Part shown: one piece after another, positions 1 to 62,954 of the stretch
Layout: each line of letters begins with the position of its first letter
Numbering within the stretch: position 1 is the stretch's first letter
Assembly (NCBI RefSeq): GCF_027587175.1
Contig: NZ_JAPCID010000048.1
Coordinates: 1 to 62,954 of the forward strand
Direction of reading: 5' to 3'
DNA length: 62,954 nucleotides
Origin: Solirubrobacter deserti
GTDB taxonomy: Bacteria; Actinomycetota; Thermoleophilia; Solirubrobacterales; Solirubrobacteraceae
Notes under the pieces: generated by a model
The model's database searches: none
Told to the model about the DNA's origin: nothing
The model's input: only the letters and a program-made list of their open reading frames with translations
Position numbers and translations under genes: made by a program

Positions 1-799
1 CGGCCGACTTCGCAGCGGCGGCCTTCGCCTCGCCGCCGTCGGACGCCGCGGGCGCGGCGGCGGCGCTCGCGGTCGGCGGCACGTCGGTGGCGGGTGCGGA
101 CGGCGTCTCCACCGTCGGCGTCATCGGGACGGGCGTGGCGGTCGGCGCCGGCGCGGTCGCGGCCTGCTCGAGCAGCTTCTGGGTCTCGCTCAGCGAGACG
201 GGCGGGGCCGGAGAGGCCTCGGCGAGCGGGTCCGGCGCGGTCTGGCGGTGGCCCGCGGACACCTTGTCGGTTGGCATCGGGGCGAGCGGGCTCAGCTCGT
301 CGGTGTTCGTGAGGGGCGCCTCCTCCTCCTCGGACTCGTCCTTGGCCGGGGTCTCGACGGCGTAGTCGTCCTTGTCGATCTTCGGCTTCTCGGCGCGGGC
401 CGGCGCGGGCGCCTGCTCCTGCGTGGACGCGGGGCCGGCGGGCGTCGGCTCGGACTCGGGCGCGGCGGCCGGCGCGGGCTCCTCGCGGCGCGGCTGCTCC
501 GGCGCGGGCCCCGGCTCGCGCGCCTCGTCCTTCGGCGCCTCGATCGGGGCCTCCTCGGCGGCCTCGGCGGAATCCGGTTTAGGCGGCTCGTACTGGGGGA
601 ACGTCAGCTGCGGGCTGACCACGCCGGGCAACGGCGGGTCCGCCTGGTCACCCGGGGCAGCCTGCGCGATCGGGGTGACGTAGAGCAGCAGCATGCTCCC
701 CAGCGCGCAGGACGCAGCGACACGGATCCACCGGCGCTGGCGTGCGAAGAGAATCGTCTTAGGTGACTGCTGGACTGGCAGAGGGGCGAGCGTACGCAC
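1..799 (-). CDS. Membrane-anchored Pro/Ala/Glu-rich protein, C-terminus beyond the left edge
   Basis: This frame stays open for about 266 codons from a GTG at 799 to the left edge, so the C-terminus is not visible. It was read by hand from the minus strand. A basic stretch (KTILFARQRRW) precedes one hydrophobic segment (VAASCALGSMLLLYVTPIAQA, roughly residues 30-50). The rest is a long acidic linker rich in Pro, Ala and Glu, as expected for an exported or anchored protein whose folded domain lies outside the window. An in-frame TGA just upstream of the GTG limits the start choice. No family is recognised. It is the first gene leftwards after the M36 peptidase terminator. Confidence 0.6.
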   Translation of the reverse strand, partial: MRTLAPLPVQQSPKTILFARQRRWIRVAASCALGSMLLLYVTPIAQAAPGDQADPPLPGVVSPQLTFPQYEPPKPDSAEAAEEAPIEAPKDEAREPGPAPEQPRREEPAPAAAPESEPTPAGPASTQEQAPAPARAEKPKIDKDDYAVETPAKDESEEEEAPLTNTDELSPLAPMPTDKVSAGHRQTAPDPLAEASPAPPVSLSETQKLLEQAATAPAPTATPVPMTPTVETPSAPATDVPPTASAAAAPAASDGGEAKAAAAKSA

Positions 800-855
800 A
801 AATCGGGAGGCCGGTGCGCCTTTTCACGCGTTTTGGACGCACGTCCGAGGCGCTC

Positions 856-882
856 CCTGGCCGGTCGGCTAGGACCGGCAGG
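856..882 (-). terminator. Hairpin after the M36 peptidase gene
   Basis: GCCGGTC and GACCGGC pair perfectly around a 6-nt loop (860-879). The outer CCT/AGG bases extend the stem past a one-base bulge. It lies just downstream of the leftward peptidase stop at 897. There is no clear U-tract, so termination is inferred from position and stem strength. Confidence 0.5.
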
Positions 883-896
883 TCCGCGCGCTGACT

Positions 897-3800
897 TCAG
901 GCTTTGACCCGGATCTTGAGCGTTCGGGAGACCGGCGTGAGCCCAGCGCCGGTGGCCTGGACCCGCACGGACACGGACGTCCCGGCCTTCAGCCGCTTCT
1001 TGTCGAGCGTGAGCGAGAGCGTCAGCGTCGAACCACTGAGGGTCTTCGTCGCCCTCCCGACCACGCGCGTTCCGACCTTCGCCCGCACCGCGACCTTCGC
1101 GCCGCGGACGCCCTTCAGCGTCAGCTTCACCTTGCCCGACCGCCGGGAGACGGTCTTCGGCCCCGCCACGGTAGCCAACGCTGCCCTCGGCGCCGGGGTG
1201 GCCGTCGCGCGCGGCGTCACCGACGGCGTCGGGCTCGGTCCGGCCGGCACCCCGGGGACGACCACCGTGAAGTCGCTTCGCGCCGGCGTCGGGTCGGCGT
1301 TGCCGGCGGCGTCGATCGCGGTCACGACCACGCTGTGCGCGCCGTCCCCGAGACCGCTCAGCGCCAGCGGGCTCGTGCACGGAGTCGCAGCGGCCCCGTC
1401 GATCGAGCACACGAACGTCGCGTCCTCGCCGGCCCGGAAGGCGAGCGCGAAGTCACGCGCGGTGAGGATCGGCGGCGGCGCCCACTCGATCATCGTCTCC
1501 GGCGGCGTGGCGTCGACCGTCACGGTGCGGGTAGCCGATGCCGTGTTGCCCGCCGCGTCGGTCGCGGTGACGGTGAACGTGTGCGGCCCGTCCCCCACCC
1601 CCGCATAGACGCGCGGCGATGTGCACGGCGCCGTCACCCCGTCCAGCGCGCACGTGTGCGTGACCGCGGTGAGGTCCGGCGAGGCGAACGCGAACGTCGC
1701 GATCCGCCCGGCCACCGTCGCGGCCGAGATCGCGGTCAGCGGTGCCGTCCGGTCGACCGTGAAGGTGTAGGACGCGGGCGACGGATCAAGGCCGTGCGCG
1801 TTGCGTGCGGCGACCGTGAGCGTGTGCGTCCCGTCCCCGAGCGCCCGCGCGCACGGTCCGGCAACGCCGTTCCACGCGCACTCGTACGAGCTCCCGCCCG
1901 AGAAGGTGAACCCCGGGTTCGGCTCGCGCGTGGTCGCGGGCGGCGCGCTCTCGATCTTCGTCTGCGGCAGCAGCGCGTCGATCGTGAACGCCCGCTGCGC
2001 CGGAGTCGGGTCGGGCTCGTTCGCGCGGTTGAACGCGCGGACCTCGAAGAGGTGCTCGCCCGACGCCAGCCCGGTGTAGGTCTTCGGCGACGTGCACGCC
2101 TCCCACGCCCCCGCGTCGACGCGGCACTCGAAGCGCGCCGCGCCCTCCCCGCCGAACGTGAACGTCGCGGTCGAGTCCGGCACCGTCGGTCCGCTGAGGA
2201 CGTCCGTCTCCGCGTGCGCGTGGCCGTAGACGGCGAACTCGGTCACGTCGGTCCAGGTCGCGCCGCCGAGGTTGGACAGCGGGGTCAGACGCACGTACCG
2301 GACGTCCGGCTCGCTGATCGCGAACCGGTTCATCTGCAGCCGGTTCTCGAACGTGAATTCGCCCTCACGGGCCGTCCTCCACTGCATTCCGTCCCCGGAC
2401 ACCTCGACGCGATAGCCCCGGAGCGCGGACTTCCAGTCGTCGACGCAGCCCTCGCGCGGATCGATGCCGATCCCGCGCACGTTGATCGTCCGCGGCAGCA
2501 TCACCACGAGCGGGCTGCGCGCGGCCATCGACCAGGTGCTGCCGGTGTGGCCGTCGAGCGCCTGTTTGGGCCCGCATCCGCTGCCCGCGTTCTCGCTCCC
2601 GCCGGAGGACTGCAGCGTCGCACCCGCGCGGATCGAGGCCCAGTTGCGACGCACCGCGGCGTCCGCGGTCACCGTCGTTCCCGCCACGACGTCGACCGTC
2701 ACGAACGCCTGCTCAAAGCCCGTCTCGAGCTGCTGGCGCGTGGTGCCGCGCACGACGAGTGTCGCGTCCGCCTGCTCCGGGACGTTCGGAAGCGTGTACG
2801 TGCCGTCGGCCCGCGTCGTCGCCACCCGTGCGTCGGGACCCGCGCTGAGCCCGCCGACGCTCACCGTCACGCCCGCGACCGGGGCACCGTCGACCGCGTC
2901 CGTCACGCGCCCGGTGATCGTCCCCGGAGCCCCCGCGTCGGTCGGGTCGTCGAAGTTCTCGACCGGCTCGGTGTCCTGGCCGCCGGTCGTGCTCGCGAAC
3001 AAGCCCATGCCACGGGCGGCGAACACCTTCCAGATCCTGGCGTGGTGGCGGCCGGCGAGGTGCGTCTGATCGGCCTGCAGGATCGCGTTGCGCATGTCGA
3101 GGAAGCTCGGCTCGGGCGGCGCGAGCGGCAGCGCGCGCGTGACGAGCACGCGCGCGTCGTCCATCCCGACCTCGCCGCGCAGGTCCCACAGCGTCTGCGC
3201 CCAGATCTCGCCGTCCCGGTGCCAGTCGGGCAGGCCGTCGGCGAAGTCGCCGTAGGTGTAGCCGCCGCCCGGGCAGCGCGGCGCGTCGAGTCCGACCGGA
3301 CAGTCGAGCCCCTGCGTGCGCATCGTGTTGCTCACGGCGTCGACGTAGGCGCCCATGCTCACGTCGCCGCGCACCCCCGAGTCGTCGAGCAGCGGGAACT
3401 GCTCGAGCAGGAAGTCCTTGGCGTAGAAGTCGCTCCAGCCCTCGCCCATCGCGCCGGACTGCCAGGAGCCGAGCGCGACGACCCCGTCGGAATCGGTCAC
3501 GAGCCGGCTCGTCAGCCCGTGCGCGTACTCGTGGAACACGATCGATGCGTCGTCGCCGGCGTTCACCGTGCGATAGGGCGAACGCCACAGGTACAGCTGC
3601 ATGCGCGGCGACTGGCCGACCGGCGGCGTGTACATGTTCGCGTTGTTGGTGTCGAACGCGTTGCCGCTCAGCGCGGCCGTGTCGCTCGCCTCCACCAGCA
3701 GCCGGTCGCCCTTGAAGTCGAAGCCGAGCCTGCTGAGCGCATGCTCACGGAAGCGGTTGACGAGGTAGAAGGCCTGGACCGCGTTCTGCTCGCGGTTGCG

Positions 3801-4541
3801 CAGCCGTGTCCCGTTGGTGCCGTCCCACCCGCAGATGGCGCAGCTCGCGACGGGCGAGAAGGGGTACGGGTCCGGCCGCACCTCCTCGGTCGGCGCGGCG
3901 GTGTTGCTGCCGTCGAGATCCGTGTAGGTGTGCACGAACGGGCCGAACAGCCGGTCGTCCGTGCTCAACCAGGCGACGGGCAAAGGGCGGACGACCTCCT
4001 GGCCTCCGTGCGTCGCGCCCGGGTGGTTCTCCCACACGCGGGCGGTCGCGTCCCGCGTGAGCTCCGTGCGCTTGAGGACCTTGCCCGTGTCGGCGTCGCT
4101 GATCAGGTCCGTCGTCCCGTCGCGATAGCGCCAGCCGAGCCGGCCGTCGTAGATCGTCAGGTCGGCATCCGGCTGCGGCTTGGGCAGCCGCGGCGTCGTG
4201 TCCGCCGGCTGCTCCGGAGGCGAGCCGAGCACGTTGATCAGGCGCCCGTCGGAGTCGACGTTCACGCGCAGCTCGGCGTCGGCGACCTCGATCCCGTCGA
4301 TCTCGTGGCGCCAGCGGACCTGGCGGACATCGCCGATCGTCTCCACCGACGGGTCGTCGAGCGTCTCGAGGTCGGCCGCGGTGAGGCCGAGCTGGGAGCG
4401 GTGCTCGCGTACGTAGCGCAGCCCGATGGTGGCCGCGGCGCCCTCGGCGGGGCGCGTCAGCGGGCCGTCCAGCTTCCCGGCGAGCACCTCGACGTCCGCG
4501 CGCGCGGAAGCGGGCAGCGTGCACGCCGCCAACAGCAACAA
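897..4541 (-). CDS. Secreted M36 (fungalysin-type) zinc metallopeptidase with discoidin and Ig-like repeats
   Basis: Predicted extracellular endopeptidase of 1,214 residues. An N-terminal propeptide-like region is followed by the zinc motif HEYAH near residue 335 and the downstream glutamate motif GEGWSDFYA near residue 366, both typical of M36. A carboxypeptidase-regulatory-like beta domain follows (about 540-615), then an F5/8 type C (discoidin) carbohydrate-binding-like domain (about 635-770), then several Ig-like repeats with paired cysteines (about 790-1100). The start is odd. The only usual start codon in frame is a TTG at 4541 with GAGAGGGG just upstream. The signal peptide then begins MLLLAAC, with a lipobox-like LAAC but no basic n-region. 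Basic residues (RRR) are encoded in frame just upstream without a normal start codon. It may be lipid-anchored or secreted. Confidence 0.88.
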   Translation of the reverse strand: MLLLAACTLPASARADVEVLAGKLDGPLTRPAEGAAATIGLRYVREHRSQLGLTAADLETLDDPSVETIGDVRQVRWRHEIDGIEVADAELRVNVDSDGRLINVLGSPPEQPADTTPRLPKPQPDADLTIYDGRLGWRYRDGTTDLISDADTGKVLKRTELTRDATARVWENHPGATHGGQEVVRPLPVAWLSTDDRLFGPFVHTYTDLDGSNTAAPTEEVRPDPYPFSPVASCAICGWDGTNGTRLRNREQNAVQAFYLVNRFREHALSRLGFDFKGDRLLVEASDTAALSGNAFDTNNANMYTPPVGQSPRMQLYLWRSPYRTVNAGDDASIVFHEYAHGLTSRLVTDSDGVVALGSWQSGAMGEGWSDFYAKDFLLEQFPLLDDSGVRGDVSMGAYVDAVSNTMRTQGLDCPVGLDAPRCPGGGYTYGDFADGLPDWHRDGEIWAQTLWDLRGEVGMDDARVLVTRALPLAPPEPSFLDMRNAILQADQTHLAGRHHARIWKVFAARGMGLFASTTGGQDTEPVENFDDPTDAGAPGTITGRVTDAVDGAPVAGVTVSVGGLSAGPDARVATTRADGTYTLPNVPEQADATLVVRGTTRQQLETGFEQAFVTVDVVAGTTVTADAAVRRNWASIRAGATLQSSGGSENAGSGCGPKQALDGHTGSTWSMAARSPLVVMLPRTINVRGIGIDPREGCVDDWKSALRGYRVEVSGDGMQWRTAREGEFTFENRLQMNRFAISEPDVRYVRLTPLSNLGGATWTDVTEFAVYGHAHAETDVLSGPTVPDSTATFTFGGEGAARFECRVDAGAWEACTSPKTYTGLASGEHLFEVRAFNRANEPDPTPAQRAFTIDALLPQTKIESAPPATTREPNPGFTFSGGSSYECAWNGVAGPCARALGDGTHTLTVAARNAHGLDPSPASYTFTVDRTAPLTAISAATVAGRIATFAFASPDLTAVTHTCALDGVTAPCTSPRVYAGVGDGPHTFTVTATDAAGNTASATRTVTVDATPPETMIEWAPPPILTARDFALAFRAGEDATFVCSIDGAAATPCTSPLALSGLGDGAHSVVVTAIDAAGNADPTPARSDFTVVVPGVPAGPSPTPSVTPRATATPAPRAALATVAGPKTVSRRSGKVKLTLKGVRGAKVAVRAKVGTRVVGRATKTLSGSTLTLSLTLDKKRLKAGTSVSVRVQATGAGLTPVSRTLKIRVKA

Positions 4542-4637
4542 CGCGGTGACCCCTCTCCGGCGTATGTGCCGAATCTAGTACCGGACGCTAAAAAGGCGAC
4601 CCCGACATCCGGCCAGCGTCTGCGACCATGGCCCGCC

Positions 4638-5033
4638 ATGGAGCCGGAAGAGGCAGAGGTGAAGGCCGCGGGCGGGGTCGTCCGTCGCGAGGATGGCGCG
4701 ATCGCGGTCGTGCATCGTCCGCGCTACGACGACTGGTCGTTGCCCAAGGGCAAGCTGGACCCGGGTGAGACCTGGGAGGAGGCGGCGCTGCGCGAGGTGT
4801 TCGAGGAGACCGGGCTGCGCTGCAAGCTGGGCAAGGAGCTCTCCCCGACGTTCTATCGCGACCGCAAGGGCCGTTCGAAGGCCGTCCGCTACTGGCTGAT
4901 GAAGCTCGTGGACGAGGGGAAGTTCAAGCCCAACGACGAGGTCGACGAGATCCGCTGGCTGCCGCCGAAGAAGGCCGCGAAGCTCCTCTCCTATCCCCGA
5001 GACGCCGAGCTCGCCGAAGAGGTGGCCAAGTGA
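4638..5033 (+). CDS. Nudix (MutT-like) hydrolase
   Basis: A 131-residue single-domain Nudix protein. The Nudix box GX5EX7REUXEEXGU is complete, running from GKLDPGE through REVFEETGL at about residues 36-58, so the Mg2+-binding glutamates are present. It should hydrolyse a nucleoside diphosphate linked to another moiety. The N-terminus (AAGGVVRR, then DDWSLPKGK) resembles MutT1/Ap4A-type enzymes, but the histidine-phosphatase domain of mycobacterial MutT1 is absent. The substrate cannot be read from sequence. Its stop codon overlaps the GTG start of the aminotransferase gene, so the two are probably translationally coupled. Confidence 0.88.
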   Translation: MEPEEAEVKAAGGVVRREDGAIAVVHRPRYDDWSLPKGKLDPGETWEEAALREVFEETGLRCKLGKELSPTFYRDRKGRSKAVRYWLMKLVDEGKFKPNDEVDEIRWLPPKKAAKLLSYPRDAELAEEVAK

Positions 5034-6175
5034 ACCGTGACCGTTTCCCCGGGCTGGGCGATGGCTGGGCGCGCCTGGACGGCGCCGCCGGCAGCCAGGT
5101 GCTCGACAGCGTGATCGAGGCCATGAGCGACTTCATGCGCTCGGGCGCGATGGCCAACCACGGCGGCGCGTTCAAGGCCGCGCACGAGACCGACGAGCTC
5201 GTGCACAGCACCCGCGCCGCCTGCGCGACGCTGCTCGGCGGCGAGCCCGAGGGCATCTTCTTCGGCCCGAGCTTCACGGCCACGACGATGCGCTTCGCGG
5301 CCACGGTCGTGCGCGCGCTCGAGCCCGGCGACGAGATCGTCTGCACGCGCCTGGACCACGACTCCAACGTGCGCCCGTGGGTGATCGCGGCCGAGCGCGC
5401 GGGCGTGACGGTCAACTTCGCCGAGCCCACCGAGGGCACGCTGGAGCTGCCCGCGTCCGCCGTGGAGGCCGTGCTCACCGAGCGCACCAAGTGGGTCGCC
5501 GTGACCGCCGCGTCCAACGCGGTCGGCACCGTGCCGGACCTCGAGGGGATCGTCGCCGCCGCGCACCGGGTCGGCGCGCGCGTGTACATCGACGCCGTCC
5601 ACGCCACCCCGCACCGCCGCTACGACCTCGCGACGCTCGGCGCCGACGTCCTCGCCTGCTCCGCCTACAAGTGGTTCGGCCCGCACGTCTCGGTGCTGTG
5701 CGCGAGCCCCGCCCTTCTGAGCGAGTTCCGCCCGGACAAGCTCAACCCCGCGCCGGAGGAGGCGCCGGACCGCTGGGAGCTCGGGACGCTGCCGTTCGAG
5801 TCGCTCGCGGGCGTCCGCGCGGCGGCCGAGTACATGCTCGAGCTCGACTTCGACGCCGTCCGCGCGCACGAGGAGGGCCTCATGCAGCAGGCGCTCGACG
5901 GGCTGCGCGCGATGGACCACGTGACGCTCTATGGCGACGCCGGCGACCGCGCGCCGACGCTGATGTTCACGGTCAAGGACGTGCACCCCGAGGCCGTGGC
6001 TAAGGCTCTAGCTGAGCGTGAGATCGCGGTGTGGAACGGCAATTACTACGCCTGGGAGCTCGAGCGGGTGCTCGGCCTCGCACCCCACGGGGGCATCCGG
6101 GCCGGCTTCCTGCACTACAACGACGCGTCGGACGCCGAGCGCTTGCTCGCGGCCGTCTCCGAACTAGCGGAATGA
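5030..6175 (+). CDS. Class V aminotransferase, cysteine desulfurase-like
   Basis: A 381-residue PLP-dependent protein of aminotransferase class V (SufS/NifS-like fold). The PLP lysine lies in SAYKWFGPH at about residue 216, preceded by the cofactor-binding aspartate and histidine of YIDAVHATPH. The layout matches the VC1184-type cysteine-desulfurase-like subfamily rather than a proven desulfurase. No SUF or ISC scaffold genes are nearby, so the substrate is open. The GTG start overlaps the Nudix stop in GTGA. The 3' end overlaps the convergent SDR gene by 12 bp. Confidence 0.85.
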   Translation: MNRDRFPGLGDGWARLDGAAGSQVLDSVIEAMSDFMRSGAMANHGGAFKAAHETDELVHSTRAACATLLGGEPEGIFFGPSFTATTMRFAATVVRALEPGDEIVCTRLDHDSNVRPWVIAAERAGVTVNFAEPTEGTLELPASAVEAVLTERTKWVAVTAASNAVGTVPDLEGIVAAAHRVGARVYIDAVHATPHRRYDLATLGADVLACSAYKWFGPHVSVLCASPALLSEFRPDKLNPAPEEAPDRWELGTLPFESLAGVRAAAEYMLELDFDAVRAHEEGLMQQALDGLRAMDHVTLYGDAGDRAPTLMFTVKDVHPEAVAKALAEREIAVWNGNYYAWELERVLGLAPHGGIRAGFLHYNDASDAERLLAAVSELAE

Positions 6176-6973
6176 GCGACCGACCGCGCGATCCCACGCG
6201 CGGTCGGGCAGCACCCGGCGCAGGCCGACCAGCAGCCGCGCCGACGGGGTGACCAACACCCGCGTCGGCGCCTTCGGCTTGAGCAGCGCCGCCTCGATCG
6301 CCTCCGCGACCGTGCCCGCGTCCCCGCCCAGCCGGCCCAGCGGCCCGTGGTAGGCGTCGCGCGTGCTGCGCGCGACGGCCGCGTTGAACTCGGCGTACGG
6401 GCCGGTCTCGCGTACTCCGCTGGACGCCGTCGCCGAGAACTCGGTCCGGATCAGCCCCGGCTCGATCACGATCACGCGCACGCCGAACGGCGCGACCTCG
6501 ACGCGCAGCGCGTCGCTGATCGCCTCCACCGCGTACTTGGTCGCGTGGTAGGCGCCGCCGCCCGGGAACGTCAGCTTCCCGCCCATCGACGACAGGTTCA
6601 CGATCGTGCCGGAGCGCCGCTCGCGCATCCCGGGCAGCACGAGCTGCGTCAACCGCAGCAGCCCGAACACGTTGGTCTCGAACTGCCGCCGGACCTCCTC
6701 CATCGGGAGCGTCTCGAGCGCGCCCGAGAGCGAGTAGCCCGCGTTGTTGACGAGCACGTCCACCCCGCCCTCGACCGCGTCGACGGCCGCGGCCATCGAC
6801 GCCTCGTCGGTCACGTCGAGTGCGAGCACCCGGCAGCCGAGCGCTTCGAGCCCGGCGAGGGTCTCCACGCGCCGCGCGGACGCGTACACCGTCCAGCGCC
6901 CGGACCGCGCCAGCCGCGCCGCGGTCGCGTGCCCGATCCCGGTTGAACAGCCGGTGATGAGCACGCTGGCCAC
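6164..6973 (-). CDS. Short-chain dehydrogenase/reductase
   Basis: A 269-residue classical SDR. The Rossmann glycine motif TGCSTGIG is at residues 7-14, NNAG at about 90, and the catalytic Ser and YxxxK are in YHATKYAVEA at about 150-160. It is an NAD(P)-dependent oxidoreductase on an unknown alcohol or carbonyl substrate. It runs in the same direction as the downstream part of this strand but is convergent with the aminotransferase, and the two 3' ends overlap. No neighbour suggests a pathway. Confidence 0.88.
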   Translation of the reverse strand: MASVLITGCSTGIGHATAARLARSGRWTVYASARRVETLAGLEALGCRVLALDVTDEASMAAAVDAVEGGVDVLVNNAGYSLSGALETLPMEEVRRQFETNVFGLLRLTQLVLPGMRERRSGTIVNLSSMGGKLTFPGGGAYHATKYAVEAISDALRVEVAPFGVRVIVIEPGLIRTEFSATASSGVRETGPYAEFNAAVARSTRDAYHGPLGRLGGDAGTVAEAIEAALLKPKAPTRVLVTPSARLLVGLRRVLPDRAWDRAVGRSFR

Positions 6974-6992
6974 GGCGCGACTGTACTGGGAC

Positions 6993-8594
6993 TCAGGGGT
7001 CGAAGGCCACCAGGTCGCCGGCGTGCTCGAACGCCGACGCCGGAGCGACCCGCCGCGCGGCCGGGGCCGGCGTGATCGCGGGCCGGTCCGGGATCTTGGT
7101 CTGCGCGAGCGTGATCAGCACGTGCGCCGCGGCGTCCGAGTTCTGGTCGAGCGCGCGGCCTGAGTTGTTGAACACGTTGTCGCAGCCCTCGTGGTAGCAG
7201 GGGTCGAACTGCTCACCGGCGGTGCCGCCCCAGATCGCCGCCTGCTCGGGCGTCTTGATGCCCTCGGCGCCCGTGAACAGGCCGCCGGCCGGAATGCCGT
7301 TGCGGATGAACGGCCCGTAGTCGGAGCGGCCGTCGAAGTCGGTCGGCGCCGTCGGGATGCGCTGGCTGCGGAAGTAGTCGAGGAAGTACTTCTCGATCGT
7401 GGCCGAGAACGGCCGCGCCGCCGGGTGGAACACGTCCTCGCCGATCGGCGGCGAGTCCGACAGGTCGCCGTCGTAGACGAAGTTGACGAAGTTCGGGGAC
7501 CCGATCATGTCGAAGTTCAGGTTGGCCGCGATCTTCGCGCGCTCGGCGTCGGACAGGCGCGCCACGTAGTCCTCGGAACCCAGCAGGCCCGACTCCTCGG
7601 CGCTGAACCAGATGAAGCGGATCTTGTTCTTCGGGTACACGCCGCGCAGCGCCCGCGCCATCTCCAGGATCGCGGCCGATCCGGAGCCGTTGTCGTTGAT
7701 GCCCGGACCCGTGCCGACGCTGTCGAGGTGCGCGCCGACCACGATCACCTTGTTCGGGTCACCGCCGCGCGTCTCCGCGATGACGTTCTCGGTCGGGTAG
7801 GTGCCGACCCGTTGGTCGACGCGGAAGCGGACCGTCTTGCCGACGAGACCCTGGCGGACGCTCCCCGCGAGGTCGGCGACGGTTGCGACCTGCGCGGCCA
7901 CCATCGGCGCCCACGGCTCGGGCCCGAAGGCCGCCATGTCGAACCAGCGTGGGTCCTCGAAGCCCGGCGCGGCAACGCCCTCGTTGATGTAGACCACGCC
8001 CGCCGCACCGGCGGTGTACGCGTTGCGGAACTTGGTCAGCTCGCCGCAGCCGCCGCGCTGGATCAACACGATTGCGCCCTGCGGCATGCCCGCGAAGTCG
8101 GCCGCCTGGCACGCCGACGTGGAGGTGTTCGGCGCCGGGGACGGGATCAGCAGGTCCGCGGCCCACACCGGGCCCGTCACGTCCGTGGACGGCGAGTTGA
8201 TCATGGACCCGAAGTCGCCGCCGCCGTTGGACCCCGCGATGCCCGGGATGTAGCTCTTGCCACGCCGGACGTCGAGCACCGGCGGCTTCCAATCGGCGAG
8301 GAAGAAGTTTTCGTACTCGAAGCTCTGGCGACTGACCTGCAACCCGGCCAGCTTCGCCTGCAGCGCCACGTAGTCCGCCGACCGGTCGTAGCCGGGCGTG
8401 CCCGCCAGCCGGTTCCCGTTCGTCAACGACGAGATCAGGTTCAGCGCACCCTGGTGCAGCCGAATCCCGTCGACCGTGACGGCCTTGCGCAACTTGGCGG
8501 AGGTGTCGTTGCCTGCGCCCGTCGCCAGCGCGGGCCCTGCACCCGCGAGCAGCAAGCCGATGCCCAAGGCACCGGCGAGAAGTGAGCCTCTCAT
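6993..8594 (-). CDS. Secreted M28 aminopeptidase with PA domain
   Basis: A 533-residue exported zinc peptidase. The signal peptide is MRGSLLAGALGIGLLLAG with an ALA-type cleavage site. A protease-associated (PA) domain at about 130-240 is followed by the M28 catalytic domain. Its metal ligands are visible as GAHLDSV, NDNGSGSAA, the catalytic EE pair in SAEESGLLG, the aspartate in NFDMIGS, and a late HEGCD motif. It should release N-terminal amino acids from extracellular peptides. ATG 8594 is chosen because AGGAGGG sits 8 nt upstream; a GTG 9 bp earlier lies against that site. A TTGACA hexamer lies in the 41-bp gap after gltD. Confidence 0.88.
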   Translation of the reverse strand: MRGSLLAGALGIGLLLAGAGPALATGAGNDTSAKLRKAVTVDGIRLHQGALNLISSLTNGNRLAGTPGYDRSADYVALQAKLAGLQVSRQSFEYENFFLADWKPPVLDVRRGKSYIPGIAGSNGGGDFGSMINSPSTDVTGPVWAADLLIPSPAPNTSTSACQAADFAGMPQGAIVLIQRGGCGELTKFRNAYTAGAAGVVYINEGVAAPGFEDPRWFDMAAFGPEPWAPMVAAQVATVADLAGSVRQGLVGKTVRFRVDQRVGTYPTENVIAETRGGDPNKVIVVGAHLDSVGTGPGINDNGSGSAAILEMARALRGVYPKNKIRFIWFSAEESGLLGSEDYVARLSDAERAKIAANLNFDMIGSPNFVNFVYDGDLSDSPPIGEDVFHPAARPFSATIEKYFLDYFRSQRIPTAPTDFDGRSDYGPFIRNGIPAGGLFTGAEGIKTPEQAAIWGGTAGEQFDPCYHEGCDNVFNNSGRALDQNSDAAAHVLITLAQTKIPDRPAITPAPAARRVAPASAFEHAGDLVAFDP

Positions 8595-8635
8595 GAGGCT
8601 CACCCTCCTACGCCAGATAGTTGAGTGTCAAGTGC

Positions 8636-10132
8636 CTAAGCGTTCGATGCGACCTGCGGCGGGTCGGCGCCGAGGTCGGGCGAGCCGAACCGGTCGCTGG
8701 TGCCCGCGGACTCCTCGTCGCGCGGGTCACGCGCGGCGAGCTGACGCAGGTAGCGGTCGGCGACGCGGGCGCACTGGCGGCCCTCGTTGATCGCCCACAC
8801 GATCAGCGACTGGCCGCGGCGCGCGTCGCCGGCGGCGAACACGCCGTCGGCGGACGTCGCGTACGCGCCCGCCTTGGCGTTGCCGCGCGCGTCGCGCTCG
8901 ACGCCGAGCGCCTCCAGCAGCTCCTGCTCGGGCGACAGGAAGCCCATCGCGAGCAGGACGAGATCGACCGGATGCGACTCCTCGGTGCCGGGGATCGCGT
9001 CGAACGGCGGCTTGCCGGAGTTCTGCACCCAGTGCACCTCCTGCACGCGGCCGTTGCCGGTCAGCTTCGTGGTCGAGATCGCGAAGTCGCGCTCGCCGCC
9101 TTCCTTCAACGCGTACGAGGTGCGCAGCTTCACGGGCCAGCGCGGCCACGGGGTGAGGTCGTCCGGGCGCTGCTTGGGCGGCTCGCCGAGCAGCTCGATC
9201 TGCGTCACCGAAGCGGCACCCTCGCGCAACGAGTGCCCGACGCAGTCCGCGCCCGTGTCACCGCCGCCCACGACGAGGACGTGCTTGCCCTTGGCCGTGA
9301 TCGGGTTCTCGGGGGCGTTCCCGTCCAGGCAGCGCGCGCGGTCGTACAGGTACTCCATCGCGAAGTGCACGCCCTCGAGCTCGCGGCCGGGGACCGGGAG
9401 GTCACGCGGGACGCGCGAGCCGGTGGCGATGACCACAGCGTCGTGCTGCGCGCGCAGCTCCTCGGCCGTGATGTCGACCCCGACGTCCACGCCGTAGCGG
9501 AACTCGACGCCCTCGGCCTTGAGCTGCTCGAGCCGGCGCTCGATGACCCACTTCTCGATCTTGAAGTGCGGCACGCCGAAGCGCACCAGGCCGCCGCCCG
9601 CCTCGTCGCGCTCGTAGACCGTGACCGTGTGACCGGCGCGGCGCAGCTGCTGCGCCGCGGCCATGCCCGCCGGGCCGGCGCCGATGACGGCGACGGTGCG
9701 GCCGGTCTCGACCTTCGGCGGCTGCGGCTTGACCCAGCCCTCATCCCACGCGCGGTTGATGATCGAGACCTCGATCTGCTTGATCGAGACCGCGTCGCCC
9801 TCGCGGATCTCCAGCACGCACGCCGCCTCGCACGGGGCGGGGCAGAGCTTGCCGGTGAACTCCGGGAAGTTGTTGGTCGCGTGCAGCTGGTCGATCGCCT
9901 CGCGCCAGCGGTCGCGGTAGACGAGGTCGTTCCAGTCCGGGATCAGGTTGCCCAGCGGGCAGCCGTTGTGGCAGAACGGCACGCCGCACTCCATGCAGCG
10001 CGCGCCCTGCTCACGCAGCCCTTCCACGGGCAGCGTGTCCACGAACTCGTTGAAGTCGTGCAGGCGCTCGGCCGGATTGCGCTCCGGCTGCTCGACCCGG
10101 TTGATCTCGAGGAACCCACCAACCTTGCCCAT
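8636..10132 (-). CDS. gltD: Glutamate synthase (NADPH) small subunit
   Basis: A 498-residue FAD/NAD(P)H-binding subunit that passes electrons from NADPH to GltB for glutamate formation from 2-oxoglutarate and glutamine. N-terminal cysteines for the low-potential 4Fe-4S clusters are present ([17 protein letters not shown] and CPAPCEAAC). The FAD motif [10 protein letters not shown] and the NADPH motif GGGDTGADC follow. The ATG overlaps the gltB stop by one base (TGATG), so gltB and gltD are one operon in that order. A C-terminal tail extends past the usual GltD end. Confidence 0.95.
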
Positions 10133-13100
10133 CAGGACTTGACCTCCTCGGCGGGCTCGGTCACGAAACCGCCGCCGCCCGTCGACACGGCATCCTCGGC
10201 CGCCATCTCGGCCAGCGCGCGCTTGTAGTCGTGCGGCATGACCTTCTTGAAGCGCGGGAGATAGTCGTCCCACGCGTCCAGGATCCGCTGCGCGACGGTC
10301 GACCCGGTGCGCTCGGCGTGCTCGGCGATCAGGTTGTGCAGCTCGATGGCGTCGGAGTCCTCGATCGGGTCGAACCCGACGAGGCCCATGTTGCAGCGCT
10401 CGCCGAACGTGTCGTCCTCGTCCAGGACGTAGGCGACGCCGCCGCTCATGCCGGCGGCGAAGTTGCGTCCGGTCCGGCCGAGGATGACCGCCCGGCCGCC
10501 CGTCATGTACTCGCAGCCGTGGTCGCCGACGCCCTCGACGACCGCCGAGGCGCCCGAGTTGCGCACCGCGAAGCGCTCGCCCGCGAGCCCGCGGAAGAAC
10601 GCGCGGCCGCCGCTGGCGCCGTAGAGCACGGTGTTGCCGACGATGACGTTCTCCTCGGGCTTGAACGTGACGTCCTCGGGCGGAGCGACGGTGAGCACAC
10701 CGCCGGACAGGCCCTTGCCCGTGTAGTCGTTGGCGTCGCCGATCAGCGTCAGCTCCACGCCCGGCGCGAGCCACGCGCCGAACGACTGACCGGCCGAGCC
10801 GCGCAGCGTGAACTTGATCGTCCCGGGCGGCAGGCCCTGGGCCCCGTGCACCTTCGTGACCGCGCTCGAGAGCAGGCCACCGACGGTGCGGTTGACGTTG
10901 CGCACGTCGAAGTCGCCCGTGACCTTCATGCGGTGGTCGATGGCGTCCTTGGCCGCCTCGATCAGCGTCCAGTCCAGCGCGCCCGGCAGCGGCGAGTCCT
11001 GGGGGCGCAGGCGCCGGCGCGGAGCGTCGTCGGCGACGGGCGGCGCGGCCAGCACGTGCGTGAGATCCACGCCGCGGGCCTTCCAGTGCTCGATCGCGTC
11101 GTCGGCCTCGAGCAGGTCCACGCGGCCGACGAGGTCCTCGTAGCGGCGGATGCCGAGCCGGCGCATGATCTCCCGCGCCTCTTCCGCGACGAAGAAGAAG
11201 AAGTTCACGACGTGCTCGGGCTCGCCCTTGAAGCGCTTGCGCAGCTCCGGGTCCTGCGTCGCGATGCCCACCGGGCACGTGTTCAGGTGGCAGGCGCGCA
11301 TCATGATGCAGCCCGTCGCGATCAGCGGCGCGGTGGAGAAGCCGCACTCGTCGGCGCCCAGCAGCGCGGCGACGATCACGTCGCGGCCCGTCTTGAGCTG
11401 GCCGTCCGTCTGCACCCAGATGCGGCTGCGCAGGTCGTTGAGCACCAGCGTCTGCTGCGTCTCGGCCAGGCCGATCTCCCACGGCGCGCCGGCCGCCTGG
11501 ATCGAGCTCAGCGGGGACGCGCCCGTGCCGCCGTCGTGGCCGGAGATCAGCACGTGGTCGGCGTTCGCCTTTGCGACGCCCGCGGCGACCGTGCCCACGC
11601 CGACCTCGGACACGAGCTTCACCGAGATCCGCGCGGCCGGGTTGGCGCAGCGCAGGTCGTAGATGAGCTGCTTGAGGTCCTCGATCGAGTAGATGTCGTG
11701 GTGCGGCGGCGGCGAGATCAGGCCGACGCCCGGCGTCGTGAAGCGGATCGAGCCGATGTAGCGGTCCACCTTGTGGCCCGGCAGCTGGCCGCCCTCGCCG
11801 GGCTTGGCGCCCTGGGCCATCTTGATCTGCAGCTCGTCGGCGTTGACGAGGTAGTTGATGTTCACGCCGAAGCGGCCGGAGGCCACCTGCTTGATCGCCG
11901 AGCGGCGGCGGTCGCCGTTCGGATCCGGGGTGAAGCGGACCGGGTCCTCCCCGCCCTCGCCCGTGTTCGACTTGCCGCCGAGGCGGTTCATCGCGATCGC
12001 GAGGGTCTCGTGCGACTCACGGCTGATCGAGCCCAGCGACATCGCGCCGGTGACGAAGCGCTTGACGATCTCGGACGCCGGCTCGACGTCGTCGATGTCC
12101 AGCCACTCGTCCTCGGGCAGCTCCTTGAACTTGAGCAGGCCGCGGAGCGTCGCGCGACGGGCCGCGTCGTCGTTGACGAGCTTGGAGTACTCGTCGTAGG
12201 TCGGACGGCCGCCGTGGCGCACGGAGTGCTGCAGGAGCGCGATCGTCTCCGGGTTCCACATGTGGTGCTCGCCCTCGCGACGCCACGCGTACACGCCGCC
12301 GACCGGCAGCAGATCGCTGGTCGCGAGGCCGAACCCGCGCGCGTGGCGCTCGAGCGTCTCGACGGCCAGGATGTGGCTGTCGATGCCGCCGATGCGCGAA
12401 GCGGTGCCCGTGAAGTGGCGGTCGATCAGGTCGGACGCGAGCCCGACGGCCTCGAAGATCTGCGCGCCGTTGTAGGACTGGATCGTCGAGATGCCCATCT
12501 TGGAGATCGTCTTGAGCAGGCCCTTGGCCACGCCCTTGACGACGTTCCACTGCGCCGTCTCGAAGTCCTCGACGCCCGGCACGCGGCCGTCCTTGACGAG
12601 CTCCTCGAGCGACTCGAGCATCAGGTACGGGTTGATCGCGGACGCGCCGTAGCCGATCAGCGTCGCGAAGTGGTGCACCTCACGTGGCTCGCCGGACTCG
12701 AGCACGAGGCCGGTCTGCAGGCGCGTGCCCTCGCGCACGAGATGGTGGTGCACGCCCGCGACGGCCAGCAGCGACGGGATCGCCACACGCTTCGGGCTCA
12801 CGGCGCGGTCGCTGAGGATGAGGATGTTGACGCCGTCGGCGAGCGCCGCGTCGGCCTCGGCGCAGACGCGGTCGAGCGCCTTGAGCATCCCCTCGGGACC
12901 CTCGGCGATCGGCCACGTGATGTCCACCGTGTGCGCCTTGAAGATCGAGGAGTCGACGTGGCGCAGCTGCGCGAGCTCGCGGTCGAACAGCAGCGGCGTC
13001 TTCATCGACAGCTGGTGCGCGTGCTCGGGGCCGTCGGTGAGCAGGTTGCTCTCCGAGCCGACGCCCGTGCCGTGGCTCATGACGATCGCCTCGCGGATCG

Positions 13101-14670
13101 GGTCGATCGGCGGGTTGGTGACCTGCGCGAACAGCTGCTTGAAGTAGCTGAACAGCGGCGGCTGATGGTCGGACAGGACCGCGAGCGCGTTGTCGTTGCC
13201 CATCGAGCCGATCGGCTCCTCGCCGTTGGCGGCGGTGGGCGCGAGCAGGACGCGCAGGTCCTCCTGCGTGAAGCCGAACGCGCGCTGGCGGTTGGGCAGC
13301 GGCAGCTCGGACTTCGGCAGCTCCGGGGGCTCGGGCAGATCCGCGAGGTGCACGATGCCCTCTTCGAACCACTGCTTGTACGGCTTGGCGGTGGAGACCG
13401 CGCGCTTGACCTCTTCGTCCTCGATGATCCGGCCCTGCTCGAGGTCGACCAGGAAGAGCTTGCCCGGCTGCAGGCGGCCCTTGCGCTTGATCTTCTCGGT
13501 CGGGACGTCCATCACGCCGGTCTCGGAGCCCAGGACGACCCAGCCGTCCGTGGTCTCCAGCCAGCGGCCGGGACGCAGGCCGTTGCGATCCAGCGTCGCG
13601 CCGATCACGCGGCCGTCGGTGAACGTGACCGCGGCGGGGCCGTCCCACGGCTCCATCAGACACGCGTGGTAGGCGTAGAACGCCTGCAGCTCCTCGGGGA
13701 GGTCGTCCCGGTCGGCGTAGGCCTCCGGGATCATCATCATCACCGCGTGCGGGAGGCTGCGGCCCGCGAGCGTGAGCAGCTCGAGCACGTTGTCGAACGT
13801 GGCGGAGTCGCTGCCGCCGGCGCGCACGACCGGGAGCACCTTCTGCAGGTCTTCGCCGAACAGCTCGGAGGCGAGCTGCGACTCGCGCGCCCGCATCCAG
13901 TTGATGTTGCCGCGCACCGTGTTGATCTCGCCGTTGTGGGCGATCATGCGGAACGGGTGCGCGAGCTCCCAGCTCGGGAACGTGTTCGTGGAGAAGCGCG
14001 AGTGGACAAGCGCCATCGCGGTCTTCGTGCGCCTGTCCTGCAGGTCCGGGAAGTAGCCGAGCAGCTGCGGGCTGGTCAGCATGCCCTTGTAGACGATCGT
14101 CCGCGAGCTGAAGCTCGGGATCACGAGCTCCGGCCCGGCTGCGAGCTCGGCCACGCGGCGAATCACGTACAGCTTGCGCTCGAACGCGTCCTGGTCCCCC
14201 GCGAGCGCCTCGGAGGCGCCCACGACCAGCTGCTTGACGTACGGCGCGTACAGGTTGGCCGTGATGCCGACGTAGTCCTTGTCGACCGGGACGTCGCGCC
14301 AGCCGATGACGGTCTGGCCCTCGTCCTCGACGGTCTTGGTCAGCAGCGCCTCCAGCCGCGCGCGCTCCTCTTCCTCACGCGGGAGGAACAGCATCGCGAC
14401 GCCGTAGGCGCCGACGGGCGGCAACTCGGCGTCGATGACGCCGCGCAGGAACTCGTCGGGCAGCTGCAGCAGGATTCCGGCGCCGTCGCCCGTGTTGGGA
14501 TCCGCGCCCGCAGCGCCGCGGTGCTCGAGGTTCTCGAGCGCCACGATCGCGCGCTCTACGGCCTCATGCGACGGCGAACCGTCCAGCTTTGCGACCATGG
14601 CGACGCCACAGGCGTCGTGCTCGTAGGTCGGGTCGTAGAGGCCGATCCGGCCACGTGGACGTTCAGGCAT
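10132..14670 (-). CDS. gltB: Glutamate synthase large subunit
   Basis: A 1,512-residue large subunit of glutamate synthase. The class II glutamine amidotransferase domain is N-terminal, with its nucleophile cysteine in [10 protein letters not shown] near residue 21 after a short propeptide. The central and FMN-binding domains follow, with the 3Fe-4S cysteines in [15 protein letters not shown]. The GXGXG beta-helix domain is C-terminal. ATG 14670 is chosen because it leaves the short propeptide usual for the family; the frame stays open further upstream without homologous sequence. The pair anchors ammonium assimilation. Confidence 0.95.
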
Positions 14671-14749
14671 AGGCGAGCGACGGGGTCGGGGGACGCGAAA
14701 CCCCATCCGAGGGCTCGGAAGGGAGTGACAAAGTAGCAACAGGTGTGCC

Positions 14750-14769
14750 GGCCGCTCAACAGCGCGGCC
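14750..14769 (-). terminator. Possible hairpin between the GT4 gene and gltB
   Basis: GGCCGC and GCGGCC pair around an 8-nt loop in the 126-bp gap between the GT4 stop (14797) and the gltB start (14670). It could end GT4 transcription or lie in the gltB leader. No U-tract is seen and no clear gltB promoter could be fixed. Confidence 0.3.
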
Positions 14770-14796
14770 CGTCAACCGTTGCGTTTCGCGCAGCGA

Positions 14797-16071
14797 TCAG
14801 CCGCTATGTGCGGCGTTTGTGCGCAACAACGTTGCGTCAACGCCGGAAACTCGGTCATACAGGTCGGCCATCTCCTGGGCCAACGAGGGCCACGCGTAGC
14901 GCTCCGCGACGTCCTCGGCGGCGTTGCGGCCGCGCCGGCGGCGCTCCTGCGGCCGGTTGACGGCCTCCACCAGCGCGTTCGCGAGTCCTTGCGCGTCGTC
15001 GGGCTCCACCAGCCAGCCCGTCTGGCCGTGCTCGACGATGTCGGCCGGGCCGTGCGCGTCGACGGCGATCGCGGGCAGTCCGCAGGCCATTCCCTCGACC
15101 AGGACCTGGCCGAACTGCTCGCGCACGCTCGGCAGGACGACGACGTCGGACGCGGCGAGGATGTTCGGGAGCTCGTCGTGCTCGTGCCAGCCGGCGAGGT
15201 GGACGTCCTGCGCGCCGACGCGGGCGATCGTGTCGGCCGGGTGCTCGCCCTCGTGCTCGCCCGGGAAGCCGCCGACGAGCACCAGCGGGGCGCGGCGGGC
15301 AAAGCCGGGGCGCGCGCGCTCGTAGGCCTCGATCAGCAGCGGGACGCGCTTGACCTCGGTGAAGCGGCCGACGTACAGCAGGACGGGCGTGTCGTGGTCG
15401 ATGCCGGCGTCGGGGAGCAGGTCGGCCCAGAGCCCGGCGCGGTCGACCGTGCGCTCGGTGAACAGGTCGGGGTCGTAGCCGTTCGGGATCAGGGTGTAGC
15501 GGTCGGGGTCGACCGGCAGGACCCGCTCGGCGCGCTCGATCTGCGTCTCGGACAGCACGATCAATCTTTCGGCCTGCAGCGCCCAGCTGCGCATCCGCTC
15601 GGCCCACGCGAGCCCGTAGGGCCAGCGCAGCGGGTCCTGCTTCACCGCCTCCAGGAACAACAGCTCGGTGCCGTGCAGGTGGCCGACGATCGGCACCTGC
15701 GGCGCCGCGCGGCGGGCGGCTTCGTACAGCGGCGTGAGGTGGTGCAGGTGCAGGACGTCGGCGTGCGCGGCGCCGGCGGACTGCAGCGCACGCGTCCAGG
15801 CGCGGGCGTGACGCTCGGCGTCGTCGGCGTCGAGCAGGCCGAAGACGCGGTCAGCGGCATCTTCGCGGTCCTCGTAGGAGGGGTGCAGCGGGAAGCCGGC
15901 CGCCATGTCCGCGGGCCGGACGTCCAGGTCGTGGTAGAACCGGCGCGCGTCGCCGTGGCCCGTGATGCTGCCGCTGAGGACCGTGACTTCCCAGCCGACG
16001 GCCGGCAGCGCGTGCGCGAGGTTGCGCGCGACGTGCGCGGACCCGCCGCGGGGGTAGAACAGCAGCCCCAT
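14797..16071 (-). CDS. GT4-family glycosyltransferase
   Basis: A 424-residue GT-B fold retaining glycosyltransferase. The N-terminal GGSAHVARNLAHAL is the acceptor-side glycine loop. The C-terminal half carries YVGRFTEVKR, then SVREQFGQVLVEGMACGLP, the conserved E-x7-E motif that binds the nucleotide-sugar donor. Donor and acceptor are unknown. It reads leftwards, alone, away from the LigD-type polymerase. Its upstream region holds two copies of a TGTGAAC motif that also occurs before other carbohydrate genes here. The ATG at 16071 is used; no clear Shine-Dalgarno site is visible. Confidence 0.88.
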   Translation of the reverse strand: MGLLFYPRGGSAHVARNLAHALPAVGWEVTVLSGSITGHGDARRFYHDLDVRPADMAAGFPLHPSYEDREDAADRVFGLLDADDAERHARAWTRALQSAGAAHADVLHLHHLTPLYEAARRAAPQVPIVGHLHGTELLFLEAVKQDPLRWPYGLAWAERMRSWALQAERLIVLSETQIERAERVLPVDPDRYTLIPNGYDPDLFTERTVDRAGLWADLLPDAGIDHDTPVLLYVGRFTEVKRVPLLIEAYERARPGFARRAPLVLVGGFPGEHEGEHPADTIARVGAQDVHLAGWHEHDELPNILAASDVVVLPSVREQFGQVLVEGMACGLPAIAVDAHGPADIVEHGQTGWLVEPDDAQGLANALVEAVNRPQERRRRGRNAAEDVAERYAWPSLAQEMADLYDRVSGVDATLLRTNAAHSG

Positions 16072-16084
16072 CAGGGCGTGCGGA

Positions 16085-16117
16085 TGTGAACGCGAAGTAG
16101 CCAGACTGTGAACATAC
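16085..16117 (-). promoter_or_regulatory. Two TGTGAAC-type sites upstream of the GT4 gene
   Basis: TGTGAACATAC lies at 16107-16117 and a second TGTGAAC at 16085-16091 (plus-strand reading), 22 bp or about two helical turns apart. They lie 14-46 bp upstream of the leftward GT4 start. The first is identical over 11 bases to the site before the phosphodiester glycosidase gene. An operator is inferred from the repetition only. Confidence 0.45.
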
Positions 16118-16159
16118 CTGCGCGAGCGTCATTCCGTTCCACGCCCTAGGGTTCGCGGC

Positions 16160-17071
16160 ATGGACGTCGCGTTCACGAGCCTCGACAAGCCGTTGTTCGA
16201 CGGCGCCGAGGCGACGAAGGGCGACCTCGTCGCCTACCTGGAGGCCGTCGCCGACCCCCTGATCGAGCAGCTGCGCGACCGGCCTCTGTCCGTCATGCGC
16301 GCCCGCCCGGGCCAGAAGCCGTTCATGCAGAAGAACGTCCCGAAGAACGCGCCCGACTGGATCAAGACCGTCGGCATCTGGGCCGAGCGCTCCAAGCGCG
16401 AGGTCCGCTACGCGCTCTGCAACGACAAGCCGACCCTGCTGTGGTTCGCCAACCAGCGCGCGATCGAGTACCACCCCACGCTCTGGCCGCAGACGCACCT
16501 CGTGCTCGACCTGGACCCGCCACCGGGCGCGGCCTTCGACGTCGTCGCGGCCACGGCGCTGCTCGTGCGGGAGGCGCTGGCGGCGGCCGGGCTGCAGGGC
16601 GCGCTGAAGACCAGCGGTTCCAAGGGCGTGCACATCTTCGTCCCGGTGTCCGCGGACGGCGAGGAGATCGCCCACGCGACGCGCGCGCTGGCCGCGCGGG
16701 CGGTGGCGCTCGATCCGTCGATCGCGACGACGGCGTACGTGGTCGAGGAGCGCGAGGGCAAGGTGTTCGTCGACTCCACGCGCGCGGGTGGCGCGACGGT
16801 GGTGGCGGCCTATTCGCCCCGGATCCGGCCGGGCGTGCCGGTGTCGTTCCCGGTCCCGTGGGACGACGTCACGCGGATCACTCCGGCCGACTTCACGATC
16901 CGGACGGTGCCGGCGCTCCTGGAGGGCCGGGACCCGTGGGTGGAGTCGATGCCCGCGCCCCAGGCGCTGCCCACCGACCTGGTCGAGGAGGGCCGCGCGA
17001 TCCCCGTCGCTCGGGTGGTCGCGATGCACGAGGGCAAGCGCCGCAAGCGCGCGGCCGACGAACGCGCGTGA
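16160..17071 (+). CDS. Stand-alone LigD-type polymerase (AEP primase-polymerase)
   Basis: A 303-residue archaeo-eukaryotic primase-type polymerase domain like the POL module of LigD, without phosphoesterase or ligase domains. The metal-binding pair is in LDLDPP (about residues 115-120), and the nucleotide-binding TSGSKGVHIF follows. The third acidic position is in VFVDSTRA. In the second copy in this window (37875-38774) that segment reads VYVDWSQN, as in canonical LigD polymerases, so this copy has diverged next to the catalytic aspartate. It may act in end joining or another repair task. It is isolated among carbohydrate genes and convergent with the phosphodiester glycosidase gene. Confidence 0.85.
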   Translation: MDVAFTSLDKPLFDGAEATKGDLVAYLEAVADPLIEQLRDRPLSVMRARPGQKPFMQKNVPKNAPDWIKTVGIWAERSKREVRYALCNDKPTLLWFANQRAIEYHPTLWPQTHLVLDLDPPPGAAFDVVAATALLVREALAAAGLQGALKTSGSKGVHIFVPVSADGEEIAHATRALAARAVALDPSIATTAYVVEEREGKVFVDSTRAGGATVVAAYSPRIRPGVPVSFPVPWDDVTRITPADFTIRTVPALLEGRDPWVESMPAPQALPTDLVEEGRAIPVARVVAMHEGKRRKRAADERA

Positions 17072-17081
17072 TGACCGGCGG

Positions 17082-17124
17082 GATCGGTCACTTCACCACC
17101 TCTACGGGGGTCAAGTGACCGATC
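17082..17124. terminator. Bidirectional hairpin between convergent genes
   Basis: GATCGGTCACTT (17082-17093) and AAGTGACCGATC (17113-17124) are perfect 12-bp inverted repeats around a 19-nt loop. They lie between the stops of the rightward polymerase gene and the leftward phosphodiester glycosidase gene, so they can serve both transcripts. Confidence 0.65.
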
Positions 17125-17144
17125 GCCTGTGCTCGCCGTTGCCG

Positions 17145-17921
17145 TCAGCGCGGTAGGAAGACCAGCGCCGTCGACACCGGGCGGCCGCCCGGCTCGGGCA
17201 CGTCGAACTGCGACCGGGGTCGGTTCTGCAACCGCCCGCCGCTCACCAGCGACGTGGACCCACCGCCGTCGAGGTTCATCGCCACGTCGGCACCGAGCGC
17301 CGCCATCAGCGCGGCCAGCTCCTCCAGGGTCAGCCCGGAGTCGTCCGCGGACCGCCCGTCGACCGCGACCGCGAAGATCCGATCGGCGCACAGGCCGAGC
17401 GCCGCCCGCGGGTACCGCCCGTCCGTGATGTCGGAGTCGAACTGACCGTTCGCGGCGCTGAAGCCCTCGACGTCGTCCTCGCGGCGGAAGATCGGCGCCC
17501 CGTCACGCACCAGCAGCGGCCCGGCCTGCAGCAGATCCCCGCGCGGGGCCGCGGGCAGCGCGGAGCGCGGTGCGATCGCGGCCTCGCCGCCGTCCACGTG
17601 GACGCATGCGCGAACGGCATCGAACGGTGCGGTGAAGGGAACATGCTCGCGGGCGACGCCGCGGGTGCGGACCTCGCCGAGCGGCGTGCCGTGCGGACGT
17701 GCGAAGAAGCCGCCGACGATCGCCTCCTGGATGCCCTGGGCGGCGCACCACGCTTCGAGCTTCGCCTGCCCGCGCATGAGCGCGACGCGCAACTCCGTGT
17801 GCTCGCGGTCGTGCACGGCGACGTGGATGGTCGTGCACGCGCCGTCGGCGAGATCCAGGCGCATGCTGCGAGCCGAGCCCGCGCGCGGCGCGCTGAGCGG
17901 GGCTTTGGTGGCGAGAGCCAT
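17145..17921 (-). CDS. Phosphodiester glycosidase (NAGPA-like) protein
   Basis: About 258 residues, similar to the phosphodiester glycosidase domain of the human uncovering enzyme and of bacterial exopolysaccharide proteins. The diagnostic C-terminal block is visible as AVDGRSADDSGLTLEELA, then MNLDGGGSTSLV. It would remove a sugar from a sugar phosphodiester, but the substrate is unknown. No signal peptide is obvious. ATG 17921 is preferred. The frame stays open to an ATG at 17963, but that ATG lies inside the TGTGAACATAC motif; choosing 17921 puts the motif 34-44 bp upstream, as at the GT4 gene. It follows the GH31 gene in the same direction. Confidence 0.75.
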   Translation of the reverse strand: MALATKAPLSAPRAGSARSMRLDLADGACTTIHVAVHDREHTELRVALMRGQAKLEAWCAAQGIQEAIVGGFFARPHGTPLGEVRTRGVAREHVPFTAPFDAVRACVHVDGGEAAIAPRSALPAAPRGDLLQAGPLLVRDGAPIFRREDDVEGFSAANGQFDSDITDGRYPRAALGLCADRIFAVAVDGRSADDSGLTLEELAALMAALGADVAMNLDGGGSTSLVSGGRLQNRPRSQFDVPEPGGRPVSTALVFLPR

Positions 17922-17954
17922 GTCCCGCAGAATGCTCCCGTTGGCCTGACCGGT

Positions 17955-17965
17955 TGTGAACATAC
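17955..17965 (-). promoter_or_regulatory. TGTGAACATAC site upstream of the phosphodiester glycosidase gene
   Basis: The 11-mer is identical to the one before the GT4 gene. Here it is flanked by CGGT and ACCG, giving CGGT-N9-ACCG overall. It sits between the GH31 stop (17973) and the preferred start (17921), which suggests separate control of the phosphodiester glycosidase gene. Confidence 0.45.
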
Positions 17966-17972
17966 CGTTGGG

Positions 17973-19994
17973 CTAGTTCCGCTCCTCGAACACCACCGGT
18001 CGGTCCGGGGGGACGGTCCACTCGCCGCGGTCGTAGCGGATCGTCGTGCCGTCCGCGAGGCGGACCTTGGCGCGCCCGCACGTTGGCTCGCCCCACAGCG
18101 TCGCCTCGAGCGGGCGCTCGTGCTCGGGCGTGTCGCCGAGCCCGCGCGCGACGTGCTCGGCCGGGTAGGTGACGATCAACGCGCCGCGGCGGACCCACAG
18201 CGGGACCCGGTGCAGCGGCGCATCCGCGTCGACCTCGCCGCCACCGTGCACGTGCCGCCCGGTGGCGACCTCGATCCAGTCCCCGCGCGGCAGATCGACG
18301 TGCACCGAGCGCGCGCCGTCCTCGAGCACCGGCGCGACCCAGAAGGACGGCCCGAAGCCGTACGCGTCGGCGATCGACCAGCCGCGCACGTCGCTCGGGT
18401 CGGTCAACGCCAGCGGCCGGATGATCGGCAGGCCGGTGCGCTGCGCGGTCGCCGCCGCCGCGCGGATGTAGGGCACGAGCCGCTCGTGCAGGAGCACGTG
18501 CTCGCGGTAGAGGTCGAGCAGCTCGTCGTCGTAGGTCCACGCCTCCTGCTCGAAGCGGCTGTGCGCCTGCATCAGCGGCGTGAAGCAGCCGAACTGCACC
18601 CAGCGCGCGAGCAGCTCCTTCGTCGCGCGCGACACGAGCCGCTCGCCGAGGTACCCGCCGACGTCGTGCGACCAGTTGGAGAAGCCGCTCGCCGCGGCGT
18701 TGAGCGTCGCGGCCACCAGCGTCTTCAGCGACCAGAAGTCGCTCGGCTGGTCCCCGCCCCAGGTCACGCCGACAGCCTGTTGCCCCGTCCACCCCGGCCG
18801 GCCGAACAGCACGCCCGTCCCGGGATGCACCTCGTCCAGCGCCCGCTGCATCGAACGCCGGTACGCGAGCCCGTGCCCCCACGCGAACTCCGCCCCGGTC
18901 CGCCCGTCCGCGAACTGCACATCGTCGGGGAAGTACCAGCCCTCGCCGTCGTCGGCCTTGATGCCTTCGACCCCGAGCTCCAGCACCCGCTTGGCCTGCT
19001 CGCGCCACCACCGCTCGGCCGCGGGGCTCGTGAAGTCCACCGGCGAGCCCTTGCCCATCCACCACTTGGACACGAGCGGCTCGCCGTCGGCACCCCGCAC
19101 GAAGTGCTCGGGCTCGTAGTTGGGCGCCGGCTCGCGGTGCAGCCGGGCGGACTCGTCGTCGGGCGGGTACTGGCCCTCGCGCGAGTCCAGGTTCACCCAC
19201 GGCGCGACCCACACCACGGTGCGGACCCCGTCCTCTCGCAGCTTGGACACATACCCGCGCGCGTCCGGGAACTGGTGCGGGTTGAACTCCCACGTGTTGT
19301 ATTGCGTCGCCCAGGGTGAGTCCAGCACGATCGCGTCGAGCGCGATGCCGTGCCTGCGGTGCCCCGCCCAGTCCGCCTCGGCGTCCGTCTGGTGCGGGTA
19401 CACGTCGCGGCTCTTCCAGAACCCGTACGCCCACTCCGGCAGCACCGGCGGCAGCGATCCCGTGTACTCCAGGAACGCGCGCAGCCGCGCGGCCGGCGTC
19501 CGCTGCGTGAACAGGTGGACCTTCAACGGGCCGGAGGCCGAACGCACGGAGAGGACCACCTCGTCGCCGAGGTCGAAGCGCACGCCCGAGCCGTCGTTCT
19601 CGATCCATGCCGCCCAGCCGCGCGAGCACAGCACGAACGGCACCGGCGCGTAGTCGCCCTGCGGGATCCCGCCGACGTCGAGCATGTCCGGCGGGCAGTC
19701 CGGCCCGGTGTAGGCCCGGTCGGCGCCGAGCTGGACCCGCCGCCCGGCCTGATCGACGTGCAGTCCGTGCCGCGCGCCGAGCCCCACGAAGCGCTGCTCC
19801 GGGTGGCCCGGCAGCACGAGCGCGACCCGGTGACCGCCGGGCGCGACCGTCACCAGCTCGTGTCGCGGACCGAGCTGCTCGACGGTGAAATCATCCGAGT
19901 CGACGGGGTCCTCGAGCGTCTCGGCCGGGACCATCCCCTCGGTCAGCTGGATGAACTGATCCTCGGCTCGACCTTCCCATCTGCGCACCTTCAC
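17973..19994 (-). CDS. GH31-family alpha-glycosidase
   Basis: A 673-residue glycoside hydrolase of family 31. An N-terminal beta-sandwich precedes the (beta/alpha)8 barrel. The nucleophile aspartate is in GIKADDGEGW near residue 345. The acid/base region is WGGDQPSDF near residue 410, followed by WSHDVGG. A proximal beta-sheet domain ends the protein. No signal peptide is seen, so it probably acts in the cytoplasm on an alpha-linked glucoside or related sugar. GTG 19994 is the start. It is divergent from the PHP-GT4 gene across a 114-bp region with two candidate operator sites. Confidence 0.9.
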   Translation of the reverse strand: MKVRRWEGRAEDQFIQLTEGMVPAETLEDPVDSDDFTVEQLGPRHELVTVAPGGHRVALVLPGHPEQRFVGLGARHGLHVDQAGRRVQLGADRAYTGPDCPPDMLDVGGIPQGDYAPVPFVLCSRGWAAWIENDGSGVRFDLGDEVVLSVRSASGPLKVHLFTQRTPAARLRAFLEYTGSLPPVLPEWAYGFWKSRDVYPHQTDAEADWAGHRRHGIALDAIVLDSPWATQYNTWEFNPHQFPDARGYVSKLREDGVRTVVWVAPWVNLDSREGQYPPDDESARLHREPAPNYEPEHFVRGADGEPLVSKWWMGKGSPVDFTSPAAERWWREQAKRVLELGVEGIKADDGEGWYFPDDVQFADGRTGAEFAWGHGLAYRRSMQRALDEVHPGTGVLFGRPGWTGQQAVGVTWGGDQPSDFWSLKTLVAATLNAAASGFSNWSHDVGGYLGERLVSRATKELLARWVQFGCFTPLMQAHSRFEQEAWTYDDELLDLYREHVLLHERLVPYIRAAAATAQRTGLPIIRPLALTDPSDVRGWSIADAYGFGPSFWVAPVLEDGARSVHVDLPRGDWIEVATGRHVHGGGEVDADAPLHRVPLWVRRGALIVTYPAEHVARGLGDTPEHERPLEATLWGEPTCGRAKVRLADGTTIRYDRGEWTVPPDRPVVFEERN

Positions 19995-20007
19995 AGCGCT
20001 TGAGCTT

Positions 20008-20075
20008 CGACACCACTTCGGTGTGTCGTGCGGATGTTCACAAGACGATCACCGGTTGGTCGCGGCTTGATCACA
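20008..20075. promoter_or_regulatory. Divergent control region: UUCG hairpin and two TGTGA-type sites
   Basis: Between the GH31 and PHP-GT4 starts are three elements. A hairpin at 20008-20028 has a C(TTCG)G tetraloop and one bulged base. The sequence GGATGTTCACA at 20032-20042 is TGTGAACATCC on the other strand, a near match to the 11-mer before GT4 and the phosphodiester glycosidase gene. The weaker TGATCACA is at 20068-20075. The two sites are 33 bp apart, about three helical turns. Shared regulation is inferred. Confidence 0.4.
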
Positions 20076-20108
20076 AAACGCCTGCAGACCGGCACGATTC
20101 TCCGCCTC

Positions 20109-22355
20109 ATGACCACCAGCCGCGCGGACCTCCACTGCCACTCGACGGCATCCGAGGTGTCCAAGCTCGGTGTCCAGCGCTCTCTGGGCCTGCCGGAGTG
20201 CGCCACGCCGCCCGAGGAGGTCTACTCCCTGGCCAAGCGCCGCGGGATGGACTTCGTGACGATCACCGATCACGACACGATCGACGGTGTGTTGTCCATC
20301 GCCGACCGGCCGGATGTGTTCATCTCCGAGGAGCTGACCGCGCGCTTCAAGGGTGAGCCCCAGGCCGTGCACATCCTGTGCCTGGGCATCACGCCGGACG
20401 ATCACGAGTGGTTGCAGGCGCACGCCGATGACGTCGAGGTCATCGCCGAGTATCTGCGCACGAACGAGATCACCGCCTCGCTCGCGCATCCCTTCTACGC
20501 CGTCGAGGCCCCGCTGCAGCCGCGCCACCGGCGCCGGCTCGCGCAGCTGTTCGACGTCTGGGAGGTCCGCAACGGCTCCCGCGCGCCCGAGCTCAACCAC
20601 CCGGCCGCAATCTACGTCGAGACGCACGGCGGCACCGGCACGGGCGGCTCGGACGACCACGCGGGCGTGGACATCGGCCGCACGTGGTCGGAGACCCCGG
20701 CCGCCGCCACCCCGCAGGAGTTCCTCGCGCACATCCGCGCGGGTCACGTCGAGGCGATGGGTGAGCAGGGCTCCGCCGCCAAGTGGGCGCACGCCGCGAT
20801 GGCGCTGGCCATCCGCGCGCTCGGCCGCGGCGACTCCACGGCCGCGCCGGATCCCGCCGCGGTCCTGAAGATGGTCGAGCGCGTGATGACCGAGGGCGAT
20901 GCCCGCGCGGGCTCCGTCGGCGCCGACCTCGGCCCCGAGGACGGCCGCGCCCTGCTGCGCGCGTGGCTGGACGCGGTGGACCTGCGCATGAGCGAGCGCG
21001 AGCTGCTCACGCTCCTGCAGTCCGACGGTTTCTCGCACGCGGCCCTCGAGCGCCGCGCGCGGCGCTGCCACGAGCGCGGCCTCGAGCGCGCGGTCGCGAA
21101 GGCGATCGCCGCCCCGAACGAGATCGACGCGGCCGCCGAAGAGGTCTTCACCGCCTGCGTCGCGGCCATCCCGTACGCGCCCGCCGCCGCCTTCCTCGGC
21201 CGCGAGAAGAGCAAGCTCGCGCGCCGTGACGGTGAGCCGCTGCGCGTCGCGCTGGTCGCCGACGGCATCGGCGGCATGCACGGCGTCACCCACACGCTGG
21301 ACGAGATCCGCGAGCGCGGCGTGCCCGGGTTCGAGGTCGAGGTCATCGGCACCGACCCGCACGTGGACCGCCGCCTGTCCGCCGTGGCCGAGGTCGACAT
21401 CCCGTTCTACGCGGGCCTGCGCGTCGGCGTGCCGTCGCTGCCGGCGGTCGTCGAGGCCCTGAGCGAGGGCCGCTACGACGTCCTGCACCTGTGCTCGCCG
21501 GGCCCGGCCGGCGTCGCCTCGGCGCTGATCGGCAAGGTCCTCGGCATGCCGATCACGGGCTCCTACCACACCGAGCTCACGACCTACACGCAGATGCGCT
21601 CGGGCGACCAGAAGCTCGGCTTCGCGATGGAGGCGGCGCTGACCGCCTTCTACGGCGCCTGCGACGTGGTCCTGTCCCCCTCCGCCGTGTCCGACCAGCG
21701 GCTGCGCTCGATGGGCATCGACGGGATCGGCCGCTGGGACCGCGGCGTGGACGTCGAGCGCTTCTCGCCGACGCTGCGCGCGCGCGACAACGACGGCAAG
21801 GTGCGCGTGATGTACGCGGGCCGGCTCACCAAGGAGAAGGGCGTCGACCTGCTGGCCGACGCGTTCCTCGCCGCCCGCGCGCGCGACCCGCGCCTGGAGC
21901 TCGTGCTCGCCGGCGGCGGCCCCGAGGAGGAGGCGCTGCGCTCCCGCCTCGGCAGCGCCGGCACGTTCCTCGGCTGGCTCGAGGGCGACGGCCTGGCCCG
22001 CGCCTACGCGGACTCGGACCTCTTCCTCTTCTGCTCCCAGACGGACACCTTCGGGCAGGTGGTGCTGGAGGCACAGGCCTCGGGGCTGCCCGTCGTCGCC
22101 GTGGCGGCGGGCGGCCCCGTCGAGCTGATCGACTCGGGCCGCACCGGCATGCTGTGCCCGGCGAGCGCGAGCGCGCTGGCCGACGCCGTCTGCGGCCTGG
22201 CCGCCTCGCCCCCCGCCCGGGCCCGCCTGGCCCGCGGCGGCCTCAGCGCCGTCCGCGAACGCACGTGGGAGGCCTCGATGGCCGCCCTGGGCGCGGGCTG
22301 GATGCGTTCCCTCGCCGCCCGCGCCGCCGCGACCGGCGAGGTCCGCGCGGCATGA
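20109..22355 (+). CDS. PHP-domain/GT4 glycosyltransferase fusion protein
   Basis: A 748-residue two-domain protein. The N-terminal PHP phosphoesterase-like domain has the metal motifs ADLHCHST (residues 6-13), TITDHDTIDG (about 50), SLAHPFY (about 120) and GGSDDHAG (about 180). A linker of about 180 residues leads to a complete GT4 glycosyltransferase with YAGRLTKEKGVDLL, then CSQTDTFGQVVLEAQASGLP. A phosphoesterase joined to a glycosyltransferase suggests removal of a phosphate from, or proofreading of, the same sugar intermediate. That is inference. ATG 20109 begins right at the PHP domain; the frame is open upstream without homologous sequence. It leads the rightward gene series that continues to 26986. 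Confidence 0.87.
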   Translation: MTTSRADLHCHSTASEVSKLGVQRSLGLPECATPPEEVYSLAKRRGMDFVTITDHDTIDGVLSIADRPDVFISEELTARFKGEPQAVHILCLGITPDDHEWLQAHADDVEVIAEYLRTNEITASLAHPFYAVEAPLQPRHRRRLAQLFDVWEVRNGSRAPELNHPAAIYVETHGGTGTGGSDDHAGVDIGRTWSETPAAATPQEFLAHIRAGHVEAMGEQGSAAKWAHAAMALAIRALGRGDSTAAPDPAAVLKMVERVMTEGDARAGSVGADLGPEDGRALLRAWLDAVDLRMSERELLTLLQSDGFSHAALERRARRCHERGLERAVAKAIAAPNEIDAAAEEVFTACVAAIPYAPAAAFLGREKSKLARRDGEPLRVALVADGIGGMHGVTHTLDEIRERGVPGFEVEVIGTDPHVDRRLSAVAEVDIPFYAGLRVGVPSLPAVVEALSEGRYDVLHLCSPGPAGVASALIGKVLGMPITGSYHTELTTYTQMRSGDQKLGFAMEAALTAFYGACDVVLSPSAVSDQRLRSMGIDGIGRWDRGVDVERFSPTLRARDNDGKVRVMYAGRLTKEKGVDLLADAFLAARARDPRLELVLAGGGPEEEALRSRLGSAGTFLGWLEGDGLARAYADSDLFLFCSQTDTFGQVVLEAQASGLPVVAVAAGGPVELIDSGRTGMLCPASASALADAVCGLAASPPARARLARGGLSAVRERTWEASMAALGAGWMRSLAARAAATGEVRAA

Positions 22356-22405
22356 CCCGCAGCACCGCGGCACCCGACCCGGCAGCACAGCACCGACTCG
22401 CCCGC

Positions 22406-22434
22406 AACCTGAAGGGGTCTGACCCCTTTAGGTT
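22406..22434. repeat. AACCT/AGGTT palindromic element, copy 1
   Basis: A near-perfect palindrome of 29 bp: AACCTGAAGGGGTC, a central T, then GACCCCTTTAGGTT, with one mismatch between the arms. It lies between two glycosyltransferase genes. Its AT-containing ends contrast with the GC-rich surroundings. It could fold as a strong hairpin and act as a terminator or be a REP-like mobile repeat. Confidence 0.6.
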
Positions 22435-22517
22435 TGACCTTCGTGACCGCGCGCCGTTCGCGCACCTCCCCGACACGCCGCTTTCCGCGCACTTGCGCCA
22501 AACCGCCCTCGCCGGCG

Positions 22518-22556
22518 AACCTAAAGAAACATTAACGGGTCTGACCCCTTTAGGTT
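22518..22556. repeat. AACCT/AGGTT palindromic element, copy 2 with altered left arm
   Basis: The right half (GGGTCTGACCCCTTTAGGTT) is identical to copy 1. The left arm keeps AACCTAAAG and then diverges through GAAACATTAAC. The outer 9 bp still pair (AACCTAAAG with CTTTAGGTT). The two copies are about 110 bp apart in the same orientation, within a 214-bp non-coding gap. Confidence 0.55.
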
Positions 22557-22569
22557 CGGAGCCGGGCGC

Positions 22570-23682
22570 GTGAGCGTCGCGTTCGACGAGCGCGCGCCGC
22601 TGCGGCTCGTCGAGCCGGGGCGGCACCGCGTGGTCGACGTGGCGCTGTTCTACGGCGAACGCAGCGGCGGCATCCGTACCTACCTGAACGCCAAGGTGGC
22701 GTACGCCCAGCGGACCGGCGCGTTCGAGCACCGGCTCGTGGTCCCGGGCACGCAGCGCGACGTGAGCGGCCCGACGTGCGCGCTGCCGTCGGTGCGCGTG
22801 GCGCCGAACAACGGCTACCGCTGGCCCCTCGGCATCCGGCCGCTCGCCGACCTGCTGGTCGAGCTCGAGCCCGACTTCGTGCTCCTGCACGACCCGTTCT
22901 GGGCCCCGCGCGCCGCGGTCACCGCCGCCCGCTCGGTCGGCGCGCGCGTGGTGATGGTCCACCACGGTTCGCTGGACCTGGACGTCAACGCCATCCCCGG
23001 CCCGAACCGGCTCTACCGCCCCGCGCTCGGCGCCTGGATGCGCCGCGCCTACGGGCATGTGGACGCCGTCATGGCCGCGTGCGACCCGCTCGGCGACACC
23101 GGCCGCGAGGCGACGCTGCCGCTGCGCTTCGGCCTGGACCCCGCCTTCTTCCCCAGCGGCGGCACCGAGCGCGGGGACCACGTGCTGTACGCCGGCCGGC
23201 TGAGCCGCGAGAAGGGCGTCTTCGAGCTGCTGGAGGCCGCGGCGCGCTCGTCCGAGCCGTGGCCGCTGTGGCTGATGGGCACGGGCACGGCCGAGAACGC
23301 GATCGCCGCCCGCGCGCGCAAGCTCGGCGTCGCCGACCGCGTGCGCATGGTCGGCTACGAGAGCGACCGCGAGGCGCTCGCGCGCGCCTACGAGTCCGCC
23401 CGCTGCGTCGTGATGCCGGGCGAGCTGGAGACGTTCGGCCTGGTCGCGTTCGAGGCGGCCGCGAGCGGCGCCTCGGTCGTCGCGTGCACCTCCGCACCGT
23501 CCGCCCGCGTCGTCGGGCCGCTGGCCGAGACATTCGCACCGGGCGACATCGAAGGCCTCGCCGCCGCGATCGAACGCGCGCGGGCCGGCGTCCCGGACCG
23601 CCTCGCCGCGGCCCGCTTCGCCTCCGCGCACCGCTGGGAGCACGCGTTCGCGGCCGAGCTCGCCGACCTCGAGGCGCTGTGA
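22570..23682 (+). CDS. GT4-family glycosyltransferase
   Basis: A 370-residue glycosyltransferase. The N-terminal ERSGGIRTYLNAK is the glycine-rich acceptor loop. The C-terminal donor domain carries YAGRLSREKGVFELLEAA and MPGELETFGLVAFEAAASG, the E-x7-E motif. GTG 22570 follows the palindromic repeat region. The stop overlaps the ATG of the DUF2334 gene (TGATG), so the two are translated together. It probably adds a sugar in the same pathway as the PHP-GT4 fusion upstream. The acceptor is unknown. Confidence 0.87.
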   Translation: MSVAFDERAPLRLVEPGRHRVVDVALFYGERSGGIRTYLNAKVAYAQRTGAFEHRLVVPGTQRDVSGPTCALPSVRVAPNNGYRWPLGIRPLADLLVELEPDFVLLHDPFWAPRAAVTAARSVGARVVMVHHGSLDLDVNAIPGPNRLYRPALGAWMRRAYGHVDAVMAACDPLGDTGREATLPLRFGLDPAFFPSGGTERGDHVLYAGRLSREKGVFELLEAAARSSEPWPLWLMGTGTAENAIAARARKLGVADRVRMVGYESDREALARAYESARCVVMPGELETFGLVAFEAAASGASVVACTSAPSARVVGPLAETFAPGDIEGLAAAIERARAGVPDRLAAARFASAHRWEHAFAAELADLEAL

Positions 23683-24521
23683 TGGTCGGGCCGAACTCCA
23701 GCCAGCTCGCCGACGTCGACGAGATCGCGAAGCTGATGCTCGCCGCGGTCTCCGAGCGCGAGCTCACGCCGCCCCGGCCGGCCCACCACATCGGCACGCC
23801 CGTCCGCCCGGCACCGGTGGACGGCGCCAAGCTCGCGGTCGCGATCCACGACGTCGAGCCCACGAGCTTCCGCCGCTGCGTGGAGATCCGCGACTGGCTC
23901 CGCGACCACGGCGTCGACCGCGTCACGCTGCTCGTCATCCCGGCGCCGCAGCTGCACCCGTTCCCGTCGCGCTCGCCCGAGCTGAAGTACTGGCTGCTGG
24001 ACTGCCAGGACGCCGGTGACGCGATCGCCCAGCACGGCCTGCAGCACCGCCAGACGCGCCCGGGCCCGCTGCTCGCGCGCCCGATCCGCCACTGGCAGGG
24101 CGGGCGCGCCGCCGAGTACGCGGGGATGAGCGCGACCGCCGCCGCGGAGTCGGTCGAGGCCGGGCGGCGCGTGCTCGCCGACGCCGGCCTGCAGCCGCGC
24201 GGGTTCGTCGCCCCCGCCTACGCCTACACGGGCGCGCTGCGCCGCGCGCTCAGCGCGCGTTTCGACTGGTGGGCGACGCTGCTGCGCGTGCACGGGCGCG
24301 CGGACGTCCGCTCCCCGGCGCTCTGCCTCGGCACGTCGGGTGCGCTCAAGCGCGCGACGTCCCCCGCGTTCGTACGGGCCGGGGCGGCGCTGTCGCCGCG
24401 CGTGATGCGGCTGGACCTGCATCCGGCCGACTTCGACCATCCGCGTCACCTGGCCGCCCTCGAGCGGGTGCTGGGCCGGACGCGGGCCCGCACGGCGGTG
24501 ACCTACGACGACCTCTGCTGA
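23682..24521 (+). CDS. DUF2334-type polysaccharide deacetylase-like protein
   Basis: A 279-residue protein with the NodB-like deacetylase fold of the DUF2334 group. Visible features are VAIHDVEP (the first metal-binding aspartate, about residue 50), AQHGLQHR (the H-x3-H metal site, about residue 110), GFVAPAY, and a late LHPADFDH. No signal peptide or membrane segment is present, so a cytoplasmic substrate such as an N-acetylated sugar intermediate is likely. It overlaps the upstream GT4 gene by one base. It directly abuts the glycosidase downstream, whose start codon is unclear. Confidence 0.8.
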   Translation: MVGPNSSQLADVDEIAKLMLAAVSERELTPPRPAHHIGTPVRPAPVDGAKLAVAIHDVEPTSFRRCVEIRDWLRDHGVDRVTLLVIPAPQLHPFPSRSPELKYWLLDCQDAGDAIAQHGLQHRQTRPGPLLARPIRHWQGGRAAEYAGMSATAAAESVEAGRRVLADAGLQPRGFVAPAYAYTGALRRALSARFDWWATLLRVHGRADVRSPALCLGTSGALKRATSPAFVRAGAALSPRVMRLDLHPADFDHPRHLAALERVLGRTRARTAVTYDDLC

Positions 24522-24528
24522 GGACGTC

Positions 24529-25722
24529 CTGCGCGCCAACTGGCGCGAGGGCATCCGCCGCGACGGGACGCCGTACGCCTTCACCTGTCCCTCGCCGCGC
24601 CGCTACCAGCACCAGTGGTTCTGGGACTCGTGCTTCCACGCCGTCGCGTGGTCGCACCTCGACCCCGAGCGCGGCCGGCAGGAGCTGCGCACGCTCATGC
24701 GCGCGGGCCGGCCGGACGGGTTCGTCCCGCACACCGCGTTCTGGAACGCGTCCCCGCTGTGGCGCCGGGCGCCGCTCTACGCCACCGCGAGCTACCGCGG
24801 CGACACGGGCACCGAGTCGATCCAGACGCCGCTGCTGCCGGTCGCGTGGGAGCGCGTCGGCGGCGCCACGCCGGACGACCTCGCGTTCCTGGAGGCGCAC
24901 GCGCGCTGGCTGATCCGCGAGCGCGATCCCGACGGCGACGGGCTGATCACGATCCTGCTACCGGACGAGTCCGGCCTCGACGACTCGCCCAAGTACGACG
25001 CGGTCTACGGCCGGCTCGCACACTGGAAGCCCGGCTACGCGCGGCTCGTCCAGCGCTGCCGCCGCGCACGCTGGAGCGCCGCGACGCTCGCGCGCACCAC
25101 GGACGAACACGTCGAGGACGTGCTGGTCAACGTCGCGCACGCGCTCTCGCTGCGCTCGCTCGCGCGGCTGACCGGCAACGCGGAGTGGGACGAGCACGCC
25201 GCGCGCACCGAGGCCGCGCTGGTGGAACGGTGCTGGAACGAGCGCCGCGGCCTGTTCTTCGACCTCGCCGGCCGCTCCGAGACGCAGGTCGAGCTGTCCA
25301 CCTGGTCCTCGCTGGCGCCGCTCGCGCTGGTCGGCATCCCGCGCGAGCTGCGCGAGCGGGTCGCCAACGAGCACCTGCTGCACCGCCGCCGCTACTGGGC
25401 GCGCTTCGGCGTGCCCAGCGTGTCGATGGAGGAGCCTTCGTTCCGGCCCGGCTTCAACGCCTACCGGACCTGGCGCGGCGCGGCGTGGATGAACACGAAC
25501 TGGCTGATGGTCGGCGGCCTGCGCGCGCTCGGTGCCGACGACGAGGCCGACACGCTGGCCGCGGGCGCGCTGGCCGCCGTCGAGCGCAGCGGGTACCGCG
25601 AGTACTACCACCCGCGCACGGGCTCCGGGCACGGCGAGCAGCGCTTCGGGTTCGCGACGCTCGCGATCGACCTCCCGAGCGGGTTTCCGGCCACGGGCGG
25701 GCGGGTAGCGCGGTCGGCGTGA
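24529..25722 (+). CDS. MGH1-like (GH63-related) alpha-glycosidase; start codon unusual
   Basis: About 397 residues of an (alpha/alpha)6-barrel glycosidase resembling actinobacterial glucosylglycerate/mannosylglycerate hydrolases and GH63 enzymes. The N-terminal YQHQWFWDSCFHAVAW and the later ARFGVPSVSMEEPSF and WRGAAWMNTNWLMVGG blocks are characteristic. No ATG, GTG or TTG occurs in frame before 24697, although clear family sequence begins by 24520. The CTG at 24529 with GAGGA just upstream is used here as the least unlikely start. A +1 frameshift from the deacetylase would also work, as would a base error. The stop overlaps the next GTG (GTGA). Confidence 0.72.
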   Translation: MRANWREGIRRDGTPYAFTCPSPRRYQHQWFWDSCFHAVAWSHLDPERGRQELRTLMRAGRPDGFVPHTAFWNASPLWRRAPLYATASYRGDTGTESIQTPLLPVAWERVGGATPDDLAFLEAHARWLIRERDPDGDGLITILLPDESGLDDSPKYDAVYGRLAHWKPGYARLVQRCRRARWSAATLARTTDEHVEDVLVNVAHALSLRSLARLTGNAEWDEHAARTEAALVERCWNERRGLFFDLAGRSETQVELSTWSSLAPLALVGIPRELRERVANEHLLHRRRYWARFGVPSVSMEEPSFRPGFNAYRTWRGAAWMNTNWLMVGGLRALGADDEADTLAAGALAAVERSGYREYYHPRTGSGHGEQRFGFATLAIDLPSGFPATGGRVARSA

Positions 25723-26123
25723 AACTGCTCGTCGTCACCCCTGAGCCGATCGACGCCGACTTCCTGCGCTCGACCCTCGGCGACGAGGTCGAGGGCGCGG
25801 AGGTGCTCGTGCTCTCGCCCGCCACCAACCAGTCCAAGCTGGCCTTCTGGGTGTCCGACCCCGACGACGCGATCGCGGAGGCCGAACACGCCCAGACCGA
25901 GACCGTCGAGCGGCTGGAGGAGGATGGCGTGGACGCCGCCGGCCAGGTGGGAGAATCCGAGCCGGCCCAGGCCATCGACGACGCGCTGGTGACCTTCAAG
26001 GCCGACCGCATCGTGATCTTCTCCCACCCCGAAGGCGACCGCGACTACCGCGAGGACGAGGCGATCGCCGCCGGCGAGGCCCGCTGGAACGTCCCCGTCA
26101 CCCACGCGCTGATCTCTCGCTGA
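25719..26123 (+). CDS. Small UspA-like protein
   Basis: A 134-residue alpha/beta protein. It begins KLLVVTPEP, has a central acidic helix, and ends with DRIVIFSHPEGDRDYRE and VPVTHALISR. The pattern resembles the universal stress protein fold, but the ATP-binding G-2x-G-9x-G signature is not evident. The function is unknown. It overlaps the glycosidase upstream (GTGA) and the tocopherol cyclase-like gene downstream (CTGA), so it sits in a tightly coupled rightward series. Confidence 0.65.
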   Translation: MKLLVVTPEPIDADFLRSTLGDEVEGAEVLVLSPATNQSKLAFWVSDPDDAIAEAEHAQTETVERLEEDGVDAAGQVGESEPAQAIDDALVTFKADRIVIFSHPEGDRDYREDEAIAAGEARWNVPVTHALISR

Positions 26124-26986
26124 GCTCGCTGTACCGCCGCACAGGCGCCGACGGGCCGTTCGGCGACCCTCGGCGTGCGCACGGCGTCGGGCTCGAGGGC
26201 TACTACTGGCGGATCTACGAGCCCGGCTGGAGCGCGCTCGCGATCGCGGGCGTGTGCCGCGGGTGGGCGATGGTTGCGCTGGCGACCTCGGACGGCGAGC
26301 TGTGGACGGAGATCGTCGACTCCCCGCGGCTCTCCCGCGACGGGCTCGGCGTGGAGGCCGGGCCGCTGCACGCCGACGGCGCCTCGCTGCGGGTCGATCT
26401 CGGGCCCGGGCTGGACGTGCGCTTCGAGGACCGGCGTGAGTGGCCGCGCCGCCCGTTCTCCCCGCTCGGGCCGGCGCAGATGATCCCGTTCCTGGGCCAG
26501 TACTGGTCGCCCTGGCTGCTGGGCGCCCGCGCGCGCGGATCGTTCGGTACGCGGACGCTCGACGCCCACGGCTACGCCGAGAAGAACTGGGGCGCCGTGT
26601 TCGCCGCGCACTGGTGGTGGGGGCAGGCGGAGTTCGTCGCGTTCGCGGGCGGGCGCGTGCACGGCGTGGCGCCGACGGCGGTCGCGGTGTGGACTGAAGA
26701 CGAGCTCGTGACGCTCGCCCCGCCGCTCGCCCGCACGGTGGCGCGGGCGGGCGCTGGCGAGTGGTCGATCCGCGCCTCCTCCTGGCGCTGGAACGTCGAG
26801 CTGAGCGGCGAGGCCGCCGACGCGCTCCTGCTCCCGGTGCCGATCCCGCGCGAGCGCCGGCTCGAGGTCCGCTCCCGCCACCACCTGCTGGGGCGGGTGG
26901 AGGTGACCGTGCGCCGGGGCCGCCGGGTGTGGTTCCGCGGCGAGTCGACGATGGCGGCGTTGGAAGACGGGGCTACGCCCGCATGA
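26120..26986 (+). CDS. Tocopherol cyclase-like protein (VTE1 family)
   Basis: About 288 residues of the tocopherol cyclase/lipocalin-like family. In plants and cyanobacteria this enzyme closes the chromanol ring of tocopherols. Diagnostic blocks are EGYYWRIYEPG at the N-terminus and GYAEKNWGAVFAAHWWWGQA in the middle, the family signature. The family N-terminus (YRRTGADGPFGDP) lies upstream of every ATG or GTG in frame; the first GTG is at 26252. CTG 26120, overlapping the preceding stop as CTGA, is therefore proposed as the start. The genes for the two preceding pathway steps lie 3 kb downstream. Its 3' end overlaps a convergent phosphatase gene by 14 bp. Confidence 0.78.
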   Translation: MSSLYRRTGADGPFGDPRRAHGVGLEGYYWRIYEPGWSALAIAGVCRGWAMVALATSDGELWTEIVDSPRLSRDGLGVEAGPLHADGASLRVDLGPGLDVRFEDRREWPRRPFSPLGPAQMIPFLGQYWSPWLLGARARGSFGTRTLDAHGYAEKNWGAVFAAHWWWGQAEFVAFAGGRVHGVAPTAVAVWTEDELVTLAPPLARTVARAGAGEWSIRASSWRWNVELSGEAADALLLPVPIPRERRLEVRSRHHLLGRVEVTVRRGRRVWFRGESTMAALEDGATPA

Positions 26987-29318
26987 CGAGCAGCGCGATG
27001 TCGTCCTCGCCGCCCTGCTCGCGGTCGAGCGCGCGCAGGACGTGGTCGGCGACGCCGTCCGGGTCCAGGTCGACGCCGTCGAGGGCCTGGCGCAGGCGCT
27101 CCATCCCGGCGTCGATCGCCAGCTCGCGCTCCTCGATCAGGCCGTCCGTGTAGAAGACGAGCGTGGCACCGGGCGGGAGCGTCAGCGTGTGGCGGGCGTA
27201 CTCGCCGGTCTCGGTGCCGAGCGGCGGGCCCGGGCGGGCGTCGGCGAAGTACGGGGCACTGTCGCGCGGAGCGATCAGCGGCGGCAGATGGCCGGCGAGG
27301 CTGAACGTCAAGCGCCGGTCCTGCGGGTCATAGACGGCGGCCAGGACGGTCGCCATCGGCAGGTCCAGCAGCGCGGGAGCGCGGACGCTGAGGTGGGCGA
27401 GCACGCGGTCGGGCGGGTCGCCGTCGTAGGCATAGGCGGCCAGCACGGCGCGCAGCTGACCCATGCGGGCTGCCGCCTGCGCGCCGTGGCCCATCACGTC
27501 GCCAATCACCAGCAGCACGCGCCCGTCCTCGAGCGGGTGGGCGATGTAGAAGTCGCCCCCGACGTCGCGCCCGCCCGTGCCCGGGAGATAGCGCGTGGCC
27601 AGCTCGATGCCCGGCAGCTCCGGCAGGTCGGCCGGGAGCAGACTGCGCTGCAGCGTGAGCGCGAGGCGGCGCTCGGCGCCGTAGAGCATCGCGTTGTCGA
27701 GCGCGACGCCCGAGCGCGCGGCCAGCTCGGTCAGCACGCGGCGGTCGAGGGCGCCCGTCACGGGGTCCAGGACGACGATGGCACCCAGCATGCGGCCGCG
27801 GGAGATGAGCGGGAGCGTCAGCGAGAGCCGGTCGCCCAGGCGCTCGTCCAGCTCGCGCGCTGGGCGCTGCTGCACGGCGCCGGCGGCGAGCGCGGTCGCG
27901 GGGATCGTGGCGCCGTGCAGCGCCGGGTCGACGTTCACGGTGTGCGCGATGCGGAAGGCCTTGCCGCCGTCGGGCATCGTCGGCTTGCCCGCCAGGTCGC
28001 GAACGATCCGGTCGCGCAGGGCCACCACGACCGCCGCGCCGAACCCGTTCACCACCACGTCCGAGAGGATCGTGAGCAGCTCGTCGACCTCCAGCGTCCC
28101 CGCCAGCCGGGCGCTCGCCGCGCTGAGGATCTGCAGCCGGCCGGTGGCGGCGCCGCTCGCGGCCAGCGCGTCCTCGCGCTCGCCCGCGAGCCGCGCCGCG
28201 TCCTGCTCGGCGCGGACGCGGCCGGTGATGTCGTGGAAGTAGACCGACAGGCCGTCCTCGCCCGGCGTTGCGCGGACGTCGAACCATATGTCGAGCGGCG
28301 GGTGGTATTGCTCGAAGCTCTGCGGCTCGCCCGTCGTGATCGCGCGGCGGTACGCGACGGCGGTCTCCGTGCCCTCCAGCTCGGGATAGACGTCCCAGAC
28401 GCAGCGGCCGACGAGCTCCCCGCGGCTGCGGCCGAAGATCCGCTCCGCAGCGCCGTTGAGGTACGTGAAGGTCCAGTTGAGGTCGAGCGTCAGGAAGGCC
28501 GTGCTCATCGTCTCGAGCACGCGGCCGAGTCGCTCGGCGGCGCTGTGGACGGCCGTCGTGTCGTAGGCGGCGCCGAGCATCCGCACCGGCGTGCCGTCGT
28601 TGCCGATCACCCGCCCGCGGGCGGCGACCCAGCGGACCGTGCCGTCCTCGTGCACGACGCGGTAGTCGGCCTCGTAGTCGCCGAGGCGGTCGACCGCCTT
28701 CGCGATGGCGGCCTGCGTGCGCGCCCGGTCCTCGGGGTGCAGACGGGCGACGAAGGAGTCGATGTGCCCGGTGAAGGTCGCGGGCGTGTAGCCGAAGAGC
28801 TCCATCAGCCGCTCGTCGAACTGCAGCGCGTCGGTCCGCAGGTCCCAGTCGAAGCTGCCGATGTCTGCCGCCGCGAACCCGAGGCTCAGCCGCGCGGCGC
28901 TGTCCTCCAGCTCCGCGGCCAGCGACCCGCGCTCGAGCTCGGCCGCGACCGCCGCCGCCAGTTCGGAGAGCACGTCACGGTCGTGCTCGGTCCAGGTCGC
29001 CTCCTCCTCGTCGTAGACGCACAGCACGCCGACGCAGTGGCCCGCCGCCTCGATCCGCACGCCCAGGTACGCGCCGATCCCGGCCTGTTTGGGCGGCTCC
29101 TGGCCGTAGAAGGTCGCCTCGACGAGCGCGTCCGCGGGCGGCCGGCGCGGCGTGGGGGGCGTGAGCGGCACCTGCACGTCGGCGAACAGGGACACCTGCG
29201 CGTACGAAGCGCCCAGCAGGCGCGCGCCGAGCGCGGCGAGCCGATCGATCGCCTCCCCCGGAGCCTCGCCGAGCAGGCGGCGAGCAGCCTCGATCCGCTG
29301 CTGGTCCGCCTCCATCAA
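26973..29318 (-). CDS. GAF-PAS-PAS-GAF-SpoIIE (PP2C) sensor phosphatase
   Basis: A 781-residue cytoplasmic sensor phosphatase. A GAF domain (about 20-150) is followed by two PAS domains (about 155-385, with DGTVRWVAARG as a PAC motif), a second GAF (about 405-555) and a C-terminal SpoIIE/RsbU PP2C domain (about 575-780). PP2C metal motifs are present: GGRDVGGDFYIA, LVIGDVMGHG and GGEDDIALLV. It should dephosphorylate a phosphorylated STAS anti-anti-sigma factor when its sensory domains are stimulated. Three STAS proteins occur at 44.2-50.2 kb. It is convergent with the tocopherol cyclase-like gene. Confidence 0.9.
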   Translation of the reverse strand: MMEADQQRIEAARRLLGEAPGEAIDRLAALGARLLGASYAQVSLFADVQVPLTPPTPRRPPADALVEATFYGQEPPKQAGIGAYLGVRIEAAGHCVGVLCVYDEEEATWTEHDRDVLSELAAAVAAELERGSLAAELEDSAARLSLGFAAADIGSFDWDLRTDALQFDERLMELFGYTPATFTGHIDSFVARLHPEDRARTQAAIAKAVDRLGDYEADYRVVHEDGTVRWVAARGRVIGNDGTPVRMLGAAYDTTAVHSAAERLGRVLETMSTAFLTLDLNWTFTYLNGAAERIFGRSRGELVGRCVWDVYPELEGTETAVAYRRAITTGEPQSFEQYHPPLDIWFDVRATPGEDGLSVYFHDITGRVRAEQDAARLAGEREDALAASGAATGRLQILSAASARLAGTLEVDELLTILSDVVVNGFGAAVVVALRDRIVRDLAGKPTMPDGGKAFRIAHTVNVDPALHGATIPATALAAGAVQQRPARELDERLGDRLSLTLPLISRGRMLGAIVVLDPVTGALDRRVLTELAARSGVALDNAMLYGAERRLALTLQRSLLPADLPELPGIELATRYLPGTGGRDVGGDFYIAHPLEDGRVLLVIGDVMGHGAQAAARMGQLRAVLAAYAYDGDPPDRVLAHLSVRAPALLDLPMATVLAAVYDPQDRRLTFSLAGHLPPLIAPRDSAPYFADARPGPPLGTETGEYARHTLTLPPGATLVFYTDGLIEERELAIDAGMERLRQALDGVDLDPDGVADHVLRALDREQGGEDDIALLVMRA

Positions 29319-29352
29319 GGCGAGGATATTGACGCCACGTCGAGTTGTCCGC

Positions 29353-29883
29353 CTAACTTTCCGCGCGGCGAGCCGCGAGGTCGAGCGGCTCGGCGCCCAC
29401 GAGGCGCTCGAACGGGCCGACCACGGCCCACACGGCCTTCAGGCGCAGGCGGGCGCTGGTGTCGATCGGCTGCACCCTCGCCTCCGACCACAGCTCCGAG
29501 CGCCCGTCCTCGAGCGCACGCACGCCGTGCGCGAACGCGACGCGCACGGTGCCGGGCTCATCCCAGGCCCTGAACGCGTCAGGGCCGTCGAGCGTCGGGT
29601 AGTCGCGGGCGAGCGTCCAGATACGCCCGCACAGGCCGGACACGAGCCGCTGCTCGGATTCGTCGAGCACGTTGAAGGGGTAGGCGCGAAACAGCTCGTG
29701 GTAGGTCATCGACCCCTGCACGCCCGGGATGCGCCAGCCGACCAGGCGTCCCAGCCGCCGCGTCTCCTCGAGGCGGATGCTCGTCGCGGCCGCCCACAGG
29801 TCCGCGGGCGTCGCGCGCGCCGCTCGCCGGTGGCGACTGCGGATCACCGGATCGGGCAGCCAGTGGTCCAGCTCCTCGCTCAT
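29353..29883 (-). CDS. SRPBCC-like conserved protein
   Basis: A 176-residue protein. Segments such as RATPADLWAAATSIRLEET, YPFNVLDESEQRLV and SELWSEARVQPIDTSARLRL fit a START/SRPBCC-type cavity fold. The family is only tentatively recognised and the ligand is unknown. Its ATG is only 20 bp from the divergent ATG of the MPBQ methyltransferase gene, so the two must share a compact control region. It may bind a lipid or quinone related to the tocochromanol genes, but that rests on position alone. Confidence 0.6.
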   Translation of the reverse strand: MSEELDHWLPDPVIRSRHRRAARATPADLWAAATSIRLEETRRLGRLVGWRIPGVQGSMTYHELFRAYPFNVLDESEQRLVSGLCGRIWTLARDYPTLDGPDAFRAWDEPGTVRVAFAHGVRALEDGRSELWSEARVQPIDTSARLRLKAVWAVVGPFERLVGAEPLDLAARRAES

Positions 29884-29903
29884 GGCCGTATGGTGCCCAA
29901 GCA

Positions 29904-30704
29904 ATGAGGCTGATCCAGCACAAGCGCGAGGCGTTCTGGTTCTACCGGTTCCTCTCGCTGGGGTATGACCGCTGGGTCAACCCGCTCTTCTGGACCCCCG
30001 CCATGCGCGCTCTGGCGCTGGATGCGGCGCGGTTGGAGCCCGGCTTGAAGGTGCTCGACGCGGGCGCCGGGACGGGCTTCACCACCGAAGGCATCGTGGC
30101 GCGTGTGGACGCGGCCGACGTGACGATGCTCGACCAGAGCCCGCACCAGTTGCACCGTTCGCGCGCCAAGCCCGCGCTCGCCGCCTGCCGCCGCGTGCTG
30201 GGGGACGCCGAGCAGCTGCCGTTCGAGGACGACAGCTTCGACCGGTACGTGTCCGCGGGCTCGATCGAGTACTGGCCGGACCCGCAGCAGGGGATCGCCG
30301 AGGCCTACCGCGTCACCCGCGCGGGCGGAACCGCGCTCGTGATCGGGCCCGTGCGGCCCGCGAACCGCTTCGCGCGCTGGCTCGCGGAGGCGTGGATGCT
30401 GTTCCCGCCCGTGTCGGACTACACGGGCTGGATGGAGGCGGCGGGGTTCACGGACGTGCGCGTCGTCGAGCTCGCGCCGGACTGGTACCGCGACGAGCGC
30501 GTGCCCTACGCGCTGGCGGTGAGCGGCGTCGCCGGGGCGGGCGCGTCCCCGGCGGGGCGCGCGGCGCCGGCCGAGGAGCCCGCGCCGAGCCGGGTGAAGT
30601 TCGCGGCGCGGTTCGTGGCCGGGTCGGCGGCGGGCGCCGCCTTCGTGCCGATCGCGGCCGTGCTCGCGCTGCGGGCCCGCAGAGAGAAGCGAGCCGCGTC
30701 GTGA
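29904..30704 (+). CDS. Plant-type MPBQ/MSBQ methyltransferase (VTE3-like)
   Basis: A 266-residue SAM-dependent methyltransferase closely resembling plant VTE3, which methylates 2-methyl-6-phytyl- or solanesyl-benzoquinol in tocopherol and plastoquinone synthesis. Visible signatures are RLIQHKREAFWFYRFLSL at the N-terminus, the SAM motif VLDAGAGTGFTTEGIV (about 50-65), LDQSPHQLH (about 77) and YVSAGSIEYWPDPQ (about 115). A hydrophobic C-terminal segment (FVAGSAAGAAFVPIAAVLAL) probably anchors it in the membrane, as in plants. It is followed after 37 bp by the homogentisate prenyltransferase gene, so the pair forms an operon. The assignment is from motif memory, without a database search. Confidence 0.85.
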   Translation: MRLIQHKREAFWFYRFLSLGYDRWVNPLFWTPAMRALALDAARLEPGLKVLDAGAGTGFTTEGIVARVDAADVTMLDQSPHQLHRSRAKPALAACRRVLGDAEQLPFEDDSFDRYVSAGSIEYWPDPQQGIAEAYRVTRAGGTALVIGPVRPANRFARWLAEAWMLFPPVSDYTGWMEAAGFTDVRVVELAPDWYRDERVPYALAVSGVAGAGASPAGRAAPAEEPAPSRVKFAARFVAGSAAGAAFVPIAAVLALRARREKRAAS

Positions 30705-30741
30705 AGCCGCGCGGCGAGACGCACGCGGCACGGGCGGGCGC

Positions 30742-31653
30742 GTGAGCCGCGCCGGCGCAGCCACCGCCCCGCGGGTCGCTGCGCGCGCGAACCCGTTGAT
30801 GACGCTGTGGCGGTTCTCGCGGCCGCACACGGTGATCGGGACGGCGCTGTCGGTCCTCGGGCTCTACGTGATCGCGGAGGCCGCGACGCCCGCGTGGGAC
30901 CTCGCGGCGACGCTGCTCGCCGGCCTGATGGTCAACGTCGCGATCGTCGGGATCAATCAGATCACCGACGTGGAGATCGACCGCGTCAACAAGCCGCTGT
31001 TGCCGATCGCCGCGGGCGAGCTGTCGATCGGCGCGGCGACGGCGATCGTCGCGGTGTGCACGGTGGCGCCGCTCGCCATGGCCGTCACGCAGGGCGGGTG
31101 GGAGACGGCGGCGGTCGCGGCGGGCCTCGCCGTCGGGGCGGTGTACTCGCTGCCGCCGCTACGGCTCAAGCGCTATCCGGTGGCGGCGAGCCTGTGCATC
31201 TCGGGCGTGCGGTCGGTGATCGTGAACCTCGGCGTGTACTGGCACTTCGCGGGGCAGATCGACCCGCCGGTGATCGCGCTGTGCCTGTTCGTGCTCCCGT
31301 TCAGCCTCGCGATCGCGATCCTCAAGGACGTGCCGGACATTGAGGGCGACCGGCGCTACGCGATCCGCACGTTCACGGTGCGGATCGGGCCCGAGCGGGT
31401 GTTCCGGGCGGGTTTGGCAGCCCTGTTGATTGCCTACGCCGGAATGGCGCTGGTGGCGCCGCCGCTGCTGGTCGACTACGCGAATCCGTTCGTCCTCGCG
31501 GGCGGGCACGTGGCGGCCGCGGCAGTGCTCCTGTACTGGGCCAGGAGCGCGGAACCCCGCTCGCACAGCGGGTTCACGCGCTTCTACATGCGGGTCTGGG
31601 CGCTCTTTTTTCTGGAGTACCTGCTCGTCCCGGCCGCGTGTCTCGCAAACTAG
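30742..31653 (+). CDS. Homogentisate phytyl/prenyltransferase (UbiA family, HPT/VTE2-like)
   Basis: A 303-residue integral membrane prenyltransferase with about eight or nine hydrophobic segments. The first Asp-rich motif is NQITDVEIDRVNKP (about 73-86). The second is KDVPDIEGDRRYAIRTFTVR, which is distinctive for homogentisate prenyltransferases rather than UbiA or MenA. FSRPHTVIGTALSVLGLY near residue 30 also fits that group. It would join homogentisate to a prenyl diphosphate (phytyl, geranylgeranyl or solanesyl) with decarboxylation, the committed tocochromanol step. It lies directly after the MPBQ methyltransferase gene. No 4-hydroxyphenylpyruvate dioxygenase gene is present in the window. 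Confidence 0.88.
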   Translation: MSRAGAATAPRVAARANPLMTLWRFSRPHTVIGTALSVLGLYVIAEAATPAWDLAATLLAGLMVNVAIVGINQITDVEIDRVNKPLLPIAAGELSIGAATAIVAVCTVAPLAMAVTQGGWETAAVAAGLAVGAVYSLPPLRLKRYPVAASLCISGVRSVIVNLGVYWHFAGQIDPPVIALCLFVLPFSLAIAILKDVPDIEGDRRYAIRTFTVRIGPERVFRAGLAALLIAYAGMALVAPPLLVDYANPFVLAGGHVAAAAVLLYWARSAEPRSHSGFTRFYMRVWALFFLEYLLVPAACLAN

Positions 31654-31742
31654 GCATTTTCGACGTCAGGTCCAGAACTTTTCCCGGCCGTTGGCCCGTT
31701 TGGCGTGGACATCCCCCATTCGGCCAGGTAGGTTTGTCGGCA

Positions 31743-31940
31743 ATGTCGATTGCCTCTGAGGCGGATCAGCAACCGCGCTCGAGTCGTCCTCCCGCGACAC
31801 CGTCTAAGCGCTTCGTTCGGCAGACGGAGCCGAACACCATCACGGCCTCCCAGGCGCGCGCCGCTCGTCGGCGGGAGGCCAGGCGCGATGAGCAAGCCGT
31901 AGCCGCTTGGCTCCGCGAGCTCTCCGGCCGGCCACGTTGA
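31743..31940 (+). CDS. Small basic hypothetical protein
   Basis: A 65-residue protein with a Ser/Pro-rich start (MSIASEADQQPRSS) and a basic helical C-terminus (ASQARAARRREARRDEQAVA). The ATG is preceded by AGGTAGG about 9 nt upstream. A strong hairpin follows the stop (31947-31974), which supports a real transcription unit. No family is recognised. Charge and size would fit a nucleic-acid-associated protein, but this is not evidence of function. Confidence 0.5.
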   Translation: MSIASEADQQPRSSRPPATPSKRFVRQTEPNTITASQARAARRREARRDEQAVAAWLRELSGRPR

Positions 31941-31946
31941 ACGCGC

Positions 31947-31974
31947 GGGACGCCGCTCCGCGCCGTGGCGTCCC
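31947..31974 (+). terminator. Hairpin after the small basic gene
   Basis: GGGACGCC (31947-31954) and GGCGTCCC (31967-31974) form a perfect 8-bp stem with a 12-nt loop. It starts 6 nt after the stop of the small basic gene. No U-tract follows. Confidence 0.5.
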
Positions 31975-32016
31975 CGCTTCACCTTGCTTCACGGCTCGTT
32001 AGCCCGGGCAAACCGT

Positions 32017-32045
32017 GGGGGAGTGTCAATGTGTACGGACACCCC
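32017..32045 (+). promoter_or_regulatory. Leader hairpin before transaldolase
   Basis: GTGTC (32023-32027) and GACAC (32038-32042) pair, with flanking G-rich and CCC runs extending the stem. It ends 17 nt before the transaldolase ATG and just before its ribosome-binding site GAAAGGA (32050-32056). A role in translation control is possible but unproven. Confidence 0.35.
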
Positions 32046-32062
32046 TTTGAAAGGACCGCCTC

Positions 32063-33166
32063 ATGAGCACTCCGCTCCAGCAGTTGACCGAATACGGTCA
32101 GAGCGTCTGGATCGACTACCTGTCGCGTCGCTTCGTCAAGGACGGCGACCTCAAGGGCCTGGTCGAGCAGGGAGTCGAGGGCGTGACGTCCAACCCGACG
32201 ATCTTCCAGGGCGCCATCGCCGAGGGAGACGCCTACGACGAGCAGATCCGCGAGCTCAGCGGCTCCCACGATGATCCGAAGGAGATCTTCTGGCAGCTGG
32301 CGAAGGACGACATCCGCGACGCCTGCGACATCCTGCGCCCCGTCTGGGACGAGGGCGAGGGCAAGGACGGCTGGGTCTCGCTCGAGGTCGACCCAAACCT
32401 CGCGCACGACACGGAGAAGACCAAGTCCGAGGCCGTGCGGCTGTTCGAGCTCGTCGACCGCCCGAACCTGCTGATCAAGATCCCCGCGACGCTCGAGGGT
32501 CTGCCCGCCATCGAGGACACGATCGCGCGCGGCATCCCGGTCAACGTCACGCTGATCTTCTCGCTCGAGCGTCACCGCAAGGTCGCCGAGGCCTACATGG
32601 CCGGCATCAAGCGGCTGGTCGAGGGCGGCGGCGATCCCTCGAAGGTGGCCTCCGTCGCGTCGTTCTTCGTCTCGCGCGTGGACACCGAGGCCGACAAGCG
32701 CCTGGAGGCGATCGGCGGGCAGGATGAGCTGCTCGGCAAGCTCGCGATCGCGAACGCCAAGCTCGCCTACCAGACCTACCAGGAGGTCTTCTCGACCCCC
32801 GAGTGGGAGGAGCTGGCGGCCAAGGGCGCGTCTCCGCAGCGGTGCCTGTGGGCGTCGACGGGCGTCAAGAACCCGAACTACAAGGACACGGTCTACGTCG
32901 AGGAGCTCGTCGGGCCGGACACGGTCAACACGGCCCCGCGTGAGCTCGTGGAAGCCGTCCTTGACCACGGCGAGATCCGCGGGAACGCGATCACCGAGGA
33001 CGTTGAGGGCGCGAGCCGCCTGCTCGACCAGGTCGAGGCGGCCGGCGTGTCCTACGACGACGTCGTGCAGACGCTCGAGAAGGAGGGCGTCGAGAAGTTC
33101 GCCAAGTCGTTCGCCGACCTGATCGAAGGCTTGGACAAGAAGCTCAAGAGCCTCGTGGCGGCGTAG
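32063..33166 (+). CDS. tal: Transaldolase
   Basis: A 367-residue transaldolase of the actinobacterial long form, for the non-oxidative pentose phosphate pathway: transfer of dihydroxyacetone from sedoheptulose 7-phosphate to glyceraldehyde 3-phosphate. The signature GVTSNPTIFQGAI is near residue 40. The Schiff-base lysine is in NLLIKIPAT near residue 140. VNVTLIFSLERH and ASVASFFVSRVD follow. A good ribosome-binding site (GAAAGGA) lies 6 nt before the ATG. Transketolase starts 4 bp after the stop, so the two form one operon. Confidence 0.95.
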   Translation: MSTPLQQLTEYGQSVWIDYLSRRFVKDGDLKGLVEQGVEGVTSNPTIFQGAIAEGDAYDEQIRELSGSHDDPKEIFWQLAKDDIRDACDILRPVWDEGEGKDGWVSLEVDPNLAHDTEKTKSEAVRLFELVDRPNLLIKIPATLEGLPAIEDTIARGIPVNVTLIFSLERHRKVAEAYMAGIKRLVEGGGDPSKVASVASFFVSRVDTEADKRLEAIGGQDELLGKLAIANAKLAYQTYQEVFSTPEWEELAAKGASPQRCLWASTGVKNPNYKDTVYVEELVGPDTVNTAPRELVEAVLDHGEIRGNAITEDVEGASRLLDQVEAAGVSYDDVVQTLEKEGVEKFAKSFADLIEGLDKKLKSLVAA

Positions 33167-33170
33167 TCCC

Positions 33171-35009
33171 ATGGCCCACGACGCCGACTTCCGGCGCGAG
33201 CTCGGCCAGCAGCTGCGGGTGGATTCCATCCGCACCTCGGCCGCGGCCGGCTCGGGTCACCCAACCTCGTCGATGTCCGCCGCGGATCTGATGGCGGTGC
33301 TCATCGACGGCCACCTCCGGCTTGACTATTCCAGCCCGGAGAACCCGGCGAACGACCACCTGATCTTCTCCAAGGGCCACGCTTCGCCGCTCTATTACGC
33401 GGTGCTGAAGGCCGTGGGCGCGATCGACGACGCGGAGCTGCTGACGTTCCGCCAGCTGGGGTCGCGCCTGGAAGGGCATCCGACGCCGCGCATCCCGCCG
33501 ACGGACGTCGCCACCGGGTCTTTGGGCCAAGGGCTGCCGATCGGCGTCGGCGTCGCGATGGCGGGCCGGTCCTTGGACAAGCTGCCGTACCGCGTGTGGG
33601 TGCTGTGCGGTGACTCCGAGATGGCCGAGGGCTCGATGTGGGAGGCCTTCCAGCACGCGGGTTGGGAAGGGCTCGACAACCTCGTCGCGATCATCGACGT
33701 CAACCGGCTCGGGCAGACGCGCGAGACGATGCTCGGCTGGGACCTCGACGGCTACGTGAAGCGGATCGAGGCGTTCGGCTGGAAGGCGATCGCCGTCGAC
33801 GGCCACGACGTCGAGGCCATCGAGGCGGCCTACGCCGAGGCCGAGGCGACCACGGGCCAGCCGGTCGCGATCGTCGCCAAGACCATGAAGGGCCGCGGCG
33901 TGAAGGCCGTGGAGGACCAGCCCGGCAAGCACGGCAAGCCGGTCGAGGACGCCGAGGCCGCCGTGGCGGAGCTCGGCGGCGAGCGCGATCTGTCCGTGGA
34001 CGTCGCCGCGCCCGAGGGCGGCTCGGCGCACGAGTTCGAGACGAGCGGCGGTTCGCTGCCGTCGTACGAGCTCGGCGACGAGGTCGCGACGCGCAAGGCC
34101 TATGGCGAGTCGATCGCGGCGCTGGCCTCGATCCGTGGCGACGTGGTCGCGTTGGACGGCGAGGTCTCGAACTCGACGCACTCCGAGGACTTCCGCGAGG
34201 CCCACCCGGACCGCTACTTCGAGATGTTCATCGCGGAGCAGCAGCTGGTGGCCGCCGCGGTCGGCATGCAGGTAGGAGGCCGCTGGACGCCGTTCGTGTC
34301 CACGTTCGCCGCGTTCCTCTCGCGCGCGTACGACTTCGTCCGCATGGGCGCCATCTCGCAGGCCAAGCTCGTGCTGAGCGGCTCGCACGCGGGCGTGTCG
34401 ATCGGCGAGGACGGCCCGTCCCAGATGGCGCTCGAGGACATCGCCTCGTTGCGCGCGATCCACGGCTCGGTCGTCGTCCACCCGAGCGACGCCCAGCAGA
34501 CCGCGCGGCTCGTCGCCGCGCTGGCCGACCACGACGGCATCTCGTTCATCCGCACCCTGCGCGGCAAGACCCCGGTGCGGACCGCTGCGGACGAGGACGT
34601 CCGCATCGGCGGCTCGCGCGTCGCGGTCGAGGGCGACGACGTCGCGATCATCGCCTGCGGCATCACCGTCGACGAGGCCGTCAAGGCCGCCGAACGGCTC
34701 GCCGACGGCGGCATCAAGGCCCGCGTTCTCGACGCCTACTCGATCAAGCCGATCGACGCCTCCGCCGTCCAGGCCGCGGCCCGCGACTGCGGCGCGATCG
34801 TCACCGTCGAAGACCACGCCCCCGAAGGCGGCCTCGGCGACGCCGTCCTCGAAGCGCTGGCCGCCGGCGACGAGACCGCGCACGTCGTCAAGCTCGCCGT
34901 CCGCGAGATCCCCGGCTCGGGCACGCCCGCCGAGCTGTTGCACGGCGCGAAGATCGACGCCGACGCGATCGCCGACGCGGCGCAGAAGCTCGTCGCGTCA
35001 CCGGCGTAG
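33171..35009 (+). CDS. tkt: Transketolase
   Basis: A 612-residue single-chain transketolase, shorter than the common bacterial form and closer to the compact (animal/archaeal-like) type. The N-terminal part has SGHPTSSMSAAD, SKGHASPLYY and the thiamine-diphosphate motif CGDSEMAEGSMWEA (the GD...E-type segment). The middle domain has FIAEQQLVAAAVGM with the catalytic glutamate. The C-terminal domain has LDAYSIKPID and EDHAPEGGLGDAV. With transaldolase it interconverts pentose and hexose phosphates. Sedoheptulose 7-phosphate is also the precursor of the heptose pathway at the right end of the window. Confidence 0.95.
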   Translation: MAHDADFRRELGQQLRVDSIRTSAAAGSGHPTSSMSAADLMAVLIDGHLRLDYSSPENPANDHLIFSKGHASPLYYAVLKAVGAIDDAELLTFRQLGSRLEGHPTPRIPPTDVATGSLGQGLPIGVGVAMAGRSLDKLPYRVWVLCGDSEMAEGSMWEAFQHAGWEGLDNLVAIIDVNRLGQTRETMLGWDLDGYVKRIEAFGWKAIAVDGHDVEAIEAAYAEAEATTGQPVAIVAKTMKGRGVKAVEDQPGKHGKPVEDAEAAVAELGGERDLSVDVAAPEGGSAHEFETSGGSLPSYELGDEVATRKAYGESIAALASIRGDVVALDGEVSNSTHSEDFREAHPDRYFEMFIAEQQLVAAAVGMQVGGRWTPFVSTFAAFLSRAYDFVRMGAISQAKLVLSGSHAGVSIGEDGPSQMALEDIASLRAIHGSVVVHPSDAQQTARLVAALADHDGISFIRTLRGKTPVRTAADEDVRIGGSRVAVEGDDVAIIACGITVDEAVKAAERLADGGIKARVLDAYSIKPIDASAVQAAARDCGAIVTVEDHAPEGGLGDAVLEALAAGDETAHVVKLAVREIPGSGTPAELLHGAKIDADAIADAAQKLVASPA

Positions 35010-35210
35010 AGAAGGCAGGCGCGCGCCCTCGCCGGGCCCAAGGCGCCACCGCGTCGCCCTGCCCCGCCGCCCTCGCGCGCTCGCCGCGCTGTCTCGCCGC
35101 CGCCGCGCTCCGCGCCCCTCGCGTTCGGGCTCGTCGCCGGCGTCGGGTGAGCACACCGGCTGGCGCCGGCGCGCCCGGGCGCGGGCCAGCTCGCTCGGGC
35201 TCATCCGGGC

Positions 35211-35259
35211 GGGGTGGTCGACGTTGGTCGCGCACAGCGAGAGTTTCGTCGACCACCCC
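35211..35259. terminator. 12-bp inverted repeat between convergent genes
   Basis: GGGGTGGTCGAC (35211-35222) and GTCGACCACCCC (35248-35259) are perfect inverted repeats with a 25-nt loop. They lie between convergent transketolase and DUF1579-like genes. A bidirectional terminator is likely. Confidence 0.5.
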
Positions 35260-35263
35260 CTCA

Positions 35264-35279
35264 GCGCAAGCGTTTGCGC
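35264..35279. repeat. Short palindrome GCGCAA-N4-TTGCGC
   Basis: GCGCAAGCGTTTGCGC has 6-bp arms around GCGT and resembles LacI-family operators in symmetry. It lies at the 3' ends of two genes, so an operator role is doubtful. It may simply add to the terminator structure. Confidence 0.35.
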
Positions 35280-35353
35280 CCCCTCGGCACGAGCGCGCCC
35301 CGCGCAAATCACACGGGCGTGAGCGCGCCCGCTGCCGCGGGTGTGCTCGCCGT

Positions 35354-35809
35354 TCACGCGGCCGGCGACTCCACGCGGCGCAGCTCCATGATCCAGTTGG
35401 GCTCCCACGTCGCGCCCTCGTCGTAGGAGAAGGACTGCTCCCAGCGGGCGGCGTCGCCCGTGATGTCGGACCAGACGAAGCGCATGCGCAGGGGGACGCC
35501 GTCGAGCACGTCGTCGGCCTCGAAGGTGGCCGTCCCGTCGCCGTGGAAGCGGCCCTCGACGGGCGGGTCGAGCCGGCCCGGGCGCTGGGTGCTCGACCAC
35601 CAGATGCGCCACGTGTCCGTTTCCGGCGAGTACAGGCGCAGGCTGAAGCCCTCGTAGCCGTCGGTGACGAAGTGATCGTGGTTGCCGCCGCCGCCGAGCA
35701 TCGAGAACGCGGTGGAGATGGCGGTGAAGGTCTGCCACTCGCCGTCGACGAGCTTGTGGTTGGTGATCTCCCAGCGGCCGGGGAGGAAGTCGAAGTCGGT
35801 GACGGGCAT
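35354..35809 (-). CDS. DUF1579-like conserved protein
   Basis: A 151-residue protein beginning FDFLPGRWEITNHKL, with WRIWWSSTQRPGRLDPPVEG and a C-terminal GATWEPNWIMELRR. The Trp-rich beta-barrel pattern resembles small lipocalin-like DUF1579 proteins often annotated as of unknown function. No signal peptide is seen. It follows the 35813 gene with a 3-bp gap, so the two form an operon divergent from the WYL regulator. No enzymatic role can be assigned. Confidence 0.7.
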   Translation of the reverse strand: MPVTDFDFLPGRWEITNHKLVDGEWQTFTAISTAFSMLGGGGNHDHFVTDGYEGFSLRLYSPETDTWRIWWSSTQRPGRLDPPVEGRFHGDGTATFEADDVLDGVPLRMRFVWSDITGDAARWEQSFSYDEGATWEPNWIMELRRVESPAA

Positions 35810-35812
35810 GGC

Positions 35813-36202
35813 TCAGATCGCCACCGGGTCGAGCGCCCGCGAGAGGTAGGCGTCGAGGTCTTCGTCGATCAGGACGTCCCGCAGCCAGGCGCGGCGCTCG
35901 AAGTCCATGACCTCCATCTCCCACACGCAGGTGATACCGGTGCTCTCGTACGGCCGTAGGTCGTCGGGCGCGTTCAAGGGAGCGACGAAGAACTCCGCGT
36001 GGAGCTCGTTCTCGTTCGCCCACCAGTACACGAGACTCAAAGCCGCGGAGGCACCGCGATGGGCGATGGTGAAGCCCGGCGCGTCCAACCGGGCGCGCGC
36101 CCGGACGGCGGCGATGTGGGCGGGGTCCGGGTCGCCGATCCCGTAGTGCTTGGTGTGGCCTTCACAGCCGTAGAAGGCGATCTCGCGGGGTTCGTGGGGC
36201 AT
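35813..36202 (-). CDS. Conserved hypothetical protein
   Basis: A 129-residue protein with the motifs EGHTKHYGIG, LSLVYWWANENELHAEFF and ITCVWEMEVMDFERRAW. The acidic and aromatic composition suggests a soluble beta-rich fold, but no family is recognised with confidence. It is the first gene of a two-gene unit with the DUF1579-like gene. Its start lies 44 bp from the divergent WYL regulator, which makes the unit a likely target of that regulator. Confidence 0.65.
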   Translation of the reverse strand: MPHEPREIAFYGCEGHTKHYGIGDPDPAHIAAVRARARLDAPGFTIAHRGASAALSLVYWWANENELHAEFFVAPLNAPDDLRPYESTGITCVWEMEVMDFERRAWLRDVLIDEDLDAYLSRALDPVAI

Positions 36203-36246
36203 GGGCCTGGACGCTACGCGGTAAACAGGGCAGGATTGGTCCTCTA

Positions 36247-37170
36247 ATGTCGAAGGCGGCTCGTGTTCTCGCTCTCCTCGAAGCCCTGCAGGACCACGGG
36301 GCGTCGACCGGGCCGGAGCTCGCGCAGCGGCTGCGGGTGGACGTGCGCACCGTGCGCCGCGACGTCGTCGCGCTGCGCGAGCTCGGCATCCCGGTCGAGG
36401 GCGAACGGGGCCGCGGCGGCAGCTACCGCCTCAAGCCGGGCTTCCGCGTCCCGCCGCTGATGTTCACCAGCGGCGAGGCCGCCGCGGCCGCCCTGGGCCT
36501 GCTCGCCGCCCGCCGGCTCGGTCTGGAGGCCGAGAGCGCGCTGCGCAAGGTCCGCCGCGTGCTGCCGGACCCGCTGCGGCGCGGCGTCGAGTCGCTCGAA
36601 CAGATCCTCGGCTTCACGGGTGACGTGGACGCCGCGCCGCCCGACGGCGAGACGCTCCTCGCGCTCGCCGACGCGGCGGGCCGTGGCCGTCGGGTCGCGA
36701 CGACCTACGTGGACTCCACCGGCACCGAGACCACGCGCGAGCTGAGCCCGCACGGTGTGGTCGCCCACCAGGGCCGCTGGTACGTCGCCGCCTTCGACCA
36801 CCAGCGCGGCCAACAACGCGTGCTGCGCGCCGACCGCATCGGCACCGTGACCCTCCTGGGCGCCGGCGCACCCAAGCCGCCCGGCTTCGACGCCACCGCG
36901 TTCGTGAGCCGCCAGCTCGCGCGGGTGCCCTGGGCGCACGAGGTCATCGTCCACCTCGACACCAGCCACGAAGAAGCCGTCAGGCGCTTCCCGCCGACGC
37001 TGGCCGAGCTGGAACCAGACGACCAAGGCGTGACGCTGCGCATGCGCGCCGACTCGCTCGACTGGGCAGCCGGCCTGCTGGCGGGCGCGGGCTGCTCGTT
37101 CACGATCGTCGCGCCGGACGAGCTCCGAGCCGCCGTGAGACGGCTCGCGGAGCGGCTGCTGGAGGCCTAG
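36247..37170 (+). CDS. HTH-WYL transcriptional regulator
   Basis: A 307-residue regulator. An N-terminal DeoR-like winged helix (MSKAARVLALLEALQDHG, then VDVRTVRRDVVALRELGIPV) is followed by a WYL domain (VVAHQGRWYVAAFDHQ, then RADRIGTVTLL) and a WCX-type C-terminal domain. WYL domains usually bind a small ligand or nucleic acid and control the adjacent genes. It is divergent from the 35813-35354 pair across 44 bp, so autoregulation and control of that pair are likely. Its stop shares the tetranucleotide CTAG with the stop of the next gene on the other strand. Confidence 0.88.
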   Translation: MSKAARVLALLEALQDHGASTGPELAQRLRVDVRTVRRDVVALRELGIPVEGERGRGGSYRLKPGFRVPPLMFTSGEAAAAALGLLAARRLGLEAESALRKVRRVLPDPLRRGVESLEQILGFTGDVDAAPPDGETLLALADAAGRGRRVATTYVDSTGTETTRELSPHGVVAHQGRWYVAAFDHQRGQQRVLRADRIGTVTLLGAGAPKPPGFDATAFVSRQLARVPWAHEVIVHLDTSHEEAVRRFPPTLAELEPDDQGVTLRMRADSLDWAAGLLAGAGCSFTIVAPDELRAAVRRLAERLLEA

Positions 37171-37349
37171 TCCGGTTCGACGTCGGACGCGATCTCGTCC
37201 GCGGGCGCTTCCTCGGCGGCGTGCACGGTGCACAGGAACGGCCCACCGACTTCGCGGGCGTCCTTGATCTCCGCCTCGGTCAGCGTCGCGCCACAGACGG
37301 CGCACGTCTGAGAGATGGTGTCTTCGAGGGTGCGCTCTTCGAGGTCCAT
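37167..37349 (-). CDS. Small zinc-finger-like protein
   Basis: A 60-residue acidic protein. CAVCGATLTEAEIKD and a later FLCTVH give CxxC...CxxH, a plausible single zinc site. The tail (EEAPADEIASDVEPD) is highly acidic. ATG 37349 is used because sequence further upstream in frame has no recognisable homology. The function is unknown; a protein-protein adaptor is possible. It overlaps the WYL gene by 4 bp at the shared CTAG. Confidence 0.6.
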   Translation of the reverse strand: MDLEERTLEDTISQTCAVCGATLTEAEIKDAREVGGPFLCTVHAAEEAPADEIASDVEPD

Positions 37350-37427
37350 GCCAGGACGGTACCTCGTTCGCGCCGCCGCGTAACATCGACGACCGCGTTG
37401 CATCACGCTACTCTCGGACGCAAGCCG

Positions 37428-37874
37428 ATGCTCGGACGCACCTACGAGGGCCAGAACTGCAGCGTCGCCAAGACGCTCGAGCTCGTCGGCGAGCGCTGGA
37501 CCGTGCTGATCCTGCGCGAGATCTACTTCGGCCACCGGCGCTTCGACGAGATCGCCGACGGCCTGAAGATCGCCCGCAACGTCCTCACACAGCGCCTGCA
37601 GCGCCTGGTCGACGAGGACGTGCTGATCAAGGTCGCCTACCAGGAGCGCCCCCAGCGCTTCGAGTACCGCCTGACCGAGAAGGGCCTGGACCTATGGCCC
37701 GTCCTGATCACGCTGATGCAGTTCGGCGACCGCCACTATGCCCCCGACGGCCCGCCCGTGATCCTCACCCACAAGGACTGCGGCGGCACGCTGGACGCGC
37801 ACCGCACCTGCATGGCGTGCGGCGCCAAGCTCACCGCCCGCGACGTCCGGGCGCACGCCGGCCCGGGCGCGTAG
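37428..37874 (+). CDS. HxlR-family winged-helix regulator with C-terminal zinc ribbon
   Basis: A 148-residue MarR-like regulator of the HxlR type. NCSVAKTLELVGERWTVLIL is the conserved start, with the cysteine typical of the family. FDEIADGLKIARNVLTQRLQ is the recognition helix region. The last 40 residues add two Cys pairs (KDCGGTLDAHRTCMACGAKL), a zinc-ribbon-like tail. Such regulators often sense electrophiles or redox state through the N-terminal cysteine. Its stop directly abuts the stop of the convergent LigD polymerase gene. The target genes are not obvious. Confidence 0.85.
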   Translation: MLGRTYEGQNCSVAKTLELVGERWTVLILREIYFGHRRFDEIADGLKIARNVLTQRLQRLVDEDVLIKVAYQERPQRFEYRLTEKGLDLWPVLITLMQFGDRHYAPDGPPVILTHKDCGGTLDAHRTCMACGAKLTARDVRAHAGPGA

Positions 37875-38774
37875 CTACCGCGGCAGCTCCTGCTCGAGCG
37901 TCTGCACCGGCGCGAACAGGTCGCCCATCCGCTCCACCCGCTCCAGCACCTCACCCGACGTGAAGGACAAGGGCTCGCTCATGTCCTCGACCTCGTCCCA
38001 GGTCAGCGGCGTGGACACCGTCGGCCGCTCCATCGCCCGCAGCGAGTAGACGTTGACCGTCGTCTTGTGGCGGTCGTTCTGGGACCAGTCGACGTACACC
38101 TTCCCGCGCCGGCGCTCCTTGTTCATGTCGCCCACGATCAGGTCCGGCATGCGCCGCAGCAGCACGCCCGCGAGCCCGCGTGAGAACGTCCGCGTGTCCT
38201 CGTAGGTGACCCCCGGGACGTTCAGCGGCAGGTACACCTGCATCCCCTTGGACCCCGACGTCTTGGGGAACGCCTGCAGCCCGAAGTACTCGAACGAGCG
38301 CCGCAGCTCCATCGCCACCCGCGCGCACTCGACGATCGTCGCCGGCGGCCCCGGATCGAGGTCGAAGGCCACCATCGTCGGGTTGTCCATCTCCGGCGCC
38401 CGCGCCATCGGCGTGTGCAGCTCCAGGTCGGCGAGGTTCGCCAGCCACACCACGGTCGGCAGGTCCTCGCACACGCAGAAGTCGATGTAACCCTCGTTAC
38501 GGCCCGACCACACCGCCGTCGTCCGCACCCAGTCCGGCCGGTGCGACGGACAGCGCTTCTCGTAGAAGAACGTGTCCTCGACCCCGTTCGGATAGCGCTT
38601 GAGCGTCAGCGGCCGCGCGCGCAGGTGCGGGAGCAGCACCGGCGTGATCCGCGTGTAGTAGTCGATCACGTGCCCCTTGGTGAACCCGGCACGCGGGTAC
38701 ATCACCTTCTCGAGGTTGGAGAGCGACACCGTGACGTCGCCCACAGAGACCTCGACACGCTTCGGTTGGGGCAC
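37875..38774 (-). CDS. LigD-type polymerase domain protein
   Basis: A 299-residue stand-alone POL module of LigD. The motifs match canonical LigD polymerases: LSNLEKVMYPRAGFTKG at the N-terminus, FDLDPG with the metal aspartates (about 140), KTSGSKGMQVYLPL (about 170) and VYVDWSQN with the third aspartate (about 225). In non-homologous end joining this domain fills gaps and adds ribonucleotides at Ku-bound ends. Ku and phosphoesterase-ligase genes lie 9-12 kb away. It is the canonical member of the two polymerases here. Confidence 0.9.
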   Translation of the reverse strand: MPQPKRVEVSVGDVTVSLSNLEKVMYPRAGFTKGHVIDYYTRITPVLLPHLRARPLTLKRYPNGVEDTFFYEKRCPSHRPDWVRTTAVWSGRNEGYIDFCVCEDLPTVVWLANLADLELHTPMARAPEMDNPTMVAFDLDPGPPATIVECARVAMELRRSFEYFGLQAFPKTSGSKGMQVYLPLNVPGVTYEDTRTFSRGLAGVLLRRMPDLIVGDMNKERRRGKVYVDWSQNDRHKTTVNVYSLRAMERPTVSTPLTWDEVEDMSEPLSFTSGEVLERVERMGDLFAPVQTLEQELPR

Positions 38775-38805
38775 CGATCAGACGTTATCCGGGTAGGCCT
38801 TCCAC

Positions 38806-39633
38806 ATGGCCAACGACTACGACCGCCTGAACCGGTACCTGCACGAGGCGCTCGCGACCGAACGCGCCCTCGTCTCCACGCTCGCCGCACACATCGCGAT
38901 GACCCCGCGCGGCGACCACCGAACGCTGCTGGAGCGCCACCTGCGCGAGACCCGCCAGCACGCCGCGGCGCTCTCCCAGCACGCCACCGAGCCGGGCACG
39001 AACGTCATCAACCTCGCGCTCGGCCTCGCCGAGACCGTGGTCGGCCAGGCCCTCACCCTCGCCAAGGGCCCGCTCGACCTCGTCCGCGGCGGCACCAGCG
39101 TCGAGGAGCGCCAGCTCAAGAACGCCAAGGACGAGTGCGCCACCGAGGCGCTGGAGATCGCCACCTACGACGCGATCGAGGCGCTCGCGACGCAGCTCGG
39201 CGAGGACGAGATCGCCGAGCTCGCTCGCAGCCACCGCGCCGAGGAAGAGCGCATGCTGGCCGACCTGCGTGCGCTGATCCCGACGCTCGCCGCCGACGGC
39301 CGGACCGAGACCGGTGCGACCTTCCCCATCGACGACTACGACGAGCTCAACGCGGGCCAGGTCGTCGCGCGCCTCAGCGACCTCACTCAGGCCGAGCTCG
39401 CCCTCGTCCTCGACTACGAGCGCGCGCACCGCAACCGGCGCGCCGTGATCGAGAAGGGCGACCAGCTCACGGGCGAGCCGCCGTGGGAGGGCTACGACGA
39501 CGACACCGCCGAGGCGATCGTCGACCGCCTCGACGGCGAGCACGCCGGCGCCGTGCGCGACTACGAGAGCCGTCACCGCCGCCGGGTGACGGTCCTCGAA
39601 GCCGCGCAGCGAGAGCTCAGCGGCTCCGCTTGA
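38806..39633 (+). CDS. Ferritin-like helical protein with two C-terminal helical repeats
   Basis: A 275-residue protein. The first 165 residues form a predicted helical bundle resembling DUF892/YciF ferritin-like stress proteins (ERHLRETRQHAAALSQHA, then EALEIATYDAIEALATQLGE). After a short linker come two related repeats of about 40 residues, one around YDELNAGQVVARLSDL and YERAHRNRRAVI, the other around YDDDTAEAIVDRLDGE and YESRHRRRVTVL. Similar helical repeats occur in other actinobacterial proteins. A role in oxidative or envelope stress is plausible. A GGGTAG lies 14 nt before the ATG. Confidence 0.7.
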   Translation: MANDYDRLNRYLHEALATERALVSTLAAHIAMTPRGDHRTLLERHLRETRQHAAALSQHATEPGTNVINLALGLAETVVGQALTLAKGPLDLVRGGTSVEERQLKNAKDECATEALEIATYDAIEALATQLGEDEIAELARSHRAEEERMLADLRALIPTLAADGRTETGATFPIDDYDELNAGQVVARLSDLTQAELALVLDYERAHRNRRAVIEKGDQLTGEPPWEGYDDDTAEAIVDRLDGEHAGAVRDYESRHRRRVTVLEAAQRELSGSA

Positions 39634-39787
39634 GGGCCGGGCGCCGCAGGCGCCCGCCCGTCCGCGCCATCACGGACCTGACCGCGGCGGGATCAAGCCG
39701 CCGCGGCGGGCGTCCGCACCGCGGGCACGCCGCGTCGTCGCGGGTGACCGTCGAGCGACAGTGGGAGCAGCGTGAAGTGGAGATCAT
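39617..39787 (-). CDS. Zinc-ribbon miniprotein
   Basis: A 56-residue protein found by reading the minus strand by hand. It starts MISTSRCSHC, continues through an AACPRCGRPPRR segment, and has a basic tail ending in LKRSR. Two CxxC pairs (CSHC and CPRC) about 13 residues apart can hold one zinc ion. The 3' end overlaps the ferritin-like gene by 17 bp. No strong ribosome-binding site is visible. The hairpin at 39639-39655 lies within this frame and could instead be the neighbour's terminator, so coding status is not certain. Confidence 0.5.
   Translation of the reverse strand: MISTSRCSHCRSTVTRDDAACPRCGRPPRRLDPAAVRSVMARTGGRLRRPALKRSR
39639..39655 (+). terminator. Hairpin after the ferritin-like gene
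   Basis: GGGCGCC and GGCGCCC pair perfectly around a GCA loop, 5 nt after the ferritin-like stop. It is also inside the minus-strand zinc-ribbon frame. No U-tract is present. Confidence 0.45.
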
Positions 39788-39846
39788 CGCGCGTTTGCTT
39801 ACCCGTGCCGAGCGCGATTCAGTCCGATCGGCGTAGGGTCCGACGC

Positions 39847-40817
39847 GTGGGTCACACGCTCCCGAGCCGGGTGATCGGCGTCGCCGCGTCGGCGGGAGGC
39901 GTCGAGGCGTTGCGCACGGTCGTCAGCGCCCTTCCGGCGGACTTCGATGCGGCGGTGTGCATCGTGCTGCACATCCCGCCCACCGGCCGCAGTCTCCTGG
40001 CGCCGATCCTGGATCGCGACACGGTGCTGAGCGCCGTCGTGGCCGAGCACGGCATGGCGCTCTGGCCGGGCAGCATCTACGTGGCGCCCGCCGACCATCA
40101 CCTTCTGGTCCGCGAGGACCGGGTGGAGCTCAGCCGCGGCCCGAAAGAGAACGGCTCGCGCCCAGCCGCCGACCCGCTGTTCCGCTCGATCGCCCGCGCC
40201 TGGGGCGAGCGCGGCGCGGCCGTGGTGCTCTCGGGGGCGCTCGACGACGGCGCCGCCGGAGCGGTCGCAGTCAAGCTCGGCGGGGGCGAAGTGCTCGTGC
40301 AGCATCCGGAGGACGCGCTGGTTCCCGGGATGCCGTCGGCGGCGCTCGCGGCGACGACGCCCGACGCCGTCCTGCCGATCCGGGCGCTCGCCGACCGGTT
40401 GGCCGCCACGCGTGTCGAGGTCGAGACCGAGGAGACCCCGGAGTCGCCTGAACCCGATCCCGCCGAGGTCCTGGACGGTCCGATCCGTCCGGAAGGACCC
40501 GCGACCGGCTTCACCTGCCCGGAGTGCAGCGGCGCGCTCTGGGAGCTGCGCGAGGGTGAGCTCGTGCGCTACCGCGGCCGCGTCGGGCACGCCTACTCGG
40601 AGGAGGCGAGGGTCGAGGCGCAGGGCAGCTCGGTCGAAGCCGCGTTGTGGACGGCGCTCGAGGTGCTCGAGGAGCGGGCCGAGTTGCTGCAGCGCCTGGC
40701 GGGTCGCGCGACCACCCACCAGCGCACCCGCACGAGCTTCGCGGCCGGCGCGCGGGAGGCAGCTGAACGGGCTGCGATCATCCGTCGCGTGCTGGCCGCC
40801 GAGCATGAGCCCGCCGC

Positions 40818-40821
<4 letters not shown>
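39847..40821 (+). CDS. CheB-type protein-glutamate methylesterase without receiver domain
   Basis: A 324-residue CheB catalytic domain: the serine in GVAASAGGVEALRTV (residue 16 or so), the histidine in VLHIPPTG and the aspartate in SGALDDGAAG. The usual N-terminal receiver domain is absent. The C-terminus instead has a Cys pair (FTCPECSGALWEL) and a helical tail. GTG 39847 is preferred because it starts right before the catalytic fold. It overlaps the CheR gene (GTGA). No chemoreceptor, CheA or flagellar gene is in the window, so this is a non-chemotaxis CheB/CheR pair. Confidence 0.85.
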
Positions 40822-42683
<1,862 letters not shown>

Positions 42684-42688
42684 GCCCC

Positions 42689-42967
42689 ATGGGTCCGGAC
42701 CACGAGCAACGGGCGCTCGAGGCGCTCGAGGCGCTCGAACGAGCCGAGCACGCCCGCTCCCGCGCGCGCAGCGCCGCCGAACGCGCCGTGCGGGCCGCGG
42801 AAGAGGCGACCGAGGCGCCGAACGCGATCGCTCGCCGGACCCACGAGCGCGAGGCGGACGCGCATCGTGCCGCCGAAGGCACGCAGCGGCGCGCGGCCGA
42901 GCTGCAGAAGCTGCACACCGACCACGAGCGCGGCTTCGCCGAACGCCGGCGCGCCGACGAGGTCTAA
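42689..42967 (+). CDS. Small Ala/Glu/Arg-rich coiled-coil protein
   Basis: A 92-residue protein composed almost only of Ala, Glu, Arg and His, such as ALEALEALERAEHARSRARS and RRAAELQKLHTDHERGF. One long amphipathic helix or coiled coil is expected. It follows the CheR gene by 5 bp and is probably in the same transcript. Composition bias makes family assignment unsafe. Its TAA stop overlaps the Crp-like gene's TAG on the opposite strand (CTAA). Confidence 0.6.
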   Translation: MGPDHEQRALEALEALERAEHARSRARSAAERAVRAAEEATEAPNAIARRTHEREADAHRAAEGTQRRAAELQKLHTDHERGFAERRRADEV

Positions 42968-44025
42968 CCGTCTTCGCGCGGGCCCGCGGCGGCGGCCCGA
43001 TGCCGCTCGACGTGGTCGGAGCGGCGGTCGCGCAGCTCGGTCGTGCGCTCGCGCAGCGCCGACGTCTCGGCCCGGATCGCGTCGAACGCGCGCCGGTGTT
43101 CGGCCGCTACGGCGCAGGCAGCGTCCATCGATCCACGCAGCTCCGCCATCCGCTCGTGCGCAGGTTCGGCGACGGCGCTCAGCGTGGCCTGGGCCACAAC
43201 CGGCTCCGCCGGCGTGGGCATCAGCCGGCGGCGCTGGCGGATGACCTCGGCCGCCCTCTCGGCCGGGACGGCGACCGGGTCGCCGGTGAGCAGCCACGTG
43301 CCATCGTCGCGGCGGACCAGCTGCCCGTCGCGCGCGAGCTCGGCCAGCGCGGTGGACACGGTCGGGCGCCGCGCACCAACCAGTTCGCCGATCAGCCGGT
43401 GAGAGAGCACCAGCGGGACCGCGATGCCGTCCCGCGCGACCCGGCCCCAGCGCTCGGCGAGGTGCCAGAAGAGCGCCAGCAGGCGGCGGTCGACGCGGTT
43501 GAGCTGAGAGATCGCCTGCGTGACCGACAGCCGCTGGGCGCGCTCGGACAGCCGGTCGACGATCACCACGGACACCTCGGGGTAGCGCCCGATGACGGCG
43601 GCGGCGCGGCGGTCGATCAGGCCGAGCCGGATCGGGGCGAGCGCGTTCCAGCGCACCGCCACCGGCAGCAGCTCCGGCGGGCCCTCGATGTGCCAGGGGC
43701 GGACGATGTCACCCGGCCCCAGCAACTCGGTGCTCACGGTGTCGCCGAGCACGACCTCGCGAGCCAGCACGCCTTCGACGACGAGGAGGCCGAGGTGCGT
43801 CGGATCGGCGTCGGCGAGCCGCCCGCCGTCCCACTCACCGACCGGGAACGTCGTCACCCGCACCCGCAGCTCGCGTTCGGCCGCGGCCCGGCGCTCGTCG
43901 GTCAGCAGCTGCCCGAGCTCAGGGTCCAGCTCGAGCAGCGAGCGGCCGGCGCCGGCCGGTCGCGTCGTGTCCGGCCGCCCCTCCATCCCGGCTCGAAGCT
44001 TGCGGTTGACCGTCGCGTCCGGCAT
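42964..44025 (-). CDS. Crp/Fnr-type transcriptional regulator, paralogue 1
   Basis: A 353-residue regulator. An N-terminal cyclic-nucleotide-binding-like beta domain (VVEGVLAREVVLGDTVSTEL, then LLGPGDIVRPW) leads to a long helix and a Crp-type winged helix with LSHRLIGELVGARRPTVSTA. A C-terminal helical tail of about 90 residues is extra. The phosphate-binding cassette that binds cAMP is not evident, so the ligand may differ. It resembles the protein at 51924-52835 closely through the central and DNA-binding regions. ATG 44025 is chosen because a SigB-like promoter ends 12 nt before it. Confidence 0.85.
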   Translation of the reverse strand: MPDATVNRKLRAGMEGRPDTTRPAGAGRSLLELDPELGQLLTDERRAAAERELRVRVTTFPVGEWDGGRLADADPTHLGLLVVEGVLAREVVLGDTVSTELLGPGDIVRPWHIEGPPELLPVAVRWNALAPIRLGLIDRRAAAVIGRYPEVSVVIVDRLSERAQRLSVTQAISQLNRVDRRLLALFWHLAERWGRVARDGIAVPLVLSHRLIGELVGARRPTVSTALAELARDGQLVRRDDGTWLLTGDPVAVPAERAAEVIRQRRRLMPTPAEPVVAQATLSAVAEPAHERMAELRGSMDAACAVAAEHRRAFDAIRAETSALRERTTELRDRRSDHVERHRAAAAGPREDG

Positions 44026-44037
44026 GCAGCGATTGTC

Positions 44038-44063
44038 GTACCAGGTCCGGCGGGATCCCAAAC
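44038..44063 (-). promoter_or_regulatory. SigB-like promoter before Crp-like gene 1
   Basis: On the minus strand GTTTGG, 14 nt, then TGGTAC. This fits the SigB/SigF type (GTTT then GGGTA, about 14 nt apart). The -10-like element ends 12 nt before the ATG, so the transcript would be nearly leaderless. The same layout occurs at 45018 and 51868. Confidence 0.5.
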
Positions 44064-44095
44064 CCCCCGTCACAGTGGTGACTGCGCCCCCGGAC

Positions 44096-44111
44096 AACCG
44101 CCTAAGCGGTT
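44096..44111. repeat. AACCGC-N4-GCGGTT inverted repeat
   Basis: A perfect 6-bp inverted repeat with loop CTAA in the 222-bp region between divergent Crp-like and STAS genes. An operator or small hairpin is possible. Nothing else coding is seen in this gap. Confidence 0.35.
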
Positions 44112-44247
44112 AGAGTGGCCGCCGCGCAGGCGCGCGCCTCCCCGCGGGGGCACGGGCAGGCGGAACCTCACGAGGACGGACTGACCGGCTCCACTTCCGG
44201 GGCGACCAGCGGCCTCCGAGCGCGCACCACCCGAGGATTTCCGCCCG

Positions 44248-44583
44248 ATGCCCGACGACTTCGCCCCCAAACCGTTCCGCTGTGAGGTGAGCCACCTCGA
44301 CGGGACGGCGTCCGTCCGCCCCGAGGGCGATCTCGACATGAGCACGGTGGACGACGTGGAGCACCTACTCGATGAGTTGCTCCGAGGCGGCGCCAAGCAG
44401 ATCGTCGTCGACCTGCGCGGGCTCAGCTTCATGGATTCAACCGGGATCACGTTGCTCACCCGCTGGAACAACGCGGCCAACCGCGACGGCTTCGACCTCG
44501 CACTGATCCAGGGCGAGGACCGCATCGCCCGGCTGTTCACGCTCACCGGGCTGCACGAATACTTCACCTTCGTCGCCGGGTAA
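44248..44583 (+). CDS. STAS-domain anti-anti-sigma factor
   Basis: A 111-residue STAS protein of the SpoIIAA/RsbV type. SVRPEGDLDMSTVDDVEHLL is the usual strand-helix start. The phosphorylatable serine is in LSFMDSTGITLLTRW. In partner switching, the unphosphorylated form binds the anti-sigma kinase and releases the sigma factor. It precedes a DUF2294 gene and the SigB/F-type sigma gene, so a direct role with that sigma factor is likely. Confidence 0.9.
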   Translation: MPDDFAPKPFRCEVSHLDGTASVRPEGDLDMSTVDDVEHLLDELLRGGAKQIVVDLRGLSFMDSTGITLLTRWNNAANRDGFDLALIQGEDRIARLFTLTGLHEYFTFVAG

Positions 44584-44596
44584 AGCCGCCGACAAC

Positions 44597-44980
44597 GTGC
44601 CCGATCATGCCCAGGAACTGATCGAGGCGGCAGGCGGACAGGCCCCTGGCTCCCTGCGCGCCGCGCTCGCCAACGCGATGGTCGGCCTCAAGAAGCGCTA
44701 CTACGGGCGCGGACCTGAGGCGGCCAAGGCCTACATCGAGGACGAGTACATCTTCATCGTCATGGAAGGCGGCCTCACCCGCAACGAAGAGACGCTGCTG
44801 GCCGCCGGCAAGCACGACCTCGTGCGCCAGTACCGGCTGACGTTCCAGGAGACCGTCGGACCGACCGCGATCGGTGCCGTCGAGGAGCTCACCGGACGCC
44901 GCGTCGTCGGCTACCACAGCCAGATCGTGTTCGAGCCGGTACGGGCCTTCGAGATCTTCGTGCTTGCCCCTGAAAACTGA
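44597..44980 (+). CDS. DUF2294 (Na-translocating decarboxylase-like) protein
   Basis: A 127-residue protein of the DUF2294 family. The conserved parts are MVGLKKRYYGRGPEAAKAYI, VMEGGLTRNEETLLAAGK and FQETVGPTAIGAVEELTGR. The family is widespread and uncharacterised, often near stress or signalling genes. The start is a GTG 14 bp after the STAS stop, so they are likely co-transcribed. No transmembrane segment is present. The role is unknown. Confidence 0.8.
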   Translation: MPDHAQELIEAAGGQAPGSLRAALANAMVGLKKRYYGRGPEAAKAYIEDEYIFIVMEGGLTRNEETLLAAGKHDLVRQYRLTFQETVGPTAIGAVEELTGRRVVGYHSQIVFEPVRAFEIFVLAPEN

Positions 44981-45017
44981 CGGCCCTGTCCGCAAACGAA
45001 CGAACGACGTGCTCTCA

Positions 45018-45043
45018 GGCTGGTTTTCACGCACCTGGGGTAC
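45018..45043 (+). promoter_or_regulatory. SigB-like promoter before the stress sigma gene
   Basis: GGCTGG, 14 nt, then GGGTAC. The GGGTAC ends 12 nt before the ATG at 45056, giving a nearly leaderless transcript. This is the same spacing as at Crp-like gene 1, and suggests the sigma factor reads its own promoter. Confidence 0.5.
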
Positions 45044-45055
45044 CGAAGCACATTG

Positions 45056-45865
45056 ATGGCTTCGACTCCGACGGCCGACCGCCCCCGCTCCCCGGCCACA
45101 CCGATCGACCGTGCCAAGCGGCAGCGCGAAGACCAGCGGCTCATGCGGCTCGTCCAGAAGGGCGACGAGCGCGCGCGTGGGGAGCTGATCGAGCGTTACA
45201 TGCCGCTCGCCCGCTCACTGGCCCTGCGCTACCGGCGCGCGAGCGAGCCCCTCGACGACCTCATCCAGGTCGCCTCCGTCGGCCTCGTGAAGGCCGTCGA
45301 CCGCTGGGATCCCGAACGCGGCCTGGCGTTCTCCTCCTACGCCGTGCCGACGATCCTCGGCGAGCTCCGGCGCTACTTCCGCGACTCGACCTGGGACGTG
45401 CGTCCCGCGCGTGACCTGCAGGAGCTGTGCCTCGCGCTGGAAGAGGCGCGCGAGAAGCTGTGGGGCGAACTGGGCCGTCAGCCGACGGTCGCCGATCTCG
45501 CCGACCGGCTGGACCGCTCGCCCGAGGAGATCGTCGAGGCGATGCAGGCCACCGAGGGCCGCTCCGTGCGCTCGCTGGACGCGCCCGTCCACGACGAGGA
45601 GAACGACTCGGCGTCCGCCGGCGACCTGATCGGCGTCAAGGACGAGGAGTTCGACCGGGTCGAAGCCGGCGTCACGCTCGAGCGCCTCACCGGCATCCTC
45701 GACGAGCGCGCCCGCGAGATCCTGCGCCTGCGCTTCCAGGAAGACCTCCTGCAGTCCGAGATCGCCGAGGTCGTCGGCTGCTCGCAGATGCACGTGTCGC
45801 GCATCATCCGCTCCTCGCTGGAGAAGCTGTACGCCTACGGATCTTCGATGAAGGTGGAGTCATGA
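45056..45865 (+). CDS. SigB/SigF-type RNA polymerase sigma factor
   Basis: A 269-residue alternative sigma factor of the SigB/F/G group. Region 2 has LDDLIQVASVGLVKAVDRWD and AFSSYAVPTILGELRRYFRD; region 3 begins with DVRPARDLQEL; region 4 has LQSEIAEVVGCSQMHVSRII. It should drive the general stress response, held by an anti-sigma kinase (50167 or 54873) and released by STAS proteins. ATG 45056 is used; a TTG lies directly before it. No ribosome-binding site is seen, which fits a leaderless message. Its stop overlaps the next ATG (ATGA). Confidence 0.92.
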   Translation: MASTPTADRPRSPATPIDRAKRQREDQRLMRLVQKGDERARGELIERYMPLARSLALRYRRASEPLDDLIQVASVGLVKAVDRWDPERGLAFSSYAVPTILGELRRYFRDSTWDVRPARDLQELCLALEEAREKLWGELGRQPTVADLADRLDRSPEEIVEAMQATEGRSVRSLDAPVHDEENDSASAGDLIGVKDEEFDRVEAGVTLERLTGILDERAREILRLRFQEDLLQSEIAEVVGCSQMHVSRIIRSSLEKLYAYGSSMKVES

Positions 45866-46035
45866 GCGTCCCGCAACCCACGGACCCGACCGGGCCGGTC
45901 GTCCCGCCCGAGACCCCGACGCCGACCGTCCCCGACGAGCCGATCGTCCCGGCCGACCCGACGCCGCCGCAGGAGACGCCGCCGCCGGACGACCCGCCGC
46001 CGGCGACCCCCGACACCGACCCCAGCGAGTCCTAG
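45862..46035 (+). CDS. Small Pro/Asp/Thr-rich protein coupled to the sigma gene
   Basis: A 57-residue protein of low complexity: repeated PxP, PTP and PPDDPP units, with no cysteine and almost no hydrophobic residues. It must be disordered. The ATG overlaps the sigma factor stop as ATGA, so it would be made together with the sigma factor. It shares the tetranucleotide CTAG as stop with the opposite topoisomerase gene. No function is known. Confidence 0.5.
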   Translation: MSVPQPTDPTGPVVPPETPTPTVPDEPIVPADPTPPQETPPPDDPPPATPDTDPSES

Positions 46036-47084
46036 GCGGCCAGCTTCTCGAGGCGCGGTGACTCTTCCTTCTCGTTGAGAAGGTCGAGCACCGCGTTCTC
46101 GATCTCCGGGTGCTGCGTCGGGAGCTGGCCGGGCTCGGCGGCTTCGAGCAGCACCTGGTGGTCGAGCACCAGGCCGGCGTCGTAGGCGTCGAAGATGCGC
46201 GGGTCGATGTAGGACGCGCGGCACACGGCGGGCGTGTTGCCCAGGTAGCGGGCGGTCTCCTTGATCGCGCGGGTCTTGGCCCGCTGGCGCGAGGTCTTGG
46301 TGCCCTGCGCCGGCCCGGAGACCGCGAGCGCGACCGCCGCCAGCACCGTCGCGCTCCAGGTGCGGAAGTCCTTGGCGGAGAAGTCCCCGCCGGTGACCTC
46401 CTTCAGGTACGCGTTGATGTCGTCGGACTTGATGTCGCACCAGTGGCCGCCGGCCTTGAACGCGAGCAGGTCGGGGCCGCCTCCGCGGCGGCGCTTGAGC
46501 TTGCCGACGATCTCCATCGCGAGCGGATCAGCGACGGCCTGCACGCGGCGCTGGCCGCTCTTGGCCGGGTAGTCGAAGATCATCTGGCCGTCGGCGATCG
46601 TCACGTGCTCCTTGCGGATCGTGGCCAGGCCGTAGGACTCGTTGGTCTGCGTGTACTCCTCGGTGCCGATGCGGAAGAAGCCGCGGTCCAGCAGCCGCAC
46701 CGCGCACGCGAGTACGCGCTCGCGCGTGAGCTCATCCGTGGCGGTCAGGTCGGCCTCGACGTGCTCGCGCAGCGCCGGCAGCGCGCGGGCGAAGCGCGTC
46801 ATGTCCTCGAACTTCTCCGCGTCCCGGCGCGTGCGCCACGCCTCGTGGTAGCGGTACTGCTTGCGGCCGGCCGCGTCGATGCCCGTCGCCTGGAGGTGGC
46901 CGTTCGGATACGGACAGATCCAGACCTGGTCCCAGGCCGGCGGGATGCCGAGTTCGCGGATGCGGTCGACCACCTCGGTCTCGGTGATCCGCTCACCGTC
47001 TTCGTCGTAGTAGGCGAACCCCTTGCCCGCGCGCTTGCGGGTGATCCCGGGACCGGAGCAGTCTGCGCGGCGGAGCCTGGCCAT
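46032..47084 (-). CDS. DNA topoisomerase IB (poxvirus type)
   Basis: A 350-residue eukaryote/poxvirus-like type IB topoisomerase, which relaxes supercoils through a 3'-phosphotyrosyl link. N-terminal PGITRKRAGKGFAYYDEDG and IRELGIPPAWDQVWICPYPN are typical. Catalytic features include KDFRTWSATV and the tyrosine in RASYIDPRIF near residue 310. It lies between stress-signalling genes. It shares a 4-bp CTAG stop overlap with the small Pro-rich gene. Confidence 0.92.
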   Translation of the reverse strand: MARLRRADCSGPGITRKRAGKGFAYYDEDGERITETEVVDRIRELGIPPAWDQVWICPYPNGHLQATGIDAAGRKQYRYHEAWRTRRDAEKFEDMTRFARALPALREHVEADLTATDELTRERVLACAVRLLDRGFFRIGTEEYTQTNESYGLATIRKEHVTIADGQMIFDYPAKSGQRRVQAVADPLAMEIVGKLKRRRGGGPDLLAFKAGGHWCDIKSDDINAYLKEVTGGDFSAKDFRTWSATVLAAVALAVSGPAQGTKTSRQRAKTRAIKETARYLGNTPAVCRASYIDPRIFDAYDAGLVLDHQVLLEAAEPGQLPTQHPEIENAVLDLLNEKEESPRLEKLAA

Positions 47085-47129
47085 TTCCCCAGCCTCCCCC
47101 GCGCGCGGCCGGTTTACGCTTGCGCGCGG

Positions 47130-47450
47130 ATGCCACGTTTCGGTCTGCAGACGACGGCCGACGGTGCGGTCGCGCTCATCACGCTGCGCGGTGAGCTCGA
47201 CATGCTCGCGACCGCGGAGCTCGAGTCCGAGCTCGAGCGGCTGACCCACGACGTCGTGGCCATCGACCTGCGCGCGCTGCTGTTCCTGGACTCGGCGGGG
47301 CTGCGCACGATCCTGCTCGCCCGCGACCGGCTCGGCTCGCAGGACCGGCGGCTCGTGCTGGTGCGTGGCTGCGAGGCCGTGCAGCGCGTGTTCGAGATCA
47401 CGCGCATGACGGAGCGGCTCGAGTTCGTCGACGCGCCCGAGCTGCTCTAG
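47130..47450 (+). CDS. STAS-domain anti-anti-sigma factor
   Basis: A 106-residue STAS protein. LITLRGELDMLATAELESEL is the N-terminal strand-helix and LLFLDSAGLRTILLARD carries the phosphorylatable serine. It is an RsbV-like element for partner switching. It stands alone, between topoisomerase IB (divergent, 45 bp away) and Ku (convergent). Its stop shares CTAG with the Ku stop. Which kinase it binds cannot be told. Confidence 0.88.
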   Translation: MPRFGLQTTADGAVALITLRGELDMLATAELESELERLTHDVVAIDLRALLFLDSAGLRTILLARDRLGSQDRRLVLVRGCEAVQRVFEITRMTERLEFVDAPELL

Positions 47451-48280
47451 GACTTGGCCGGTTCCTTCTCTTTCGAGGAGGCCTTCTTCTTGGGCTTGTC
47501 GACGGCGGCGAGGCTGGCCTCGAGCGCGGCCATGAGATCCGGCACGGCGGTCGGCGCCGGCGCCTCGGGCTGCTGGACGATCTCGGCGCCCGCGGCCTTG
47601 GCCTCGATCAGCTCGAGCACCTTCTCGCGGTACTCGTCCTTGTAACGGGAGGGCTCGAACTCGGTCACCAGCGACTCGATCAACTGCTGGGCCATCTGCA
47701 CCTCGCGCTCGGAGACCTTGAGCTCCTCGGCTTCGGGCAGGCCGTCCAGCGCGTCGCGGGGGATGACCTCGTCGGCGAAGACCATCGTGTCCATCATCAG
47801 CACGGTGCCGCCCTGCGCGGGGCGGATGGCGACGAGCTGTTCCTTCGAGCGCAGGACCACGCGCGCGATCGCGACGCGGCCGGACTCCTGCATGGCGTTC
47901 AGCAGCAGGCCGTAGGCCTTGGCGGCGCCCTTGTCGGGCACCAGGTAATAGGGGTGGTCGTAGTAGACCGGGTCGATCTCGGCGAGATCGACGAAGTCCT
48001 CGATGTCGATCGTCCGCGACTTCTCGGGATCGAGCGCGTCCAGCTCGTCCGGGTTGATGATCACGTACTGGTCCTTGGCCATCTCGTAGCCCTTGACCAG
48101 GTTCTCGTACTGCACTTCCTCGCCGGTGACCGCGTCCGTCCGCTTCTGGGCGATGCGGTTCCCGGTCTCACCGTTGATCTGGTGGAAGCGCACGGTCTTC
48201 TTGGACACGGCGGAGTAGAGCTTGATCGGGACGTTGACGAGCCCGAACGAGATGGCTCCACTCCACATTGAGCGCGGCAT
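47447..48280 (-). CDS. ku: Ku, DNA end-binding protein
   Basis: A 277-residue bacterial Ku homodimer subunit for non-homologous end joining. MWSGAISFGLVNVPIKLYSA is the classic N-terminus; VRFHQINGE and DPVYYDHPYYLVPDKG follow. The C-terminus ends in a Lys-rich tail (DKPKKKASSKEKEPAKS), as in many actinobacterial Ku proteins that bind DNA with extra affinity. The phosphoesterase-ligase gene lies just upstream in the same direction with 46 bp between them, so they are probably co-expressed. Confidence 0.95.
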   Translation of the reverse strand: MPRSMWSGAISFGLVNVPIKLYSAVSKKTVRFHQINGETGNRIAQKRTDAVTGEEVQYENLVKGYEMAKDQYVIINPDELDALDPEKSRTIDIEDFVDLAEIDPVYYDHPYYLVPDKGAAKAYGLLLNAMQESGRVAIARVVLRSKEQLVAIRPAQGGTVLMMDTMVFADEVIPRDALDGLPEAEELKVSEREVQMAQQLIESLVTEFEPSRYKDEYREKVLELIEAKAAGAEIVQQPEAPAPTAVPDLMAALEASLAAVDKPKKKASSKEKEPAKS

Positions 48281-48326
48281 GGGTCACATTCTGGCGGATC
48301 GCGCCGGCGGTGGCGCAATTGCGCCG

Positions 48327-49748
48327 TCACTCAGGCCGGCAGACGTCCTCCGGCGCGATGTCGTCCCGCAGCCCCTTGTAGACGGGATGGCGCAGCGTCC
48401 CGTCGCGCGTCATGTCGCCGTAGACGACGCTCGCGACCAGCTTGGGCTCGACGAACCGCGTCCCCTTCTCGGGCTTGGCGCCGGCTGTGAACGGGCTCGT
48501 GTCCCGCGCGAGCGGCTCCAGCAGGTCCTGCACGCGCTTGAGCTCGGCGTCGTTGAAGCCCGAGCCGACCTTGCCCGCGAACACGAACTCGCCGTCCTCG
48601 TAGAAGCCGAGCGTGAGCGCGCCGAGGCGGCCGGCGCGACCACCGTCGCCGCGCGTCCAGCCGCCCACGACGACCTCCGTGGAACGAACGTTCTTTACCT
48701 TGACCCAGCCGGGGGAGCGGCGGCCCGGGATGTACGGGCAGTTCAGGCGCTTGGCGACGACGCCCTCCAGGCCCTGGGCCTTGGACGCCTCCAGCAGGCC
48801 CGCCCCGTTGCCCACGTGGTAGGCGGGCGTCTGCCAGCGCGGGCCGGTGAGCTCGAGCTTGGCCAGCAGCTTGCGGCGGTCCTCGTAGGTCTGCTCGAGC
48901 AGCGAGTGCCCGTCCAGCCACAGCAGGTCGAAGATCATGAACACGACCGGCTGGGACTGCGACATGCGCCGGATCTGCGCCTCGTGGGTGAGGTTCATGC
49001 GCTGCTGCAGGCGCTGGAAGCTCGGCAGGCCGTTGTCGAACGAGACGATCTCGCCGTCGAGGATGACCTCGTGGGTGCCGAGCGCGCGGCCGAGCGGCGC
49101 GAGCTCCGGGTAACCGCCGGTGATGGTCGTCTTGCGGCGGCTCATGAGCTTCAGGCGGCCGCCCTCGATGAAGGCGAGCGCGCGGATGCCGTCCCACTTG
49201 ATCTCGTACGCCCAGCCGTCGTCGCCCGGCAGCTCGCCCTGGCGCGCGAGCATCGGCTCGATCCACTCCGGGAGCGGCTCCCGGGTCGGGTCCGCCGGCG
49301 GGTCCATGCGGTGGATCATCCAGTTCTTGCCATCGGTCCTGAACAGGACGTACTTGCCCTTCACGCGCTCGCCGTGGAACGTGACCATCACTTCCTTGTC
49401 ACGCCACTTGTGCAGCTCGTAGGTGCCGCGGTCGAAGATCTTCATCGTGCCCGCGCCGTAGTTGCCGGCCGGGATCTCGCCGTGGAAGTCCAGATACTCG
49501 AGCGGGTGGTCCTCGGTCCGGACCGCGAGGTTGTTGCGCTTGTCGACCGGGATGCCCTTCGGCACCGCCCACGAGGCGAGCGTGCCCTCGTGCTCGAGGC
49601 GCAGGTCCCAGTGCATCGAGCGGGCGGAGTGCTCCTGCACGACGAACCGCAGCTGCTCGCCGGGCTCGACCTCCCCGGCGGGCTCCGGCGTCTCCCCGAA
49701 CTGACGTTTCGCCCGATATTGGTCCAGCCGATCAGCCATCGTGCCCAT
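48327..49748 (-). CDS. ligD: LigD-type phosphoesterase-DNA ligase (no polymerase domain)
   Basis: A 473-residue two-domain protein. The N-terminal 3'-phosphoesterase domain has HSARSMHWDLRLEHEGTLAS and PAGNYGAGTM. The ATP-dependent ligase domain has the nucleotidyl lysine in YEIKWDGIRALAF (KxDGxR) near residue 185, then GEIVSFDNGLPSF, and GVVAKRLNCPY. The polymerase module of full-length LigD is missing; two stand-alone polymerases occur elsewhere in the window. ATG 49748 is chosen because GAAAGGA lies 7 nt upstream. It seals double-strand breaks bound by Ku. Confidence 0.92.
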   Translation of the reverse strand: MGTMADRLDQYRAKRQFGETPEPAGEVEPGEQLRFVVQEHSARSMHWDLRLEHEGTLASWAVPKGIPVDKRNNLAVRTEDHPLEYLDFHGEIPAGNYGAGTMKIFDRGTYELHKWRDKEVMVTFHGERVKGKYVLFRTDGKNWMIHRMDPPADPTREPLPEWIEPMLARQGELPGDDGWAYEIKWDGIRALAFIEGGRLKLMSRRKTTITGGYPELAPLGRALGTHEVILDGEIVSFDNGLPSFQRLQQRMNLTHEAQIRRMSQSQPVVFMIFDLLWLDGHSLLEQTYEDRRKLLAKLELTGPRWQTPAYHVGNGAGLLEASKAQGLEGVVAKRLNCPYIPGRRSPGWVKVKNVRSTEVVVGGWTRGDGGRAGRLGALTLGFYEDGEFVFAGKVGSGFNDAELKRVQDLLEPLARDTSPFTAGAKPEKGTRFVEPKLVASVVYGDMTRDGTLRHPVYKGLRDDIAPEDVCRPE

Positions 49749-49791
49749 TGTGGCGTCCTTTCGGGCACAAGTAGGTATCGTGCACGCCCGT

Positions 49792-50166
49792 ATGGACGCC
49801 AACCCCATCGTCCTCGATGAGACCGCCGGCGACGTCGTCGTGGTGGTCGTAGAAGGCGAGCACGACATCTACACCGCGCCGACGCTGCGAGAGCGGCTCG
49901 ACGAGGCGCTCGGCCGCGGCGGCGGCATCGTGGTCGATCTCACGGCCGCGACATTCGTGGATTCCTCCGTTCTGGGCGCACTGCTCGACGCGCGCCGCCG
50001 GGCGATCGAGGCCGGCCAGGGCTACGTGGTCTGCGTCGGCGACAGCGTCGAGCCGGGGGTCCAGCGGATCCTCGACATCACCGGGCTCGTCCCCGTCCTT
50101 CCCGTCCTCCAGGGCCGGGAAGAGGCGATCACCGCCGTCCGCTCCACCAACGGCGCGAGCGAGTAG
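49792..50166 (+). CDS. STAS-domain anti-anti-sigma factor
   Basis: A 124-residue STAS protein. VVVVVVEGEHDIYTAPTLRE starts the domain, and the phosphorylatable serine is in ATFVDSSVLGALLDA. The kinase gene follows with no gap, making an RsbV-RsbW-like pair. The start is 43 bp from the divergent ligase gene. A GGTATC about 25 nt upstream could be part of a SigB-like promoter, but its -35 match is poor. Confidence 0.88.
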   Translation: MDANPIVLDETAGDVVVVVVEGEHDIYTAPTLRERLDEALGRGGGIVVDLTAATFVDSSVLGALLDARRRAIEAGQGYVVCVGDSVEPGVQRILDITGLVPVLPVLQGREEAITAVRSTNGASE

Positions 50167-50655
50167 ATGACCGCCCCGGCCCCGGAGGTCCTGCTCACCA
50201 TGCCCGCCCGGCCCGAAGGCGTCGGCGTCGTACGCCAGGCGCTCGCGGGCATGGCCGACGCCCTGGACTTCGACCCCACCGTCCTCGCGGACATGAAGAT
50301 GGCCGTCACCGAGGCGTGCACCAATGTCGTCGTGCACGCCTACGACGAGGACGCGGGCATGCTCGAGGTCGAGATGCTCGCCGACGAGACCGGCCTCACC
50401 ATCGTCGTCCGCGACCACGGCGCCGGCATCCAGCCGCGCCCCGCCCGCTCCGAAGCGCCCGCGCTCGGCCTCGGCCTGCCGCTGATCGCGGCGCTGTCGG
50501 ACGCCTTCGAGCTGCGCGGCTCCACCGGCCAGGGCACCGAGGTGCGGATGACCTTCGCGTACTCGCGCGCGTCCGACCCGGCCGAAGCCAACCCCGTGAC
50601 CGGGAACATCGGCGCCGAAGGGCGCTGGGACCCGGACGCCGAGTCGCCCGCTTAG
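50167..50655 (+). CDS. RsbW-like anti-sigma factor kinase (HATPase)
   Basis: A 162-residue GHKL-type serine kinase. The N-box is MKMAVTEACTNVVVHAYDE, the G1 box VRDHGAGI and the G2 box LGLGLPLIAALSDAFELRG. It should bind the SigB/F-type sigma factor and phosphorylate STAS proteins. It starts immediately after the STAS gene. The C-terminal 25 residues are disordered. A strong hairpin follows the stop. Confidence 0.9.
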   Translation: MTAPAPEVLLTMPARPEGVGVVRQALAGMADALDFDPTVLADMKMAVTEACTNVVVHAYDEDAGMLEVEMLADETGLTIVVRDHGAGIQPRPARSEAPALGLGLPLIAALSDAFELRGSTGQGTEVRMTFAYSRASDPAEANPVTGNIGAEGRWDPDAESPA

Positions 50656-50668
50656 CCGCCGTCGACCG

Positions 50669-50701
50669 CTCGATTTGTCAACCGCCGGTTGACAAATCGA
50701 G
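50669..50701. terminator. Perfect 15-bp hairpin between convergent genes
   Basis: CTCGATTTGTCAACC and GGTTGACAAATCGAG pair perfectly around a GCC loop. It lies between the rightward anti-sigma kinase and the leftward RpoD-like sigma gene. The stem includes A/T runs near the base, so either transcript could end here. Confidence 0.75.
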
Positions 50702-50718
50702 CCCTCGCGCGGCGTGCG

Positions 50719-51780
50719 CTACGCGGCCTGGCGCAGCGCCGCAAGCTCGCGCATGCGGCCGAGCCGGCCGAGCGCCTTGGACTCGATCTGGCGCACGCGC
50801 TCGGGCGTGATCCCGAGCTGGCGGCCGATTTCGCGCAGCGGCGTCGGTTCGCCGCCGTCGATCCCGTAGCGCAGCGCCACGACGGTCCGCTCACGGTCCG
50901 GCAGCTCGAGCAACGCGCGCTTGAGCGTCTCCTCGCGCAGGGACACGTGGACGACGTCCTCGGGCGCCGGCCCGTCGGACGGCAGCAGGTCGCCGAACGC
51001 GGCGTCCTCGCCCTCGCCCAGGGGGCGGTCCAGCGAGGTGACGGTGCGGGCGGCGTCGCGCAGCGCGAGCAGGTCCTCGAGCGAGATCTCGGCGTGCTTG
51101 GCGATCTCCTCGTCCGTGGGCGCGCGGTCGAGCTTGAGGGCGAGCGCGTTCTCCGCGCGCGCGACCTTGCGCTGCGTACGCACGAGGTTGATCGGCAGCT
51201 TGATCGTGCGGGCCTTCGCGTCCATGCCGCGCTCGACGGCCTGGCGGATCCACCACGTCGCGTACGTGGAGAAGCGATAGCCGCGGCGCCAGTCGAACTT
51301 CTCGACGGCGCGGATCAGACCCAGGATGCCCTCCTGGATCAGGTCGAGCAGGGTGAGCTCGGAGCCCTGGTACTTCTTCGCGATCGAGACGACCAGCCGC
51401 AGGTTCGCGTTGATCATGCGGTCCTTGGCGCCGAGGTCGCCGCGCTCGATGCGCTTGGCGAGGTCGATCTCCTCGGACGGCGTCAGCAGCCGGTGGCGGC
51501 CGATCTCGTTCAGGAAGAGCTGCAGCGTGTCGGTCGTGACCGTCGCGAAGTGGGCGTCGTCGATCGGCGCCTCGGGTGCGTCCTCGCGCGTGCAGTCGTC
51601 GCGCAGCTCGATGTGCTTCGCGTGCAGTTGCTCATAGAGGGCGCCGAGATCGTCGTCCTCGAGCTCCAGGGCTTGAGCGAGCTCGTCGACCTCCTTCAGG
51701 TCGACGCACCCACGCTCCTCGCCCCGGTCGATGAGGGCCGCAATCGGCCCGGTGCTGTAGGCGTCACGCTCCGTTGCCAT
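50719..51780 (-). CDS. RpoD-like (group 1/2) RNA polymerase sigma factor
   Basis: A 353-residue sigma-70 factor. Region 1.2 is [20 protein letters not shown]; region 2 is [19 protein letters not shown] and [17 protein letters not shown]; region 4.2 is [20 protein letters not shown]. Region 1.1 is short and the non-conserved insert of primary RpoD is missing. It may be the primary sigma factor or an HrdB/SigB-like group 2 copy. The window cannot decide this. ATG 51780 has AAAGGGG 5 nt upstream. Confidence 0.9.
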
Positions 51781-51867
51781 GGCTGCCCCTTTGACTCACC
51801 GCTCTGCGCCTCCACTAAACCAGCCAGAAATTAGAGTGAACTCCGTCGTGCATGCTCCGCCACCCAG

Positions 51868-51893
51868 GTCTGGAATCCGACGTCTAGGGGTAC
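51868..51893 (+). promoter_or_regulatory. SigB-like promoter before Crp-like gene 2
   Basis: GTCTGG, 14 nt, then GGGTAC, followed by C to give GGGGTACCCC. The layout matches the promoters at 45018 and 44038. Confidence 0.5.
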
Positions 51894-51923
51894 CCCGTGA
51901 TCGTGAGAGGAGGCCCCACCACC

Positions 51924-52835
51924 TTGACCCGGACCCCGGACATGGTTCGTCTGCTGGATGTCGATCCAGATCTTGGCGCACTGCTCAACGACAGCCGGCG
52001 CGACCACGCGGAGCGTGAGCTCGTCGTACGCACGCATCGGCTGCCCGTGGGTCCCTGGGACGTCTCCCGCCTCGCGGGAGCCACCGCCGACCACGTCGGC
52101 CTGCTGATCATCGACGGCATCCTCTCGCGTGAGCTGGTCGTCGCCGACCACGTCTCCGCCGAGCTGCTCGGCCCCGGCGACCTCGTCCGCCCGTGGCAGC
52201 CCACCAGCCGGACCGGGCTGCTGCCCGTCGACGCCGTGTGGACGGTGCTGTCGCCGCTGACGGTCGCCGTGCTCGACCGCCGCTTCGCGGCGGAGATGAC
52301 GCGCTACCCCGAGATCACCGCCGCCCTCTTCGATCGCCTGTCCGAGCGCTCCCTGCGTCTGGCGACCACGCAGGCGATCTCCCAGCTGACACGGGTCGAC
52401 CGGCGCCTGAAGGCACTGTTCTGGCACCTGGCCGAGCGCTGGGGGCGAGTGTCGGGCGATGGCGTCATCGTGCCACTTGCGCTCACGCATCGCATTCTGG
52501 GCCAGCTGGTGGGCGCGCGTCGGCCCACCGTCTCCACCGCGCTGAGCGAGCTCGCCGAGCGTGAGGAGCTCATCCGCCGCCCCGACGGCTCGTGGCTGCT
52601 ACGCGGCGATCCGCCCGACGCCGAGTCGCTCGCGCGCAAGCCGGCGCCGGCCGGCCAGGCCGCCTCGCGCGCGCAGGACCTGATGCGCCCCGCGCGCCGG
52701 TTCGAACGCGAGCAGCGGGCGCCGGAGCCGGAGGTCGTCACCGCGATCGACCGCCTCCGCGACGCCCTGGAACCGGGCGAGCTGCGCGAGCTGCTCGACC
52801 GTCGTCGCTCTGACCCGCCCGACAACGCCGCCTGA
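51924..52835 (+). CDS. Crp/Fnr-type transcriptional regulator, paralogue 2
   Basis: A regulator of about 303 residues, paralogous to the 42964-44025 protein. Shared segments include the LLGPGDLVRPW beta turn, TTQAISQLTRVDRRLKALFW and the recognition region LVGARRPTVSTALSELAE. The cAMP-binding cassette is not evident. TTG 51924 is chosen because GAGAGGAGG lies 10 nt before it. GTG codons at 51897 and 51903 are alternatives; 51897 is almost on the promoter-like GGGGTACCCC. The phosphatase gene follows 25 bp after its stop. Confidence 0.83.
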   Translation: MTRTPDMVRLLDVDPDLGALLNDSRRDHAERELVVRTHRLPVGPWDVSRLAGATADHVGLLIIDGILSRELVVADHVSAELLGPGDLVRPWQPTSRTGLLPVDAVWTVLSPLTVAVLDRRFAAEMTRYPEITAALFDRLSERSLRLATTQAISQLTRVDRRLKALFWHLAERWGRVSGDGVIVPLALTHRILGQLVGARRPTVSTALSELAEREELIRRPDGSWLLRGDPPDAESLARKPAPAGQAASRAQDLMRPARRFEREQRAPEPEVVTAIDRLRDALEPGELRELLDRRRSDPPDNAA

Positions 52836-52860
52836 GCACCGCCGGTAGGCTCCGCGCCGA

Positions 52861-54648
52861 GTGGAGCCCACCCTCACGGCCGTCGTCGATGTCGAGCCGC
52901 TTCTCGACGTCATGCCCGTGCCGTTGGTGGCGCTGGAGCCGGTCACCGGACGTGTGCTGCACGTCAACGCGGCGGCCGGCGGCGAGTACCCGCGCGAGCC
53001 CGCGCTGCGCGTCGCGGGCGGCGAGAGCCTGAGCAACGTCCAGTTCGACTGGGACACGGGCGCGCGGCTGCGCACCGTGCTCGTGTCGGGGACCATGGTC
53101 ACCCTCGCCGGCTCGCGCCAGGTCGCGCTGCTCTCCTTCGAGGACGTCACCGAGCTCGAAACGGGGCGCCGGCGCGCATCCGTCCAGGCCGACGAGCTCG
53201 AGGTGATGCTCGACGGCATCGCCGACGCCGTCACCGTCCAGTCGCCGGACTTCAAGCTCGTGTACGCCAACCGCGCGGCCACGCGGCTCTACGACATCCC
53301 CCACGGCAGCGACCTCGCGGCGTTCTCGACCGAGGAGTATCTGCGCGACTACGACGTGGTCGACGAGGCCGGGCATCCGCTCGACCTGGCGCGGATGCCG
53401 GGGCGGCTCGCGCTGTCCGGGCTGGACCCGGAGCCCGTCACGATCCGCTCGGTCGACCGCCGCACGGGGGTCGTCCAGTGGGCGCGGATCAAGGCGACCG
53501 CGGTGCGCGACCCGGACGGCGGCGTGCGGCTCGCCATCAACGTGATCGAGGACATCACCGAGCTCAAGCGCAGCGAGGAGGCGCAGCGGTTCCTGGCGGA
53601 GGCCTCGCGCCGGCTGGCGTCGGCGTCCCTGGACTACGAGCTGACGCTCACCGCGGTGGCCGAGATGGCCGTTCCCGAGCTCGCCGACACCTGCTCGGTC
53701 GTGCTCGCCGACGCCGAGAGCGCGCCGGCGGACGTGCTCGAGGTGCTCGCGACCGGGGTGGCCGCGCTCGCGGCGACGCGGGTCGTGGTGCCGATGCTCA
53801 CCGGCGGGCGCGTGCTCGGCGCGATCACCGTCGAGCGGGCCATGCCCTACGACGCGCAGGACGTGCTCGTCGTCGAGGACTTCGCGCTGCGCGCCGGCGC
53901 CGCGGTGGAGAACGCGCGCCTGTACCGCGCGGCCTCGGAGATCGCGCGGGCGCTGCAGACGTCGCTGCTCCCGCCGGTGCTGCCGGAGATCCCCGGCGCG
54001 CAGCTGGCCGCGGCCTACCTCCCCGCCGGCCAAGGGTTGGAGGTCGGCGGCGACTTCTACGACGTGTTCTCCACCGGCGACGGCCACTGGTTCCTCGTCA
54101 TCGGGGACGTGTGCGGGAAGGGCGCCGAGGCCGCGGCGCTCACCGCGCTCGCGCGCTACACGCTGCGCAGCGCCGCCGCGCGGCTGCGGTCCCCCGCGGC
54201 GATCCTGCGCTGGGTGGACGAGGCGATGCGCGCGCAGGCCGGGACGGGCGGGCGCTTCTGCACGATCGCGTGCGTGCACGTCGACCTGGCAGCCGGCGTC
54301 GGGACGGTGGCCTGCGGTGGCCATCCGTTGCCGGTGGTGCGGCGCAGCGACGGACGCGTGGAGCTGTTCGGCGAGCCCGGGACGCTGCTCGGCCTGCTCC
54401 CGGACCTCGAGCTCCCCGAGACCTCGACGCAGCTGCGGCCCGGCGACGCGCTCGTGCTCTACACCGACGGGCTCACGGAGGCGCGGGCCCCGCTGCACAC
54501 GTGGGACGAGGAGGAGCTGCTGGCCGCGGTACGCAGCGCGCCCATGAACGGGCCGGTCGGTGTGGTCGACAGCCTCGTGGCCGGGGCGCTGGGCGACCGG
54601 GCCGCACCGCGAGACGACCTCGCGGTGCTGGTGCTCAAGCTGAGCTAG
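52861..54648 (+). CDS. PAS-GAF-like-SpoIIE (PP2C) phosphatase
   Basis: A 595-residue sensor phosphatase. A degenerate PAS-like region (about 15-105) precedes a PAS domain (about 115-240, with VYANRAATRLYDI and VQWARIKATAV). A short GAF-like segment (about 250-370) precedes the SpoIIE/PP2C domain, with LEVGGDFYDVFS, FLVIGDVCGKGAEAAAL, YTDGLTEARAPL and APRDDLAVLVLKL. It should dephosphorylate a STAS protein to activate the stress sigma factor. It begins with GTG 25 bp after the Crp-like gene. Its stop shares CTAG with a small gene on the other strand. Confidence 0.9.
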   Translation: MEPTLTAVVDVEPLLDVMPVPLVALEPVTGRVLHVNAAAGGEYPREPALRVAGGESLSNVQFDWDTGARLRTVLVSGTMVTLAGSRQVALLSFEDVTELETGRRRASVQADELEVMLDGIADAVTVQSPDFKLVYANRAATRLYDIPHGSDLAAFSTEEYLRDYDVVDEAGHPLDLARMPGRLALSGLDPEPVTIRSVDRRTGVVQWARIKATAVRDPDGGVRLAINVIEDITELKRSEEAQRFLAEASRRLASASLDYELTLTAVAEMAVPELADTCSVVLADAESAPADVLEVLATGVAALAATRVVVPMLTGGRVLGAITVERAMPYDAQDVLVVEDFALRAGAAVENARLYRAASEIARALQTSLLPPVLPEIPGAQLAAAYLPAGQGLEVGGDFYDVFSTGDGHWFLVIGDVCGKGAEAAALTALARYTLRSAAARLRSPAAILRWVDEAMRAQAGTGGRFCTIACVHVDLAAGVGTVACGGHPLPVVRRSDGRVELFGEPGTLLGLLPDLELPETSTQLRPGDALVLYTDGLTEARAPLHTWDEEELLAAVRSAPMNGPVGVVDSLVAGALGDRAAPRDDLAVLVLKLS

Positions 54649-54806
54649 CCGGCGCTGTTCGGGTTGCCGGTGGCCTTGCCATCGTCGTTGTCAGGTTTTC
54701 TGCCTGAGCCCGTCTTCTCCCGCTGCGGCGTGCCCTCAGCGGGCGTATCATCGACCTCGGGAGGCTGCTCCTCCGGGTAGCCGACGTCGGATTCGGTGGT
54801 CTCCAT
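54645..54806 (-). CDS. Small acidic hypothetical protein
   Basis: A 53-residue protein found by hand on the minus strand. It opens METTESDVGYPEEQPPEV and ends GKATGNPNSAG, with no hydrophobic stretch. It has an excellent ribosome-binding site, GGAGGAG, 4 nt before the ATG. That, plus the exact CTAG stop overlap with the phosphatase gene, supports translation. It is disordered and acidic at the start, basic in the middle. No family is known. Confidence 0.6.
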   Translation of the reverse strand: METTESDVGYPEEQPPEVDDTPAEGTPQREKTGSGRKPDNDDGKATGNPNSAG

Positions 54807-54872
54807 TGTCTCCTCCTACCCCCATTCGGGGATGTCGCATGCCCGCTGCGCCCCGTACGCTCGTCCCTCCCC

Positions 54873-55253
54873 GTGCAGTTCAGCTTCCAGTTCCCACCCG
54901 CCGAGGACGCGCCCGCTCAGGCCCGCGCGGCGCTCGAGGTGTTCGATCAGATTCTCTCGCCGGACGTGCTGGAGGACCTGCAGCTGGTCGTCTCCGAGCT
55001 GGTGACCAACAGCGTCAAGTTCGGCCCGCGGCGCCCGATCACGCTCGCGCTGGCGATCGAGGAGGGCGGGATCGTCCGGGGCGAGGTCATCGACCAGGGC
55101 GACGGCGAGCGCGCGAAGGTCGAGATGAGCGTCGAGCCGACGGTCGAGGGCGGGTGGGGCCTGCACCTGGTCGATCAGGTGGCCGAGAAGTGGGGCGTCC
55201 GCGAGGGCTCCACCCACGTCTGGTTCGAGATCGGCCCAGACCGCCGCAGCTGA
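54873..55253 (+). CDS. HATPase-domain anti-sigma kinase-like protein
   Basis: A 126-residue ATP-binding GHKL protein, shorter than RsbW. The N-box is LQLVVSELVTNSVKFG, the G1 box EVIDQGDGE and the G2 box GGWGLHLVDQVAEKWGV. Many actinobacterial copies are anti-sigma kinases or orphan regulators. The start is a GTG at 54873. An HTH gene follows after 35 bp, with an operator-like inverted repeat between them. Confidence 0.87.
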   Translation: MQFSFQFPPAEDAPAQARAALEVFDQILSPDVLEDLQLVVSELVTNSVKFGPRRPITLALAIEEGGIVRGEVIDQGDGERAKVEMSVEPTVEGGWGLHLVDQVAEKWGVREGSTHVWFEIGPDRRS

Positions 55254-55260
55254 CGCGCAG

Positions 55261-55290
55261 ATATCGGATATTTGGTTAGATATCCGATAT
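55261..55290. promoter_or_regulatory. Perfect 11-bp inverted repeat overlapping an HTH gene start
   Basis: ATATCGGATAT (55261-55271), 8 nt, then ATATCCGATAT (55280-55290). The ATG of the HTH gene is inside the right arm. AT-rich in a GC-rich context, it looks like a repressor operator. The HTH protein next to it is the natural candidate to bind it. Confidence 0.65.
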
Positions 55291-55690
55291 GACCTCTCCG
55301 TTGTACGTGCGGCTGACGACCGAGCAGGCCGGCCGCTTGGACCGGGCCGCGGCGGCGGTCCCGGCGCACAAGAAGGACCTGATCGGCGGCCTCGTCGACC
55401 GGTACGTGGATCCGTCGACGCCCGCGGGCGTCGACGCGCTGCGCGAGCTCGCGACGGCCAAGCGGGTGACCGTGGAGCTGGGCGGCGACGCGCCCGTGGT
55501 GGGCCACGCGGAGTTCCGGCCGGCGGCACCGGCCGAGGTCCTCGACGCGGCGGGCGCCGCGGAGCTGCTGGCGGTCGACGAGGCCGCGCTGCGCGAGCTC
55601 GCGGAGGCGGGCGGCCTCCCCGGCCGCCAGATCGGCGGCCAGTGGCGGTTCTCCCGTCAGGCGCTGCTCGACTGGCTCGCCGGCACGTAG
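55289..55690 (+). CDS. Excisionase/MerR-like helix-turn-helix protein
   Basis: A 133-residue protein. The N-terminal part (YVRLTTEQAGRLDRAAAAVP, then DLIGGLVDRYV) resembles a ribbon-helix-helix-like region. The C-terminal part (LLAVDEAALRELAEAGGLPG, then WRFSRQALLDWLAGT) is an excisionase-type winged helix. No integrase or phage gene is near, so a chromosomal DNA-binding role is more likely than excision. Its start lies within an 11-bp inverted repeat, which suggests it represses itself. The 3' end overlaps the convergent GT9 gene by 34 bp. Confidence 0.75.
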   Translation: MTSPLYVRLTTEQAGRLDRAAAAVPAHKKDLIGGLVDRYVDPSTPAGVDALRELATAKRVTVELGGDAPVVGHAEFRPAAPAEVLDAAGAAELLAVDEAALRELAEAGGLPGRQIGGQWRFSRQALLDWLAGT

Positions 55691-56535
55691 CCGAGGACGT
55701 CGTCCACGGAGATCTCGAGCAGGCCCGGGTCCGGCGTGGCCGCGTGCGGATCGCCGGTGCGGCCGCTCCACAGGACACGGTGCTGCGGCCGGTCGGCGGG
55801 CGGACCCCACTCGTCCGGCGGCGTGGGTCCGAAGAGCACGACCGAAGGCGTGCCGAACGCGGTGGCGAGGTGGGCGACGCCGGTGTCGCCGCACAGCACG
55901 AGCGAGGCGTGCGCGACGGTCGCGGCGAGCGTGAGCAGGTTCGTCTCGCCGGCGAGCACGCGTGCGCCGGGCACGCCGCGCGCGACGCGCTCCGCCAGCG
56001 CCCGCTCTTCCGGCCCGCCGGTGATCACGACGTCGTCGAGCCGCCGCGCCACCTCCGTCCAACGGTCGGCGGGCCAGCGGCGTGCCTCGCTCGCCGCGCC
56101 CGGGTGGACGACCGTCGCGCCGGGCGCGGGGCTGGGCACGGCGGGCGGGTCCAGCCGCAGGTCGCCGGGATCGGCTTCGATCCCGTGCTCGCGCAGCAGG
56201 CGGCACCAGCGCTGCACCTCGTGCTCGTCCGCGCGCCAGCTGTCCCCGAACGCGATCAGGCGGTTCGGATGGCTCGCGCGCAGGAGGGCGGTGCTCTGCG
56301 GACCGCGCCCATGCAGATTGACCGCGATGTCCGCGCCGGGCGGCGCGGGGCCGAGCGGCGCGGTGTCGACCACCTCGTCGATCGCGCCGGTGAGCTCGGC
56401 CAGAGGCGCGAGCGCCTGGGGCGCCGCGAGCACGATCCGGTGGTCCGGAAACGCGCGCCGCAGCGCCCGGTAGGCGGGGACGCCGGTGAGAAAGTCCCCG
56501 AGGCCGAGGGCTCTGTAGATGAGGACTACGGCCAC
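55657..56535 (-). CDS. GT9-family glycosyltransferase (heptosyltransferase-like)
   Basis: A 292-residue GT9 protein. The N-terminal YRALGLGDFLTGVPAYRALR matches the GLGD start of heptosyltransferases. The C-terminal donor site has VVHPGAASEARRWPADRW and LCGDTGVAHLATAFGTPSV. It is the last gene of the leftward heptose operon and overlaps the SDR gene upstream by 10 bp. Transfer of an ADP-heptose-derived sugar is the natural guess, but GT9 enzymes can use other donors. Confidence 0.85.
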   Translation of the reverse strand: MAVVLIYRALGLGDFLTGVPAYRALRRAFPDHRIVLAAPQALAPLAELTGAIDEVVDTAPLGPAPPGADIAVNLHGRGPQSTALLRASHPNRLIAFGDSWRADEHEVQRWCRLLREHGIEADPGDLRLDPPAVPSPAPGATVVHPGAASEARRWPADRWTEVARRLDDVVITGGPEERALAERVARGVPGARVLAGETNLLTLAATVAHASLVLCGDTGVAHLATAFGTPSVVLFGPTPPDEWGPPADRPQHRVLWSGRTGDPHAATPDPGLLEISVDDVLGYVPASQSSSA

Positions 56536-57215
56536 GAGGGCTCAGCCGACGGCGTGACGAGCAGCTCGCGCAGCTCGACGCCGGGCGGCTGGCGCAGTGC
56601 GAACAGCACCGACTCGGCGACCACCGCCGGGTCGTTGAGCCGCTGGTTCGGGCCGGGCTTGAACTCCTCCTTGCGGCCGTCGAAGAACTGCGTCTTCATG
56701 CCGCCGGGGATGAGCATGGTCACGCCGACCTTGTCGCCCATCTCGATCGCGAGCGCGCGGGTGAAGCCGACGACGCCGAACTTGCTCGCGCAGTAGGCCG
56801 TCGCGGCGGGCAGCGCGCGCAGGCCGAGCGTCGACGCGACGGTGACGATCCGGCCCTGTGATTGCTCCAGGAACGGGATCGCGGCGCGGACGACCGCCGC
56901 CGTACCGAGCAGGTTGACGAGGATCACGCGATCCCAGTCGTCGGCGTCGACGTCCATCATGTCGCCGCACGCGTCGGTGCCGGCGGCGGTGACGACGGCG
57001 TCGAGCCCGCCCGCCTCCTCGGCGACGCGCTTGACGACCGCCTCGGCTTCCCGCGGGTTGGCCAAGTCCACTTCTTCGAACTGAAACCCGTTCGGCGGCG
57101 GCACGCGATCGAGCACGATGGCCTTGCCGCCCTGTTGCTCGACGGCCGCGGCGACCGCCGCGCCCAGGCCGGACGAGCCACCGGTGACAAGGACGGTTCC
57201 GACTTCATCGCGCAC
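56526..57215 (-). CDS. Short-chain dehydrogenase/reductase in the heptose operon
   Basis: A 229-residue classical SDR. TGGSSGLGAAV is the cofactor loop and AYCASKFGVVGFT carries the YxxxK pair. It overlaps the hldE 3' end by 11 bp and the GT9 5' end by 10 bp. It is too short and of the wrong subclass to be the usual ADP-heptose 6-epimerase HldD. It may modify the heptose or another sugar in the pathway. Its substrate cannot be read from sequence. Confidence 0.85.
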   Translation of the reverse strand: MRDEVGTVLVTGGSSGLGAAVAAAVEQQGGKAIVLDRVPPPNGFQFEEVDLANPREAEAVVKRVAEEAGGLDAVVTAAGTDACGDMMDVDADDWDRVILVNLLGTAAVVRAAIPFLEQSQGRIVTVASTLGLRALPAATAYCASKFGVVGFTRALAIEMGDKVGVTMLIPGGMKTQFFDGRKEEFKPGPNQRLNDPAVVAESVLFALRQPPGVELRELLVTPSAEPSWP

Positions 57216-58506
57216 GCGCGAGCACCTCCGTGATCAAGCGGGTCGTGGAGCGACCCGCGACATAGGGAACGATGACCGCGCGCCCGCCCCACTCGGCGAG
57301 CGTCTGGGCCTCGGGCAGCTCGGCGACCGCGTAGTCGCCGCCCTTGGCCCAGACGTGCGGCTTGATGGTCTTGATGGCCTCGCGCGGATCGTCCTCGTCG
57401 AAGATGACGACGGCGTCCACGCAGCCGAGGCCCTTGAGCACGGCGGCGCGGTCGTCCTGCTCGACCAGCGGCCGGTCCGGCCCCTTCAGGCGCGAGACCG
57501 ACGCGTCCGAGTTCAGGCACACGATCAGGCAGTCGCCGAGCGCCCGCGCCTGCTCGAGCATCCGCACGTGGCCGGCGTGCAGCAGGTCGAAGCAGCCGCC
57601 GGTCGCGACCACCGTCCCGCCGGCGGCGCGCACGCGCTCGGCCACCGCGACCGCGTCACCGGTGTACGAGGCGGGCTCGGCCTCGCCGGCGACGAACGCG
57701 GACGCCGCCTCGACCGCCTCCCGCACGGCCTCGGACGGCAGCGCGCCGCTCGCGATCCGCGAGGCGGCGGTCGCGGCGAACGCGTCGCCGGCCCCGCAGG
57801 GATCGCCGGACGACACGCGCGTGACGGGTACGGCGAGCGCCGGCCCGTCGCCGGAGACCATGAGCGCACCCCGCTCCCCACGGGTCACGGCGACGGCGAC
57901 CGCGCGCCACCGTGCCACCAGCGTGCGGGCAGCGTCCTCGGGGTCACTGTGGCCGGCGGAGGCGGTCGCTTCCTTCGCATTGGGGGTGACGAGGATGCAG
58001 CCCGGCACGGGCTCGGGGCCCTTCGGGTGCGGGTCCCAGACCACCGGGACGTCACCGCTGAGCGCGGCGCGGACCGTCGGCTCGGCGGCGACGCCGCGGC
58101 CGTAGTCGGAGACGAGGATCGCGTCCGCGCCGTCGAGCGCGCCGTCCGGGAGCGGGCCGCAGCCGCGGGACTCGCCGCCGCGGTCCAGGCGGACGACCGG
58201 GCGGCCGCCGGCCAGCACGCGGATCTTCTCCGGCGTGGCGCCGTGCAGGCCGAGGTCGATCACGTCGATGCCCTTCAGCAGGGAGCGCAGCTCCTCCCCC
58301 GCGGCGTCGCGGCCCAACGCTGTCACGAGCGTCACCTCGACGCCCGTGCGGGCCGCCAGCATCGCGGCCAGCGCAGCACCGCCCGCGCGGGCGGACGGCT
58401 CGATCGCGTCGACGACCGGCACGGGCGCGTCCGGGGCGAGCCGCTCCGCGCGGCCGTGCAGGTCGCGATCGAGCAGCGCGTCGCCGATCACGATCAGCCG
58501 GGTCAT
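57205..58506 (-). CDS. hldE: Bifunctional heptose-7-phosphate kinase / heptose-1-phosphate adenylyltransferase
   Basis: A 433-residue HldE (RfaE) protein. The N-terminal PfkB/ribokinase domain (about 1-295) has LIVIGDALLDRDLHG at the start and the catalytic PCGAGDAFAATAA near residue 245. The C-terminal nucleotidyltransferase domain (about 300-433) has GGCFDLLHAGHVRMLEQAR with the HxGH motif. It phosphorylates D-glycero-beta-D-manno-heptose 7-phosphate at C1 and later adenylates the 1-phosphate to ADP-heptose. ATG 58506 overlaps the gmhA stop by 4 bp. Confidence 0.92.
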   Translation of the reverse strand: MTRLIVIGDALLDRDLHGRAERLAPDAPVPVVDAIEPSARAGGAALAAMLAARTGVEVTLVTALGRDAAGEELRSLLKGIDVIDLGLHGATPEKIRVLAGGRPVVRLDRGGESRGCGPLPDGALDGADAILVSDYGRGVAAEPTVRAALSGDVPVVWDPHPKGPEPVPGCILVTPNAKEATASAGHSDPEDAARTLVARWRAVAVAVTRGERGALMVSGDGPALAVPVTRVSSGDPCGAGDAFAATAASRIASGALPSEAVREAVEAASAFVAGEAEPASYTGDAVAVAERVRAAGGTVVATGGCFDLLHAGHVRMLEQARALGDCLIVCLNSDASVSRLKGPDRPLVEQDDRAAVLKGLGCVDAVVIFDEDDPREAIKTIKPHVWAKGGDYAVAELPEAQTLAEWGGRAVIVPYVAGRSTTRLITEVLARAR

Positions 58507-59090
58507 CCGATCTCCATGTCGAAGGCGGCGCAGATCAAGTGGATCGCGACGAGGTGCAGCTCCTGCACGGTCGCGGTGTGCGGGGTCTCGATGCACACCG
58601 CGTCGTCAGCGACGTCGACCGTCGGGTTCGGGCCCCGGCCGGTCAGCGCCCACGTCACGAGCCCGGCGTCGTTGCCCGCCTCGACCGCGCTCACGATGTT
58701 CGGCGAGCGGCCGGAGGTCGACAGCGCGAGCAGCACGTCACCCTCGCGGCCGTGGCCGCGCACCTGGCGGGCGAACAGCTCCTCGATGCCGTAGTCGTTG
58801 CCGATCGCGGTCAGCGCGCTCGTCTCGGCGCACAGAGCCAACGCCGCGAACGGCGGCCGGTCGTCGCGGTAGCGCCCGACGATCTCCGCCGTCAGGTGCT
58901 GCGCCTGGCAAGCGGAGCCGCCGTTGCCGATCGCCAGCAGCCGCCCGCCACCCGCCAGCACGCGGGCGAGCTCGCGGCCCCACCGGTCCAGCCGGTCGGT
59001 CTCGTCGTAGAGCGCGGCGAGCGGGCGCGCGAGCTGGTCGAGGTGCGTGCGGCCCGCGGGCAGCTCGCGCACGAAGCGGGTCGTGCTCAT
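58503..59090 (-). CDS. gmhA: Sedoheptulose-7-phosphate isomerase
   Basis: A 195-residue SIS-domain protein of the GmhA family, which turns sedoheptulose 7-phosphate into D-glycero-D-manno-heptose 7-phosphate. Signatures are [20 protein letters not shown] near residue 50 and [20 protein letters not shown] near residue 120. C-terminal [20 protein letters not shown] includes the catalytic residues of the family. It overlaps hldE and the upstream GT4 gene by 4 bp each, within a fully coupled operon. Confidence 0.92.
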
Positions 59091-60292
59091 CGGACCACCC
59101 GCTGCCGCGCGCGGCTCGGGGCCAGCGACAGGTAGACGTCACGCGTGGAGCGCGCGATCCGGTCGAAGCCGAACCGCAGCCGCGCGCGTTTGGCCCCGTT
59201 CGCGCCGTATTCGTCGCGGCGCTGCGGGTCCTCGAGCAGCTGACGCAGCGCGCGGGCGAGCGCGGCCGGCTCACGCGGCGGCACGTGCACGCCCGTCACG
59301 CCGTGCACGACGCTGTCGATCTGCCCTCCGACGGCGGTGGCCACGACCGGCACGCCGCACGCCATCGCCTCCAGCGGCACGATCCCGAACGGCTCGTACC
59401 AGGGGACGCAGACGACCGCGTCGGCGGAGCGCAACAGCGCCGGCATCTCGTCGCGGCCGACCCGGCCGCGCAGCACGAGCCGGTCGCCGACGCCCACCCG
59501 CTCGGCCAGCTCACGCAGCCGCTGGGCCTCGGGGTCCGCCTCCAGCGCGCTCGCCTCGGGCCCGCCGGCGACGTGCAGCTCCGCGCCCGGCACGTCGGCC
59601 AGCGCGGTGATCGCGTCCGCGAGCCCCTTGCGCTCGACCAGCCGGCAGGCGGCGACGAAGCGCGGCGCGGCCTTGCGCTCGCGCGGCCCGTCGGTGCCGA
59701 AGCGGTCGAGGTCCACGCCGCACGGCACCACGCTGATGCGGCGCCGGTCGGCGCCCAGCCGCAGCAGCTCGAACACCTCGTCGGTGCAGGTCGCGACGAT
59801 CCGGTCGACCGAGCGCGCGATCCGCGTCTCGTGCTCGATCCGGGTCGACGGGCTCGTGTCGCGCTCGCCCTGGTGGCGGCGCTTGACGGTGCCCAGCGCG
59901 TGGAACGTGTGCACCACCGGGATGCCGAGGCCCTCGGCCGCGTCCAGCGCGGCCACGGCCGACATCCAGAAGTGCGCGTGCACGACGTCCGGCGGCTCGG
60001 CCAGCCACTGCTCGCGCAGCTCGTCCGCGAACGCGCCCATGTACTGCAGCAGCTCGTCCTTCGGGACCTCGGTGGGCGGGCCGGCGTCGACGTGGTCGAC
60101 CTCCACGCTCGGGGCGAGCGCGACCCGCCGCGGGAGCGACGGATCGTCGCGCCGCGTATGCACGACGACCTCGTCGCCGAGCCGGGCGAGCGCCGTCGCG
60201 AGCGCCGCGACGTGCACGTTCTGCCCGCCGGCGTCGACGCCGCCGAGCACCGCCAGCGGGCTCGCGTGCTCGCTGACCATCGCGATTCTCAT
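59087..60292 (-). CDS. GT4-family glycosyltransferase
   Basis: A 401-residue glycosyltransferase. The start [20 protein letters not shown] with [16 protein letters not shown] is typical of the sucrose-synthase-like/MshA-type GT4 group. The donor motif is [20 protein letters not shown]. It probably acts on the same heptose-containing glycan as the two GT9 proteins. It overlaps neighbours by 4 bp on both sides. Donor and acceptor are unknown. Confidence 0.87.
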
Positions 60293-61179
60293 GGGGCCAC
60301 CTCCACAGCCGTCAGCACCTCGTCCCAGTCGGCGAGGAAGCGTTGAAGTCCGTAGCGGGCGAGCGCCGCGTCGCGGGCGATCAGGCCCCGCTCGCGCGCT
60401 TCGTCCGGGTCGGCGAGCAGCCGCTGCAGCGTCGCCTCCAGCACGTCGACCCGGGTCGAGACGGCGCCCGCCGCCTGCGGCACGGCCTCGAAGGCCTCGG
60501 TCGTGCCGAGCACGACGACCGGCATCGCCAGGTGCATCGCCTCCAGCAGCGAGAGCCCGAGCGACGTCCAGCGGATCGGGTGCACGTAGACCCTGCGGCG
60601 GGCCATCTCGCGGTGCAGCTCCGCGTGCGGGAGGTCGATCGCGCCGATGCCGAACAGGTCGTACGGCTCAAAGCGGGGCAGCAGGTCGGTGCCCGTCACG
60701 CGCGCCCGGCGCTGCGCCTCGTTGATGACGACCGCCGCGCGCGCCAGCTCGCCCGTGTACAGCGGGCCGGGATCGAGGATGCCGTGCTCGATCACGCGCG
60801 TCTCGGTGCCGCCCGCGTCCCAGAACAGCTCGTTGAAGTGCGTGACGTGGACGAGCAGCAGGTCGTCACGGTCGGCCATCGGGTGCCGGAGCTCGTTGAT
60901 GCGGCCCTGCGGCGCGTTGTGCTCGACGTAGATCAGCTGCTCGCCGCGGGGCGGGCGCAGCTCGAGCTCGTGCGGGCGCTGGTAGACGATGACGTCGAAG
61001 TCCTCGTCGGCGATCTGGTCCAGCGGGACCTCGGTGACCGTGTCCGGCCAGCTGTAGGTGCGCGCGATGCCGACGCCGTCCGGGCCGCGGTCGGGCGTGA
61101 CGGGCACGACGTACTCGTGGCCGCCGTGAACGAACGACGTCGTCCACGCGCCGTGCACGTGCCAGAGCAGGATCCTCAT
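60289..61179 (-). CDS. Glycosyltransferase-like protein (GT-B fold)
   Basis: A 296-residue protein beginning [20 protein letters not shown]. The C-terminal segment [20 protein letters not shown] resembles the E-x7-E donor site of GT4 enzymes, with only one glutamate clearly placed. The N-terminal domain is short. It likely belongs to a rarely annotated glycosyltransferase group. It is coupled to neighbours by 4-bp overlaps at both ends within the heptose operon. Confidence 0.75.
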
Positions 61180-62162
61180 GCGGGTACCGCCTTCCGGGCG
61201 AGTCGGTCGACGGCGTCCGCGACCGTCTCGGGGGTCACGCCCTCCAGGCACGGGTGGCCCGGCACCGGGCAGGTGCGGGCGCGGCATCCGGCGCACGGGA
61301 CGTCGATGTACAGAAGCTCGTGGGGGACCTTCCACGGCCGCCAGCGGACGGCCGGGACGGTCGGGGCGAACAGCGAGACGACCGGCGTCTGGACGGCCGC
61401 CGCGAGGTGCGCGGGGCCCGTGTTGCCGACGACGATCGCGTCCGCCTGCTCGATCACGCTCGCCAGCTCGGCCAGGCTCGTCCGGCCACCGAGGTCGAGG
61501 CCGCGCTCGCCCGCGACGTACGCGGTGAGCTCGGTCTCGTTCGGTCCGCCGGTGACCACCACCGGGCGGTCGAGCAGCGCGACCAGCTCGCGGTTGCGCT
61601 GGGGCGACCAGGCCCGCACCGGCACCGACGCGCCCGGGTGGACGACCACGTAGCCCGGCTCGAGCTCGTACGGCTCGCGGATCACCTGCAAGCGGTCGTC
61701 GGCGGGTGGCGTGAACCCCGCGGCGCGGACGAGGTCCAGCGAGCGCTCGACCTCGTGGACGTCGTCGTCGATCAGGTGGCGCAGGTCGAGCAGCGAGCCG
61801 GGGAAGTCGACCGAGGTCGCGCCGATCCACGGCACGCCGGCCAGCCGCAGCAGCAGCGCCGTCGGCAGCGGGCTCTGGTGGAAGGAGCCGAAGATCAGGG
61901 CGCGGTCGACGTTCAACGCGGCGATCCGCGCGACGAGCGCGTCCACGTCCTCGCGCTCGACCGGGTGCCCGTCCGGATCGATCCACGGCGCGCGCCAGAC
62001 GATCACCTCGTCGACGCCCGGTAGCAGATGCGCCGCCTGGCGTCCGCGCGGGCCGCACAGCAGCGTGACGCGGTCGGCGCCCGCCGCGAGCGCGCGCAGG
62101 GCCGGCCCGGCGAGCAGGACGTCGCCGTCGTTGTCGAGCCGGGTGGCGAGCACGTGCTTCAC
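61176..62162 (-). CDS. GT9-family glycosyltransferase (heptosyltransferase-like)
   Basis: A 328-residue GT9 protein. VLATRLDNDGDVLLAGPALR is the family start. The donor region has VVHPGASVPVRAWSPQRN and VVGNTGPAHLAAAVQTPVVS. A Cys-rich C-terminal motif (CAGCRARTCPVPGHPCL) resembles that of heptosyltransferases of the LPS core group. The start is GTG 62162, overlapping the gmhB-like stop. It would transfer heptose from the nucleotide sugar made by the gmhA/gmhB/hldE products. Confidence 0.87.
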   Translation of the reverse strand: MKHVLATRLDNDGDVLLAGPALRALAAGADRVTLLCGPRGRQAAHLLPGVDEVIVWRAPWIDPDGHPVEREDVDALVARIAALNVDRALIFGSFHQSPLPTALLLRLAGVPWIGATSVDFPGSLLDLRHLIDDDVHEVERSLDLVRAAGFTPPADDRLQVIREPYELEPGYVVVHPGASVPVRAWSPQRNRELVALLDRPVVVTGGPNETELTAYVAGERGLDLGGRTSLAELASVIEQADAIVVGNTGPAHLAAAVQTPVVSLFAPTVPAVRWRPWKVPHELLYIDVPCAGCRARTCPVPGHPCLEGVTPETVADAVDRLARKAVPA

Positions 62163-62954
62163 GCCGCCACCGCAACCCGTTGCTCGATGGGGGCGAAGCC
62201 GAGGAGGTCGAGCGCGTCGGCCAGGTCCTTGGCGCACTCGGGCGCGGCGTCGATCTCCTTCGAGCGCGTGCGGGCGGTCGGCACGAGGATCGGCCGGGCG
62301 CCCGCGGCCAGCGCGGCGCCGACGTCGGAGCCGATGTCGCCGATGAACGCGCACTCGCTGGGATCGACGCCCAGCCGAGCCGCGGCTCGCTCGATCAGCG
62401 CGGGCTTCGGCTTGCGGCACGCGCACCCGTCGTCCGGGCCGTGCGGGCAGAACTCGAGCGGCCCGAGCGGGCCGAGCAGCGCCTCCATGCGCTCGTGTAC
62501 GGCGAGCACGTCGGCCGGGGTCAACAGGCCGCGGGCGATCCCGCTCTGGTTGGAGACGACCCCGACGCCCACCCCGGCGGCGCGCAGCCGCTCGAGCGCC
62601 TCGAGCGCGCCGGGCACCGGGACGACCTTGTCCGGGTCGCCGTTGTACGGCACGTCGATGATCAGCGTGTCGTCGCGATCGAACAGCACGGCCTTCGGGC
62701 GCGGCCGCGGCGGAGCGCCGTCCGGCGTGGGCCCGAGCAGCCCGCGCAGCCACCAGCCGACGGCGAAGAACGGCATCGTCGCGCTCGTCCACGTCATGGT
62801 CGCGACCTCGCGCGGCGTGCGCGGACCGGGCTCGATCCGTGCCCACGCCAGCTCGGCCGTGCCCGCCAGCCAAGCGGCGCCGAGGCCGCCGGCGAGGAGG
62901 CGGGCCGGCGCGGCGGCGCGACGCGCGGGCGCGGCGGCCACCGCCGCGGCGGCG
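62159..62954 (-). CDS. gmhB: GmhB-like HAD-IIIA heptose bisphosphate phosphatase, 5' end beyond the right edge
   Basis: At least 260 residues, with the reading frame open to the right edge, so the start is probably outside the window. The HAD domain has the nucleophile motif AVLFDRDDTLIIDVPYNGD, then SNQSGIARGLL and a zinc-type CPHGPDDGCACRKPKP, which is typical of GmhB. It removes the 7-phosphate from heptose 1,7-bisphosphate. The N-terminal part (TMTWTSATMPFFAVGWWLRG) is hydrophobic and unlike GmhB. It may be the end of a fused glycosyltransferase, as seen in some actinobacteria. It is the first visible gene of the heptose operon. Confidence 0.85.
   Translation of the reverse strand, partial: AAAAVAAAPARRAAAPARLLAGGLGAAWLAGTAELAWARIEPGPRTPREVATMTWTSATMPFFAVGWWLRGLLGPTPDGAPPRPRPKAVLFDRDDTLIIDVPYNGDPDKVVPVPGALEALERLRAAGVGVGVVSNQSGIARGLLTPADVLAVHERMEALLGPLGPLEFCPHGPDDGCACRKPKPALIERAAARLGVDPSECAFIGDIGSDVGAALAAGARPILVPTARTRSKEIDAAPECAKDLADALDLLGFAPIEQRVAVAA

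Follow-up and report, generated by a model that had tools for sequence, protein, structure and literature searches.

In the cyanobacterial tocopherol pathway, we take the homogentisate prenyltransferase (HPT) to be of the slr1736 type and the tocopherol cyclase (TC) to be of the slr1737 type. Outside phototrophs, Nitrospirota make methyl-plastoquinone, a homogentisate-type quinone. Reviews restrict the synthesis of tocochromanols to photosynthetic organisms (PMC5745509, PMC6257355), an exception is already claimed for Leishmania in the title of a report on tocopherol biosynthesis (PMC6443866), an annotated tocopherol cyclase is mentioned in Acholeplasma (PMC11344244), and the expression of Arabidopsis VTE1 is treated (PMC9330447). 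The plant methyltransferase VTE3 is reported to be missing in cyanobacteria, an archaeal origin has been suggested for it, and in plants it serves plastoquinone and tocopherol alike (PMC5159609). Among the matches listed from CC-licensed PMC papers, judged by title and abstract opening, we found no report of a tocochromanol pathway in actinobacteria.

We analysed a stretch of 62,954 nucleotides from Solirubrobacter deserti (the window), and estimate with a probability of roughly 0.7 that its genes provide for prenylation, methylation of the ring and its closure in a tocochromanol pathway, the host being an actinobacterium that is presumably heterotrophic. The preliminary description had placed TC, VTE3 and HPT genes in the window, with a phosphatase and an SRPBCC-like candidate between them, in a probable actinobacterial host. 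The reading frames confirmed the three genes (Table 1), the motifs GYAEKNWG, YVSAGSIEYWPDPQ and KDVPDIEGDRRY were present in the translations, and the two genes in between and the actinobacterial host, a Solirubrobacter, were also confirmed. In the TC frame, the earliest ATG/GTG/TTG codon is at 26252, within the conserved domain.

Table 1. Genes of the candidate tocochromanol locus, in window coordinates
Feature	Position	Strand	Remark
TC, tocopherol cyclase-family protein (PF14249)	26120..26986	+	frame given from CTG 26120
GAF/PAS/SpoIIE-type phosphatase, 781 aa, between TC and SRPBCC gene	26973..29318	-	SpoIIE domain 157 bits
SRPBCC/Bet v 1-fold protein, 183 aa, possible lipid carrier	29353..29904	-	model
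VTE3, plant-type MPBQ/MSBQ methyltransferase homologue, hydrophobic C-terminal stretch	29904..30704	+	
HPT, homogentisate prenyltransferase (HPT/VTE2 type, UbiA family)	30742..31653	+	NF009525 score

Because the two intervening genes lie on the opposite strand, TC and VTE3-HPT do not form one uninterrupted operon in the window's genome; other genomes of the order can have them side by side. The phosphatase also separates TC from the SRPBCC gene in L056, L058, L060 and L062, and at that position it was limited to the window's genus among the loci compared, although Ca. S. pratensis (L059) does not have it. Downstream of HPT, 7/7 genomes of the genus (the window, L055, L056, L058-L060 and L062) have transaldolase and transketolase genes, and the cluster was rejected as a contaminant. 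Judged from its sequence scores and conservation, the gene set at the locus is well beyond chance, with an E value of 1.4e-96 for HPT against NF009525, a TC above the Pfam cut-off and a cluster conserved across families.

The HPT scored 323.5 bits against NF009525, whose curated equivalog cut-off is 226, and the runner-up models were the PRK12884 prenyltransferase (94.5 bits, cut-off 269), chlorophyll synthase (69.8 bits) and the MenA models (27 bits or less). None of 14 control genomes exceeded the HPT cut-off, so that they include no positive control for NF009525. Both of the Asp-rich motifs named for plant HPT, DX[D/E]XD and DXXDXXXD (PMC10617047), were found as DVEID (residues 76-80) and DVPDIEGD (residues 196-203), and their Asp residues were invariant in 18/18 aligned rows. 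We built a tree that included 13 of the 22 below-cut-off actinobacterial UbiA loci, leaving out MenA and ChlG references, L062 (the same species, identical to the window) and G398, and found that the HPT clustered with the cyanobacterial HPTs against the 13 other UbiA proteins with support of 100/98. A grouping of the HPT with other UbiA enzymes, which the preliminary description would have taken as a refutation, did not occur, and MenA is a separate gene in the window's genome (239.7 bits, contig C48). On the model scores, this separate gene and the tree, we rejected MenA, chlorophyll synthase and other named UbiA enzymes as the identity of the HPT. The window HPT was 41-49% identical to cyanobacterial HPTs in the best segments. 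The Solirubrobacterales HPTs, unresolved in their mutual order, fall outside the branch of cyanobacteria and other actinobacteria, and for this reason a recent transfer of the cluster from cyanobacteria was rejected.

The VTE3 homologue carries a Methyltransf_11 domain (70 bits), as a SAM methyltransferase, and was 48% identical over 266 columns (229 bits) to a provisional Arabidopsis VTE3 sequence. We found no VTE3-type enzyme in 20 cyanobacterial genomes, where the best match reached 68.2 bits compared to 407-472 within the order. Against NF052510 (MpqE), the methyltransferase of the methyl-plastoquinone pathway, the window protein scored 31.4 bits, far under the cut-off of 335.

The TC reached 36.2 bits against PF14249 (gathering cut-off 26.6), and all 11 aligned rows matched this family at E 0.01; a weak match in Thermotoga maritima was below the cut-off. 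Comparison with the cyanobacterial TC profile by hhalign gave a probability of 99.0 and an E value of 6.5e-18 over 181 C-terminal columns, the N-terminal part lying outside this alignment and being covered only by multiple alignments and the model. Across 12 HPT-bearing relatives, 19 HPT-lacking relatives and 11 cyanobacterial TCs, 17 of the 25 inspected columns were invariant (22 of the 25 had been chosen for conservation beforehand), including E26, R31, E154, K155, W157, W165, W167 and E282. The window protein is nevertheless far from the cyanobacterial cyclases on PF14249 (36 bits vs 402-558) and about 70-80 residues shorter than the aligned ones. The fold of the TC model resembled AttH, pericyclases and kievitone hydratase with Z scores of 18.5-21.1 at 7-12% sequence identity. 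Plain Foldseek with the same model returned two 2ich chains under E 0.001 (TM 0.40-0.49), and the TC profile had no match by sequence among solved structures up to E 1. The 183-aa SRPBCC protein matched no Pfam or NCBIfam model at E 0.001, and its predicted structure (pLDDT 89.3) gave Z scores up to 9.8 to Bet v 1/SRPBCC folds. The VIA-align Z scores of both models are a re-examination of Foldseek matches and not independent searches. The SRPBCC gene adjoins TC in many HPT-bearing genomes and in some HPT-lacking ones.

The preliminary description had expected hpd elsewhere in the genome, and HPPD was found outside the window at G000:C58:2332-3390 with 444.5 bits (cut-off 277). The absence of hpd, named beforehand as a refuting result, was therefore not observed. 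A weak homogentisate dioxygenase-like match occurred in 12/17 HPT-bearing genomes and lies near HPPD in the window's own genome, suggesting that HPPD may serve tyrosine breakdown. Geranylgeranyl reductase is required for tocopherols and not for tocotrienols. None of 19 genomes had one above the TIGR02032 cut-off of 158.8 (best in the window's genome, 87.7 bits), and a tocotrienol or plastochromanol type is therefore likelier than a tocopherol; among the products proposed earlier, tocopherol proper finds no support here. MenA was found in 16 of the 17 genomes tested, which makes menaquinone the probable respiratory quinone.

We surveyed 232 genomes of the order, related ones among them not being independent, and found HPT in 17 of them, from 10 of the 54 genera. 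VTE3 occurred in 16/232 genomes, all HPT-bearing, and TC in 17/17 HPT-bearing genomes; for both, scoring was mostly confined to the 6-11 best candidates of each genome, and some absences may be misses. HPPD was present in 16/17 HPT-bearing genomes versus 33/215 others (25/215 above the cut-off). The HPPD match of G354 was partial and under the cut-off. All seven Solirubrobacter genomes examined carry HPT, VTE3, TC and HPPD, and S. soli DSM 22325 and S. phytolaccae KCTC 29190 bear the cluster. TC matches came to 60 genomes, comprising the 17 with HPT, 38 strong ones without it and five weak ones set aside (G306, G323, G342, G500 and G515; E 4e-8 to 9e-7), with fragment matches such as G355 and G460 retained. 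TC is thus not restricted to HPT-bearing genomes: 38 of the 55 with a strong match had no NF009525 match at E 1e-40, and G121, G154 and G218 had none even at E 0.001. HPPD occurred in only 5 of these 38, indicating that it tracks HPT-VTE3 and not TC.

TC, VTE3 and HPT lie together at 12/16 loci (the window, L050, L051, L053, L054 and L056-L062), a count in which L062 is identical to the window and from which G398, the 17th HPT genome with its HPT split over two contig ends, was excluded. L052 has VTE3-HPT without TC, and in L048, L049 and L055 the HPT is at a contig end. Among the 13 examined loci with both VTE3 and HPT, TC adjoins HPT in 12, and the three-gene neighbourhood was found in members of three families. 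The neighbours seen to be common to families of the order were TC, SRPBCC, VTE3 and HPT; genes of NadA type came in addition within a portion of a single family. At six other actinobacterial HPT loci above the cut-off, no VTE3 or TC was found near HPT, in stretches of 20 kb for L063-L067 and of only 3.9 kb for L007.

By the known pathway chemistry, HPPD would convert 4-hydroxyphenylpyruvate to homogentisate, which the HPT putatively takes together with a polyprenyl diphosphate, joining the two with loss of CO2. VTE3 would then methylate the prenylated benzoquinol to a dimethyl-prenyl quinol, and TC would cyclise this quinol to the chromanol, the phenolic OH adding to the closest double bond of the prenyl chain and the open quinone being the precursor. 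A possible function of the SRPBCC protein is delivery of the lipid to the cyclase. The tail is likely unreduced or partly reduced, and the product would probably be gamma-tocotrienol-like, or plastochromanol-like if the chain is longer, with a putative role as a membrane antioxidant.

One argument against this route concerns the cyclase, whose substrate may be something else, as TCs with the same invariant residues also occur in genomes lacking HPT and VTE3. The enzyme families and the chromanol idea of the vitamin E reading hold up, and a dedicated vitamin E cyclase is not supported, given the 38 strong-TC genomes without HPT and the divergence of TC; probably TC serves a further function as well. 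In the TC tree, rows from genomes with and without HPT are intermingled. It is possible, at somewhat worse than even odds, that the order's cyclase is a menaquinol cyclase forming a naphthochromanol, or acts on another prenylated aromatic, and that the HPT-VTE3 cassette was gained at or lost from a TC-SRPBCC locus. The wide occurrence of TC without HPT agrees with this, as does the position of TC-SRPBCC close to NadA in both L054 (with HPT) and L177 (without), VTE3-HPT being found only in L054. In G463, which lacks HPT, the gene convergent with TC codes for another, MenA-like enzyme (109.2 bits; cut-off 102.15), the normal MenA (236.3 bits) lying elsewhere, and in L182 the gene after TC is that of an ABC1-type kinase. 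However, a MenA-like gene stands beside TC in just 1 of 19 HPT-lacking loci, for which selected neighbours were named, and in HPT-bearing genomes the linkage of TC to HPT and VTE3 indicates benzoquinols. A menaquinol cyclase may hold jointly with the tocochromanol route. With slightly lower probability, chromanol closure could be an old, widespread trait of Solirubrobacterales, in which TC-SRPBCC would act on a prenylated quinol, in many members perhaps one of menaquinol type that would give an undescribed naphthochromanol, and some lineages would have an HPPD-fed HPT-VTE3 cassette that supplies benzoquinols, to make vitamin E of the tocotrienol or plastochromanol type without photosynthesis.

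HPT and VTE3 might instead make an open plastoquinone-like benzoquinone for respiration or redox sensing, with the cyclase otherwise employed or converting surplus quinol to chromanol. We consider this unlikely, although TC does occur without HPT and VTE3, NCBIfam has a family named for the homogentisate-type quinone known from the non-phototrophic Nitrospirota, and the plant enzyme's dual service (PMC5159609) would fit, since TC accompanies HPT in all 17 genomes and adjoins it at nearly all VTE3-HPT loci, menaquinone is probably the respiratory quinone, and the methyltransferase scores far under the MpqE cut-off. Processing of homogentisate by HPPD, HPT and VTE3 into a pigment or secondary metabolite unconnected to membrane antioxidants is very improbable: the patchy spread over 10/54 genera and the dioxygenase-like gene near HPPD would suit it, but the set is present in every genome of the genus examined, TC is conserved, and the neighbours shared between families are only the four cluster genes, save the NadA-type genes.

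The conserved gene set suggests that vitamin E-type chemistry may exist outside photosynthetic organisms. If the tocochromanol route is real, its occurrence in actinobacteria that can be cultured would breach the photosynthesis-only rule more strongly than the Leishmania claim does, and would offer a small bacterial system for the role of vitamin E outside photosynthesis. The cluster also bears on the origin of plant VTE3, which had been placed outside cyanobacteria, and a true bacterial VTE3 would be a non-archaeal candidate ancestor of the plant enzyme.

Compared with known systems, the TC model shares its fold with the AttH-like double-lipocalin enzymes (AttH 2ich, CghA, Phm7, Fsa2 and kievitone hydratase), which catalyse reactions different from tocopherol cyclase and differ from TC in sequence. 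The Nitrospirota methyl-plastoquinone pathway is similar in yielding a homogentisate-type quinone outside phototrophs, whereas the window has a methyltransferase of another kind by the MpqE score and a cyclase. The cyanobacterial tocopherol pathway has the related HPT and the cyclase residues common to both, and differs in lacking a VTE3-type enzyme in the 20 genomes and in the branch of its HPTs. Unlike the plant tocochromanol/plastoquinone pathway (HPPD, VTE2/HST, VTE3 and VTE1), the locus is a bacterial gene cluster with a short divergent cyclase and no recognised geranylgeranyl reductase, and it shares with that pathway the same enzyme families, including the plant-type VTE3 methyltransferase.

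The three genes that the preliminary description placed in the window, a tocopherol cyclase-family gene (TC, PF14249), a plant-type MPBQ methyltransferase homologue (VTE3) and a homogentisate prenyltransferase gene (HPT), are all present (table). The window is contig C68 of the 7.09-Mb genome, and its GC content is 69.5-75.3% in 4-kb steps.

Genes of the tocochromanol locus in the window
Feature	Position	Strand	Called from
TC	ends 26986	+	ORF, codon-position GC
VTE3	29904-30704	+	ORF, codon-position GC
HPT	30742-31653	+	ORF, codon-position GC
GAF/PAS/SpoIIE phosphatase, 781 aa	26973-29318	-	
SRPBCC gene, 183-aa product	29353-29904	-	

In NCBIfam profile searches HPT reached 323.5 bits against the homogentisate phytyltransferase equivalog, whose cut-off is 226, followed by 94.5 bits on the PRK12884 prenyltransferase (cut-off 269), 69.8 bits on chlorophyll synthase and at most 27 bits on MenA models. 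Both Asp-rich motifs described in an excerpt of PMC10617047 are present. The phylogenetic check proposed for this protein came out in its favour in a 58-row tree. The HPTs in it, from Solirubrobacterales (15), of cyanobacterial type (24, including one of a MAG labelled Gracilibacteria) and from other actinobacteria (6), clustered apart from 13 other UbiA proteins (100/98). The Solirubrobacterales HPTs, whose internal order was unresolved in the tree, fell outside the branch of cyanobacteria and other actinobacteria (100/100). Among cyanobacterial-set HPT loci (L080-L147), 35 of 67 contained a methyltransferase weakly matching the VTE3 profile (41-60 bits), whose frame, in all but L098, L123 and L146, opens on the HPT strand no more than about 1.6 kb 5' of HPT; cyanobacteria may thus share a methyltransferase-HPT neighbourhood.

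VTE3 is a SAM methyltransferase by domain profile (70 bits), and no NCBIfam equivalog passed its cut-off. Against an approximate Arabidopsis VTE3 sequence it showed 48% identity in an alignment of 266 columns that took in the hydrophobic C-terminal stretch, and in the same approximate comparison, which gives a lead to its identity, the best cyanobacterial row of the set reached 69 bits. Plant VTE3 is reported in an excerpt of PMC5159609 as absent from cyanobacteria, with an archaeal origin suggested.

TC exceeded the PF14249 cut-off (36.2 vs 26.6 bits), far below the 402-558 bits of cyanobacterial cyclases, and a profile alignment with the latter gave a probability of 99.0 (E 6.5e-18, 181 columns). 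Of 25 inspected columns, 22 preselected for conservation, 17 were invariant in all 42 rows (12 from genomes with HPT, 19 from genomes without it and 11 cyanobacterial), including E26, R31, W129, Y152, E154, K155, W157, W165, W167, W215 and E282. The structure model (pLDDT 82.3) matched AttH (Z 21.1), the pericyclases CghA, Phm7 and Fsa2 and kievitone hydratase (Z 18.5-19.4), and 25-phosphosteroid lyase (Z 15.4-15.9), the next row reaching only 6.2. Such enzymes work on lipophilic or prenylated substrates, and the predicted fold would suit ring closure, short of proof. The first ATG, GTG or TTG of the TC frame lies only at 26252, and the conserved N-terminus begins near 26129 (region 25745-26260). 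A small gene (25719-26123) precedes TC, its stop overlapping TC, which is in its -1 frame; a non-standard start codon or a frameshift may be involved. S. phytolaccae, G476 and Ca. S. pratensis likewise have no ATG, GTG or TTG in the 60 bases 5' of the conserved motif. The genus carries a glycosyltransferase, two further genes and a 134-aa protein gene without Pfam match 5' of TC (22570-26123), an order shared by L058-L060 and L062; L056 has it too, minus the 134-aa gene.

Across the 232 Solirubrobacterales genomes, HPT was found in 17 (E 1e-40; 16 over cut-off, the other split over two contigs), and VTE3 in 16 (E 1e-45), all among these 17; the exception, G357, is 77% complete. HPPD (4-hydroxyphenylpyruvate dioxygenase, the homogentisate source) was found in 49 (E 1e-30), namely 16 of the 17 with HPT vs 33 of the 215 others (25 over cut-off); because the genomes are related, the Fisher test values for co-occurrence do not count as independent probabilities. 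TC occurred in 60 (E 1e-6), including all 17, and in 38 without HPT after 5 weak matches were set aside. Because HPPD is present in only 5 of these 38 (G351, G352, G354, G355 and G457), it tracks HPT-VTE3 and not TC. As a pathway prediction, the tocochromanol assignment mostly holds, except that the cyclase is not exclusive to the pathway. VTE3 (E 1e-25) was found in 2 of 396 genomes sampled from the phylum, both Solirubrobacterales, and HPT passed its cut-off in 8 of 296 sampled genomes, two of them Solirubrobacterales, and in none of 14 control genomes; the TC and both VTE3 counts rest on mostly 6-11 scored candidates per genome.

Of 16 loci inspected, 12, spread over three Solirubrobacterales families, have TC, VTE3 and HPT clustered; TC is missing beside VTE3-HPT in L052, and HPT lies at a contig end in L048, L049 and L055. 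Nothing intervenes in L051, L053 and L061, and only the SRPBCC gene does in L050, L054, L057 and L059. The phosphatase intervenes in the window and in L056, L058, L060 and L062 (identical to the window), all Solirubrobacter, and is absent there from L059 of the same genus. The SRPBCC model (pLDDT 89.3) matched Bet v 1-like proteins and aromatase/cyclases (Z 8-9.8).

In the TC tree (12 rows with HPT, 19 without, 10 cyanobacterial), rows with and without HPT were intermixed, and the outermost Solirubrobacterales branches lacked HPT when cyanobacteria were drawn apart. The SRPBCC gene also lies near TC in L177, L178, L179 and L188, all from genomes without HPT. NadA, identified with Pfam for L054 and L177 and by the same protein cluster for L179 and L183, is near TC in these four loci, of which only L054 has VTE3-HPT. 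Since the TC-NadA context occurs with and without it, VTE3-HPT appears to be a cassette that either joined a pre-existing TC locus or dropped out of it. G463 has, convergent with TC, a second and divergent gene for a MenA-like prenyltransferase (L186:7574-9515; 109.2 bits, cut-off 102.15), the normal MenA (236.3 bits) lying elsewhere, and an ABC1 kinase follows TC in L182. With TC found without HPT and beside such neighbours, the cyclase probably uses another prenylquinol in many members of the order. Many genomes without HPT are incomplete; G121, G154 and G218 (97-99% complete) stayed without an NF009525 match at a threshold as loose as E 0.001. Two genomes without HPT have genes of a single cluster adjoining the cyclase (L190:5764-7200 and L191:9688-11169), the latter encoding a wax ester/triacylglycerol synthase family protein.

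An HPPD gene, expected elsewhere in the genome, was indeed found (C58:2332-3390), near a weak homogentisate dioxygenase-like match (C58:326-1129; 58.6 bits, cut-off 510.75). Because such matches, none over cut-off, occurred in 12 of the 17 genomes with HPT and in 19 of 21 tested with HPPD and no HPT, homogentisate may be partly degraded; no such match accompanies the HPPD and HPT of G399, G473 and G474. Geranylgeranyl reductase was over cut-off in none of 19 genomes tested (own best 87.7 vs 158.8). Of the products proposed, this disfavours tocopherol and points to an unsaturated tail, so that a tocotrienol or plastochromanol type is the likelier prediction from gene content, and weak members of the reductase superfamily could reduce some bonds. 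MenA was found in 16 of 17 genomes tested.

Solirubrobacter is presumably heterotrophic. Methyl-plastoquinone is made by Nitrospirota, for which the support here is an NCBIfam family name. The matches listed, mostly from non-subscription literature, included no report of a tocochromanol pathway in actinobacteria. Excerpts of PMC5745509 and PMC6257355 describe tocochromanols as made by photosynthetic organisms only, and an excerpt of PMC6443866 claims Leishmania as an exception to this rule.
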